A DNA stretch of 64,000 bases, from NCBI GenBank assembly GCA_903813345.2, contig CAIIXF020000010.1:14019181-14083180 (forward strand). Direction: 5' to 3'. Each line of letters begins with the position of its first letter. Position 1 is the first letter of the stretch. This document shows positions 1 through 64,000 of this stretch, in pieces. The position numbers and the translations under genes are program-made. The notes below the pieces were generated by a model. The model worked only from the letters and a program-made list of their open reading frames with translations. It did no database searches and had not been told where the DNA came from. The DNA is from Owenia fusiformis. Lineage: Eukaryota; Annelida; Polychaeta; Sabellida; Oweniidae.

Positions 1-3000
1 ATTCAGAATGACGTATGCCTAAAGAATGTTTTGGTGCTGCTGGCTTGTTTAGGTCAACTACTTCTGGTCTGTGTGCCCCTGGGCCTGGTTTCACGGTCCC
101 ATCTCCAGGCATGTGGTTGCGTCCTAGCAACGAATATCTGAAATTAGGAATTTCATTCACTGTTCACTCTTTGGTGTTAATAATGGACAGGACTTTGAAT
201 GATTCTAAAAAACAAATGAATGGATTGTTCAATTTCATTCTTGAGTTGCACAAAAATTTCATCAAGATAGAATTCAGTGGTTTTTAGAACGTATTTCACA
301 TTCTTAGGGATCATTACCTTGGAGCTTGATTACGCATAACATTTGGTTGAACAGCATTGTACTGTCCAGGGCCTGGTGTCTTAGCAAGATCCTCTGCAAA
401 GTTCCTTGCATGCGATCTTCCTGTCATAGACCAACTTGGATATGATTGTTTGTTAGCCTGAGTACTGCCCATGACTGGTGGCAATGCGTAGACATTTGAC
501 GCGGGATTCAGGTCACGTTTGCGGCAACGCGTCCTGAATCCCATACTGTACTTGCATGAGTGTCTCTCCCCTGGGGGATGAACTTTCTCAGGATGATAAC
601 AACCTGGAGCTGGAGTCTTGAATTCATCTAGAATTAAAATTAATAGTACAGTTAGATGATTTCATAGTCTTGTTAGTCTAACTTCAAGCACATGTGACTC
701 CCTCCACTACGTACCTCCCCACTCTGGTGCTGAAGAAGGTACAGGGGGTCAGATATTTGAAACATGACTAAACGTCTTGGTTCAAGCTCTCATACCACCT
801 CTAATGAAGATAAAGTAGAAAATCATAGATGCAATGCCAAGACTAAAATTACTGGGCTCACAGATAACATGGATTCAAGTCTCATCTCTTTGGACTTAAA
901 TTGCAAAAAAATTCTAGATGGAAAAGTGCAATTTTTATCAATCAATCAATTTGACTATATTATATTTATCTTGCGCATACAGTGAAACCTGTAAAGTGGA
1001 ACACTTGCAAAGTGGAACACATGTAAGTGGAACACCTCAAGTAGAACACCTCAAAGTCCCGCAACCTATTGAGTTATTGTTAAATGAACATCTGTAAGTG
1101 GAACACCTCCCAAGAGGTACCATAGTAAAACCTGTCTTGTAGAGGTTCATTTAACATTAAATAAATTGGTCTTGGGACTCTAACAGAGGTGTTCTCTTTA
1201 CAGGTTTCACTGTATGTTCAATGTTCATGTAAATCTAATTGATACTTCACATCTTTTCAATGATAAAGTCCATATTGAAAGATGAAATGGAACTTACTTA
1301 TTTCTTTCTGCCTCGATAACATAGAGTATACTGGTGTTCCATCACGACCATTCCTTGTGATGTGAGGGTTTATTGAATAACAAGGTCCTGGACTGCATAT
1401 GAAACTGGACAGTTTAAACCTTCTTCCAAAAGAGTATGATGGTTTCTTGTGTTTCGTTGCATCATGTGCCTCGTCACCACATGTGGATGGTAATGCATAT
1501 CTACCAGGACCTGGGCCTGAAATGAAATATTCAAATAAATGTTTATTTTATAGCTCACCCTGCAGAACTTGTACACCAATTCAGACTTCCCAACCTCATT
1601 TCATAATGTGAAAAGTTACACTTTATCTTTGAATCAAATGGCGCATTGGATAGTTCTTACTCAGCAATGGCGGGTATTAACCATGGGGTCATTAACAGAA
1701 ACTTCATAAAGTTACGAATTCGTAAATCAATTGTTGTTACCATGGATATAATGACGTCACAGTTAGAGAACAATGGACTTTACGAATTCTTAACTTTATA
1801 AAGTTTCTGTCAATGGCCCCCATTTTAACAGATTAGAACAGGTAAGAATCCAAATATTATTAGCATTCACCAAAACCAGACAAAGAACCACCAACACAAC
1901 TGATTGTCAACCTTACACAACACAATTGGTCACAACCTAATTATAAACCAACATGACACAGCCAACAAAACCAAATTCAGCACAACCCATTGTAGAATTA
2001 ACACCACCCAATTAGGCACAACCTAATGCCAACCCATCATAACACAATCAGTCACAACCTAATACACAACCAATAAAACCAAACCATTAAAACACATACA
2101 GACACAATCTATATTGTATTGTGTTCTATTTTGTTTACCACAAATGAAGGTGAGCAATATCTCTTGGGTAAATCCTGGTATATGTAAAGTCGTAATTCAT
2201 GAGTCAAACACCCTGAAGCACAACCAAACTGTAATACTAATATACCAACTAACTTACTCCAACTTGAGATAACATCAATCACACAACACAATCAGGCACA
2301 AGCCGATACCTACTTGATTTGGCACAACTCAACACCCAACCAGCATAGCACAGTCACAACATAACACATCCCATTGCCAAATTAACATTCAGGAATAGCT
2401 CAATACCAAAGAAACAACACAACCGGGTACAACCAGAAAAAGACAAAAAATACAATCGACCGTCAAGCTAATGAAACTTTTCAGACAACCCCAATAATGA
2501 ACCAACATGATACAGCCAACATAATCAAAGTAAACACAACCAGCTCTTGAAATAACACAACACAATTAGGCACAACCTAACACCAAATCATCATAACAAA
2601 CGACCATCAAAACAAATTGACACAATAATAACAACCTATTCGGGCACAACCCAATAAAAAACAACACAACACAGGCACTAAAACCAAACTCAACACAAGG
2701 AATTGTTTTAACACAACACAATTTGCCACAACCTAATTTCCTGAAAAAATATTTTGATTGATTGATGATCTTGGCTTATTGTATGACAACCAACATTTTC
2801 ATGTTTAATCACAATATGTACATTGACCATCCAATAGTATGTCATTCGAGTTTCAGACAGACTCAACCAACACTTTTTTAATGAATCGTGAAATTTAGTG
2901 ACTATTGCAAGTTTCTAGCATTGAAGTGAATGGAGGTCTGGCCCAAGAAAATCAAAGACAAAGATGGGTGACATCTATTATGTCAGCTTTATTCAGCTAG

Positions 3001-3296
3001 ATTTTTTTTCTATTTAGACTATACAATTGCTGGCTATACCCCAGTCTGATATTGGGATATGAGACCAGGTCCAGCCTTGAAAAGGGTAAGCAACGAAGCA
3101 TAGGCCTGCTGCGCCTATATGCTCTATATCTATCACTCAGTGTAGTGCCTTATAAAAATTGTGCTGATTCAGCTTCTTTTCCTTGTGTATATTGAAATTG
3201 AACTCCAGGCATTCAAGGTTGACAAATATATATTTTACCTCTCTCTCTTGCTGAAATAATAATCTCTTTATTTTCATCAACGTCTTCGGGTTCCAT
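1..3296 (-). CDS. CIMAP1 (ODF3): CIMAP1/ODF3 (outer dense fibre protein 3, SHIPPO) homologue, 3' end cut by window edge
   Basis: Minus-strand gene with coding exons 3296-3239, 1516-1298, 627-318 and 137-1 (continuing outside the window). All junctions are GT-AG and the phases (1, 1, 2) close without a stop, giving 241 complete codons; the human protein is about 254 residues, so roughly ten are missing. The start is ATG 3296-3294 (MEPEDVDENKEIIISARER). Five Pro-Gly-rich SHIPPO-type repeats are visible: RGPGPGRY, SPGPCYS, TPAPGCY, TPGPGQY and KPGPGAH. Other family blocks include SYSFGRRF, RNGRDGTPVYSML and the C-terminal KHSLGIRHSE. Family knowledge: these proteins associate with microtubules and outer dense fibres of sperm tails and cilia. 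Intron 1 holds AC-rich low-complexity DNA and intron 2 a 233-bp miniature element. The orientation is head-to-head with SPG21, about 5 kb apart. Which CIMAP1 paralogue this is cannot be decided from the sequence. Confidence 0.93.
980..1212. mobile_element. Miniature inverted-repeat element with TA target duplication, CAGTGAAACCTGT family
   Basis: The element begins CAGTGAAACCTGTAAAG and ends with its reverse complement CTTTACAGGTTTCACTG, flanked on both sides by TA (978-979, 1213-1214). The interior is built of short repeats of the type GTGGAACACCTC. It lies in intron 2 of the CIMAP1 gene. The TA duplication and CAGT start are those of the Tc1/mariner-pogo/Tigger group; that assignment is inference. 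Related copies lie at 36174-36367 and 47917-48152, and fragments at 26405-26485 and 45057-45190. Confidence 0.85.
1880..2745. repeat. AC-rich degenerate low-complexity tract
   Basis: About 870 bp in intron 1 of the CIMAP1 gene composed of irregular variants of words such as CACAACCTAA, AACACAACCCAAT and AGGCACAACC. No fixed period is evident by eye. No coding potential is seen. Confidence 0.7.
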
Positions 3297-3838
3297 TTCG
3301 ATGTTTTCAAATTATTTGAAATTTTTTAAAATGTAAACAAATGCACGTGCATCGTTGTCAATGAAGCCTTGGCAATGTAACATGACGTCATATCGATAGG
3401 TGGCGAAAAGTACATCCGCTCACGTGAACTTTGGAAAATAAAGTTTTGAAATGTAAGAATTTGTTTATTTTACGTACTTATTCGATGAATATAGTGAACA
3501 TTTTGAATAGCATCGTGTCAAGTTGTTCTTAACATATTCAACATTACATTTAAGTCCAGGAATGTTTCTTACGAAGGTCCATATCCTTAGCAATTTTAGT
3601 TTTAAATGGGTCACTTCGACTTCCGGGTGGAAAAAACTGTTTCAGTTTGTTTTGATTTTGGAATTTTTCTTTTTCAAATGATACACATGTACCCCCTGTA
3701 GAAACTGTGTATATTTGAATGTATTGTACATGTATAAGTTATGTATGAAGCTGAACGCAGTAAAATTCAAGCTGTTCAAAAAATGTAAACAAGAAATTTG
3801 AGCAGAGCACAGCTGACCCTGTCTTCTTCTAGCCTACA

Positions 3839-5882
3839 CTCTGTTAAGCATGATAAAAGGCAAGAAGTTTAGTTAGAAATAAAAGAGTTATCTCATGAAT
3901 GGGACCCTTACATGGCTCCTAAAAGGTAGAAGACACTAAATGGTGTAACACTATAAGCTGAATTTTGTCCACATAGAGCATGTGCACAATACTAAAGACA
4001 TGTAAAATTGAACTGTCAAAATAATAGAAATTACTCACCAGCTCGCCTCTACCGGAAGTTATGATACGTTATGGTGTAACTACGGTAATTAATTTTAAAA
4101 TATTGAAAAAATCAACAACATTCAATTTCTAGGGTGTACAACCATTTTCGAGCGAATTTGCCGATATAATAACAATATTTTTGAGTTCCCCTAGGCTATA
4201 TATAAACTTCATCAATACACAGTATATTCAACATAGGTTTTGCTTCTCGATTTTTAAATATCACTATGCAAAGACAGGGACTCATTTTAGGTAAAATCAT
4301 TGCTTCACCAATGAAAATTAAAGGGAACGTTAGCTCACAAAATAAATAAATCCATTACAATGTAAAGTATATGATTTGAAAGATTGTCTGGATTATATGT
4401 GTGATCGATTGATGCATAAACAAACATATTCATTTCAACTTGCAGACCTCCATTCTGGCTCATGTATAGGCCTAAGACGCCATATTGCCTTATGTATTGT
4501 ACTGCCCATGCGTGCATACTTAATGCGTGACGTCACATCGACAGAGATCATCGATCAAGTTTGACTAAAAAATTAAAAGATCCACACTTAACAGCACAAA
4601 AATGATATCAATGATCGCCTATTTCATATCAAATAAGTGTAGGATGTAAGGTTTAACATTTTTCATGTTATTTAGTATTTACAGAAGCAGAGCTGGTAAA
4701 GAAACCAAGTTTTAAATTCCGATTTTGACTGTTGACAAAAATAAAGAAAAGAGAGAAAGAGGTGACTTGTTAGAAACAATGACATGAAATTGTGAATAAA
4801 AAAGATATTATTGTGGGTTTTATTTTTTGAGAGTTCATCAAATACACTCATGTGTATTAATTTAAATATGTATTGCAATACCTCTCAGTTCTACCAAGGA
4901 TTATAAAAACTGATCGAAATGGCTTCGTTTTTAAAGTATAAAAAACACTACCCTACCCGGAAGTAGTATAACATGTATATTGAAACCATGTGTAAACTGT
5001 AAATCACGTGAATTGGCTGATGCAATCAGGATGTGACTGGTACAAAGTAACTATGATGCAATCAGGGTATGACTTGTGCAAAATAATTGGCTTCACATAG
5101 AATTCGCGATCTTTGCTCTTTAGCATAACATGAAGACATGTTTTGTGTTTAAGTAGCTAGATTCAAATACAAACTAAATGAATAAAACATAAACCAACCA
5201 TCATTTGTTCCAATCATGGCGAATTTTCAAGGAAATACGTGTAACTGAATGTAAATCAACAGCGGAGCTCTTCAATTATGAGGTGAGAAAAATATAAAAA
5301 TAAAAACAAAAATAAATCTCACAGAATAGAGCTATTTATACGATTCTAAGTACATTTTAAGTGCTCCATAGATTAATGTAAGTATAAAAGCCATTAACCT
5401 CAACTGGGAAGCACTTTCCAACTATTTTTACGGCTTGAATTGTAAGAAAATGGCACTTATCTCAAAAAATGGAAATTTGAAAGAAGCTCAATTTATTGTG
5501 AAGATGAAGTTTATATATATCTGTATATGGGGGTGCGAATATATAGTCATAGTATGGGCTAATTCGCTTAAAAATGGCGATATATACCTCAGAACTTGTA
5601 TTTTGTGATTTTTTCAATATTTTAAAATTAATTACCGTAGTTACACCATAACGTATCATAACTTCCGGAAGAGGCGAGTTGGTAAGTATATTTCAGTTCT
5701 TTTGACAGTTCAATTTTACATGTCTTTAGTATTGTGCACATGCTCTATGTGGACAAAATTCAGCTTATAGTGTTACACCATTTAGTGTCTTCTACCTTTT
5801 AGGAGCCATGTAAGGGTCCCATTCATGAGATAACTCTTTTATTTCTAACTAAACTTCTTGCCTTTTATCATGCTTAACAGAG
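3839..5882. mobile_element. 2-kb element with 275-bp terminal inverted repeats
   Basis: The segment 3839-4113 is repeated almost perfectly in inverted orientation at 5607-5882; outer ends read CTCTGTTAAGCATGATAAAA and its complement. Between the arms are 1.5 kb without a long ORF, including a weaker inverted similarity near 4141-4300 and 5400-5600. There is no transposase and no clear target duplication, so it is a non-autonomous element of unknown superfamily. It lies in the CIMAP1-SPG21 intergenic space. Confidence 0.8.
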
Positions 5883-5886
5883 TATA

Positions 5887-6278
5887 GAGTCCATTTCACT
5901 GCTTCAGTTCGTCAGTAGAACGGCAAAAATAAGAAATTGGGAGACCATTGTGCAATAATATATGGAAAAGTATATTCATAATGTACATGAATGACATTTG
6001 TATATCTTGGATTGCTTCTTGTTTGGCTTATAAAGTGTGTGGCCTCTTATATTTGGATGTTTCTCTGCCATGTTATTTTCAAGAAGATTAACATGGCTGA
6101 AATTCTTCAAAATAACAAGACGGCACAGGCTTATTGCACAAAAAACTAAAAAATCTGAAATATACAAATGTCATTCATGTACATTATGAATATACTTTTC
6201 CATATAGTATTGCACAATGGTCTCCCAATTTCTTATTTTTGCCGTTCTACTGACGAAATGAAGCAGTGAAATGGACTC
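5887..6278. mobile_element. Palindromic miniature element with TA target duplication
   Basis: 392 bp beginning GAGTCCATTTCACTGCTTC and ending with the complement, flanked by TA at 5885-5886 and 6279-6280. Arms of about 115-125 bp (5887-6010 and 6165-6278) are almost perfect complements, so a single strand could fold into a long hairpin. It abuts the right end of the preceding inverted-repeat element within 4 bp, suggesting insertion at that border. It is non-coding. Confidence 0.8.
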
Positions 6279-6442
6279 TAGAGTAACTTTATTCTTCGGC
6301 CACAGTGTGACCTTACTCTATCTTCAAGCCCTGTTTGTTTTAGCGCTTTTTAGGCTATGTCTCATAGACTGTTGCTAATAATGAACTAATATGGAGTAAA
6401 CATACCTTCATTGAACTTGGTATGTAGTCTTAGTTCATATTA

Positions 6443-6971
6443 TTCCGTGCCAGGACTATAGTCCTGAGAACGTCTCAATCTTTTGCCTTTACGATTGCAA
6501 CATGGGAGAATTGTCTACGTCTCTTACACTTAAGATACCTACTTCAATAGATTCCTGGGTATTTTAGCATTCTTTTCGTGTAGTTGAATCCTCAATTGTC
6601 TGGGTATATCGGCAGAACCGGAACATTTTTCTTTTTCATCGAGAGAGATTCCATCGCTTTTCAAGATGGCGGTTGAATTTAAAAGGGGATTCCCCGTTTG
6701 ACTGGCCCTGGAGTACCAATAAATGGAGGAATTTGACGGTTGAAATAAGTTAAATATTACACATAAATATTGCGATCAAAAACGAAAATTTCTTCATTCT
6801 GCCGATAAACCCAGACAATTGTGGATTCAACTACACGAAAAGAATGCTAAAATACCAAGGAATCTATTGAAGTAGGTATCTTAAGTGTAAGAAGCGTAGA
6901 AAATTCTCCCATGTTGTAATCGTACAGGCAAAAGATTGAGACGTTCCCAGGACTATAGTCCTGGCACGGGA
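6443..6971. mobile_element. Miniature element with about 180-bp inverted arms and TA target duplication
   Basis: Left arm 6443-6620 and right arm 6797-6971 are inverted copies. The termini carry a nested palindrome, CCAGGACTATAGTCCTGG. TA flanks both sides (6441-6442, 6972-6973). The centre contains AAGATGGCGG-type sequence but no ORF. It is the third inverted-repeat element in a row in this intergenic region. Confidence 0.78.
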
Positions 6972-6973
6972 TA

Positions 6974-8304
6974 AAGTTCATATGTCCGTCTACATCGGCT
7001 ATAATTTAGTCTTTTCTAAAAGCAATTTTTTCTTCGGTAAAAACAACCATTTTGTTTTTTGCTATAGCGAGATAAAGTTCAACCTTAACAGATGTTTTAA
7101 AAATGGCAGATCCGGTGATTTTAAGTTTAGACCAAAGCATGCAATATCTCACAAAGGACAGTGTCCGTTTGAATTCTAATTGATGAAATATTCTCATTAC
7201 GATTTTTGGAATAATATCTGAAAAAAAATTTACACCAGAATAAACATTTTCACTAGTGCATGGAAGTCCAAATGCCATGTGTTCTAGCCAAGTAATTTGG
7301 CAAGAGACTCGAGTAAGCCGAGAGCATTATAATTGAAAACATGGCAGAATTATTGAAAAAGTAGAAAATAACACTTTCCTGCCCTAATAAAATTCAGTGA
7401 AAAAATACTTGGTATGACGTTGTGAACTTCCAGTGCTACCACATATAAGAGAATGTGATGTGACCAAGAGGTTCCACAACTAGTTCAAATAATCTGATCC
7501 CAGCTGGGCTTATTTATTAACCTGTGTTGTCTTACACATGTGCAGGATTGAACATTCATACATAGCTAGGCAAAGTATATCCAATGATCCAGCCAATCAA
7601 AACACATTATTCCGCAACTGCATTCTGTTATATAACCAATAACAAACTCAAGGTCACTAGTTAAATGGTTGTAATGGTGAAAATGACTGAACTCTACATA
7701 TTGAAATTGATACTTTGTCAGTTTGACCCTTGCAAAAAGTTTCATTGAAAATTTGTTCTTTTAGTGATTTTGTATCTTTTAGATGATTTTGTCGAAAATA
7801 ATATTTTGCAATGTGTGAAAATAATTTAAGCACAAGACTCAATGCATTGTGTAATGGCCATTCTTTTCAGGCCTTGTTTCCCTAAAATTAACACTCAAGC
7901 TCCGGATTTCATGCAAATTTTGGAAAGCAACACCTTCAAGGAATGGTCATTCATTCCATATTTCACTGAGTTCAGGGCTTAGATCCTTAAATCCTTCTAT
8001 AAATCTGTTGAAGCAAGCATAAAGATCAATCATATGTTTTTTCAGATTGAGATATAGGTTGGTTTAGTCCTGTGAAGCATATATATCCTGGGGCTAGATA
8101 TACACTTACTGTTATCCCAAATAGTTGTTTCCATGGTTTTCAATCACAAACTTAACAAGCTCAATTTTTTGTGGGACTTGAGTAAGAGCATTGGAGGGGG
8201 TGGGGTGGGTTGGATGTCTTGCATGTTTTATATGATACGTCACTAATATATTTCAGTGCCAGGAGTGAGATGTTTTGACCTGTTCAGCCACTATACATAC
8301 TAAA
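6974..8304. other. Intergenic DNA upstream of SPG21, probable 5' UTR acceptor near its end
   Basis: No gene is recognisable. A good 3' splice site (TATATTTCAG, ending 8255) lies 50 bp before the SPG21 start codon, so a non-coding 5' UTR exon further upstream is plausible. No promoter could be pinpointed. Confidence 0.4.
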
Positions 8305-11300
8305 ATGGGTGAAATTACAAATTCTCAAGAATATCAGAGTTTCCGCAGCACAGTGCCTTTAAGAACAGTAAGTATTTCACAGTTTCCTTTAAAAATAGTT
8401 AGTTTCTATGGAAATTAGTCTTTGACTAAAAGATGGCCTCAATTTTTGTCTGTCCATTCATCCATCCTTTTTTGGACAAATGAAGCTAGCTAATGCTCAT
8501 TTCCATTTTTGGCAGTGTACAGTTTACTGGAATTGTAATACCACCGGTCCTGACTTTTTCCCTAATTTCATAGAAATTAGTTTTTTGTTGAAAAAATATC
8601 ACATATACAAGTAATGTGTCAGTTATCCATGAAATATTTATATTTGACCTACTTTTACAAATTGACCTTAAGAATTTGGAGCCAGATCTAACAGTTGTAG
8701 CATTGCTGTTTTATTCTTGAAGTAATTTTTTGCATCAAAATTAGAAATTATTAAAATTCACTAATATTGTGTTTTATTTTAGATAATAGTTGATGATGAT
8801 GATTCAAAGAAATGGTCACTTTATGATGCGGGTCCTAAAAGTGTGCGGTGTCCTCTTGTGTGTTTCCCTCCTGCTAGTGGATCCGCTGATGTTTTCTTCA
8901 AACAGATACTACCCCTAACAGCACAGGGCTATAGGGTTATTGCAGTAAGTTCACCAAAGATGTATTTGAGTCTAAGAAATGAAATATCATATCAAGGACT
9001 AAATTCTTGTGTAAATGGTATTTTAAAGCAGAGATGTAACTTTGTACATGAATGCCATATATGCCACTGCAAACACTTAACATAAAATAGATTTAGATTT
9101 ATATAAAAGTTGAAATAAATATTTTATTTACATATTGAACTGCTATAGCATACACGGACAAAGTGGCCAAGTTACGCATCTGGTAAGCATGGAAGACATT
9201 TCTAGAACATAGAGTTTGGCTGTACAGTATTTGATTAAAAATATGCAAAGAGTTGACTGTATTGTAAAAATGACTTTGAATGCCTTCCAGGTAGATTACC
9301 CCATCTATTGGACATTGCAAGAGTTTACAGAAGGCTTCAGAAAGCTATTAGATTCCCTTAACCTCGATAAGGTAAGTGTAAGACAACTTTATACAGAACA
9401 TATCCCCAGCTCTAACTTTTTCTAGCCTACCAAGTTTGCTCTCTTGAAATGGCAACAACAGCTCAAATAAAAGGCTATGGTGTGTGCTTGCATGTTAATG
9501 TACAATGCATATATAGAACACATGGCTCCTTAATACTCTTAATGGAAATGAACTGTTTAAACTACGAATATTGATGGAGGATATATGCACAAGTGGTATT
9601 GCTCACCTTCATTGGTGGTGAACAAATTGTAATATAAAAGTCCACACTCCTTTATAATTGCTCACCAAATAAAGCACAAATACTGAATTTCTATTTTTTG
9701 TAGGTCCATTTATTTGGTGCATCACTGGGAGGTTTTCTTGCTCAAAAGTTTGCAGAACACACATACAAGTCTCCGAGGGTTCACTCTATGATTCTCTGTA
9801 ACAGCTTTATAGATACTAACATATTTCAACAGACCCAGTCAGCACATTCGTAAGTATTATATTGTTGGGTTTTTCTAAGTAATGCCAGGTTTCAATTCTT
9901 GCATAAAGATGGCAGCATAGCTGAGCATCAAGACTTAACAAAATCATTGAAGCCAAAAGCCACAACTCTGTTCTTTTCACTCATCATATAGGCAATACTT
10001 AGTCATTTCTCAAACCCAAACTAGCTGGACTCTGTTATTTTCACAAACCTGTATCTCAATACTTAAACATTTTGCATCCAACCAAAGGGGCTGGACTCTG
10101 TCATTTTGCAATAACAGTGGTTCATGACTTAGGCAATTTTGATCATTCATACAGTTGGACTTAACCATTTTCAGTGACATTTCAGTAAGAACTTAGGATA
10201 ATTTTGTCATTAAGTTTCATTGGCACTTTGCCAAATTGGTCATTGGCAGGTTGCCAATTGTGGTTTGGCAACATGCCAATAGTAGTACTATATAAGAGGC
10301 TTCACCTTTGAAATGTAGATGGTGCATTGCACAACCCAAAAGGCATGGTGTTATATTCATATAAACCGCTGCGTGTGCAGAAAGCAGTCTTTTCACGGTC
10401 CTCTGGTTTAACTTCAATCTGCCAGTAACCAGATTGAAGATCAAGGCATGTGTATATTGTAGAATCGCCTAATGAGTCTAAGCAGTCGTTGATGCGTGGT
10501 AGAGGGTAGGCATCTTTACGAGTGAGGTCATTCACTCTGCGATAATCTACACATGGTCTAGTACTGCCATCTTTCTTACGCACATATACCATAGGTGATG
10601 CCCATGCAGATGTCGATTCCCTGATTACACCATTTTTCAGTTGATCTTGAATAATTTTAGCTTCATCATTGTGGAATGCTCTGGGGGGTCTACGAGGTGC
10701 TTGTTTTACTGGTGTAGCATCACCAGTATCAATTGAGTGCTGAACTAATGAAGTGCGACCAAGTTCTGTTGAATTCTTTGCAAATACATTTGCATGTTTA
10801 AGTAGCAGTTCTTTCAACTTTTTGCACTGATCAAGATTCAAAGATTTACAAGATTTTTCATACAACTCTTCTAGATGGTCAGGAAGTGCTGGCTCATTGC
10901 CAGTGAGATTTGAACATTCGGACTTCACTCTATTTAGGCTGAGGTTTGAATTATCATCCCTGTCAATTGGGATTACTTCACAAACAGGTGACATTTGAGC
11001 GATGGTTTCACCTTTATGCAATATTATGTCTTCTGCACTTGAATTTAAGACTCTGACAGGGAGGGGTATATCGGACCGATTGCTGTTTACCAGGACACTA
11101 CCAATTAATAAATCATGGGGATTATCATAAGGAAGTGCTTCAATTATGCTATTTTCATTTTTGCAACAATCAGAGTTGATAACACCTGGCAATATTTGTT
11201 CACTATATGCCTGTACAATAATATCAGATTTAAGTGTGACCCTGGACACGCTATTGCATTTGCCTTGAAGCTCTGTACTTAATTCAGAGACGCTATTGTG

Positions 11301-14300
11301 TTACTCGCAGAGAACTTCTTGCTATTGTAACTTTCGTGCAGCAGTTTCGTCATTATCTACTAGGGAGGCAATTTCTCATCAGAACAGATCATAATGCATT
11401 AGTATGGGTGCTCAGGTTCAAGAATCCAGAAGACCAACTTGCTCGATGGCTAGAAGTATTGGGACAATACAATTTTACCATTGAACATCGGCCTGGAGCC
11501 AAACATCAAAATGCTGATGCATTATCTCGCAACCCTTGTGATCCTGACGAGTGTGATTGTTATGATGGTAGGACAATGCTAGAAGAGTTGCCATGTGGCG
11601 GTTGCAAAGACTGTACCAAAAAGCATCAAAAATGGTCAGACTTTGCAGAGATTGATGATGTGGTTCCACTCTCTAGTAAAATAAGAAGAGTAACTACAAT
11701 TGCAGAAAGCACTAGATGTCCAGTGAGGCGTTTCGTGTTTCAGCTATTGATGTTAGTAACCATGATGCTGTGCTGCACAAAGCAATTTGTAGTTTCAGCA
11801 TCACAAACTGTAGTTCAGTATATCAGATATTCATGTTTTAGTGTAGTTCAATCAGTTAGAAGAATCAAGGCTAAAGATAGTAGTTTATTAGAACCTTTGT
11901 ATAGACCACCTAGCAGTGAGCTTAGTGGGAGATCAGACAATTCTCCAGATATTGTAACTTCGAAAGAGATTCTTGATGTGACGACAGAAAGTAATCTTAA
12001 ACAGTTAGAGGTACCTGAAGAATATCAGTGGGGTTACTCGAAACGGGAAATTGCAAACATGCAATTAAATGACCCTGACATTGGTTGTGTTTTAAAGACT
12101 TTTCCTGGACAGCGTCCAAGTAGAGATTTGATGGCTATAGAGAGTCCAGCAGCAAGGAAACTATGGCTTTTATGGGATCAGTTAGTTATAATCCAAGGTG
12201 TTCTTTACAAGAGATGGCTATCAACAGATGGGGTACAGTCTCACCTGCAGCTAATTATGCCCAGAGTGTTGCAAAATGAAGTTTTACATGCACTGCATAA
12301 TTCAATTGTATCTGCTCATCTTGGTGTCAAGAAGACTGTTAGTAAAATTAAGAGACATTTTTACTGGTACAGAATGAGAACCTCAGTTACCAATTGGGTG
12401 CGCCAATGTGTTACATGTGGTGCCAGAAAACAACCTAATAGACCGGCTCGTGCAAAGCTTGGGTGTTACAGTGCTGGTGCCCCACTCGATCGAATCTGCA
12501 CTGACATTCTTGGGCCATTTCCAGTTTCAGATTCTGGCAATCGTTATGTCCTTATAGTTCAAGACCAATTTACTCGCTTTATTGAGGCCTATGCCATACC
12601 TGACTTTACTGCAGAAACATGTGCAAATAAAATTGTGTATGAATTTATGTCACGATATGGCCTGTCACTTGATATTCATAGCGACCAGGGGCGGAATTAT
12701 GAAGCTCAGTTGTTCAAGGAAATGTGCAAGCTTTTTGAAATCACAAAGACAAGATCTAGTCCATTTCATGCTCCAGGAAATGGAATGGTTGAAGCAATAA
12801 ACAAAACTATTCTCAACATGATTTCTTCCTATGTTAGTAAAAATCAGAAAGACTGGGACAAACATATCCCCCTCCTTACTTCAGCATATCGAAGCTGTAA
12901 ACATGAAAGTACAGGGTACAGTCCTAACTTGCTGATGTTTGGTAGAGAATGTCGACAACCAATTGAACTTATTATGGGAGGACCTGCAGAACTCAAAGAT
13001 CAAAATAAGCCTGAATATGTCACCAATCTGGGAAATACCTTGACTGACATTTACCAATTTGTAAGGGAGAATTTAAAGAAATCCATGCAAACTCAAAAGA
13101 AAGATCACGATACAAGACTCTCTGTCAATAATTATGAAGTAGGTCAGCTAGTTTATATGAGGGACACAAACAAAACGGTTGGCTTGAGCCCAAAACTAAA
13201 ATCCAAAAATTGGGTTGGCCCTTGTGTGATAACAAGAAAATTGAGCGATCTATTATTTGAAATCAAAATCTCCCAAAAGGGTAAATCAAAGATATTACAC
13301 CATGACAGACTAAAACCTTTTCAGAGTGATGAAATTCCAGAATGGGCACGGAGGCTGCAAGAAAAACTGAACTCTCCTTTAAGAAAAATTGAGTCAAGGG
13401 ACATTGCCTGCAACACAGAAAAGTTACCTATAAAGCTAAAATTCACACAAACTCTCGGTCTGTCGACCACACATAATACTGACTCAGGGCTTTCAAAGGC
13501 ATCAAAGCAGAAAAATAATCAACTATCACAACAATCCCAACAATGTTATGTAAAGCGTCATAATAAAAATACATCCTATCCTGTTTCAACCACAAAGGAT
13601 AAAGACAGCATTACTCAGAAAGCAATGCCGACAAGAAGAAGTCCCAGGAAGAGACATTCCCCAGTCCGACTTGGCGTGAATGGGGCAGAGATTAAAATCA
13701 CTTAGTCTTCCTTTTCTTTCATGTGAGAATGCTCAATTTTGATTTATATCCTTTGATAACATAAATTCTGACAATTATCTTGAACTTCAAAAGTTTTCAA
13801 TCAAGACCTCCTCCGAGATGAATTAGCCAACCAACTGACAGAGGAAGGTATAAATATCAGACCTCTCATATGTCCAATCATTATGATGCCTGCCGAGGAC
13901 ACAGATGACATTTGTCTAATAACTTGCTCATTTTGTTCTCAAAACTTCGATTCAGTCAGACAACTAGCTCTACATATATACACACACTTACCTTGGTTTT
14001 ACCAAGACTTTTACTGCACGCACTGTGAAAGAAATTTTGAAAGACAATCTCAATTAGAAAATCATTTAAATCTACATGGGCAATTTGACACAGACTACAA
14101 GTTAAGACTGGAGTCAAAAGTTGATAAGCTACAAGTAGATTACTATAAAGAAAACATTCATCATCATAACATTGCCAAAATTATTGAGGAAAAAGCGCCA
14201 CTTTTGTCTAACCAGCGCCTGAGGAAACTGCTTCGCAAATCTAAGATGGGTAAATCATCGACCAGAAGGCCATCAACCCCATTACAAGACGAAAGCGATG

Positions 14301-17300
14301 CAGCCATAAATGCATTGATGGAAATGCAAGATACTATTAAACAGAGCCCACCCAACATTCAGCAAAAAGCCGTCCCTGAGGAGAAACTGGTGGTCTCCAG
14401 TCTTCCTAACCCTCCACAAACTACTAGCAGCCGGAAGAGGAAACTTGAGAGCGAAGAAAGCTCGCAACTAGCCAAGAGGGTATCCAGCCTGGAAGAGCGA
14501 ATCACCCACCTCAGCTCCAAGCTTGTTCAGGTCTGTGAGCAACAATCCACAGACCTGAAAGCACACATAGATGTAGCGTTACAAGACTATACCTCCAGAG
14601 TATCCAATTATAATCTCGAGCTGACGAAAGCAATCCAACATGACATTGAAACTTTGTACCAGAATATCCTAACCAAAACTTCCACTGGCCAGCAACACAA
14701 CCTAGACCATGCCTTTATTGCATTCTCAAGAACACTTTTAGAAAAGAAGTGACTTCTGAAAAAAACATAATTTATAATTATCATTACCTTAATAAGTCTC
14801 AGTGTGTTGAGCATCCACATCATATTTTAAAATCTCAGTGTGTTGAGTAAGCTATATCCATCATATTTTAAAATCTCAGTGTGTTGAGTAGCCTATATCC
14901 ATTATATTTTAAAAAGCTCAGTGTGTTGAGTAGCAATATCCATTTTATTTTCAATGTTCAGTGTGTTGAACAAATTTATTATGAACTCAACAAAATTCCA
15001 GTGTTTTAAAAAAATGTTCAGTGCTTTGAACATTCATCATATCCAATAATCTATGATGTTCAGTATTTGAACAGGACAATTTTGTTCTATGACATTCAAT
15101 TAGCTCAAGTATCTTAATGTTTTCTGTCACCCAATATATTCATAAGTTATCAAGTGCAACAGAGTGTTACATCAACATTTGTATTCATCATACAACTAAA
15201 GCAATGTTTTGACTGAGTGACTTTGTTGATATTTTGAAAACATATTGCCCGAGGCATTTAGACATTAACCAGTGATTTAATTTTGACTTTTAATATGATT
15301 ACCTTAGTATTGGACTTTTGAATTTAGTATAAATATCTAGTTTAAAGTTAAATTGATAACTGTTACACTTGAGCTACTGACTGATTTCTTTTTGATTTTT
15401 GCCAATGTGTCCAGGAGTACACATGACTAGTGGGAGATAGTGTTGGGTTTTTTTAAGTAATGCCAGGTTTCAATTCTTGCATAAAGATGGCAGCATAGCT
15501 GAGCATCAAGACTTAACAAAATCATTGAAGCCAAAAGCCACAACTCTGTTCTTTTCACTCATCATATAGGCAATACTTAGTCATTTCTCAAACCCAAACT
15601 AGCTGGACTCTGTTATTTTCACAAACCTGTATCTCAATACTTAAACATTTTGCATCCAACCAAAGGGGCTGGACTCTGTCATTTTGCAATAACAGTGGTT
15701 CATGACTTAGGCAATTTTGATCATTCATACAGTTGGACTTAACCATTTTCAGTGACATTTCAGTAAGAACTTAGGATAATTTTGTCATTAAGTTTCATTG
15801 GCACTTTGCCAAATTGGTCATTGGCAGGTTGCCAATTGTGGTTTGGCAACATGCCAATAGTAGTACTATATAAGAGGCTTCGAAACCTCACCCTGGGAGT
15901 TATGATCTGGAGTTACGATCCGGAGTTACGATTTGGGTCTTTTACAGTCAGTACAGTAGCTCAGTAGTATATAACCTGTAAATAGATAGTGTAGTTTGAC
16001 TCTATATAATAAAGTATCGTATGTTACTCTGAACTCTGAAGTTTGTCGTATCATATTGGCGTCATCGTTTCGTAGAGACCCAACAATATTCATTTAGGCT
16101 GATGTATAACGTAGGAGTGGGCCGGGGTGGCCCTTGGTCAGGCTTGCTCGGGCCGGGAACATTGGTCTGCCCCAAACATGGGGCTCTTGAGGTCAATACC
16201 CGTGGGTGCCCAAATTTTAAATTTGTCTTGCCAATTTCAAAATCATCATTAAATCCATCTTTCAAGACACGTAAGTTAATGTTTCAACTATCAATATGAT
16301 CATTTATGAGTATACTGTCACACTGCAGGTTCTGGATGCTACCATTCCTGCTGATAATCCTTTATGTATTTACACTGCATGTTCTCGATGCCTTTATGTA
16401 TTTACACTGCAGGTTCTGGATGCTACCATTCCTGCTGATAATCCTTTATGTATTTACACTGCAGGTTCTGGATGTTACCATTTCAGTTGATAATCCTTTA
16501 TGTATTTACACTGCAGGTTCTGGATGCTACCATTCCTGCTGATAATCCTTTATGTATTTACATTGCAGGTTCTGGATGCTACCATTTCTGTTGATAATCC
16601 TTTATGTATTTACATGGCAGGTTCTGGATGCTACCATTTCTGTTGATAATCCTTTATGTATTTACATTGCAGGTTCTGAATGCTACCATCCCTGCTGATA
16701 ATCCTTTATGTATTTACATTGCAGGTTCTGAATGCTACCATTCCTGCCTGCTGATAATCCTTTATGTATTTACACTGCAGGTTCTGTATGCTACCATTTC
16801 AGTTGATAATCCTTTATGTATTTACATTGCAGGTTCTGGATGCTACCATTTCTGTTGATAATCCTTTATGTATTTACATTGCAGGTTCTGAATGCTACCA
16901 TTTCTGCCTGCTGATAATCCTTTATGTATTTACACTGCAGGTTCTGTATGCTACCATTTCAGTTGATAATCCTTTATGAATGTATTTACACTGCAGGTTT
17001 TGGATGCTACCTGCACTTGTGCTCAAGAAGATGGTGATGGGGAATTTTGACAAGGGAATAGTGGATAGTGGTATAGCCGATTCCATAGACTTTATGGTAG
17101 ACAAGGTAAAAGAATGATTGAATACATTATAAAGATTTCTCATTTACTGATGAAAACTGAATGCACATTATTTATCTTTCTTTTAAACTGACCCAGATCA
17201 AAACTTTCTGTCTTTGAGCACATTCTTATGTTGCAACCTGGAGAAAAAATAAGTTAACTTAAGCAACTCATCACTACATTGCAAAACTGGCCAGTTTATT

Positions 17301-19237
17301 GTGTTGTGTTGTATTCATCAACAAGCACATGGATCCTTGTCCAGTTATTTACCATAGTTGTCTCGTGTATTATCTGTTTGTCATGTAATTATTACGTCAC
17401 CACCAGAAGTGATGACAAATTGTTATAGTATCCAATTTTTCTGTGGATAGTGTTTGACAATTGGTGTTGTCTGAATTCAGTGTCTGTTTTTCTCCTTGGT
17501 TTTAGTTGGATAATCTAGGACAGCAAGAGCTGGCATCCAGACTTACCATTAACTGCCAGAATGCTTACATAGAACCCCAGAAACTTAACCTTGTAGAAGT
17601 CACTGTTATGGATGTGAGTATTATTATTTAGAGATCAGGGAGGCATGATTTTTGACTTAAGGCCAGGAGAAGGCTGGGCATTGTTTCTAATCATTAGGCC
17701 GATGCTGTAGATTGCAAATATAGCAGATAATCCAATCATGTCTGCTGATGGTACATTACCAACAAATTTTTGAAAATACTTATTATCCCACCGAACGAAG
17801 TTCGAGGGGGATAAAGGAAAGCCGCCTGTCCGTTTGTCTGAGGGATAACTCAAATACCGGTTGACAGATTTGATTCAAATTTTATAGGCTTATGCCTTAT
17901 GGCGATAAAACCTCTGCTCGAGAAGGAGTTTTCAATATGGCCGCTTAATTTTAAAATGGCCACCATTTTTTGTAAAAGTAAATTTTATATGCTGATGCCT
18001 AGGGATAAAGGAGCTACGCCGAAGAAGAGATTTTTAGAATGGCTGCTAAATATCAAAATGGCGGCCATTTTTTCGTCTTGATAACTCAAATACTAGTTGA
18101 AGGATTTGGTTCAAATTTTATATGCTGTCGCTGCTTAGGGACAAAGAAGCTACCCTGAAGAAGAGATTTTCAAAATGGCTGCTAAATATAAAAATGGCGG
18201 CCATTTTTCGTGAAAAAATGTAATCTTTGATAACTCAAATAGCAGTGAATGGATTTTTTTGAAGTTTTATATGCTGATGTCTAGGGATACAGTAACTCTG
18301 TTCGAGAAAGATTTTCAAAATGGCAGCTTAATTTCAAAATGGAAAAAAGGAATGTAATCTTTGATAACTCAAATGCTGATTGATGGATATGGTTAACAAC
18401 TTGTATGTTGATGCCTCGAGACAAACAAGCTGCTGAAGAAGGAATTTTCAAGATGGCCACTAATAAGCAAAATATGTCTCGTTCGCTGGGATTTGCTACT
18501 CCTTGGAGTTGCTGTTTTTCTAACTCATAAATCTTTTATGTATGCAGTTCATATAAAACAAAGAAAAAAATTATTTTTCGCAGCGAAGGTCTGCAGACTG
18601 GTGTCAAATTTGGACCTGGCAACCAAAAGGCTAACCATTTGAACTAAGCATCAGTAATTACCTGCTTGAACCAACCATATTCTATCACGTGTATTTTTAA
18701 AAATGGCTTAACAAGCAAGTGTTGAGAGCAAGCTTGTAAAAAGAACTCCAAAATTCAACGAATACATATAACAAAAACACTTACAAGTTGACACTTTTTA
18801 ATTCCCTTTTATATGTTGCAGGTTTTTGACGAATGTGCCTTATCACAAGCAGTAAAAGACGAAATGTATAAATGTTATCCCAACGCTAAAAGAGCTCATC
18901 TAAAAACTGGTGGCAACTTCCCATATCTCAGTCGTAGTGAGGAAGTTAACATTCATATACAGGTAAACCTTTCAACTTTTGAAACAAGGTATTTCAAGCC
19001 AATAAATGTGAAATAAAAAGCTTATAAATAAGTGCACATGAAGTACATGTGGTTGCAGTTTGAATGTACCACTTACCTATTTGGTCCTGTCCTGTATTTC
19101 AGATACACCTGAGGACATTCCTAAAGAGTAGGTTTAGTGCACGAGAAGAGTTGCCATCTGAAACGCCATCTATTAACCCAGAACCAAGCACATCAAAAAC
19201 AGAACCAGCAACCGCATCTGCTGGCGATGGAGATTGA
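8305..19237 (+). CDS. SPG21: Maspardin (SPG21), complete eight-exon gene
   Basis: Coding exons: 8305-8367, 8783-8944, 9291-9371, 9704-9849, 16997-17105, 17506-17613, 18822-18962 and 19103-19237 (stop TGA included). All junctions are GT-AG and phases close, giving 314 residues against 308 in human. Diagnostic blocks in order: MGEI start; [18 protein letters not shown] (about 22-39); [20 protein letters not shown]; the nucleophile-elbow-like [15 protein letters not shown] (exon 4); [18 protein letters not shown] (exon 5); [13 protein letters not shown] (exon 6); [16 protein letters not shown] (exon 7); and a Ser/Thr/Pro-rich tail. Family knowledge: maspardin is an alpha/beta-hydrolase-fold protein of endosomal/trans-Golgi membranes that binds CD4 in mammals; loss causes Mast syndrome in people. 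No signal peptide or membrane segment is visible. Oddities: intron 4 (7147 bp) contains an LTR retrotransposon 13 nt after the donor and 13 duplicated acceptor boundaries before exon 5. AATAAA lies at 19352-19357. Confidence 0.96.
9859..9862. repeat. Target-site duplication ATAT, left copy
   Basis: ATAT immediately precedes the TGTTGGG end of the retrotransposon; the same four bases follow its CCCAACA end at 16086-16089. A 4-bp duplication fits LTR-element integration. Confidence 0.8.
9863..10303 (+). repeat. 5' LTR, truncated just after the TATA box
   Basis: Matches 15441-15880 nearly base for base, then stops at GAGGCTTC. It retains U3, including the TATATAAG box (10289-10296), but has lost R and U5 and with them the polyadenylation signal. 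The following base begins the inverted pol fragment. Confidence 0.92.
10304..11289 (-). pseudogene. pol: Inverted fragment of gypsy pol (protease-RT linker and N-terminal half of reverse transcriptase)
   Basis: Read on the minus strand, this encodes an open segment ending at 10304. Recognisable RT blocks are the loop before the fingers ([20 protein letters not shown]), [24 protein letters not shown], the first catalytic aspartate context [13 protein letters not shown], and [15 protein letters not shown]. The YxDD box and the rest of RT are missing, because the fragment runs into the truncated LTR where a TGA terminates it. Upstream of RT is a linker typical of gypsy Pol ([20 protein letters not shown]). 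The fragment is reversed relative to RNase H-integrase, so no intact polyprotein can be made. The junction at about 11285-11295 shows an 8-bp CGCTATTG shared between the two sides. Confidence 0.9.
11290..13705 (+). pseudogene. pol: gypsy Pol C-terminal half: RNase H and integrase, 5'-truncated
   Basis: The frame is open from the junction ([15 protein letters not shown]) to TAG at 13703-13705; the first ATG is internal, so this is a fragment of a polyprotein. Visible parts in order: RNase H C-terminus ([14 protein letters not shown] ... [14 protein letters not shown]); a Cys-rich linker and a hydrophobic stretch near 11740-11810; an H2C2 zinc-binding domain ([10 protein letters not shown] ... 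QCVTCGARK); the integrase core with aspartates in ICTDILGPF and IHSDQGRN and the glutamate in [11 protein letters not shown]; a GPY/F-like module ([11 protein letters not shown] ... HHDRLKPF); and a basic tail. The integrase catalytic residues appear intact. It has no reverse transcriptase upstream in the same orientation. Confidence 0.92.
13883..14752 (+). CDS. Accessory retrotransposon ORF: two C2H2 zinc fingers plus coiled coil
   Basis: 289 residues from ATG 13883 to TGA 14750-14752, located between integrase and the 3' LTR where env-like genes sit in some gypsy elements. Two classical C-x2-C-x12-H-x3-H fingers are seen at about residues 15-35 and 48-68 (start CSFCSQNF and CTHCERNF). A basic, Ser/Pro-rich middle ([19 protein letters not shown]) follows, then a heptad-like region near residues 195-260 ([13 protein letters not shown]). 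There is no signal peptide or membrane segment, so it is not an envelope. The frame stays open upstream to about 13781 (after a TGA), so a spliced form could add about 34 residues. No function is assigned; nucleic-acid binding is inferred from the fingers. It could also be a captured host gene fragment. Confidence 0.75.
   Translation: MMPAEDTDDICLITCSFCSQNFDSVRQLALHIYTHLPWFYQDFYCTHCERNFERQSQLENHLNLHGQFDTDYKLRLESKVDKLQVDYYKENIHHHNIAKIIEEKAPLLSNQRLRKLLRKSKMGKSSTRRPSTPLQDESDAAINALMEMQDTIKQSPPNIQQKAVPEEKLVVSSLPNPPQTTSSRKRKLESEESSQLAKRVSSLEERITHLSSKLVQVCEQQSTDLKAHIDVALQDYTSRVSNYNLELTKAIQHDIETLYQNILTKTSTGQQHNLDHAFIAFSRTLLEKK
14798..15075 (+). repeat. Short tandem repeat in the retrotransposon 3' untranslated region
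   Basis: The word CTCAGTGTGTTGAG or close variants recurs at 14798, 14834, 14875, 14915 and 14955 with 36-42 bp spacing, then decays to TTCAGTGCTTTGAA-type copies to about 15075. Between copies are AT-rich TATCCATCATATTTTAAAA-like words. Confidence 0.75.
15428..15440 (+). other. Polypurine tract of the LTR element
   Basis: AGTGGGAGATAG directly precedes the TGTTGGG start of the 3' LTR, the expected place for the plus-strand primer. Confidence 0.7.
15441..16085 (+). repeat. 3' LTR, full length (645 bp)
   Basis: Begins TGTTGGG and ends CCCAACA. It contains TATATAAG at 15867-15874 and a polyadenylation signal AATAAA at 16008-16013, so U3, R and U5 are all present. In the sense orientation inside SPG21 intron 4 it offers both an alternative promoter and an alternative poly(A) site. 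Confidence 0.93.
16313..16996 (+). repeat. Tandem array of 13 copies of the SPG21 intron 4/exon 5 boundary
   Basis: Each unit ends with the acceptor TATTTACACTGCAG (or ...CATTGCAG) followed by GTTCTGGATGCTACC, nearly the first 15 bases of exon 5 (GTTTTGGATGCTACC). Post-AG positions: 16329, 16381, 16413, 16465, 16517, 16569, 16621, 16673, 16725, 16781, 16833, 16885 and 16941, with the true exon at 16997. One unit (16381) has ACTGCAT instead of an AG acceptor and is shortened to 32 bp. The others are 52 or 56 bp. Confidence 0.93.
17395..17485. repeat. Fragment of an interspersed family (GTCACCACCAGAAGTG)
   Basis: CGTCACCACCAGAAGTGATGACAA and the following 60 bases resemble 35078-35190 (GTCGCCACCAGAAAGTGGTGAC). 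A weaker relative of the downstream part occurs near 43640-43690. Lies in SPG21 intron 5. Confidence 0.45.
17786..18491. mobile_element. Miniature element with internal tandem units, SPG21 intron 6
   Basis: Termini TCCCACCGAACGAA and TCGTTCGCTGGGA are imperfect inverted repeats. Inside, a 120-150 bp unit recurs, marked by GATAACTCAAAT at 17844, 18080, 18229 and 18363 and by AAAATGGCGGCCATTTTT words. No transposase is present. Confidence 0.65.
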
Positions 19238-19351
19238 TAGAAGAATAAACCAATGCACAGAAGTACAATAATTCATGTGTGTGTGTGTGATATGACAATA
19301 GACAACAATGATGCGTTTTTCTACAAAGTAGTGGCCAAGATTGTAATCAAA

Positions 19352-19357
19352 AATAAA
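19352..19357 (+). terminator. Polyadenylation signal of SPG21
   Basis: AATAAA 115 bp after the SPG21 stop codon. It is the nearest canonical hexamer downstream. Confidence 0.6.
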
Positions 19358-19634
19358 AATTACAATTTAATTAGTATTTAATCAGCATTAATAGTTCAAC
19401 CCTGCTTGTTATTATTCTAATCTGGTATAGTAGCCTATCTATCATATTAAATTTGAGTTTCAAGAAGAGATTTAGAAGTGGCCAAAATGGATTGTGCAAT
19501 ATAATAGACTGAAATATAAAAGGATACAATGCTGATGATACAAATGTAACAATATAATATACCTCCCCCAGTGAACATTATTTTATTTTGTGTATGGTCA
19601 TTTGAGGCCTATTAGGAAACTTCAAAGGACTCAG

Positions 19635-20175
19635 TATAGATCTATGGAAACTGCGAGAGTACATATATTATTATATACACTACTACTACAGTACTACACA
19701 AGTCAATTGGAGGCTTTGAAATATTAACTCGAAGAATGCAAAGGTGATGGAGTGGTGGAGTCAAGGACTGATGTGAAAATTGAGACAGTTTATATAGTAT
19801 TGTACATTATAGTACTGTACTTAGCAGTTATGTCCCTATCATTGAATATATGCCTGAGGTCTGTCATCAATATAGCCCGAGCTTGCGAGGGTTATATTAC
19901 GACAGACCGAAGGCATATATTCAATGATACGGACATAACTGTTGTATTACATACTTTTATATCATGGCTACGTTATATCAATGACGCCACGTGTATAGAT
20001 CTATGAAAACTGCGACAGTACATTACTAATACTGTCTACACAAGTACTGTACTTAGCAGTTATGTCCCTATCATTGAATATATGCCTGAGGTCTGTCATC
20101 AATATAGTTTCATATAATTATTATGACAGACCGAAGGCATATTTTCTATGATACGGACATAATTGTTGTATTACA
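19635..20175. repeat. Two tandem copies of a foldback (hairpin) unit
   Basis: Both copies begin near TATAGATCTATGRAAACTGCG (19635 and 19994) and contain a hairpin (19829-19941 and 20061-20164). The left half TGTCCCTATCATTGAATAT is complemented by the right half. The loops differ. No ORF of note is present. Confidence 0.7.
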
Positions 20176-20399
20176 TACCTAAAGTACATTTACATAACAT
20201 TTCATGAAGATAATAATATGGAGAAATGCGCGAAAAAAGACCAAAGTTTTACACGATTCCAGTCAAAATAACTGTGTCTGTATGTTATGACGTCATAAAA
20301 TTGTCATGGTAATAAAGTTTGGCGGCTATACAGGAATATATAGCCGACCTTCCGCTCCATTGACTTCCATACAAATGCTTCGCTAGGTATGTAATACAT

Positions 20400-20650
20400 A
20401 TTCATACAAGTGATGTACAAGCATATTACAGTATTATAAAACTGTAAAAGTACATTTATAGTACTAGTATCGTACAAGTACATTATAGTATTGTGCATGT
20501 GCATTATAGTACTGTATAGGTACATTAAAGTATTGTACAAGAACATTATAGTACTGTACAAGTGCATAATAGTACTGTACAGGTACATGTATATTATAGT
20601 ACTGTACTAGTGCATTATAGTACTGTAAAAGTGCATTATGGATGGCACTG
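20400..20650. repeat. Degenerate 20-bp minisatellite
   Basis: Repeats of GTACAAGTACATTATAGTACT-like words, about ten copies, each itself partly palindromic around GTAC. No coding role. Confidence 0.75.
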
Positions 20651-21009
20651 TAACAAAATAACTTGTTACAGTACGATATGTGAATTAGATGGCAAATGGC
20701 AAATGGCAAATCAGGAACATTACAAACCATTAGATCTTAAGGGATTATCCTTTCAGAAAAAAATTCTGAAACATGTTTCATTAGTAAAAGATGATTTTGG
20801 GGTACGAAATAAAATATATTTTACTTTCTAAAACTGTAAGATCCCCAGTGTTAATTGGTTAACCACTAATCCGTTAGGACATTTATTGTTTATACTGCAT
20901 ATGGTGCATGCATTTTTGTACCATCTTGGAGATGTTATGCACAGACAGGGTTAATGCAACCCATTGCTTAGCATTCCTTTATTACGTTTATATCTCCATA
21001 TAGTTGGTA

Positions 21010-21214
21010 CAGTGATCTCCCCAGCATTAAAGCAAGTGGGTGCAGCACCCACCTGAGATTTTGAAAATAGGCTTGCACCCACCTGAAAATTCATTTGCAC
21101 CAACTTGAAAATGAGAAAAATCAGGAAAATGGGCATATTTTGACTAATTTTGGTCTGAATTGTGAAAATGAGAATTTTGCACCCACTTGAGAAAAAATCC
21201 TGTGAAGATCACTG
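21010..21214. mobile_element. 205-bp miniature element, CAGTGATCTCC family, copy 1
   Basis: Starts CAGTGATCTCC and ends GATCACTG; flanks TGGTA/GGGTA suggest a decayed 5-bp target duplication. The interior has repeated GGGTGCAGCACCCACCTGA words. An inverted copy lies at 36401-36606. Confidence 0.75.
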
Positions 21215-22344
21215 GGGTACATAGAGAAACACAAAAATGTATCCTTTGTATATCATGTTCAAATCAAAAGTACTTTCAATATCCTCTGGTGTTCACACAT
21301 TTAACAGTTGATGGTTAAATTCATTTCAAGGTTGTAAATCTGGTCATAAATCTGATTAAGCTTTATTCTTTGGTCAGAAGGTTGAAGAACTGTAAAAATG
21401 AGTCTTTGATGGTGTTAACACCAGTTTGGGACAAAATTCAGGTAATCTGATTAATTTATCATTTTTAAATTGCAAAATTTAAGAACAAATACAATGCCAT
21501 TCTATTTCTTGGTCAAACTATAACCAATGAGAATTTTGTGTTTGATTTCTTTATTGTTACCAGTTTATATAAAGCTCATGTGCCATGCAAACATGCTCCA
21601 ATGTTAAATTGTAAAAAAGAGTCAATTCTCTGCATATCCCTCATGTAGAGTGTGTGTATCACTTGATAGATACAAAAATACTGAAAACAAAGAATGAGTA
21701 TTCATATCAATATTCCATAAATATTTCTAAAATTAGTACTCAATAATCCAAATTTAAACATTTTCAAGAAAAGATCATTTATTTCTGTTGCATTATTCAA
21801 AATATGGTACATTAGATATTATTAATGAAGGTGATATTTATTTCTACTATGCATAAGCATATTGTAGGAGAGTTGTGACTACATAAGGTGAATGTATAAA
21901 AACAATATTAAAAGCATATACTTGTATTATTTTCAATACATCTGTTATGTTTGTTTATTGTTAATGGTTTAATGTACAGCACCAGTAAATGGCTAACATG
22001 CCAAATTTTTGAGGATGAGTGCCAGACTTACTGAATAATGATGGACGCCAGTTATGAAATGATAATTTACGAATCAAATAGCTGCAATTTTTACCATCCT
22101 GGACTGGAGTTTGTAATAATATTAAGTTTTGCACTTAAATAACAGACGTCATACAATTTTGTAAACTTTTACAAGAGACCAACAATTCATATCGGGGAGA
22201 GAATGAAAGTCCTCATCTCATTAGATTTTGAATTCCACATATTAAAGGTGTATAAGGATAATTGTCTCAGTCTGAATCTCCATAATGATTTCACATCCAT
22301 TCAAAATGTGCTCCAGTGTAATGTCGCAGATTTACACATTTTCA

Positions 22345-22704
22345 TCACGTATGTAGTACCCAGCATCCCTTTTGTTGTCGTCTCCATAGTAACTTAATTC
22401 CACCCCTTGTTTTGATCCTGGTTTTATATCCATGCTTGTTTTTTCTTTTAATAACACTAGGTCTGTAGTTAAACCTCTTTGTTCCTCTCACAAACTGAGA
22501 TAATATTCCGAAATTAGGTTGAAGAAGGTTGGTGTTGAATCCATTGATAGCAAGTCCCAAGGAGCCTTGTTGTACGCCTGTATTTATTAATTTGGGCTGT
22601 CCATTTAATTCGGGTGTTGAAGGATTTTTTCTGATTGCAGAAAAGTTCCGAGAAATCACTGAGGTAAATGAAGGTTGGAGATTTTGTAGAGAACAAGCAT
22701 TCAT
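22345..22704 (-). CDS. MRPL34: Mitochondrial large-subunit ribosomal protein bL34m (MRPL34)
   Basis: 119 codons on the minus strand, ATG at 22704-22702, stop TGA at 22347-22345. The C-terminal 45 residues carry the bL34 signature (FNYRPSVIKRKNKHGY, then KTRGGIKLLWRRQQKG). The N-terminus lacks acidic residues, is rich in Ser/Arg/Asn and contains SRNFSAIRK, as expected for a mitochondrial import sequence. Human MRPL34 is 92 residues, so this precursor is somewhat longer. A good acceptor (TTTTGTTTCAG) ends at 22715, 11 bases before the ATG, so a 5' UTR exon upstream is likely and this coding exon is complete. Family knowledge: bL34 is a structural component of the mitochondrial 50S-like subunit. 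It lies tail-to-tail with SPG21. Confidence 0.9.
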   Translation of the reverse strand: MNACSLQNLQPSFTSVISRNFSAIRKNPSTPELNGQPKLINTGVQQGSLGLAINGFNTNLLQPNFGILSQFVRGTKRFNYRPSVIKRKNKHGYKTRIKTRGGIKLLWRRQQKGCWVLHT

Positions 22705-23084
22705 TGGCTTCAGTCTGAAACAAAAGTAAAATATATTAAAAGTATTATTTTATTTTAAAAGCATGGAAAAGTGTGTCGGTTCAGTACTTTCTCTTAGCCT
22801 TAGACCAAAAAATAGCACATCTTAACTGCTTTTGGCTTACAACCTAGGTTTCATGAAATTACACAAGTGTGACATGGCACTTATGTATGTATTTTTTTGA
22901 GACAATGTCAGTATATTTGTGACAAAATATTTGTCCATGGGAATTCTACTATTTGCCAGTCTTTAGATGTCCACATAACAACAAAATACATAGTAGTATG
23001 GATTCATGGTACAATGTGAGGTTATTCCCAGAGGCACGTGAACAGATAGTAAGGTAGAGTTGTCCCTAAAGACCTGGGTTTTCC

Positions 23085-23300
23085 TCTACAAATAGACCCA
23101 CATCTAGGGTTTTTATTTCAAAAATAGACCCACTTCGAAGTAAGTTTTAAAAAACAAGACCCACTTCCAGGGATTTTTTTGTCAAGAACAATACCCAGCT
23201 TTAGGATTTTCAAAAAGTAGACCCAGTTCTAGGAATTATTTGTCAAAATAGGACCCATATCTATGTTTTTTCTTCAAAATGGGACACACATCTGTGAAAA
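23085..23300. repeat. Degenerate 35-45 bp tandem repeat
   Basis: Five to six imperfect copies of the pattern AGACCCACTTCTAGG followed by a T-rich stretch and TCAAAAA. Intergenic. Confidence 0.7.
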
Positions 23301-23359
23301 AGTTACCTACTTTAGTGGCACATTCCCATATAGCCAATATATAGGAATACCCCCTCCAG

Positions 23360-23430
23360 CCTAAAGATCACCCCCTCCACTCTGAGTACCAATTTTTTTT
23401 TCCTGGTACACAGAGTGGAGGGGGGGGGGA
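23360..23430. repeat. Short inverted repeat around CCCCCTCCACTCTG
   Basis: ACCCCCTCCACTCTGAGTACCA is answered by TGGTACACAGAGTGGAGGGG after a T-rich loop, followed by a G run. It forms a hairpin of about 20 bp stem. Confidence 0.7.
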
Positions 23431-23927
23431 GTTCTTTCTGGAGAACTTAGCTTACTGTTGCGTTATTGCCCCAAGCAGAATCATTGTTGATGAATATAGT
23501 CTTGAGTAGGGATAATGAGGATTACAATTGGTATTTTGGTTTCCTGTATAAAAAAATGTTTTCTTTTTCTGGACCAGCATAGCACCATCTAGTGTTTAAT
23601 AATATAAATCGAGGTTTATTCTCCATAGGGTGTATCTAATCTATCAGGAAACATTTCCAAGTTTCGTTAGAAACAGAATTTCTAGAGATGGCAGGGTGAA
23701 TGATTTCGAGACTATGTAGAGCAGAATAATTTTCTGAAACAAGTATGTAGCTTTCAGTGGCAGCTCTCATAGGCCTAGGGAAAGGTAGTATTTAGACAAG
23801 TCCTAGACTCTAGCTCAATCTAGAAAGTCACTTATTTATTGAGCTCAATAGTACTTTTCCATTGGCCTATAGACGGGATCATGATATCATTCATTTCAAT
23901 CATTTATTTTTCAATCCATATCAATGT

Positions 23928-25090
23928 AAAACCTCATATGACCGTGACAATGCTATATTATATTGCAAGGCCTGTCACGACCATGGTAATGTTGAAGCCT
24001 TATATGGCTGTGGCAATGGTTGTAAGGCATGTCATGACCGTGGTAATGTTAAAGCCTGATATTACCGTGACAATGTTCACATTCTTGAATGAGATTAGAA
24101 TTATAGTTTGTGGAAATGAATTATGAGTTAAAGTAGTAGTAGTAGTCTAGATTTACATATTTAAGGTAGATAAACGATGACATTTTTCATTACAGTATTC
24201 TCATGCTAATAAATGTCACTTCATATAACCATTGTCACGGTCATATCAGGCTTTAACATTACCATGGTCATGTCAGGCCTTGCAATATAGTATAGCATTG
24301 TCACTGTCATATCAGGCTGAACATAACCACGGTCATGACAGGCCATGCAATATAATATAGCATTGTCACGGTTTACTTCCTGCGAAAGCTATTTGGATTT
24401 TGATATAATAGCTTTCCCACGGAGCATTTGGACAGCTGAATGATTGTGACCTTTGAAATCGAATTAAGTCGATCCGCGGCTTACTTTTGGTCTCCAACTG
24501 TGTCTTACATCAGTATCATCAATCAATCAATCCGTGTAAGTATTAGAGCGCTGAAATACTTCTTTTTCAATCAAGACTTGTAAATTGTTCATCAAGTGAA
24601 TGTTTTTTAGACCTATTTCCAATATGGCGGTGTGCTAGGAGCGAGATACGCAACGAACGAAATGAATTTTGAGAATTAGTTAGGTTCGGACAACCTCCGG
24701 AGATTTATGAAAATGTCCGAGCAGAAAACGCCATATTGGAATTTGGCAGTAAAAACATTCACTCGACTAACAATTACAAGTCTTGATCGAAAAGGAAGTA
24801 CTTCAGCGCTCCAATACTTACACGGATTGATGATACTGATGTAAGACACAGTTAGAGACCAAAAGTAAGCCACGGATCGACTTAATTCGATTTCAAAGGT
24901 CACTATTAATCAGCTGTTCACTTCCCCGTTTGAGAGCCATAAGTTTCAAAATCTAACATGGCTCTCGAAGTGAGTAAGTCACGGTCATATGAGGCTTTAA
25001 CATTCATGGTCATGACAGGCCTTGCAATATAATATAGCATTGTCACGGTTATACCAGGCTTTCATGATAACACTACCACGGTCATGGCAG
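23928..25090. repeat. Inverted arrays of a GTCATGACCGTGG-type repeat, interrupted by a nested element
   Basis: On the left (23928-24075) units read ATGACCGTGACAATG; on the right (24226-24370 and again 24978-25090) the same units occur in inverted orientation (CATTGTCACGGTCATATCAGG). The right array is split by a separate inverted-repeat element at 24373-24977. Confidence 0.7.
24373..24977. mobile_element. 605-bp inverted-repeat element nested in the repeat array
   Basis: Arms of about 260 bp (24373-24640 and 24715-24977) are imperfect complements; for example GACCTTTGAAATCGAATTAA near 24450 mirrors 24880-24900. Ends read TTACTTCCTGCGA and complement. No long ORF. The array sequence resumes directly on each side, showing it inserted there. 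Confidence 0.72.
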
Positions 25091-25704
25091 GATCCTTGCG
25101 AAACTTAAAAACACTTAATAAGATGGTGACGGTTGTGCCAGGCATAAGTCTTGCAACAGATAGGGTCTCGCCTAAACTTCGAAAATAAAATGGGCCAGTT
25201 TTGAACCCATTTGGGTCGACACAGACACTACTCTACTCACGTTTCAGATGTTCTCAATAACGTCTTTGGCAGCACGAACAGTCTAGACAAGTGTCGATAC
25301 ATTAAATTCATAGTTTTACAGTAGAAAAGGATTGAGAAGTCACAAAAAGTAAAATATTTCAATCATTCGGCTCTGAAAGTTGAGGCTCGTTAGTTTACTG
25401 CTTTAATTCAACGAACGACCTAAATTATCAAATTCGTTCGGGATTTGTATACCTGTTAAAATCCCGAACATTAAAAGCTACAACATGAATATAAAATGCC
25501 TGGCCCTTCAGATCTATGAAATCTAGTATCCATGAAAACATCAGTGAATTATTATGGATGTGTTACAAGAAACCACTTGATTTTGAAATATTCCTGGGCC
25601 TTGGCATAGGGTTACCCCCTGGGTGTTCACTGTGTACAACCACGGACCTGAAGAACTTAAAGTCCGTGGTACAACATTTGGCGGAGGTCCTAGGCTGAAC
25701 CCTC

Positions 25705-26125
25705 AGATATCAATATATAATTCCCATACCAAAATGTCAAGTTTGGATGTGTTCCCATACCAACTGATATAGTGCCCAAAGGCCATACCAAATGCCCAAA
25801 TATGAAACCAATGCCATACCAAATGTCAAAATATAGGACCAATGCCAATGCCATGACTTATTTAAACTGAATATGGTCCCAAGAAGAAGGCGATCTTTGA
25901 GGAATATGAACCAAAACAACCTCATATTAGGATATGTGTAACTACTAGACCAATTCCATACCATAATTGTGAGATAACATATTTTCCATGACCATTCCCA
26001 TTCCAGAAAGTTGAAAAATCTGACTATTTCCATCCCTCAAAAGTCATAATGAGGGGGCATTCTCATACCACATTCTAAAATTTGGGTCCATTGCCATACC
26101 AAATGTCAAAAAAGATACCCCATGT
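25705..26125. repeat. Degenerate repeat of CCATACCAAATG words
   Basis: Words such as CCATACCAAATGTCAAAATA and CCAATGCCATACC recur irregularly over 400 bp. Low-complexity, non-coding. Confidence 0.55.
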
Positions 26126-26404
26126 GCGCCGAGGATCCCTGTCAAGGTTTACATACAGTGAATCCCCGGGAGGTTACCCAGAAACGCAACCTTCTAATTT
26201 TGGAAAAAGCCTTTAGAGGTTTAATTTTTTGTGTTACCCTGTATATCACAGTCTGTATACTAAACAGGGACGTACTGTAGTCTAGCTTCAATTCCTTGTG
26301 ATCCGCGCACCACACACTTCATGTTCTGTAGGTGCATATAGGTAAAGTAAGGGGAGGGTGTTGTCATATAAACAATACAATCACTGGCATTTGGTACGAA
26401 AAAG

Positions 26405-26485
26405 TGGTATTCCACTTATAGAGGTTCAGTTGGTCTTGGGACTCTGAAATTAAATTATTCCACTAATAGAGGTGTTCAATTACTG
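26405..26485. mobile_element. Fragment of the CAGTGAAACCTGT miniature element
   Basis: TAGAGGTTCAGTTGGTCTTGGGACTCT and TAGAGGTGTTC match the right half of the 980-1212 element. A possible left part begins near 26154. Confidence 0.5.
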
Positions 26486-26888
26486 ATTACCTGATTACCA
26501 TTACCAAGGTACTTCAAGAGTTTTCACTCTGTACGAAGCTGCATTTTTCCAAGTACCTTGATGATGATAACACAGGGGAAACTATGAGACGGTCCCTGGC
26601 TCAATTAAGTCAGTACGTCCGTTACTCAATAGATGGCGTATCTGTCTGCATAAAGTTTTACGGCGGAAATTCAGAACTGAGACAAAAGTGAAGCCGATGA
26701 GACGTGACTTAATTTCACCGAATAAATCTTGATATATGGACTCAAATCAAAGATAAACCTTGACATCGTACGTGATTTATAAAATCATACTGAACATTCG
26801 CTGCATCTCGTGGAAAGAGAGAGGCAATACTCTAAAATCAAAGAGAAAGAAAATATGCAACTTTGAAACTTTTGAAACATTCGCCAAG

Positions 26889-26943
26889 ATGGAGGTTAAC
26901 AAGTTCTTCAACTTTGCAGTAATTTTATGTGTGTTCTCAACAG
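26889..26943 (+). CDS. Probable signal-peptide first exon of a secreted or membrane protein
   Basis: ATG in a good context (GCCAAGATGG) opens 18 codons, MEVNKFFNFAVILCVFST, plus one base, followed by a strong donor (CAACAG|GTAAGA). The peptide has a lysine then a hydrophobic core (FFNFAVILCVF), as in a signal peptide, and the phase 1 intron directly after it is common in genes for secreted and receptor proteins. The upstream 200 bp lack repeats and are somewhat richer in CpG than the surroundings, which suits a promoter. I could not find a convincing second exon in the following 37 kb, so the protein family is unknown. A chance ORF with a donor is the alternative. Confidence 0.5.
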
Positions 26944-29943
26944 GTAAGATTAGTTGATTACCATTCGATTCAAATATTTAAAAGCTATTATAATGTTTAT
27001 ATCCCACGAGATACTGATATGTGGTGGATTATCATTTTGTTTTAATTTGACTGGAAGCTGAGAGTGGGAGGGGGAGGGGCAGGCGAGGAGTTATATTTTA
27101 GAATAATACATCTACATCTATCATTATGCTAATTTAAGCAAGATAGAATATTTGTAATATCTGTAACAACTGCATAAAGCTTCGTGTCAAAATGGTATGT
27201 CGTAGGCTATTGAACTGAAGAATCGAGACACATTTTATATTCATGCTTGATTGCACTTTTTAACGAAATTCTTAGGTAGATTGCTTTATGATTTCGTTAT
27301 TGTTATAATCATCATTAATAAATTCAAATACATACCCAGTTCAAATAATTTGAAATATTTTAAAGTGACATTTCTCCAAATCTTTTTTGATTATTTTCAT
27401 TTTTGTGAAAGTAAGGAATTAACTAAGTTCATTTTTCATCTTTCATCTCTTCCTCATCTGTCTTTTTCAATAATCAAGCAAATTACATACAGGTCGCTAT
27501 GAGCAACCGTCTGTAAAATTAAATAATCCAAAAACAAGTTATGAATGCCTAAGTAATAGTATGGAACTAAAAGGATGATCTAATCATTGGCAGTTTTATA
27601 TTCATGATGATCTACAATTCAGTGCAACTAATCTTATTTAGGACCCTGGTAATAACACCAGATTTATTCTGATTTCATTTTTTATGAAGCAAGAGAATAG
27701 TTGAAAATCTTATGAAAGCCTATTGTTCAGTTTAAGTTTGTGCCTGTGTTTTTGCATGACTGACTTCAACAGTATACCATCAATGATCAGTATTCTTAAA
27801 CATTCATCATGTCATTATCTATGGTTCTGTCAATTCAATTATATTCATACTTGACTACCCCTTTTAATGATGTAATGTTACCTTGAAATATTTTTTATAT
27901 AGATGAGTCAACATCTGTTTATTTTAATTTTGAAATCACACATCTTTTTTATGGGTTTTATTTCAGGTCTGTTTTTAAAATCTTAGATTTCATGTTAGAT
28001 ATCTGGCCAGGGACAACTGAGCATGAGACTTGAAGGAGCCTTCTTGTAATTTGCTCACCAGAAACTTGATACTTTTAGATTAGGCACCGTGTTGGAGAAA
28101 ATACTGGTAACACAAATATATCCAGGAATATACACCATACCCTCAAACTAAAAACATGTTTTTAGATATTTTCTGAACTGTGAAATATTTTTTGGTGGTT
28201 TGCGATTAAGATTTTTATCAGTTGTCGATGACAGAACGTGAATACCATAATTGGTCTACCCAAAATGTGTCAGTCCGTTTTGGTTCTGGTTAATAACTAA
28301 TGGATTTTTGATAAGTCAGAAATGAGGTTAAAACATTCTACATGTAAATGTTATAAACACATATAAAGTATGTAGATAAAAGTAAAAGTGATACATGGTT
28401 GCACTCGCTTCTTATCTGATAATGTTTAACAGATTTTAATTATACTTCTCTGGGGTAAATCCTTTATTTGAGGTTTCAAATATGACTACTCAAGCTTTAT
28501 GTTCGATAGTAGTGAGGTAGGGTAGTAACTTCATTAGATAAAGAAAAAGTTGAATAAGGCATCCCCAGCTATCTATAGCCCCAAATTGTATTCAAAGACA
28601 AATGGGTCAAACAGGAGCTTGGTACATGTAAGACTACTGTCCTGTGTTGTTGGATTTACATCCTGTACTATATCTCTTGGGGTATCTATCTCAAGCATTA
28701 GATAAAGAGGGACTCAGATAAACCAGAATGGCTGACCTGTTTTAAAGTTTAAGCTTTGTCATTTTCAGAGATTTATTATCATTAATGTTTTATAGAAAGA
28801 ATTGAAATACCCGAGAATGTCCTTTCCTACATGTCTAATTATATGATTTTTCTTCATGTACTCTTAATTACTTGGTCTAATTGCTTGGCTTTGACATTAG
28901 GAGTCACCAAGTTTGGGAATTATGGGAGCTATGTCAGGTGACCACAAATATTGGAACAATTTAAGAATAATAGGATATGTTTACTTCTCTCCTTAGCTAT
29001 AAACAATGTAATCAATGCTGTGTATGACATTCAGGATTATTTGATCCCTCAAGAAAATATCAATGATTTTCAGAAATATTATGTTTGCATAGCCTAATAA
29101 TTGAATTTCTTTAGATGGCTTTGAAAGCGAAAGAGTATAAATGGACATGTTTATTACCATCTTTGTCTTTGTAGGTGAAAATCAAAAGTTCAAGTGAAAT
29201 GTTATTACCTTTTGAAATGTGATGACACCCTATGTAACTAATTTGAAATCATGATTTGGTTGTCATGGTAAACTGATCTGTATTTTATCTATCTGTTAGT
29301 TTTTATGTCTGCAGCTATATCTGTGATGTGTTCCTTATGGGGACTACTTTATCCAAGATTATGCTCATAAACGCCCCTTGTGTTCCACTTAACAACAGTT
29401 CTTTGAAATCCTGCTGAGGAAAGGGAAGACAACATTTTATTTTAATCATTTATACTTACAATGTATTAAAGGGGCAACAAGGACTGTAGAGAGAAAATTC
29501 ACAATTTTTTCTTTTTTCTGAGCTATCAGGTCAATATTTGACTTAACATCTTCTTTGACATACCTATTTTCTGTTGTAAATTCAGTTCAAAGCTTCTATA
29601 AAGGGAGTCCCACTTATAGATTTTTAAGATTCACCATGTTTCAAGAGGAATATCAGCTGAAATAATGATCATCCAGGGTGTTTCTTTGTAGATAATAAAA
29701 AATATATGTTAGTCTTGATGAAATATCCAAACTTATATATATTTTGACACTGGTCGATGATTGTTGAATGGCCCCCATGCATTAATTGTTGCACCTTTAA
29801 GTATGAATATACTAACCAGTGATATGTGCCTTAGTATCAAACACCTACTGATATTAAGATTTATTGAAATATATGATACCATACCATGCAATCATAGGTG
29901 GTAATTGTGAAGTTACTACCATTAGTTCCCTGACCCAAAGGTA
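26944..29943. other. Putative intron, nothing recognised
   Basis: AT-rich DNA without recognisable exons, RNAs or repeats beyond a short G-rich run near 27065. It ends at the target site of the palindromic element. Confidence 0.4.
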
Positions 29944-29949
29944 CAGGTA
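29944..29949. repeat. 6-bp target-site duplication CAGGTA, left copy
   Basis: CAGGTA directly precedes AGTAGATAG at the left tip of the palindrome, and the same hexamer follows CTATCTACT at 34895-34900. Confidence 0.85.
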
Positions 29950-30926
29950 AGTAGATAGAAAACTGAGGGCATCAGAACGCCACGGGCCGCCACGGGCCCG
30001 GGGCTTTCAAAATCTCTGAAGATGAGCAGGAGATATAGATGAGCAGGAGATAAATTAATTAGATGGGGATTAGGAGATAACTTAATTGGATGGGGCTTTC
30101 ATCTTAAATGGGTGAGAGATAAGATACGCATGACATCATTGTTATCTTAAATGGGTGAGAGATAAGATGCGCATGACATCATTGTTATCTTAAATAGGTG
30201 AGAAATGTATTTCTTGGACTGAATAGTAAAGTACAAAATAAATCCTTTTAATATTATTTTAAATTTGGTATAATCCATTAACAGTGTTTACAATTCTACT
30301 TTCAATATTAACCCAACATTGAAAAGAATCAATAATCCTATTGAGCTGGTCAAACAAATACTGTTCGCATAAAAGGAAAGAGAACTGGATTTTGGATTAA
30401 ATATGTGTACAGATGAAAAGGTTTATTTATTTAAGACCTATATTGAATTGACCGTTGAAAAGGTTTATTTATTTAAGTCCTATATTGAATTGACCATTTG
30501 ATCTTACTATACTTGATTTCAACAATAATGGTCTTTTAATGTAATAATTGAATGTTGACATTTAATTGTGTCATCACAATGTTAATCCTTCATATTCTAG
30601 AACATCTTTTGTTTACAGTGTTAATCCCCTTTTTCAAAAACAGATTATAGCGATGAGTCATTATTCTGGAAGGTTCCAGAAGTTTGACAGAAAAATCTAT
30701 TGAATGTATCTTAAGAATATAAATAATCTTTCAACTTTCTAATCTGGAATGGTCAATAACAACAAGAACTACATTAATTCACGACATCAGTTTCTAAGAA
30801 TATCACGACATCAGATGTTGATAAGAAGTTGATATTGATGCCACTTGACAATATATATTGAGTGAAATATTCAAATCTTTATCATTTCAATCCTCATACT
30901 TGATATATACACATCAACTAAAAACC

Positions 30927-31301
30927 ATGAAATTAGTACCATATGTAGACAACCCAGAACACTGGTTGAAACTTATTCGAGCTGGGAGACAGAATAGATT
31001 GAAAGTATCTCAAACAGGAAGAGGGTGGATAGGCATAGATGACATTAAAGAAGATACTAAACCGGTACAAATCATTTCACCCATGACCGCAGTTGTCGAC
31101 AGAGCAAAGGCACAATTGAAACGTCAACATGAAGATATGAAATATGAAGAGTATAGACCATCTAAAGAGAAACAACAAAACTCTGTAAATATAAAGAAGA
31201 AACATCCATTTAAACAGAAAAAACAAAACACTTCGAATACAAGAAAGAAACGGACATTCTTATACAAACCACCTGGTATCCCAGCAAGGATGGACGATTA
31301 A
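30927..31301 (+). CDS. Small basic protein of the palindromic element, left-arm copy
   Basis: 124 codons from ATG 30927 (context AAAACCATGA) to TAA 31299-31301. The frame is open for 23 codons further upstream but without an ATG, so I chose this start. AATAAA follows within 40 bp (31331-31345), so it looks like a complete small transcription unit. It starts MKLVPYVDNPEHWLKL. The second half is very rich in Lys/Arg/Gln/Asn (KQQNSVNIKKKHPFKQ), and the end is YKPPGIPARMDD. No signal peptide, membrane segment or known domain is seen. Short ORFs opening with M-K-x-V/I-P occur in Polinton-type elements, so it may be one of their small structural or nucleic-acid-binding proteins; this is weak inference. 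Confidence 0.7.
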   Translation: MKLVPYVDNPEHWLKLIRAGRQNRLKVSQTGRGWIGIDDIKEDTKPVQIISPMTAVVDRAKAQLKRQHEDMKYEEYRPSKEKQQNSVNIKKKHPFKQKKQNTSNTRKKRTFLYKPPGIPARMDD

Positions 31302-31410
31302 AGTTATTTGTATATAATACTGAACGATATGAATAAAAATAAATAACTAAAGTTTCAAATGTTGTTTTTTTTCAAATGTTGTTCATTTACAAATGGTTTG
31401 AATATGTATG

Positions 31411-32010
31411 AACATTAGTTAGCATTACCTCATTAGCATCTGTTAGCATTATCATTAGCATATGTTAGCATTATCATTAGCATCTGTTAGCATTACCATT
31501 AGCATCTGTTAGCATCATCATTAGCATATGTTAGCATCTGTTAGCATTAGCATTAGTATCTGTTAGCATTACCATTAGCATCTGTTAGCATCATCATTAG
31601 CATATGTTAGCATCTGTTAGCATTAGCATTAGTATCTGTTAGCATCATCATTAGCATATGTTAGTATCTGTTAGCATTACTTAGCATTACCATTAGCATT
31701 ACCATTAGCATATGTTAGCATCTGTTAGCATTACCATTAGCATCTGTTAGCATCATCATTAGCATATGTTAGCATCTGTTAGCATTAGCATTAGTATCTG
31801 TTAGCATTACCATTAGCATCTGTTAGCATCATCATTAGCATATGTTAGCATCTGTTAGCATTAGCATTAGTATCTGTTAGCATCATCATTAGCATATGTT
31901 AGTATCTGTTAGCATTACTTAGCATTACCATTAGCATTACCATTAGCATATGTTAGCATCTGTTAGCATTACATCATTAGCATATGTTAGCATTATTTAG
32001 CATTAGTTTT
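31411..32010. repeat. Minisatellite array of TTAGCAT units, left arm
   Basis: 600 bp of variants of CATTAGCATCTGTTAGCATTAC. A higher-order block of about 130 bp is repeated. The mirror array in the right arm (32834-33433) has exactly the same length. Confidence 0.9.
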
Positions 32011-32430
32011 ACAAATGTTCACTGATGTTCACTGATGTTCACAAATGTTCAAAAATGTTCACTAGTATTGTTCACAAATGTTCACTGATGTTCACAAATG
32101 TTCACTAGTATTGTTCACAAATGTTCACTGATGTTCACAAATGTTCACTAGTATTGTTCACAAATGTTCACTAGTATTGTTCGCAAATGTTCACTGATGT
32201 TCACTAGTATTGTTCACTGATGTTCACAAATGTTCACTGATGTTCACAAATGTTCACTAGTATTGTTCACAAATGTTCCCTGATGTTCACAAATGTTCAC
32301 TAGTATTGTTCACAAATGTTCACTAGTATTGTTCACAAATGTTCACTGATGTTCACAAATGTTCAATGATGTTCACAAATGTTCACTAGTATTGTTCACA
32401 AATGTTCACTGATGTTCACAAATGTTCACA
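32011..32430. repeat. Minisatellite array of GTTCACAAATGTTCACTAGTATT units, left arm
   Basis: 420 bp made of GTTCACAAAT, GTTCACTGAT and GTTCACTAGTATT words. The right arm counterpart is 140 bp shorter. Confidence 0.9.
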
Positions 32431-32553
32431 GGGAATGAGGAGGAGGAGGAGGAGGGGGTGAGGAGGAGGGAATGAGGAGGATGGAATGAGGAGGAGGATT
32501 AGGAGGGAATGAGGAGGAGGATTAGGAGGGAATGAGGAGGAGGAGGAGGAGGA
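32431..32553. repeat. Polypurine spacer at the palindrome centre
   Basis: 123 bp made almost entirely of A and G with rare T (GGAATGAGGAGGAGGAGG), separating the inverted arms. Confidence 0.9.
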
Positions 32554-32833
32554 TTTGTGAACATTTGTGAACATTTGTGAACATCAGTGAACATTTGTGA
32601 ACAATACTAGTGAACATTTGTGAACATCATTGAACATTTGTGAACATCAGTGAACATTTGTGAACAATACTAGTGAACATTTGTGAACAATACTAGTGAA
32701 CATTTGTGAACATCAGTGAACATTTGTGAACAATACTAGTGAACATTTGTGAACATCAGTGAACATTTGTGAACAATACTAGTGAACATTTTTGAACATC
32801 AGTGAACATCAGTGAACATCAGTGAACATTTGT
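32554..32833. repeat. Minisatellite array of GTGAACATTT units, right arm
   Basis: Inverted counterpart of 32011-32430, 280 bp, with one extra terminal AAATGTTCAC unit at the spacer and a block of about 150 bp missing. Confidence 0.9.
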
Positions 32834-33433
32834 AAAACTAATGCTAAATAATGCTAACATATGCTAATGATGTAATGCTAACAGATGCTAACATATGCTA
32901 ATGGTAATGCTAATGGTAATGCTAAGTAATGCTAACAGATACTAACATATGCTAATGATGATGCTAACAGATACTAATGCTAATGCTAACAGATGCTAAC
33001 ATATGCTAATGATGATGCTAACAGATGCTAATGGTAATGCTAACAGATACTAATGCTAATGCTAACAGATGCTAACATATGCTAATGATGATGCTAACAG
33101 ATGCTAATGGTAATGCTAACAGATGCTAACATATGCTAATGGTAATGCTAATGGTAATGCTAAGTAATGCTAACAGATACTAACATATGCTAATGATGAT
33201 GCTAACAGATACTAATGCTAATGCTAACAGATGCTAACATATGCTAATGATGATGCTAACAGATGCTAATGGTAATGCTAACAGATACTAATGCTAATGC
33301 TAACAGATGCTAACATATGCTAATGATGATGCTAACAGATGCTAATGGTAATGCTAACAGATGCTAATGATAATGCTAACATATGCTAATGATAATGCTA
33401 ACAGATGCTAATGAGGTAATGCTAACTAATGTT
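32834..33433. repeat. Minisatellite array of ATGCTAA units, right arm
   Basis: Inverted counterpart of 31411-32010. It has the same 600-bp length, and the unit order agrees where I compared it. Confidence 0.9.
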
Positions 33434-33542
33434 CATACATATTCAAACCATTTGTAAATGAACAACATTTGAAAAAAAACAACATTTGAAACTTTAGTTA
33501 TTTATTTTTATTCATATCGTTCAGTATTATATACAAATAACT

Positions 33543-33917
33543 TTAATCGTCCATCCTTGCTGGGATACCAGGTGGTTTGTATAAGAATGTCCGTTTCTTT
33601 CTTGTATTCGAAGTGTTTTGTTTTTTCTGTTTAAATGGATGTTTCTTCTTTATATTTACAGAGTTTTGTTGTTTCTCTTTAGATGGTCTATACTCTTCAT
33701 ATTTCATATCTTCATGTTGACGTTTCAATTGTGCCTTTGCTCTGTCGACAACTGCGGTCATGGGTGAAATGATTTGTACCGGTTTAGTATCTTCTTTAAT
33801 GTCATCTATGCCTATCCACCCTCTTCCTGTTTGAGATACTTTCAATCTATTCTGTCTCCCAGCTCGAATAAGTTTCAACCAGTGTTCTGGGTTGTCTACA
33901 TATGGTACTAATTTCAT
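33543..33917 (-). CDS. Small basic protein of the palindromic element, right-arm copy
   Basis: Minus-strand duplicate of the left-arm 124-codon ORF, with the same deduced protein over its whole length and the same AATAAA arrangement after the stop. ATG at 33917-33915, TAA at 33545-33543. Both copies read towards the centre of the palindrome. Full identity between two copies of a freely evolving ORF implies recent formation or gene conversion. Confidence 0.7.
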   Translation of the reverse strand: MKLVPYVDNPEHWLKLIRAGRQNRLKVSQTGRGWIGIDDIKEDTKPVQIISPMTAVVDRAKAQLKRQHEDMKYEEYRPSKEKQQNSVNIKKKHPFKQKKQNTSNTRKKRTFLYKPPGIPARMDD

Positions 33918-34894
33918 GGTTTTTAGTTGATGTGTATATATCAAGTATGAGGATTGAAATGATAAAGATTTGAATATTTCACTCAATATATATTGTCAAG
34001 TGGCATCAATATCAACTTCTTATCAACATCTGATGTCGTGATATTCTTAGAAACTGATGTCGTGAATTAATGTAGTTCTTGTTGTTATTGACCATTCCAG
34101 ATTAGAAAGTTGAAAGATTATTTATATTCTTAAGATACATTCAATAGATTTTTCTGTCAAACTTCTGGAACCTTCCAGAATAATGACTCATCGCTATAAT
34201 CTGTTTTTGAAAAAGGGGATTAACACTGTAAACAAAAGATGTTCTAGAATATGAAGGATTAACATTGTGATGACACAATTAAATGTCAACATTCAATTAT
34301 TACATTAAAAGACCATTATTGTTGAAATCAAGTATAGTAAGATCAAATGGTCAATTCAATATAGGACTTAAATAAATAAACCTTTTCAACGGTCAATTCA
34401 ATATAGGTCTTAAATAAATAAACCTTTTCATCTGTACACATATTTAATCCAAAATCCAGTTCTCTTTCCTTTTATGCGAACAGTATTTGTTTGACCAGCT
34501 CAATAGGATTATTGATTCTTTTCAATGTTGGGTTAATATTGAAAGTAGAATTGTAAACACTGTTAATGGATTATACCAAATTTAAAATAATATTAAAAGG
34601 ATTTATTTTGTACTTTACTATTCAGTCCAAGAAATACATTTCTCACCTATTTAAGATAACAATGATGTCATGCGCATCTTATCTCTCACCCATTTAAGAT
34701 AACAATGATGTCATGCGTATCTTATCTCTCACCCATTTAAGATGAAAGCCCCATCCAATTAAGTTATCTCCTAATCCCCATCTAATTAATTTATCTCCTG
34801 CTCATCTATATCTCCTGCTCATCTTCAGAGATTTTGAAAGCCCCGGGCCCGTGGCGGCCCGTGGCGTTCTGATGCCCTCAGTTTTCTATCTACT

Positions 34895-34900
34895 CAGGTA
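34895..34900. repeat. 6-bp target-site duplication CAGGTA, right copy
   Basis: Matches 29944-29949. The sequence after it (GATGAAGCTCTCTTTTAAAG) belongs to an interspersed family, so the element appears to have landed at the edge of an older repeat. Confidence 0.85.
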
Positions 34901-34960
34901 GATGAAGCTCTCTTTTAAAGAACCTAAATCAAACTATTAAAAAGGACAAATCAGTACTTA
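34901..34960 (+). repeat. Interspersed repeat, GATGAAGCTCTCTTTTAAAG family
   Basis: GATGAAGCTCTCTTTTAAAGAAC followed by an AATCAAACTATT-like tail. Relatives lie at 45507-45545 (plus), 53219-53262 (plus) and 62477-62520 (minus). Confidence 0.6.
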
Positions 34961-35077
34961 AGTAATCCTTCTTAGAATATTTAACGAAAAGAGAAATAAT
35001 GTTTCAGGTTTTGAACTGAGTATTCAAGACTCTGGAGGTTACTCTTAACTAATTTGAAAATAGCATTTGTTTTTATG

Positions 35078-35200
35078 TCGCCACCAGAAAGTGGTGACAT
35101 TTTTTATAGCTTCCAACTTTTTTTGTGCATGGTGTCATATGGTTGGTTTTCAGCAGTCAGCGGTTTGTGTTTGATGTTCAGTATCTGTAACAAATAGCAA
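35078..35200. repeat. Fragment of an interspersed family (GTCGCCACCAGAAAGTGGTGAC)
   Basis: Related to 17395-17485. The start is a short palindrome GTCGCCACCAGAAAGTGGTGAC. Confidence 0.45.
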
Positions 35201-36171
35201 GTAGTAACATTTTGCGTGTTAATATCTTGTTTTACTTTGTTGGAAAACTGAAATAGATGAAATCTTTATGCTTCATTGATTAGTGAAGATGTTTTGTGCC
35301 AACCTAGAGGCTAATAAATATTTTCCAGCCATTGTTTTAATTGCGAAAAGAGGTATGTTGATTTAGTAAGTCTGAAATAGAGCTATGTTGGTTTTACAAC
35401 ATTAACATTGCGTGGTCTTTGAGAATTCTTATGTATGGCCCCTAACTAAAATCATATATCCGCCTTTTATCATCAGTGTAGAATTTTCAAAGTATATGTA
35501 TATGATTAAGCGAGGAGATGATATCCACTGTAGAGTTTCTTACATGCAAAGAGAGTGCATTTTCGTGTCGTCCAATACTTTGATGTTCCAGGAGTACTGC
35601 CAGACACAATCTTTAAACAAAGCAATTGACATATAAACAATAGATAAATATAGATTTTTAGTTTTAATCAATAGAAAAGAACATCGGTGGATACTAGTCA
35701 TGAGATAGCATTTCACTAGTCATTGTAACTTTTTCATTTTCATAATAACAAAATTTCTTGAGGAGAAATGATATTTTTTATTGATTTTTATTCCCCATCT
35801 CACATGTTTTGTTTATACAAATTCACACTAACAAATGAAGTGATTATCTTTTAAATGCTTTAATTTAAATTTACAATTGAAATTAAGTTTGTAAATAAGT
35901 AAAACAGTATATAATTGTAGACCTCTCTGGGTTAACTGGCAAAATTCTTGAAAACCACACACTTAAATGATATTGTACAGCTTCAAAATTTTCATTATTT
36001 CTGATTCGTGACTCAAAACGCCATCAACAATCATGATTGACATATCAATTTACAATAACCTTTAAATAGAAACTTTAAACTTCATACATCTTATGTGATT
36101 GATTTCTTATTGCCACCTACACTTTTGTGTATATAACAGATATATTACATTACATATTTCCAACAGGCAAT
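35201..36171. other. Putative intron, nothing recognised
   Basis: AT-rich, no exon, RNA gene or element that I can support. Confidence 0.4.
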
Positions 36172-36173
36172 TA

Positions 36174-36367
36174 CAGCAAAACACATCTTAGTGAACACCT
36201 CTCTCTTGTGAACACCTCTCTCTTGTGAAAACCTGTCCTTAGTAGGCACCCTTTCTCCACTGATATTCTACTGACTTTTTTTATGAATTACACTCTCTGT
36301 AAAGAACACCTACCAACACTGAACATTTTTTCTTGGCAAAAATGTTCAATATACGCAAGTTTTACTG
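36174..36367. mobile_element. Miniature element with TA duplication, CAGTAAAACCTGT family
   Basis: Begins CAGCAAAACACATCTTAGTG and ends ACGCAAGTTTTACTG, with TA on both sides. The interior consists of GTGAACACCTCTCTCTT words. It lies 33 bp from the next element. Confidence 0.7.
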
Positions 36368-36400
36368 TAACTGCAAAATTATGAAAAATTGAAGTGAGTA

Positions 36401-36606
36401 CAGTGATATCCTCTGGATTTTTTCTCAGGTGGGTGAAATATTCTCATTTTCACAATTCATACCAAAATTGGTCAAAATATGCCAATTAATCATGATTTTT
36501 CTAATTTTCAAGTGGGTGCAAATGGATTTTCAGGTGGGTGCAAGTCTATTTTCAAAATCTCAGGTGGGTGCTGCGCCCACTTGCTTCAATACTGGGGAGA
36601 TCACTG
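36401..36606. mobile_element. 206-bp miniature element, CAGTGATCTCC family, copy 2
   Basis: Inverted relative to the 21010-21214 copy. It starts CAGTGATATCC and ends GATCACTG, with an exact GAGTA duplication (36396-36400 and 36607-36611). Contains CAGGTGGGTGCAAG repeats. Confidence 0.8.
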
Positions 36607-36611
36607 GAGTA

Positions 36612-39600
36612 TATAGTTATTATTTTCACCATAAAATCAATGAAGAAAGGAGCTTTCGGCAAATAATTCAGAATAATATTTGATTTTAAGAAACATTAAG
36701 GTTCTCGCAAAATGTTTTTATAACTTATGTACCTCTCCATGAACATGGTTTGTATAAATCTCTCGAGGAATTAAGTAGATAAATTAAACATAGGATTTCT
36801 TTAGAAACAGATTAGAGCATTTAATAATGTTTTTTTAACCTCATTTAAACTTTGAAATGTTCTGCTTGCAGCATTGTTATGGTATTCAATATTTTTCTCC
36901 ACATAGAATTTTGATGTAAAAGACAATACTTTGGGAATACATTGAGATGATTGCATTATATACTTTATAATTAGTTCTGGAAGGTGGTTTGCTGATTTTG
37001 TAGTCTTAAAACGAATATTTGCTGAGTAGGTTGAAATCTATAATAACCCCAAGGGTTTCCTTAAGTAGAATACATGCATTGTACAGCATTATATGAGACG
37101 ACCTCTTCTGGCCATAAATAGGTCCAGTTCATTGTTCTTTTTCTGTTTATTCTTCTTAAGTTTTATAATTAACCCAAAGAGAATCTTTTTAATGTCACGA
37201 ACCATCTTCAGGCCCACTTCACTGCACTCTTTTCTGTTTATTCTTTTCTATTTATCTCCTGCTTATTTACATAGTTCAAAATTGACCCGTAGAGGATCAT
37301 TTTTGACTCATGAATATACGTCTTGGATCATTTTAGATTGTCCCTTTATAGTGATTTCATAAAACAACATTTCAATTCTTCACATTTCTGCAATAAGCTC
37401 AGTATTGAGATAAGGCACAGCAAAATGTATGGATGTCACAACCAATAGCATGCATCATTTATCATGCTGGTGTCATTTCTTGCTATATCCTATACTCCAG
37501 ACAACGTACCCTTGCATTCCATTCTAATGAATTTGTCATGTATGGCAAATGCATCCTAACCATTGATTAATAAAGTATTGGTGACCATCATTTACTGGTG
37601 CTCTGTTTGATCCTGCTTTGCACACTGTGAACTCCAGCCAAGTTTAATTGCTGTGTAATTCCTTTTGACAATTCTAACAACAGGCAGTCTACAAAAGGAC
37701 AATTTCAAAAAGCTTGAATATGCTACATTGCCCACACAGTGCAACCATCAAACACAGTCTTTATCTTTCAATTTTAGGTTTATCATTGTATATGAATTAC
37801 CTAATCTAAGGCCACAAAGAAATCTAAAGACGAAATGTATTATTATAGAACTAATGAGCCTTAAATTGTGATAGCACAAACCAATACATCCATCACAATT
37901 CAAAATTATTTAGGACTAATTTTGGGTGATATGTTATGCATGACTGCAAATTCATTTCATTACCATGGTTATAAAAAGCTATGTGTCATACATTGTCATA
38001 AAGCTTCATATTACTTCAGGGTAAATCATCTGAATCATCCCAAAAGAATTTTCCCTCCACAAATGAATTTTGTGTTGAGGGTAGTTACTGCTTTATTGCT
38101 TAATTGAACAGGTTCTGCTACAAACAGACCCGTTTTTACCAAAATTTGTTATCGTTAACTGACCACAGATTGTGCTGGTATTTGCTGAGGTTTTGGTTAC
38201 ATGTTTCTTTTAGTGCCTGACTGGCAGGCTCAGGGTAACAAATCAGCTCTTTATTTGCTACATCAGGGCTACAGACTAAAGCTTTATTTGAAGTATCAGA
38301 GCTGCAAATCGATGCTTTAGTTGAAACATCAAAGGTACAGTGCTTTTTTAGTATCTCAGAGCTTTAAACATTTGAAATATTTTAAACCTTTGGCCTAACT
38401 GGCTTAACTCACCATATAGTCCTATTGGGATTCAAGTTCCCTGGGACTGTTAGACTCAAATAAATCTAGGTGCATTCTGGGTGTTGCAAACATATCTTCA
38501 CCCCTCTTTTACACTACCCAGAATCACAGAGCCTACTTCAAAATATATAAACAAATTATTGGAAAAGGAACTTTATTTTTATTAATTATCAAATATTTAT
38601 TTATTCCAAAAGTCAATTATACAAACTAAATAATTGCCTTAGATAATTAGAAAGGCAACTCTTGCATACAGAATCATGAATGTTGTATCTCATATTTATA
38701 GGATTAGTCTCCTCAATTAGAATGTCTGACCTTCCCCTGTACCTGCTTATACCTCTAGATAAGTCCCCCAAGAAACCATATGTTGATTTTATCTTTGAAC
38801 ATTTGCTGATAACAATATATGTTGCCAATTTCAAACTGGTATCAGATACTCGAGCCTTACAGACCTTCTGTAGCAAATCTTTACTCATGCTTTAAACTCC
38901 TTCATGACCATTCTTTCTTCACATCATCTCTCAAACATTATTGATGATAGATATTATTTTGTACCAGAGCTTCTATTTTGCATGTTTAATTTTGTTCCAT
39001 GTTGTTTCCTTTTTTTCTTCTCATATTTCACGTTTAAAACACTGAGTTTAAAACACTGAGTTTTGTGAGATTTTATTCATGACTTCTGATATCAATCTCA
39101 GTGTTTTATGATGAATGATATGTCTTTGTTGATTTTATTACATCAAGGTTTTGGAAAATTGAAGATGAGTTATAGATATCCAATCCCAGATGTCTGTCTA
39201 GAAACTAACTTAAACCAAGGTTCAGATTACTCTTTACTATGAGTTTGATTATGAGTTAATAAAAGTACATGTGTCTCTAAGACAAAATGTTATCATCACT
39301 TATTTCTTTGGTTACCTCATTCAGACAGAGATGTCAAAATTTTGCATTCCGTTCTTGTCACCCTGGGTTATGACCTAATTTTACACTGATCTGTTCGGCA
39401 GAGAGAAGCGATTTTTTTATTTGAGGCCTGGAAATAAGCCTTTTTTTGAAGAATAAGAATTTTGAAAAATAGATTTTGAAATAATAAGCTTCTCTTTGTT
39501 AATTTCCAGATCTGTTCTTGCTTAACCCAAACATTTTTTTATAAATCTCAATTCTTACAGACTTCTTATGTAACACCAATCAAAAAAATTGTGCTGGAAA

Positions 39601-40422
39601 TCCAAGCAGGTAGCTTCAATATCTTTCCATTGCTCCAGGTACCTCATCCAGAATCTCCTGTTGACCCAGCCTTTAAATTTCATAGAATATTGTTTGAAAT
39701 ACAGCATGGACTCGAAAAGAGTACAATCAGCAAGGAATAAAGTAAACAGAAATATAATGTATAGTTCAAATTACATAGAAACGTTAAAGAATCAGACAGT
39801 TCATTCAAATTTTAGAGAGAAATGATGCAAAACAGGTCTGAGCAGACGGATATCTTAAGCACTTTGCACTGTTTGATGATACATCTGATGCGTTACACAA
39901 CTCCCAGCACTTGTTAGCTAACATTTTATTTGGATACAGTTAACGTCATTACATAAATCATTTGATTACTTGTCTGATTTAATATTTTATTTATCTCATG
40001 CCAGTGAGAAGGATTCATTTCAATCATCATTAGATTATCAGTACAGGAATTTACTAGTCTTGTACTACAGTTTAAGGTTGCAGAAAGGGTACCTAGATAT
40101 ATGAGATCATTTTCCAGGTGTATCACATATATTTGATCATGAACTGATGATGCATTTTCGGGATTGATGCTTCACATTAGCTTGATTGGTATTTGAATGA
40201 CACAGAGACGGAGTCTTCAGAAATCCCAAATCCCTTTTCATCATCTAGCTGTCTCCTAGTCAATGCAGCAGACACCCATGTTATCCTACTAAGCTCTTTA
40301 TAAGAGAAATTGTTCAAATTTAATTATTTTGATGTAGTTTTATATTGACTGAACCATGATATTTCCAAGATTCAACTGTAGATTTTAGGTAGATATTTAT
40401 TTTGACCATGGTATAACTTAGT
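36612..40422. other. Putative intron, nothing recognised
   Basis: No exon, RNA gene or mobile element could be supported. A small direct repeat of TTTAAAACACTGAG lies near 39033-39060. Confidence 0.4.
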
Positions 40423-40530
40423 TAGTTATTCACCTGTCGGGAACATATGGGGAATATCCCTCAGATGATATCGACATTGATATCATTCTTGTGATATTCC
40501 CCATATCAAATCCCTCCTGGTGAATAACTA
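40423..40530. mobile_element. 108-bp hairpin-forming miniature element
   Basis: TAGTTATTCACC at the left is complemented by GGTGAATAACTA at the right, and the inner halves (GGGGAATATCCC.. GATATTCCCC, GATATC.. GATATC) also pair imperfectly. The whole sequence is one foldback. Confidence 0.65.
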
Positions 40531-43500
40531 CTTTATATATCAGTCATTAACATTCGTATATGGTATAAAGCTCTTTTTCATTAGGTAAATGGCATAATCA
40601 GGAAGTTCATAAATGATAAGAATCATTTTTCAAAACCCTGGCTCTATTTTTTCTGCAAAAACTATAATCTTGTTTGAAAAAAATATAACATTTGATATTT
40701 TCAAAAAGAAGGCCTATGGTGGGAAGATTTAGAAATCCGGGTAATTAGAGAAGCAAGTAATAATACTGATGGAAGCTGTACACAGTGAAATTTAACGGCT
40801 GCTTGAACATTTTTTCCTGGAAATAAATGGAAAATATTAAAAAAGAAGCACTGTCCGGTCATATTACTCTACCTTTCTGTCATATTTTGCGAAAATTATG
40901 ATTTTAAAGTGTGAGAGGTGAGTTATCTGGCATCTTCCTAGGAATGCTACACTAAGAGGGTTACCTGTTCAAAACATTTCCGTCTGTTTATAAAAACATT
41001 TCTCTTCATTTCTCTCTAAAATTTGAATAAAGTGTCAAATTTTCTGGCTTTTCTGGACAATTTAGAGTATAATCTACATACTTGAAATGTTGTTCCACAT
41101 GGATTCACCTTTATCTCGCTTTATTTTATGTTTTAAAACACGATGGATGTGGTAATAAAATTTTATCTAGGTGAAGGATGGAAAATTGGCAGAGATGAAT
41201 TGTGTCAGGATTAAAGATCTCTCAGAGGGTGGTTGAGAAATACAAACTCATGTAAAAAATTATGTTCTTGCCCAGTTCTGTTTATTTATTGGATATGATT
41301 TGCTGGTGATTCTCGTTTTCAGGTGGTTAGATACCCTGCTCCTCCATTTGCTAGCCATGTACCAGCTCAGGCTTTTCCAGATGATTTTCCAGTTTTTATA
41401 TGGATTAAATCTTCATAATCTCAAATGCAGCCTCATTGTCTTTGATAAAGGTTTGCCCTACTTACTCATATAGGCAGAGACTAAAAATCCTTACTCGACA
41501 TAGGCAAAATGTCTCTTATTTAACATCCTCCGAACGCAAGGTTCCAGACATCATCCACTAAGTTCCTTCCTTCTTCCAATAAGAGGAGGTACGGGTTCTG
41601 GAGGCCTGTGTTTGGAGGATGCTTATTTAAGAGTATTGACAAAATCAAGCTCTTGTAAAGGGTAGAATTTTAACTGAGAAAGAAGATGTATGAGAAAATA
41701 ATATTTTTTATTCTTGTTGGTCTGTATCTATGTCAATATACTATTTATCAAAGATAAGCTAGGTAGTGATTACTGTGATTCTTTATCTATAGTTCTTTGA
41801 GAAAAACGTTATTCTCCTTTCTCAAAAGAGGGTTGCTTTTAACCCAGCTGATCAATATAAATGGATGAATTCAATTGTTCAGCGAATCAAGAACAATTGA
41901 ATTAGTAGTCCAATGTTTCAGCTCTATTAAAGGTGCTGGAATCCATTTTAAGAACCCAAAATAAAATTTCATATGTCTCATTGTAAAACAAGAGAAAAAG
42001 TAGACAAAATGAATGACCATTAATGATATACAACACAGTGAAGGAAAATGTAGGGTAACAAAATACTCTGGGGTAATTGAGGAAGTCATAAAACACAAGA
42101 CTTGGTGAAAGTGAATAAATTTATATCTGAATTGATATCTCTGGTTAAACAATATAAAAAATGAAAATTTGAATGTTAGAAATCTGTAGATTCAATTTGA
42201 AGAAGCATTTAGAATGGCATTTAGTAGAAAAATCTACTAGAAGTTAATCTTTCTAATCATTTTTTATTTTTTGTAAATCAGAGCAAGGTAAATTTCATTT
42301 TTTACTTGCAGGGTCAGTAATCTGGTAATAGGGAGCTTTGGGGAATAAGGGAAATTGGAAAAGGGCACCGATCACACTATGTCTCCCAATGTTTTTTCAG
42401 GACCCTTAAATTAAAAGTCATCACAGTCAGTTGGAATATGATAGAAATAAGGTTGAATAGCAATCAAAGACATAACTAAACTTTAGATTGCACTTTTATT
42501 TTCATAGAAATTCAAGAATATCAGACAATCTATTTCAAAATTCAAGGGAAATCCTGCAGATTAAGCATATCAAGAAAGACTGTTTCTAAACAGCATGGTA
42601 CCCCTGTTCTTATATGCTTGAGGGAAAGTTGATATTGTGTCAAACTAGCTCCACCTGTTGTATGGAGCCTCCATAGGAAACAGATGGAATGAGATTTAGA
42701 ATTTTACAGTGTATATAGAGCTCAGTAAAAAAGAATTAAGATAATGCAATTAAATGAAGAATTTCAAAAATCTAGATCCGGTTAAATGGAGGTTTAAAAA
42801 ATTTATGAATTTATGAATACAAATATGTTATTATTACTATACATGTGCATGAATAAAACGCTCCTGTTACTAGTACGAATATTTAGAGCTTATTGGGGAG
42901 GAAAAACTTCTGAATAATTGGATATGTTTGGTTTATGGTTTGTTGCATCCAGATCTCCGCCATCAATGTTCTTGAAGAGATGGTTTCCCTAAATGTTACT
43001 CCTTGCTTTTCCACTCATTTCCTCTCGATAATGAGAAAGGTGATTTCCCAGCATTTCAACATTTAGAATGCTAACTTCCCCTGTTCAGTTATTTTTTAAT
43101 GAGTAGAATTTCATTCTTGTTTCATATTTTTATTCCAAAATCATAATTTAGTATTTTATCAAGGAGTTGAGTTATGGAAAGATACAGGAAAGTTCTGTTT
43201 TACTTGGGTGGTAGCAGTCCTATGCAAAAACAAAATACAAATTGAAGTGGAAAATTATACATTTGTCAAAGAAAGTATCCGATACTTAAGTAGTGAAAGA
43301 GATTAATGAAGGACAATTAGTATTACAGGCAGTACAGGTCATATTGTCTTGAAATATTTATTACACTGACAGAAATATTAATGAGTCACATACCCGAATC
43401 TAGCATTCTGAAATATTCTTTAAGGTGATATCAGGATACAAATGATGCATGCATACATAAAGCATATTTTGAGATAATGATTCTCTTAAAGGTTGTTAGG

Positions 43501-45056
43501 TAATAAAATATTCTACACTGAGTCAACGAGAGCTAATTTTAACTGTTTCATATAATTGTTTTTCACTATTTGCCCTTTTTTCGATAATGCAGTATCTCAA
43601 AAGTAAAATTCATAGTCTATCTACCAATTTTTATGATCAGTGATCAGCAGTCGATATTCAGCATCTGTGACATATTGTCACACATTTGTAACCAGGTTGA
43701 GGTTAAAACAACTGAAACGTTTTGGATCAGTAAATAACAGAATGCCAATCAAGATAATTCTCATTGAATATCACTTCTATTACTTGACAAGTCTATCAGT
43801 TGCATGTGAAGGATCTCATTGAATACTTCAATCATTTTTTGTCAGTGGGATATGTTGTTGCCGGGGTGATTGGGCTCTAGATTGTTGGGAGGTCATGCTT
43901 ATAAGCATGAAGATTAATAACAAGGGAAGTTTCCATATACATCATTTATGACTGGAAAAAGTCAGTAGTGGGTGTATTTGTTATCTTCTTATTCGAACGT
44001 TTAACCATTCTGAGACATTTACTATTGTTGTTTTGTTTCATATGTTGCCCCTTATGCCTTTTGAGGCGTTTTCAGATATTGCCGTTTTTGTCTTTTGAGT
44101 TTTTTCATATGTTCGCCACTTAAGCATTTCGGGATGTTTTCACTTGTTGCCTCTTGTGCATTTTGAGTTCAAAGTAAGATATCATTTTCTGTCATATTAT
44201 GGGAATCTAAAACATTATACTGAAGAATGACATTTGCTATAAGGTGACGAAACCTTCCAAATTAACATTGAACAAAATACATATGGTTTGGGACAGGTTT
44301 GCTGTAATATATACCAAAACAATTGTGTTTCAAAAATGTTTCAAATTATCACTTGATTTCTTCTTTCTAGATTTCTCAGATATACAGAAGTGTTAGATCG
44401 CCTTGAGAAGTTTTTGCAAATCTTATCTGCATGATTGGCTCTGTAATATTATCTGCACCAAAATGTGATATTGTTTTTTTTCATATTTGAGGTTATGGTT
44501 TGGCCTCAAGCACTTAGAATGTAACTACTAGACACATGGAAATATGACATTAGTTGGAATCTGATAGAACCTGCAGAAGAATGTGGGGGCTTGGTTTGTT
44601 ATTGGAGGTTTCTGACGAACCTGTCTTTAGTCTTTAAAATAGTCAAATGACATGTCATTCTACCACAAGATGGGAAGGAGTTTATTTTTTGATGAGTGCT
44701 TTTTTAAATGACTTTTAAATTAAATCATGAATTTGATTTTTTCTGATTCATCGTTAAATCATCATTAAATCCATTGATTCATTACAAATGTTTTTTTTAC
44801 ACTTTTGCTGCTTTTACGTGTATATTGAAGGTAATCATACATGCAGCCAACATATAGTGCTGTAATCTTTGTATAGTAGGTAACAGTAGTACACAGAGGG
44901 TGCCCTCTCTTGTTACACTGACCTCTGGTATCTCTAGAATGTCTGGCTTGATACAGAAGCAAATCCTCCAAAGAAACAGTTAACTCTTATACTCCTATGC
45001 CTCTTAGTTGCTCCTTGGTTTCAAGTAGATCCTAAGAGCAGTAACAAACAGATACA
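40531..45056. other. Putative intron, nothing recognised
   Basis: AT-rich, no supported gene. A weak relative of the 35078 repeat is near 43640-43690. Confidence 0.4.
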
Positions 45057-45190
45057 GTAAAACCTGCACCAATATGAACACCTAAACAGGAACACCTTAA
45101 AATGTGAACACCTTCTTGGTCCCAGTTTTTTATTTCCCCATTGACTTCAATGTTATGAGAATATCTTATATGAACACTTCTCAATATAAC
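45057..45190. mobile_element. Truncated CAGTAAAACCTG miniature element
   Basis: Starts CAGTAAAACCTGCACC and contains GAACACCT repeats, but no matching right end is found. The left part of the family only. Confidence 0.55.
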
Positions 45191-45194
45191 TGGG

Positions 45195-45500
45195 CGTCAC
45201 TCGTAGAGCTCTCTTAATTACCCTGCGTGCAGAGTCTAGTTAAACTACACTCTGCCTAGTAGAGACAGTTTGGGTAATAAATCACTTTTGACTTACGCGC
45301 TGACCTTTCTTCCACCAATCGGCGAGCTTGAAGAAACATACGCCAAATGCGTTCTAATTAAATATGCCCATGTCATTGGTCAATTTCGGGCTCAACGATG
45401 ACGTCAGAAGGAATAACCATATATAGAACGTCGGTCAAATTTGGCCGACGAACACTGATTGGCGCGGTGAGTTCACAGGTTTATTTTAGTTTGAAAGAGT
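45195..45500 (+). promoter_or_regulatory. Promoter-like island with CCAAT boxes, CRE-like site and TATA box
   Basis: In an otherwise AT-rich stretch, this 300-bp island has CCAAT elements (ACCAATCGG near 45317, ATTGG near 45379 and 45459), TGACGTCA near 45400, and a TATA-like CATATATAGAACG near 45420. A near-palindrome, CGTCGGTCAAATTTGGCCGACG with one mismatch, lies around 45429-45450. No ORF follows. It could be an alternative promoter or a solo piece of a retroelement; the adjacent 45507-45545 repeat favours the latter. Confidence 0.4.
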
Positions 45501-45506
45501 GAAGAC

Positions 45507-45545
45507 GAAGCTCTCTTTTAAGAAGTGAAGTCAAACGAATGCAAA
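45507..45545 (+). repeat. Interspersed repeat, GAAGCTCTCTTTTAA family
   Basis: GACGAAGCTCTCTTTTAAGAAG with a TCAAACGAATG tail, similar to 34901-34960. Confidence 0.55.
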
Positions 45546-47914
45546 GGGTATCTCTTAATCTTTGGACATGTTTAAATGTTCATATATTTAAAATCAAATG
45601 CACATAGGTCAACATATGGAAGACACAAAACACAGTGTATCCATCATTAGTAACTTGCCTATGATATTTCCCTTCTTGAACATTAGATGCAAGAATATCT
45701 TGAAAACCAAAGACAGTGTGCTTTAAATGTAATTCTAAAAAGTTATATCAAAATCTTTATTTCACGATTTCAAGATCTTTTGATTCTTTTCTTTACATCA
45801 GGAAGAGGGCTTAATGTAACAAGGCATTATCGCATAATGCATCATTGTTATTTAGAGCTATATTTCTGAATATATATTTATATAATTCTTATTCTTGATT
45901 TGTTTAACTGTTAGAAAAGCAATTATGGTAATGTAACACCAGTCCATTGTTTTATTTCCAGTTTTGTGAATTCAACAATTTTACGCTATAGTGCAGGCGT
46001 TAACTAAATATGATCAAAGCATCACTTTAAACAGATTAATGACCTAGATTGCTATTATTCAATGTATTCAATATTCAATTAATGATAATCCCGCCATATG
46101 GATCCTTTGTATAAAGTATGACATCATAGCTCATATACTCAATATTTTGGCTGCAATGATGAATGAATGAATATAAATTATGAAATTATATTAAGGATAT
46201 AAAGCATTAGTTGGGTGTATAGAAATGTTTGTATTATGTCAGAAAGTCTCTTCATAAGCATGCCAATTCCCAGTGAGCCCAAAGCAAAATTAGATCTATT
46301 TATTGAATCTGGAATAAATTCTGACAAAATGTCAAATTGTTGGCGTAATCACAATCGGAATAAAAAAGAGACTAAAGAGACCACCAGGCTATTTAAACAT
46401 GGGTGGAAATCTATAATGTTTCATACAATTTCACACCATACATTATAGATTAGTCTTGGAGCTTATCTACCATGCATGCAACTTTAATTAAATCTGTAAT
46501 TTTAATTAGTGAGTCCAACTCAGTTAAGGGGTTATATTTCACTGCTTGGTAGATTAGGTAAAGACATTGTATGGTGGTGTAACATTTGCATCGCCAATTA
46601 GTGAGAGAGAACCTGCCTAGCCTAGTTGCTGGCTTGGGGAGTTATAGGGCCTCATTACCTCTAGAGGCTATTACAGTAAAACCTTCAATTTCATACATTA
46701 AAAAATCTGTATGCCTATGTTTAACACACCATAAAATCTGCCAGCAGAAATTAGATCTCATATTTGGAAATCCCATCGGATTAGTGTTATCAACATTTTT
46801 TTAATGTGAACCCCTTCTAATATAGAACTTTTTAATTGATCCCAGAAGTATTAATTTTTAAGTTTTACTCTTACTTGTCATACCTGTTCAACTAATAATG
46901 TGTCAGAAAAAATCTATACCATTTGTAAGGGATCATGGTACCCTTAATGTTATCCCAAAATACCCTATTCTGTTTAATGTAGGGGTATTTCTGAACTGGT
47001 ATTTGTCAAGGTTACCCTCATCCCCTGGGGAAAGGGGGTAATGGTACACTAAATCAATAGCTTGGTTTATCATGCTTTGCATGTGATTCCTAGGTTAGGT
47101 TTCACCCAAAACTCTGTGAAAGTCATAAAATCTTGTCTTGTGTTCTGATTATTTTATAGTGCTCCGAATCCTGTTGATGGAATTCTTTCTGTGAATCATA
47201 AAGCAAGATAAATAGCTCAATCAAATCATGGTTGGGAAATATCTTCAGTTGCATGAGAGGTACTCCTGATGTGGCCACTAATGTTTGTACATTTAGTAAT
47301 TTAATTACTTATTCCGGACCATTCTTGGGATCCTGCAGGAGTTCTTAATGCCAAGAAATATCACCCTTAAATAGAAAAAATGTTATTTTAACAAAATGCA
47401 TACATTCTTGGTATTTTATTTATATAATTTAGAACTGACTTGAGATTTGTTTCCTTTACTATGTTTACCATATTTCATATCGAAAGATATGACGATTGTG
47501 ATGTTTCATTTAAGAGTTTCAAAGCTAATTTTTTGTAAATGAGGAATGATTCACGCAGGAGAATTAGCAAAATTATTTAGAAATGGAATTTATTTTGTAT
47601 TTAATAGAATTTATTTATTTGACATATGCATGTATGAATAGAGGTGATGATCAGAAACCAAAGTGAAAGCTAGGAATTAACATTAATTGAAACTTCAGAG
47701 TTCTTAAAGTCCATTGTTCTCGAAACTATGATGTCATTTTATCTATGGTTACAATTGATTTAGAAATTCTCAACTTCATAAAGTTTCTGTTAATGACCCC
47801 CTGGCTTATAAAACTGAAGTATCTTTTCTATGGGGATGTTTCTTTGCAGAGTATATCTTTACACAGTAAAACCTATGTAATGTTTATTTAAGGTTTTCAC
47901 ATTTTAAGTATTTA
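45546..47914. other. Putative intron, nothing recognised
   Basis: A lone CAGTAAAACCTTC end near 46674 and another near 47866 are remnants of the TA-flanked miniature family. No gene supported. Confidence 0.4.
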
Positions 47915-47916
47915 TA

Positions 47917-48152
47917 CAATAAAACCTGTGTACAGTGAACACCTGAGCCATTAGAATGTGTTCACTATAAGTAGGTGTTCACTACAGAGAGGCGATTTAT
48001 ACAGAAGTCAGTGGAAAATGAAGAGGTGCTCACTAGATACAGGTGTTCACTAGACATAAGTGTTCACTAGAGAGAGGTGTTCACTAGAGAGAGGTGTTCA
48101 CTAGATACAGGTGTTCACTAGAGATAGGTGTTTACTAAGACAGGTTTTACTG
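47917..48152. mobile_element. 236-bp miniature element with TA duplication, CAGTAAAACCTGT family
   Basis: Begins CAATAAAACCTGTGTACAGTG and ends AGACAGGTTTTACTG, flanked by TA (47915-47916, 48153-48154). The interior is a run of GGTGTTCACTAGAGAGA words, the opposite-strand version of the copy at 980-1212. Confidence 0.8.
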
Positions 48153-48154
48153 TA

Positions 48155-51100
48155 TATGAATACTAATACAGATGCAGGCAGACAAATATGTCTAAGAGAA
48201 GAATGCTTTCTGAGGAGTAAAAATTATGATAATATTACTAGAAGTACTGTACAGCCTTCAGATAAAACAAACAAAACCTCAAAACAAGAGTTATTCTCTC
48301 CAGGCTATAATTTTGGAATGTTTCATAGAGAAGATTGCTAGACATTATCTTATGGATAGGTCATGTTTTGCTTGTATAGATTCTATAGGTGATACAAACA
48401 AGATCAAGAGCTTACTGATAGCTACAGTTGCGTATATGTTACCTTTCTGGGGAAAAAGTTGAAATTATTGGTTTTTGAAAAGGCCAAGTAATAGAAACCT
48501 TGAAATAATACCAGGGAAGACAATTCAAGAATATGCTAGACCGAACTATATATTTTGATGAATTTGAAGAATGTTTTTATAGTAAACTTTAATACTATTG
48601 ATTTTAAAGAATGTTCAGAAAAGTTGTCGGGTCTAATCAGTGATATGTGATAAGTATGTAACTTAAGTTGATGTTGCATCTGTTATGTAGCAGTATATCA
48701 AAAAGAACTTCTCCCAGGCACTCATAGATGATACACACCCTGCAGAAATATGTATGACCAATCATGAGAGAAAATCAATCTAAATTGTACTTTAACCTTG
48801 AAATCTGGTTTTCTCATACTATAATTCAATTTTCCTTTGATATGCTGTTTTCGAGATGGTACACCGTGTTGTTCTTTTAGTTTTTGTTCTGTTCATCGAT
48901 GTGATATTCTTAAAGATGAATCTCTATCTGATTGAATTTCTTCTGGGGCTATAGTAGTCAGTCATAATCATCTTGTTGAGTCACAACAGGTTCTTTAGTT
49001 TGCCAATAAATCACGTTCGATATTTAGACTCCTGGCTTACAAAAACTTCAAAGGTATGTTATATCTCCAGAATGACAAGATCAAGTATATCACCTTGTCA
49101 TAAAAATAGGAAATAGTACAATTATTCATAAAAATATCAATAGCATTTTAAGAAATATTAGGATTAGATTTTCAAACTTTTTATGATAATTATATGAATT
49201 TTGATAATCATATAGAAAAGGATAAGATTATTTAGTATAGCAAATAAATAAGTAAAATTAAAAATGACTCATTTAATCTTGGTAGCCCAAAAAGGAAAAA
49301 TTACATTTATCTATAGATAGTTAGTCCAACATATTTTATCTGTCTGGTTAAGTTTCTATCTAAGTGCACATCACACTTGTAGTAAATACCAATACTCTTC
49401 TAAGAGTCTAGAGTTGCAGAATTGTGGCTTAGTCACTCCAAAAACAACCTCCAAATTGTCAAAATAAGTTAAAATCATACAATAAAGTGCTGCGGTGAGT
49501 AAGAAAGAAAACTGTAACTTAACAAGCTCAGTGGGGTTGCTCCAGGAATAGGGATGTAATTCAGCGATTTGTTTAATTCTTTTTTCCTAACGTTCGTTTT
49601 CAAATGTCAAGATGTACTTACAGATCTTGAGTATCGGCTTGCAGAATGGCTTAGGTTCCATAAACACAAAAGTTTATATGCCGGGAACATGTAATGGAAT
49701 AAGAACTGTATTTTATTGGAAGAACTATATTTTGGTACTTAAATGAGATAAGTATGATAATGAAGCTGTCAAACGGGCGCTTATGTTTGAACTTTATATG
49801 TCATTATAGGTTAAGTTTGACAGAATGTCCTGTTTATATTGACAATCTTAGAGCTGTAAAAACTTATTTTCTTTACATTTATAATTCAGTTTACACCTAT
49901 GCAGGCCTGTCAACTGTCCCGCAATTTGCGTATTTGTCACGCATTTGCTGAAGAATTTGAAGTCACGCCAGTTATTTTTGCGTGACAGAAAATGTCACGC
50001 AAATACGCATTTTACCTGGTAATTGTCAAGCAAAAACGTTTCTGTAGAAAAATTTCTAAAAAAGATCGTCTACACAGCAAAAATACGAACGCCGGAAAAA
50101 AATGTACACATTTCGTTAGGACTTTTCACGCGAATTACGTATATGTCACGCATTCCGTTCGAAATTTTTCGTACCTACATAACTCTTCATCCAGTTGTTG
50201 TTATGTCAGGCCTTCAAGCTGGCCTAAATATTCCAAAATCCCCAAATTAACAGCCAGGATATTTCATCTTTGCATCTTTCATTCAATTCAACATGCCATA
50301 AAAACATTTGAAAACACCTCAGTGGCTATTACATGCTTTTTGACCATAATCCTTTCCAGGGATTCCATCAATTTCGTTACATTACCTTTAAACAAGAGGT
50401 CTGTCAGGTAATATCACATGATCTGATTTAACCAATCAAAAGTTGCAAACAAGGAAGGTGGCTGGTGCATTGTGGGATTGGCACACTTGTCTTGCCTTTC
50501 ATGCATGATTAGGAACTAAAGATGAGTTGAAGGATGATTTGAAGTGATAGTTACAGATTTTTTGGAAATCATGTTTCAGATTGGGATCCGGTTGTTATGA
50601 TAGCACTTGTGTGCTTTCGAGTTGTCTACTTCATCTGTGATCTTTTCTCATCATTAACTCTACAAATGTGTACTGTATCGAACTATTAATCTGTAAATAC
50701 TTCAAAGGCTGCTTCTATATTTTGATCATTTTCCATGGGAATGTCATGCATTACAGTGCTTTATGTGTTTTGAGGTGATGTTCTTTTTTCAGCATCTCGC
50801 TCAAGACATGATAATATCAAACTATTGTCTATTGTCTCCTGAAACAGGAATACACTATTCTATGACAAAATTTATCAATCATTTACCTTTTAGTAAATCT
50901 TGAAAAATTGGATTGCAAATTGACATGATAGACAACTACTGGTCACTGAGCTTAATTGGAATACTTCTCTTAGAGTATTTATAAAAGTGGCACAATCAAA
51001 AAGCATAGGCCCCATATATACTTAACATGAAATGTGATATTTAACAATACATGTATAATATCAAATAAAATTATGGAGTTTCAAGAGTGAAGGCCTATGA

Positions 51101-52310
51101 TTACATCATATACCCTATGATCGATAGGATCTTTGCTCGACTTTTTTTTCTAGAATTCATTCAAGCTAAGCAGAAAGATCTCTAAGGGTTGATTGGTTGA
51201 TTGGAAATCTGACCTGTGTTTATAATGAATACATCACAAGCTCCACAGGTTTATGGATAATTCATTTCATTAACTTCTAGCTACCCCAAACTCATCAGAT
51301 ATCATAACAAAGTTGGCAACTAAAACACAAACTTTATTCATTAAAGTAACCCATGTATCAGTTCAGTGCTATTCTTAAACTCAACCCTTTCTTTAATTTG
51401 GAGCTGTATAGTGAAGAACAATTCTGTCTTTTTCTGTTCATCAACTTTTTATATTGATGAGTTCTACAGTAATGAAATATTAAACCTCTTTTGACAGCGG
51501 TAACTCAATTGTTTTCCTTGGTCTGAAAATATCTCATATACTTGAATTGGGAGCTCTTTCTTTTGACATACACCATACTTGCCAAGATGTTGGCATGACA
51601 TCAAGGGTCGCTTTAATAAATCAGCATCCCTCTGAAAAAAACTTATTTTGATTTCACTTTGCCTTCTCTTTCATAAGGAAACAAGACCTATGTTATGACT
51701 GACTATACCGGATGAAAAAGTGTAAAATAAATATATATAAACCATGGGAACATAAGAAATTGATGATGTCATAAAATTAAATGTGCTTTTACCTCCATAC
51801 ACCAAAACAATTATATTTCTTATAGAAATCAGTGTTTTGACATGCCCCCTTAACTTTAAGTGATTTCTTAAAATCAATTAGATATTCTATGTTGAAAAAT
51901 GTAAAAATGACATCTGATTCATTGTTTTGTTTTGAATATATTGAAATGAGTGATGAATAGTGTTTGGGGTAATTGTAGTTAGGAGAATAAGTAGCAATGT
52001 ATGGTATCACAATACTAGCCATCTATCATAGTCTCACTTGTAGATAGCTCTGCTACATGCCACCTTCTAAATGCCACTTGTAGACAGGCTAGCAGCCAGA
52101 TCATTGTTCTTTGACTATTCTGTTCAAATGAAATCTTATTTATCCCCTCTGGTATATGCGACTAAGTGGAATAAGGGTTATGTTCATTGTTTTCTCTTAC
52201 CCTGTGCCATTCAATGAGTATATTATCCTCTGACTGAGATCATTTTATAGTTTTTTTTGCAGCCAATCAGTGAGCACTACTATTAAGATGAACAACAATG
52301 GGTTCTGATT
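48155..52310. other. Putative intron; a GTCACGCA-rich patch at 49910-50220
   Basis: Mostly featureless. Around 49910-50220 the words GTCACGCA and GCGTGAC recur in both orientations within a more GC-rich patch, probably a decayed repeat. No gene supported; open frames here lack codon bias or domains. Confidence 0.4.
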
Positions 52311-52315
52311 GCAGG

Positions 52316-52400
52316 CTGGTTAGGGGGGGGGGGGGGTTGCAAAATCGTGCAGTTTTTCGCCATGATGCAAGGCCAAAGTTATCGTGTGAACCCCTAGAGT
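52316..52400. mobile_element. Partial copy of the AGGCCCGTAGCCAGG element
   Basis: A G run followed by TTGCAAAATCGTGCAGTTTTTCG resembles the interior of 53305-53497; the terminal repeats are missing. Confidence 0.5.
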
Positions 52401-53218
52401 GAAAAGTGTGCTATAAGATCATTCTTAGAGAGGGTATTCTTTCTTTGAGTTGTTCCAGAAACAATCTTAACAACATCTTCTGGGTCTGGATTGGGCATAT
52501 GCTTACTTCACCTGCATGGTGTTTAAGAGATGTATATTGTATTTTATAAATAAATAGCCTTGATTCAATACAGGTTCTACTCACAAACATCCATAGTGAA
52601 ACCTATGGTATAAAGAAAGTGTCAAACTTAGTGATGGAATTCAACCAGCTGCAACTATGACATCATCATATTTTCATATGAGACATAGCAAATATCATGT
52701 CAACAATTTCATTTTCTTGCATCAAGTTTTTTTTTTTGGTCTAATTTCTTAAAGAGGTATCGCTTCTTGTTCCCTCATGATTCTACCAGATTTTACAATA
52801 GGTTGATTCAGGTTAATACAGGGACATTCTGTAAAACTTATCATGAAGTTAAATCCCTGACCCTAAGACATTGGTGCAAGATATCATGTCTCCTATTGTA
52901 AAAACACTATCATTTAACCTAACTGGCATCTGTTAACACTAAACATCTCCTCAAATATTGTTTTACAAATGCAGATTATTTGCAGAATGCCATTATTCTT
53001 GCTAAGATTTACTACATCTTCATTGTTATAACTGAACTTTCACCATTTGCATTATAAATCATAGTATCTATATTACTCACTTGATTATCATTTCAACTGG
53101 TAAGTTAATTGCATCCTTTGTTTTGTTTGTTTTTGGAAAGTCATATGTAAGCTAAGTACATGAACATCCCATTGTCTCCTGAAGGAGAAGGTAAATACTG
53201 AGAGACTTGTATAGTAGT

Positions 53219-53262
53219 AGATGAAACTCTCTTTTAAAGGAGCAAGCCAAACCATTGAAAAG
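53219..53262 (+). repeat. Interspersed repeat, GATGAARCTCTCTTTTAAAG family
   Basis: GATGAAACTCTCTTTTAAAGGAGC with a CAAACCATTG tail, similar to 34901-34960. Confidence 0.55.
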
Positions 53263-53304
53263 AGTACCAGGTAAATCACCCCTCTTCAAACATTTTATGA
53301 GAAC

Positions 53305-53497
53305 CAGGCCCGTAGCCAGGGGGGGGGGGGGGTTCAATGGGTTCGAGCAAACCCCCCCTGGCCAAAAAATCTTTCAAAATCATGCAGTTTTTCACCATTC
53401 TGAGCACTTTTTAAGTGACCAAAATTGTCTCAAGCGAACCCCACCTGGAATTTTTCAAATAGTGAACCCCCCTTGGCAAATCCTGGCTACGGGCCTG
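53305..53497. mobile_element. 193-bp miniature element with CAGGCCCGTAGCCAGG termini
   Basis: CAGGCCCGTAGCCAGG followed by a run of 12 G at the left; CCTGGCTACGGGCCTG at the right. AGAAC flanks both sides (53300-53304, 53498-53502), a likely 5-bp target duplication. Open frames through it are by-products of the GC-rich ends. Confidence 0.8.
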
Positions 53498-53502
53498 AGA
53501 AC

Positions 53503-56500
53503 CTGTATCTTGTAACTTGTTCATGTTGAAACTTCAGCATGACATGATGGTATGTGCTGAGTTCAGTCAAGGTTACCATTTATTGCATCGTATATTGTTT
53601 GTTTCACCTTATGTTCATTTGTTATCATAATATGTTGTTTTCATTATCCAGTGAAAAGTTCAAATAATTTTGTTGGAAGACTTTATATGATCTTCATCAC
53701 CAGTTAGATTGTATAGTATATTGGAGAGTGGGTTGGGAGATAATGCTGTAACATTTGACAATGAAATCTATTGTAATAAACACAGCTCGTTATCATCAAT
53801 TATTAATTGGTATTGTTTCAACGTATTAATAAACAACCAATGACTCAAAAGAAAAACAAATAGGAAAGCCATTTACCATTTGCTTTTCATAAATACTGTT
53901 TTATGTTGATTTCTCGAGGGACAATTTGATTTTCCTGAGAACAAAGTATAATGAGAGGATTTGTTTTATTGGCTTGTGATATGATTAGGTGTAAAGCTCT
54001 AATTGTAAAACTCTCCGACTGAGACAATACGACTGGGATATATGTGGTTGATGGTGCCATGTGTAAAGATAGTATCCATATTTTACTCACTGAAAGCCCT
54101 ACTAAAGTTTAATTTCCCCATTTCTTGGCCGTCTTATACATTATTTATAAAGCTACATCAGTGGCATTTATTTTCATTCAGTAACTCAGGAAAACCATTA
54201 GATATTGACTCCAGGCTTAACCCTCTTGAAATATCATTAAATTTTCGATCAGATGCTGAAACTTCCACAAATGATCAGAAATGAAAACAATCAACACCTG
54301 ATCCAGTTTACCTTGGTGTATTTAGTAAACATTGCAATCCTGTACTCAATACGATAATTGTTTCTTGTCAGAATGAAATCAAGCACAATCAAGCACATAA
54401 GACTATAGCAAACGATTATGTAGCTAAATATGGTCAGAACTGTTTGTTTTTCCTATTGTTTCAAGCAGTCTTAAGTATTCCAGGCCAGCAACTATTTGCT
54501 TTATCTGGAATCTCAGCCATGTGTTCGGTAGCTAACCACTACCCTTACATATCTGTTAAAAATAAAGAGATGTACCATTCTTCCAGAAAGCTTTTAATAT
54601 GGGGGAAATTCCATTGAGAGCATATGGTTGGGGTATTTTAAAAAGGTAACATTAATATAGTGAATTAGAAACCATGAAGGGCAATATTCTTAAGACTTAA
54701 AAGTATATAAGTTTGGTTTCTTAAAGTCCTTCAATGATTCCTGCATAAAGTCATCTGTGTTTTTAATGCCTTTCTCCCATAATAATGGGGAAATGATAGT
54801 AAGGGGTATAGTCCTGCTTGAAGCCATATCAGTAAAACAGGGTAGGGTATTACCTACTTTTTAATAGCAGTAACAGTTTCTTTTCTGGGTGGCACATTTT
54901 ATGTACTTTGGCTATATCTGTTTTGTTTTGCTATAACCATAAAGTTTCTACTTTTTGGATTATGCTTGTGACTTCTTGACCCAGTGTCTAAATTATGGCC
55001 AGTATTTGTTCATAAAGAATCATCTAGTTGAAAACTATCAAGCCTTGCATCTGTTTCGGTATCTCCAATATTTACGTTGATCTTTTAACCAGAGTTTTCT
55101 AAATCAATTTACACTTCCTTAAATTGTTTTCATTAACTGTTATTCTGGCAAAAATTAAGTTAGTAATGATTGGAAATACTTTGAGGTTTCTAATTCGATG
55201 TCTGAAATCGGTGGTTATCGAAGGAAATGGTGCACCATTCTGTTTATTTGTTAGTTTCACATTGGAAGGTAGAACACAAGAAACATATGTCTATGGATGT
55301 GTAATTTCCAATTTCTAATTATTTGTCACAGATATGATTACTTCTTTTATAGTCCAATGCACATTTACACAAAATGGCTCAAATTGAATGAACAGATCCA
55401 TTCATTCACAAAGGTCAGTTATGTTTTAGTGAGGCTGCGCACTGGACTGTGTAGCAAATGATTGATACAGAACAGATAGTCAGGTGTTTCTACAATCTCA
55501 TCTCATCCTCTTATTGTACCATAGTGAACCAAGAGCAGGTTTGATATATGACTTTGTGACCAACCCAGAACAGCCCTCAATGTCATTCACTGCCACCTCC
55601 AGGTACTCAGGTATCAGTCAACAACATTCTGTTTTGAAACTTATTTATGATGCATTTGTCTTATTCTGGTGATTAGAAGATGGAGAAAGAAAGGGTGACT
55701 GTTGGTCATTTTGGAAATCAGCTCTTGAGCAGGAATGCAATATAAAATTGCAAGTTAAAATATGAACTTAATTGATTGTATTTAAAAGTAGATCTCAAAT
55801 TTTAAATTTCAGATTAAACTTGATGACTTTAAAAAACATAATGTGAAAAAGTGGGGATTAGGAACTTATTCTAAATACAAAATAACGATCATGAAATATA
55901 AAAGATTATAATATTTGAAAAATTGTCTTTATTAATATCTAAACATTCAGTATTTTGTTCGTTAGGAATAGCTACTCCATAGAGTTGTCATTGGTAAAGA
56001 TCATCTAGGTCACATTAGCCATGACAGCGAACATGGTGAACTAAACTTCCCTTGTTTTCACAAAAACAATGTCAGTGTTGGTTTTACAAATGTGATACCC
56101 CAATAGCAGGGTTGATATCCTCGAGACTGCTACCAGCGCCAAGAGTGTCAGCTCCTCCGGTATTCACTGTCAAGTCGTTAACCGCATTATGTCAGGATTG
56201 ACTTGTCTACCTTAGGTTGAAACCCTACTTTTGTCTTGTCATGCAGTTTTAGAGGCCATCATTTGGTTATATTATAGGTGTCATAATTTTTTCTTTCATT
56301 TGGTTTACCGATTTAGTCTATTATTTGGTTAATATTTTATACCAGGGGTTCTCTCAACATCCCTTGAAAGCCAATGATTAGAGGTCTGATATGCAAGTCT
56401 TAAAATCTCACGAAAAACGAGATTTAGCGAGATTTCAAAAGCTATATGGAAACTATACTGTTCTTATATACCACAAGGTAACTGCCAACAGAAGCTTGTT

Positions 56501-59500
56501 AAATGTTCTAAAAGTAGGTGTAGAGAGGTGTATAATTTTCAGTAACATGAATGAAGAAATACATAAAGATGTGATTTACTTCTACACCATGCACCTCTAA
56601 GCCTTTATGGTTCAAATTCTTAACTCTCTGGTATTCCAGAACATTCATTCAAGGCTAAGTAACAGTTTTAGTAAATGATTCACATAATTTCCTACAACTT
56701 CCTTTATAGTTACAGATAGTGTTGAAGGTTTGGAATCTCTCTATTTTGCAAGGATGTTAACTAATTAATTCAGTGAAGGCTGACTCTGCCTTGATGTAAT
56801 CTATCAGCTCTATCTCACTTCGAGCAAAGATGTAATCATAAGCCTACATGTTCGAATAAATGTTACATCGCCTGCCTGTCAGCTTCGTTCATTGGCAGAA
56901 AACATACTCGTACATGGTAGCTACTACGTTTTAAAATTAACGTTATGAAGCTACAATGAATACAATTGTGGGATAAGGCTCTAATTAATGTTTTTTTGGT
57001 AATTGATATTTAAGATAAATATTTTTAGCATTTTGGTTCAACAAGTAGAAAGTTTGTAATTTTGTTGTGGAACGATGAGTTTAAACCTGTTACATTTTCA
57101 AATCTGCTGCCTATCATAGGCTGTGTTCTTGGAACTTTGTTCTGTAACTTATTCTGAAACTAATTAGCAGTAATAGGAAAATATTCTATAATTGTATAAT
57201 GATTGTAAGATGTTAGGCCGGGTTGTAATGGGGTGTATTAGGATAGCAAGCTGGCCATCAGTTCTCTTTGAATATGGGAGAAGGGAGCAATAGGAGATTT
57301 ACCAGGCTTAGTAGCATCTCCTTTAGGAGACTGAAATTACCAACCATCTCAATTCAAAACTTGGTATTACTGCTGGCACTTAAGAGTACATTGAAAAACT
57401 ATGACAAAAGTTCTAAACATTATTTTTGCTACAAATGTTTTGCTACAATTCTTACTGAGTATGACTGCCAAGTAAATAAACATGGGATTCCCACTATTTT
57501 TTATCTTTCATTTTTTACTCATATTCTCCATGTTATGACTATGTTATAAATGTAACATGGATGGATAAATAAGATGCCTCACTTGGAGCTCTGATTGTTT
57601 CCCCTGAGGACAGTTTCCAAGAGTAAAAGTCTGATTTTGCCCCCTGAGACCTGAACACGAATGAGGTCAAATAGATGAGTACTTCTAATGAAGAGGAGAC
57701 ATCATGGGGTTCAACTCTTCCAGATATTCTCAATTGGTCATTTTCTTTTCATTGATAATTATTACAAATAAAGAGGTTTTGCTAAAGAACTGTTTCTTTT
57801 TCATAAGGTCATACCCTGGATTATGTAAAAATTCATGGAAGTGCTCATTTTTATTTCTTTTGAAAAAGTAAGCAATTATGAATTACTGAGGGATTTGTTT
57901 GTAAGGATGTTTATCAAATAATCAGTACTGGATGTAAATACATGGATTAGCAGCAGATTAATTGCCCTTTGCAAGAGATTGACTTTGGGTCTCTAACAGA
58001 GGGCTTATCAGTATTAAACTGTCAAATCATTTGTGGTCCTCAGAGGGTCATACGGTACTACTAGTCTGTAGGCATCAGGGTACAGATTAATGAGATTATA
58101 AAGGTGCCAGTCAGGAAACGAGAATTTTCAATCATTTTTCTAATGCTTTTTCTGACTAATTAATCATTTCTTGATAGTTATGCTGACCAAAACATGTTCA
58201 GCTCTGCAGAAAATGGTCCTGATGCTCATAGGGGTTTAATAAGAACTGACTGAAAGAGTTATTTCATGATTTATTGAATGAAACCAACCTCAGCTTTCTG
58301 TTTCATAAGGGGAGGAAATTGTTTCAAAAGTTTATGTTACAGTTCCAGTGATTTCTCCAGAATTAGATCACCCGGGTGCCTCGCCTTATTGAAAATCTGA
58401 AAATTACATTTCACCTCTTTTGATCACACAAAGTGTCAAAAACTGTCAGGAGCTGAAATATTAAGATATGACTAAAACAGGTAAAATGGTATGAGGATTT
58501 AGTATGCTATTATACCGAGAAAAAGTTTTGGGGAGATTGCCAATATTCTTGCCCCTATTTTTGCTTATCCAACAGATACCAAATTCATAAGAGTGTGGTA
58601 ATTACAAATTACAGCAAGTGTAGGTTGAGATAATTTAATTACAGTCCCCATAATACAGGATATAAATCTATTTGACACAACTGAGATAACACAGATGATC
58701 TACATTAATCCAATGTATACATACTAATTAATTAGGACCTAAGAGATTATTGCACATTTTTACTTGAAGTAATTAAATCTGTTGGACCAGTCAAAGGCTG
58801 GTCTAATTATTAGGAGGAATTCCAAGATTCCTGTATAAAGTCCGGAGGTGGAATATCACTGAACTCATGTTTAAAATGTGAAATTCGATGGAATTTGAGG
58901 AACTAGCAAGGAAAAAACTACATGGGCATATAGAGTGGATTCAATATTACATAAAAATGCAAGAAAGTTATAGGTTTCATTCGTATTTTAAAGAGAAATT
59001 TTGTAAAATAAGCATGATCAGGTAGAGATTTCAAGGAACTACATTCGCTCCATCTGCTGTGTCATGTTCATGAAACTATCCTTCAAAATATTTGCTGAAA
59101 AGATCTGTCTTCTTGAGTTTTGAACCTGGTATAATCAGGCCATGTCCAAGTACCAGTAAGAACCATTGACTCAAAACCTGCATTATCCTTAATTCGAGGG
59201 CATTTTGTAGTCTTGCATCAAGCCTCAGCCCCATCCCCTGATATCTATGTTCCCTGTATTACAAAGAGAATAGGAGAGGGATGGAGATTCAGAGATTTTG
59301 ATATACCTATAAAAGTAAAACAAAAAAAACTATGATATTTTTCTATTAATGCATCAATCATTTGTTGATCAGTATTTTGAAGTGTCATACAAAAATGAAA
59401 CAAATATATCCATGTAGAATGACCTAGAAACATGTTATGGCTCTAAGCTTTGAAGTCTTTGATCTTACTATCTTCATATTGTCAGAATTGCTTTATTTTG

Positions 59501-59820
59501 ACTTTGAGGCTATTTAGATATGTTGTTGTTATCTTGACACATGTGAGTATTATTGTAAAGATAGGGAGAAGGATAAGACAGTTGTTTGTATGACATGTTA
59601 TTGCATGGCCCCTTGAATCACATGTAACACAAGTCACTTCTCCTGGTTTTACTCATATAACAAATAAACAAACATCACAAGTATTCGCCTTTAATCTTCT
59701 TGGTGAATGCCTTGAAGGTGAAGTAGAACATGGTTAGAATGATGGATACATCTGAGATAGCCTGCTACCTTGGTGTAATGGTTTCCATAACAAGATGGCT
59801 GTGGATACCATTGGGTATAT
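53503..59820. other. Putative intron with two GC-richer patches
   Basis: No gene is supported. Patches at 55540-55610 and 56105-56215 stand out as GC-richer and are bounded by splice-like signals; see findings. Confidence 0.35.
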
Positions 59821-59824
59821 GTTC

Positions 59825-60235
59825 CAAATCAATCTATAACAAATAATGTATGTTGTGCAACTCTGTAACAAACAACGTATGTTGTGCAACTCTGTAACAA
59901 ACAATATATGTTGTGCAACTCTGTAGCAAACAATGTATGTTGTTCAGCTCTGTAACAAACAATGTATGTTATTCAGCTCTGTAACAAACAATTTATGTTA
60001 TGCAACTCTGTAACAAACAATATATGTTGTGCAACTCTTTAACAAACAATGCATGTTGTGCAACTCTGTAACAAACAATGTATGTTATGCAACTCTTAAA
60101 CAAACAATGCATGTTGTGCAGCTCTGTAACAAACACTGTATGTTGTGCAGCTATGTAACAAACAATTCATGTTGTGCAGCACTGTAACAAACAATGTATG
60201 TAGTCCGAGTCTGTAAAGAGCAATGTATGCTGTGC
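59825..60235. repeat. 29-30 bp minisatellite
   Basis: About fourteen copies of AACAAACAATGTATGTTGTG followed by CAACTCTGT. Degenerate relatives continue to about 60410. Confidence 0.9.
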
Positions 60236-60410
60236 AGGCCTGGAAGAAATGGTGATGTAGAAACAAAGAAATCATGCAAACGATGGATGTTAAATAGGTC
60301 TGGAACAAAGAATGCATGTAAACAAAATACAAGGTCTGTAATGAACAATGTATGCTGTGTTGGTCTGTGACGTGCTTTGCAGATATGTAACAAACAATGT
60401 ATTTTGTGCA

Positions 60411-63400
60411 GTCAAGTTGTGTGATGCAATTAATATTCTCAATAAGCATCTCGGTCCACGAACAATTGAGACGGGAGTTATTGCATTGTGGGTTCAAAGT
60501 ACAATTTTGTTCTGGCACTATAATGTTCAGAATTAAATCAGTTTCACCATCACTTAGTAGTCAATGCAAGGGAATAGTAAACTAATTTATTTCAATTGCT
60601 TGACCATTGGGATTAAGAGGTTCCATTAATGAAATCATTCTCCCAGGTGACCAATAAATTCAATTTGGATTAGAAAGGGGTTGTTATAATGCATCAATCT
60701 TGTGAATCTGAATACAACTGAACAATGCTAGTACTTAGCAATAGTGTTTACACCAAGATGTGTTCATATTCAGAGGTTTTGATAAAAAAAGTCAGTCAGT
60801 AATATAATTCTTCAATAGTTCAATTTCTATCACTTCTTAAGATTTTTTTATAAAAGTAAATCTCCGAATCAGAACATAGGTTGATCAAAATCTATATCCC
60901 CTGATCTTATCAACAATTAGTTAGAGGGTAGTAGTTACTACCAGGTTCTTTACATTTTCAGGTGTTCAGCGTTTAGATCTGCTCACATGCAAATGCACAG
61001 AGATACATTTAACCCATGTAATGAAACAGCACCTTCTATAAATGAAAGACAATTTGTTGCACCTGATGTATCTGCTCTGTCTATAAATTATATTTTATTG
61101 CTGCCTCCACATTTCATGTATGTTCTCAAGTGATGCTACTAGAGAAGCAGAGGTTTCAGAGGTTACTATAATCTGTTGCTAGGTTAAATCTCTCTTGGTT
61201 GCTATGGTAACCGACTAGCTTCACAACATTCACTGAGATAAAATGCTGCTTTGAAAAGTAACTTTTTATCACATTGTTATTTTGAAAAGAGGAGTAAATT
61301 GAAGAACCTAAAAAAAAAAAAAAAATTCAATGGTACTTTTAAAAGTTTTATAATTTTCGAACATTGTGGAATCTATATAGAGCCTCTGCTATCCCTCATG
61401 AGCATTGAATAAAGAGGGAATCTGATGAATAAAAAGATAATTGATTGTCATTAATGTTCAAAATCTATGTACTGAAAGGTGTGGTGAAATCTTTTTAATA
61501 GAGAATAGTAGCATCTTGAACATTGAACTCATTCTGTCAAAAATGTAGCTGCCACTTGAAAATGTAACATTTTGTTACAGTCAGCCCCCAGCTTTGTTAT
61601 GCTCAACTTTGACTTTTCTCTGCCAAAGATCTGATGGAATCTCACCTTGCAAGCTGTCAGGATGTCTAACTAGAAATATAAACCTGTATGCGGAACATCA
61701 GCAGTTTCTAAATCACCCTTGTTCTGAATATATGATTTTCTGACAACTTTTTTTCGTATTTTGAAAAAGTGCTGTATTGTCATCGGCTTGTGCTGGTGGG
61801 CGTGTAGGTGGACGTGCGGATGGGCGCCACTAGCTTGAATCAATTTTCGTTTACAATTCAGAATGCTGACTTTTTTGTTTTTTCACCATGTTTTTTTTTC
61901 AGGATATTCATTGTCACTTTATTTCTAGGTAAGCTGTCTTTGTCCATAGTTCAGCAGCTTCCTTTCTTGTTTAGGGATGACACATAGAAAACCCATAGCA
62001 TAATTGATAAAGATTGCTGAACAAACTTGATTTCTCAGTTTATTTTCTTTTTATTTACATATCAGCGCAGCCTACGAGACTGTCGATTTCCAGCTGATTT
62101 TAATTGCTTTTTTAAACTAAAATTAACATGTATGAACAGCATGTTAGTTTATGAAAATGCTTATCCACGCTGGAGCTGGCTAAATGAACAGACAGCGAAC
62201 AGAAGCGTAGTCTTGGAATAATTTCTTGATTATATACTAAAACAACAATTACTATTTGTTGATAAAGTTTGATAGTATTTGACAAGTGGCCTTAGCTGTT
62301 TTGGCTTGTATCAGGTTAATTAAAATAGACAAAACATGAGGCGCACATCATGATGACCCACTAATCCTATATTGGGGCTACAAGAGGGTCAATGAACTGA
62401 AGTGAGAGCATACATACATTCGTCAGAAATAATTATCCTATGCACTTCAAATCTGTGCTTTTAGTTCAAAGGCTGCCCATTCGAATTGTTTCATTTCGGT
62501 TCTTTAAAAGAGGGCTTCATATGCACTTTTAGAATAAGAGTCTTTGATCTAGCTTTACTTAATCAGATTAGCTAGTGTAGTTACTATTCTGCTAGCCTCT
62601 GGTCTTTAGGGTGAATATAAGTTTAACAATTGTCAGAACTGAAGGAGACAAGTCATTAACACTATCACAGATAACCATAGTATTCTCTTCATGTCCAGGC
62701 CAGAATCCTCATATAATTCTGTACATATATTAGGGGGGAGGCTAAGTTGCCTGCCATCCAAAATACTCACGTTTTTCTGGCTTGTATGCGAGACTAGGTT
62801 GTAAGAAAGGAGATGCAATGAATATCAGAATGTCCTTTTAAGGTGGCTGATATAATCATCTTTATTTTTATTATTTCATTGGCTTAATGACTAAGTGATC
62901 ATCACAATATCTTGAGGAAATGTTGAGGCAGTAGTCACCGTAAAGTTGATTGCAGCTGCAACTTGATTTGGGATGGATAATATTAAACACTCTCGGAAAT
63001 TTGCATCACTTGATTCTTTCCTTCTTAGTTGCAACATTGATATTTTCTAGTTGAACTGGAAATTGGCGGAATAATTCCCCGGAATAATTCCAAGAATTTG
63101 AAATTGAAGAATAAAACCACTAAAATGTTTCTGGAAGATATTAGATGATTCTTTCATCATAAAAATATGATATTTCCAAAACAAAGATACTACCACTCAT
63201 CTGTCTTATAATATGTAATATTATATGTAAATAAACCTATCATCAGGTGTATCAGACATCAGGTGGAAATAACTTGTAGAGTACTGGCCACTCTTTTACA
63301 TTTTATGTCTTCCCTATGTTCAGCTGACTACATTATAAAGAGAGATGATGAAGGAAGCAAAGATGTAAACACATGTGAAAAAATGAAAAACACAAAAAGT

Positions 63401-64000
63401 TCAAATATTAGACTGGGCCAAAAAAGAAAATATTAAGAGTATAAATGGTTAAAAGACAACATATTCACAAACAATTCAACCCAAAATGTTCCAAATGAAT
63501 GCTTCAACTTTCATGTTCAGCAAGTACATTTTTTAGACAATAGTTTAGATTGGCAATGATTGCCATTGTACACTTTAACCGGAGGAAGTTAAAGTTATAA
63601 GATGCATATTCATTTATTCATTTATATTATTACTTCCAAAAATAGAAATCCCATAATTATGTGCCAAGTGTTCCACATATATAGAACAATAACACAATCC
63701 ACACATATGGAACAGTAAACATAGGTAAACCAATTCGGGTCAAGACAACCTGTAAACCCAGTCTCTTAAGGAATTTCTTAATTATGTAACATAAGAATAG
63801 CAATGAATGAAACTAATTAGGAGAAGTCTGAACCCCTGCACTTATCTCCTCCATATGTATAAGACGGGCTATTTAAGATTCAGCAAGAAAAATGATGTCA
63901 TTTCTAGGGTTAGTTTGATATTTTCTATTAACCCTGATATGAATTTGAAAAAAGGTTTTTAGAAGACCATCTCAGGATAAGATTGTAAGGCATAGAATAG
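60411..64000. other. Putative intron or intergenic DNA, little recognised
   Basis: An A-run at 61310-61325, a GC-rich simple stretch at 61790-61830 (GGTGGGCGTGTAGGTGGACG) and a minus-strand copy of the GAAGCYCTCTTTTAAAG family at 62477-62520. No gene is supported to the window end. Confidence 0.4.

Follow-up and report, generated by a model that had tools for sequence, protein, structure and literature searches.

The evidence set out below supports the view that a 4,945 bp insertion in the window (the 64,000-nucleotide stretch of DNA that was analysed) is a palindromic, non-autonomous element derived from a Polinton family found in Owenia fusiformis. It belongs to a set of mirror-image mobile elements in which one Polinton end has apparently been copied back at a common hinge, a copying accident that is here open to study in the sequence.

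The insertion is bounded by an exact 6-bp duplication, and the sequences beyond its left and right ends are unrelated to one another (table 1). The original prediction of a 4.9-kb palindrome, flanked by duplicated CAGGTA and tipped AG...CT, is confirmed, more strongly than first stated. Identity between the arms had been claimed for the outer 1461 bp; the identity holds, but its length was measured at 2,093 bp from the tips, the inner divergence falling within a minisatellite. A repeat search of the window returned a single inverted pair, 2,262 nt long and 100% identical after rounding. At the centre lie 123 nt of asymmetric, GA-rich sequence, the hinge, and hence the palindrome is not a pure one.

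Table 1. Coordinates of the palindromic element, its parts and its target-site duplications in the window.
Feature	Position	Strand	Remark
Target-site duplication CAGGTA, left copy	29944..29949	.	
Polinton-derived palindromic element, 4,945 bp	29950..34894	.	
Left arm, 2,480 bp	29950..32429	.	29950-32042 (first 2,093 bp) identical to right arm
Outer ~245 bp, left	29950..30194	+	tip AGTAGATAG at 29950; approximately the terminal inverted repeat of most asymmetric relatives
ORF1, 124 aa	30927..31301	+	C-terminus basic
Minisatellite, TTAGCAT type, left copy	31420..32008	+	limits by eye
Minisatellite, GTTCACAAATG type, left copy	32010..32429	+	limits by eye
AAAT, proposed snap-back landing site	32420-32423		6 nt ahead of hinge, within left GTTCACAAATG-type minisatellite
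GA-rich asymmetric hinge, 123 nt	32430..32552	+	kin to hinge of other palindromes and of non-palindromic L034
Right arm, 2,342 bp	32553..34894	.	starts ATTTGTGAAC (inverted minisatellite); 32802-34894 identical to left arm
Minisatellite, GTTCACAAATG type, inverted copy	32553..32834	-	limits by eye
Minisatellite, TTAGCAT type, inverted copy	32836..33424	-	limits by symmetry
ORF1, second copy, right arm	33543..33917	-	protein same as left
Outer ~245 bp, right arm	34650..34894	-	tip ...CTATCTACT at 34894
Target-site duplication CAGGTA, right copy	34895..34900	.	

Does the element have relatives elsewhere in the genome? The outer 1,501 bp gave at least 56 matches at at least 28 places, the window counted, with 40 scored out of 81 candidates; 22 of the 27 places outside the window were read. 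The family size is a lower bound. At least 25 elements have common tips: 14 palindromes, nine asymmetric elements of about 4 kb, one asymmetric element that bears the hinge (L034) and one of 8.5 kb. All 25 elements with both ends read carry AGTAGATA tips at both ends and an exact 6-bp target-site duplication, and the 25 duplications are all different. These duplications and the recurrence of the outer sequence speak against a chance likeness. The palindromes are gene-poor, with at most one small gene, present twice, and none in seven of the 14; no integrase, ATPase, protease or capsid protein was found in them. A right element end at L032:8718 was dropped as a lone TATCTACT within host DNA, and a reverse-transcriptase-like frame considered for the L036 arm was dropped as belonging to the flank locus L039.

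What relates the palindromes to Polintons? Their termini and subterminal DNA are held in common with gene-bearing elements. The left 1.95 kb of the 8.5-kb element (L029) and the arm of the palindrome L015 are 97% identical, with 0 of 423 sites different in region D and a difference of 0.5% in region A; in regions A and C, the window arm lies 0.4–0.7% from the asymmetric elements L020 and L024. The 8.5-kb element encodes a packaging ATPase, which the 4-kb relatives also have, together with a chromodomain integrase of retroviral type, an adenain-like protease and a capsid-fold protein. At L029, which has the shared tip, the ATPase matches Pox_A32 at 31.9 bits (cut-off 22.8) and the integrase matches rve at 46.6 bits (cut-off 32.6). 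At L033, where the right tip is followed by the same TGTAAC as stands on the other side of the element, the chromodomain scores 33.7 bits (cut-off 25.1) and the adenovirus-type protease 23.7 bits (cut-off 21.3), the latter matching solved adenain only weakly (E 0.086). The L033 capsid-fold protein, without a sequence match among solved structures, resembles virophage, mavirus and adomavirus proteins in its double-jelly-roll fold, at 9–12% identity. The tips, too, are Polinton-like: AGTAGA is one base off (AGT)2, and an (AGT)2//(ACT)2 end motif is described for vertebrate Mavericks (PMC8097293). On the other hand, no PolB was found among the frames listed for the 8.5-kb element or in any tip-sharing element, and the 11 genome matches to PF03175 (PolB) all lie away from the element places seen, one PolB locus, at C5:29410668, being next to an ATPase match. 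We therefore call the palindrome a Polinton derivative rather than a full member. Its kin are animal Polinton relatives with capsid-fold and integrase genes and, as far as seen, no polymerase.

Support for the core of the original prediction, namely head-to-head duplication of a Polinton end segment before its integration, comes from the kinship of L015 with L029, from the 6-bp duplications and from the L034 junction described below. The further palindromes that it called for exist, each with a different 6-bp duplication; no duplication of another length was met among the 25, and integrase- and ATPase-bearing kin share the termini. The expected full size of 15–20 kb did not hold, these relatives measuring 8.5 kb and about 4 kb, nor did the expected polymerase.

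How alike are the two arms of one element? Over three compared regions they differ at six of 13,477 sites, a count that leaves out indels, minisatellites and the outer 245 bp, while between palindromes the mean differences in those regions are 2.87, 1.08 and 2.34%. Because six in 13,477 is set against 1–3%, one arm has probably been copied from the other, to judge from the sequences. In-chromosome gene conversion would also keep the arms alike. Differences in the outer 245 bp amount to one base in L011, two bases and a 1-nt indel in L012, and a 10-nt indel and one base in L016, while the tips of L019 are unlike; L018 has a 6-nt indel between its arms. The arms have probably also been exchanged between elements. 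In region A the window arm is 0.5–0.7% from the asymmetric L020, L024 and L026, as against 1.8–3.8% from other palindromes. In region C the corresponding ranges, 0.4–1.4% and 0.9–1.9%, overlap, and five of seven palindromes group together in the tree; in neither the region A nor the region C tree do they all do so. The case for exchange is thus clearest in region A and for L015.

The hinge is the common possession of the palindromes. A related GA-rich hinge is found in all 14, and a genome-wide search with the hinge pattern gave 14 matches (13 palindromes and L034) against none for the reversed control. With one related hinge in 14 palindromes, these have the look of a single lineage, with arms exchanged at a later stage, and not of a fresh accident for each copy. 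The left hinge junction is the same in 13 of the 14, L016 being different; at the other side every hinge ends in ATTT, followed by the inverted minisatellite. L034 has the left junction of the palindromes, but its hinge end reads GGGGGATTT|AACAATG, where AACAATG belongs to the ATPase gene. This single known element of its kind could be a later recombinant between a palindrome and a 4-kb element. The junction in the palindromes is as expected if a strand ending in ATTT had snapped back onto the AAAT six bases ahead of the hinge. In L009 the 5' arm has 2,571 nt, and the 3' arm reproduces the first 2,565 of them exactly, the copied stretch ending 6 nt ahead of the hinge and taking in at least 0.9 kb of minisatellite. 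The final 30 nt of the 3' arm recur 6 nt ahead of the hinge in seven of 13 palindromes, in six of these seven as one of several matches, the repeat being tandem; in the other six of the 13 they were not found there. Arm lengths are uneven both ways, the 5' arm being longer in seven palindromes and shorter in six. Absent tails and uneven arms together suggest that later minisatellite change has blurred the junction.

We favour, with a probability of about 0.74, a fold-back origin followed by multiplication in trans, arm exchange and recopying. The ancestor would have been asymmetric and L034-like, running from the left end through the minisatellite and a GA-rich tract ending in GGGGGATTT to the ATPase gene and the right end. 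A growing strand would halt after ATTT and fold back, or switch to the opposite strand; ATTT would anneal to AAAT six bases ahead of the GA-rich tract, and the left end would be copied back to its tip, so that a hinge came to stand between two left ends. Either the nascent strand itself or a displaced strand may have been the template. The palindromes would then multiply and insert by means of integrase supplied in trans by elements with shared ends. They would exchange arms with co-resident asymmetric elements, probably within shared minisatellites, and recopy one arm from the other, probably via a hairpin formed when a single strand of the palindrome folds on itself. That the copying was protein-primed we infer by analogy, since PolB is met only away from the tip-sharing elements; a helper PolB may have been the enzyme.

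Could the same observations arise otherwise? Folded-back reads might be assembled into palindromes, and certain long-read libraries are known to contain inverted reads as an artefact. This is scarcely credible here, because unequal flanks with an exact 6-bp duplication are found at 14 of 14 palindromes, and most copies have slight arm differences. Chromosomal inverted duplication after insertion was dropped as well, every palindrome having its own duplication at its ends. Two broken left ends joined head-to-head before integration, the GA-rich tract being filler DNA, would likewise yield left–left palindromes with an asymmetric centre. We hold this very unlikely: it needs two molecules with almost identical arms, minisatellites included, and the joint has a 4-nt match whose orientation would suit priming; and since L034 has the hinge and the same left junction without a palindrome, the hinge need not be joint filler.

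The related hinge of all 14 palindromes suggests inheritance as palindromes, and would suit a stable, foldback-type element: a non-autonomous DNA element of the ordinary sort whose inverted repeats are very long, which is mobilised in trans and whose arms are evened out after insertion by chromosomal gene conversion, without hairpin copying. Inverted repeats are well known to undergo conversion, but we consider this account improbable. Palindromes 1–3% apart on average have almost identical arms of their own, in L009 even across the long minisatellite; both arms of L036 contain one and the same additional block of about 1.1 kb; the 4-kb elements, whose terminal repeats are separated by some 3.5 kb, likewise have like tips at both ends in eight of nine cases; and the ATTT/AAAT junction is left unexplained. 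Every palindrome might instead be fresh, L034-like elements with differing left arms having each folded at the same hotspot, a variant of the fold-back origin and not exclusive of it. That L034 exists, that L009 looks newly copied over its whole arm and that the palindromes are scattered in the trees would agree with such recurrence. We think it rather unlikely, however: only one L034 stands beside 13 palindromes among the hinge-pattern matches, and the hinges fall by eye into two classes, shorter and longer, as expected of inheritance.

The fold-back origin admits a more speculative extension, possible though we would not bet on it. The GA-rich hinge and its flanking minisatellites may be a transmissible fold-back module that turns co-resident Polinton left ends into perfect palindromes. 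These would multiply as hairpins, arm templating arm, and use the integrase, perhaps the particles, of others, as integrated, defective-interfering-like satellites of Polintons themselves now without PolB.

Foldback elements have very long inverted repeats, internal tandem repeats and a short centre; Tm1 of nematodes is reportedly such a Mutator/foldback family. The likeness in form that had been proposed holds, nearly the whole length of the palindromes being made of inverted repeats that contain tandem repeats, with a short centre between. In sequence, however, their kinship is with Polintons. The transposition genes and duplication length of foldback families are unlike those here, and in the present family the parent end can be seen along with a candidate snap-back junction. 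Adenovirus, whose defective genomes have left-end inverted duplications, differs in that its genome is not integrated and its terminal protein and polymerase are known. Likeness lies in a linear genome with terminal repeats and, as described, in incomplete particles that contain left-end DNA, packaging starting at the left end (PMC5033970, PMC12090768). For bidnavirus the terminal repeats of a single strand are described as able to pair (PMC4938981). Such end pairing, in both viruses, could keep the two ends alike; there the ends alone pair, whereas in the palindromes the whole arm would do so. Our search for open-access papers, with subscription papers and supplements outside its scope, found none on non-autonomous or palindromic Polintons/Mavericks or Polinton derivatives, and none on Owenia fusiformis and Maverick. 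The series from gene-bearing parent through hinge-bearing intermediate to palindromes makes a fold-back origin readable at the junctions, and connects Polintons both with foldback elements and with the defective genomes known from adenovirus-like replicons. The question of how the arms of foldback elements stay perfect becomes directly testable.

What of the one small gene in the window element? ORF1 has no match over cut-off in Pfam, PHROGs or solved structures, and weak matches (Pfam MBR1, E 0.0053, under cut-off; viral polymerase chains, E 0.003) are regarded as chance. In IMG/VR, a scan for its close relatives gave four pattern matches, none confirmed. Small genes related to ORF1 stand in L031 and L033, both Polinton-like loci.

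The window holds a palindromic, Polinton-like element whose arms and tips we verified, with CAGGTA bordering it at either end and unrelated flanks beyond. The original prediction had put the identical outer part of the arms at 1461 bp; the identity was confirmed but the length was not, 2,093 bp of arm sequence being without difference and divergence appearing further in, within the inner minisatellite. Each arm carries the small frame ORF1. When ~5.8 billion proteins were searched with it, a single relative emerged from 9 candidates with E up to 10, an Owenia fusiformis protein 98% identical.

Features of the window (positions without prefix) and of two related elements on contigs C1 and C3.
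Feature	Position	Strand	Description
Palindromic element	29950-34894		4,945 bp; tips AGTAGATAG and CTATCTACT
ORF1, left-arm copy	30927-31301	plus	124-aa frame
AAAT	32420-32423		window element
Hinge	32430-32552		123 nt, asymmetric, GA-rich
ATTT	32553-32556		window element
ORF1, right-arm copy	33543-33917	minus	124-aa frame
Gypsy-like element, reverse-transcriptase frame	10302-11300	minus	by eye
Gypsy-like element, RNase H/integrase	11240-13705	plus	by eye
8.5-kb element	C1:18450615-18459099		8,485 bp by coordinates; same tips as family; TGTAAC both sides
L036 palindrome	C3:2468707-2475861		7,155 bp (L036 to L039)

How large is the family? The outer 1,501 bp gave at least 56 matches at at least 28 places, the window included (40 of 81 candidates scored). 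The census rests on 22 of the other 27 places, two fetched in part (L029, L030) and 20 whole; the latter comprise 11 palindromes resembling that of the window (L009–L019) and nine asymmetric elements of 3.9–4.5 kb (L020–L028). A genome search with the hinge pattern, allowing at most one mismatch, found 14 places, and the reversed control none. These were 11 of the 12 palindromes known by then (L016 is the exception) and three new places: the palindromes L035 and L036, and the non-palindromic L034. An exact 6-bp duplication flanks all 25 elements with both ends read (14 palindromes, nine 4-kb elements, L034 and a gene-bearing 8.5-kb element), and all 25 duplications are different. Further palindromes with other 6-bp duplications, which the original prediction had proposed to look for, are present; the duplication is exact in 14/14 palindromes.

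Full-length Polintons sharing the termini had likewise been proposed as a search target. The 8.5-kb element encodes an ATPase, an integrase (rve 46.6 bits) with a chromodomain in its C-terminal part, an adenovirus-type protease and a relative of ORF1; no PolB frame is among the frames listed for it. The model of its 448-aa protein (pLDDT 78.8, pTM 0.84) matches virophage, mavirus and adomavirus capsid proteins. According to PMC8097293, the commonest end motif of vertebrate Mavericks is (AGT)2; the 6-bp duplications and AGTAGA tips of the present family agree with these elements. We conclude that the parents of the palindromes are Polinton-like. Elsewhere in the genome PolB gave 11 matches at about seven places (42 of 42 candidates scored), with no overlap seen with the elements. 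One match, at C5:29410668, lies ~1.6 kb from an ATPase match, so fuller Polintons probably exist in this genome. ATPase loci, with at least 85 matches (83 of 252 candidates scored) in at least five lineages by eye, far outnumber the PolB matches, and relatives lacking the polymerase may therefore dominate.

In the 4-kb elements ORF1 is accompanied by a 516-aa protein that contains a packaging-ATPase domain (Pox_A32, 38.7 bits against a cut-off of 22.8); its zinc-finger match falls under the cut-off. The ATPase frame is open in 9/9 copies and ORF1 in all 16 copies holding it (15 at 124 aa, one at 123). Amino acid changes affect 8 of 21 variable codons of ORF1 (15 copies; p 3e-5) and 28 of 46 of the ATPase (nine copies; p 0.0012), in both cases fewer than site numbers predict. 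This is a sign of purifying selection on both frames, though a crude one, because the copies are kin and recombine. In L031 a relative of ORF1 with 42% identity (E 6e-23, single comparison) adjoins the ATPase gene. The seven places at which only the outer part matched also hold an ATPase, which shares 42–44% identity with the one in the 4-kb elements.

From which end do the arms derive? Palindrome L015 has an arm that matches the leftmost 1.95 kb of the 8.5-kb element at 97% identity, with 0.5% difference in region A and none over 423 bp of region D, two of the arm stretches compared. This supports the core of the original prediction, a terminal Polinton segment duplicated head to head, and points to the left end as the one copied. 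In region A the window's arm differs by 0.5–0.7% from asymmetric L020, L024 and L026 and by 1.8–3.8% from other palindromes; in region C, a third such stretch, the ranges overlap (asymmetric 0.4–1.4%, palindromes 0.9–1.9%). The asymmetric partner that is matched thus differs between some palindromes. ORF1 is absent from seven of the 14 palindromes (L015–L019, L035, L036). The prediction is refined in two respects: the hinge looks heritable, and arms look exchanged with relatives.

How might the two arms have been joined? In 13 of 14 palindromes GTTCAC or TTCAC closes the 5' arm and AGG[G/A]AATGAGG opens the hinge (L016 deviates); in all 14 the hinge end ...ATTT leads into the inverted minisatellite (GTGAAC; GTATAC in L010). 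L034 has a single left arm with the palindromes' left junction; its hinge ends in GGGGGATTT and is joined to AACAATGAATGAG, which lies midway in the ATPase gene, and from there the element continues to a right terminal repeat. A strand ending GGGGGATTT-3' could anneal to the AAAT within ...CACAAATGTTCAC at the hinge border; its extension would give ATTTGTG..., matching what is found. In L009 the 5' arm measures 2,571 nt, and its first 2,565 nt recur in the 3' arm without difference, minisatellite included, the copy ending 6 nt short of the hinge. The terminal 30 nt of the 3' arm lie 6 nt before the hinge in seven of 13 palindromes tested, in six of which they also match elsewhere in the tandem repeat; they were not found there in the other six, the window's included. 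The 5' arm is longer than the 3' arm in seven palindromes and shorter in six. We infer that L034-like elements gave rise to palindromes, because in the reverse case a deletion would have had to stop, by accident, precisely at the edge of the hinge. The hinge of L015 looks doubled (~250 nt), suggesting that hinges can themselves grow by duplication.

What keeps the arms alike? Within one element they differ at 6 of 13,477 sites, counted as base differences outside the minisatellites and inward of the outer 245 bp, in three regions covering 12, 7 and 8 palindromes (L035 and L036 left out). Between palindromes the mean differences are 2.87, 1.08 and 2.34%, and the closest pairs 0.00, 0.14 and 0.47%. 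There are a few arm differences in the outer 245 bp of L011, L012, L016 and L019, and inward of it a 6-nt indel separates the arms of L018. Both arms of L036 hold an extra ~1.1-kb block behind a 257-bp outer repeat, with no difference over the outer 762 bp and identity in the stretches compared further in. The tips occur in several versions, yet are alike at both ends of 19 of 21 elements (L019 and L026 differ), once a difference by a 10-bp unit is set aside for L016, L022 and L027. The likeness of both arms and tips is explained if one arm serves as template for the other, via a hairpin or panhandle, as is probable; conversion within the chromosome is the rival account. The first ~28 bp of the elements occur as exchangeable short cassettes, L019 and L026 being hybrids.

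About 9 kb from the 8.5-kb element lies a homeodomain-like frame (L032:7676-8041), which, judged by its motif, resembles Hox1/labial. In the window, a gypsy-like retroelement (10302-14752, labelled by eye) has its reverse-transcriptase and RNase H/integrase frames on opposite strands and so appears by eye to bear an internal inversion; a zinc-finger-like frame, also by eye, follows the RNase H/integrase.
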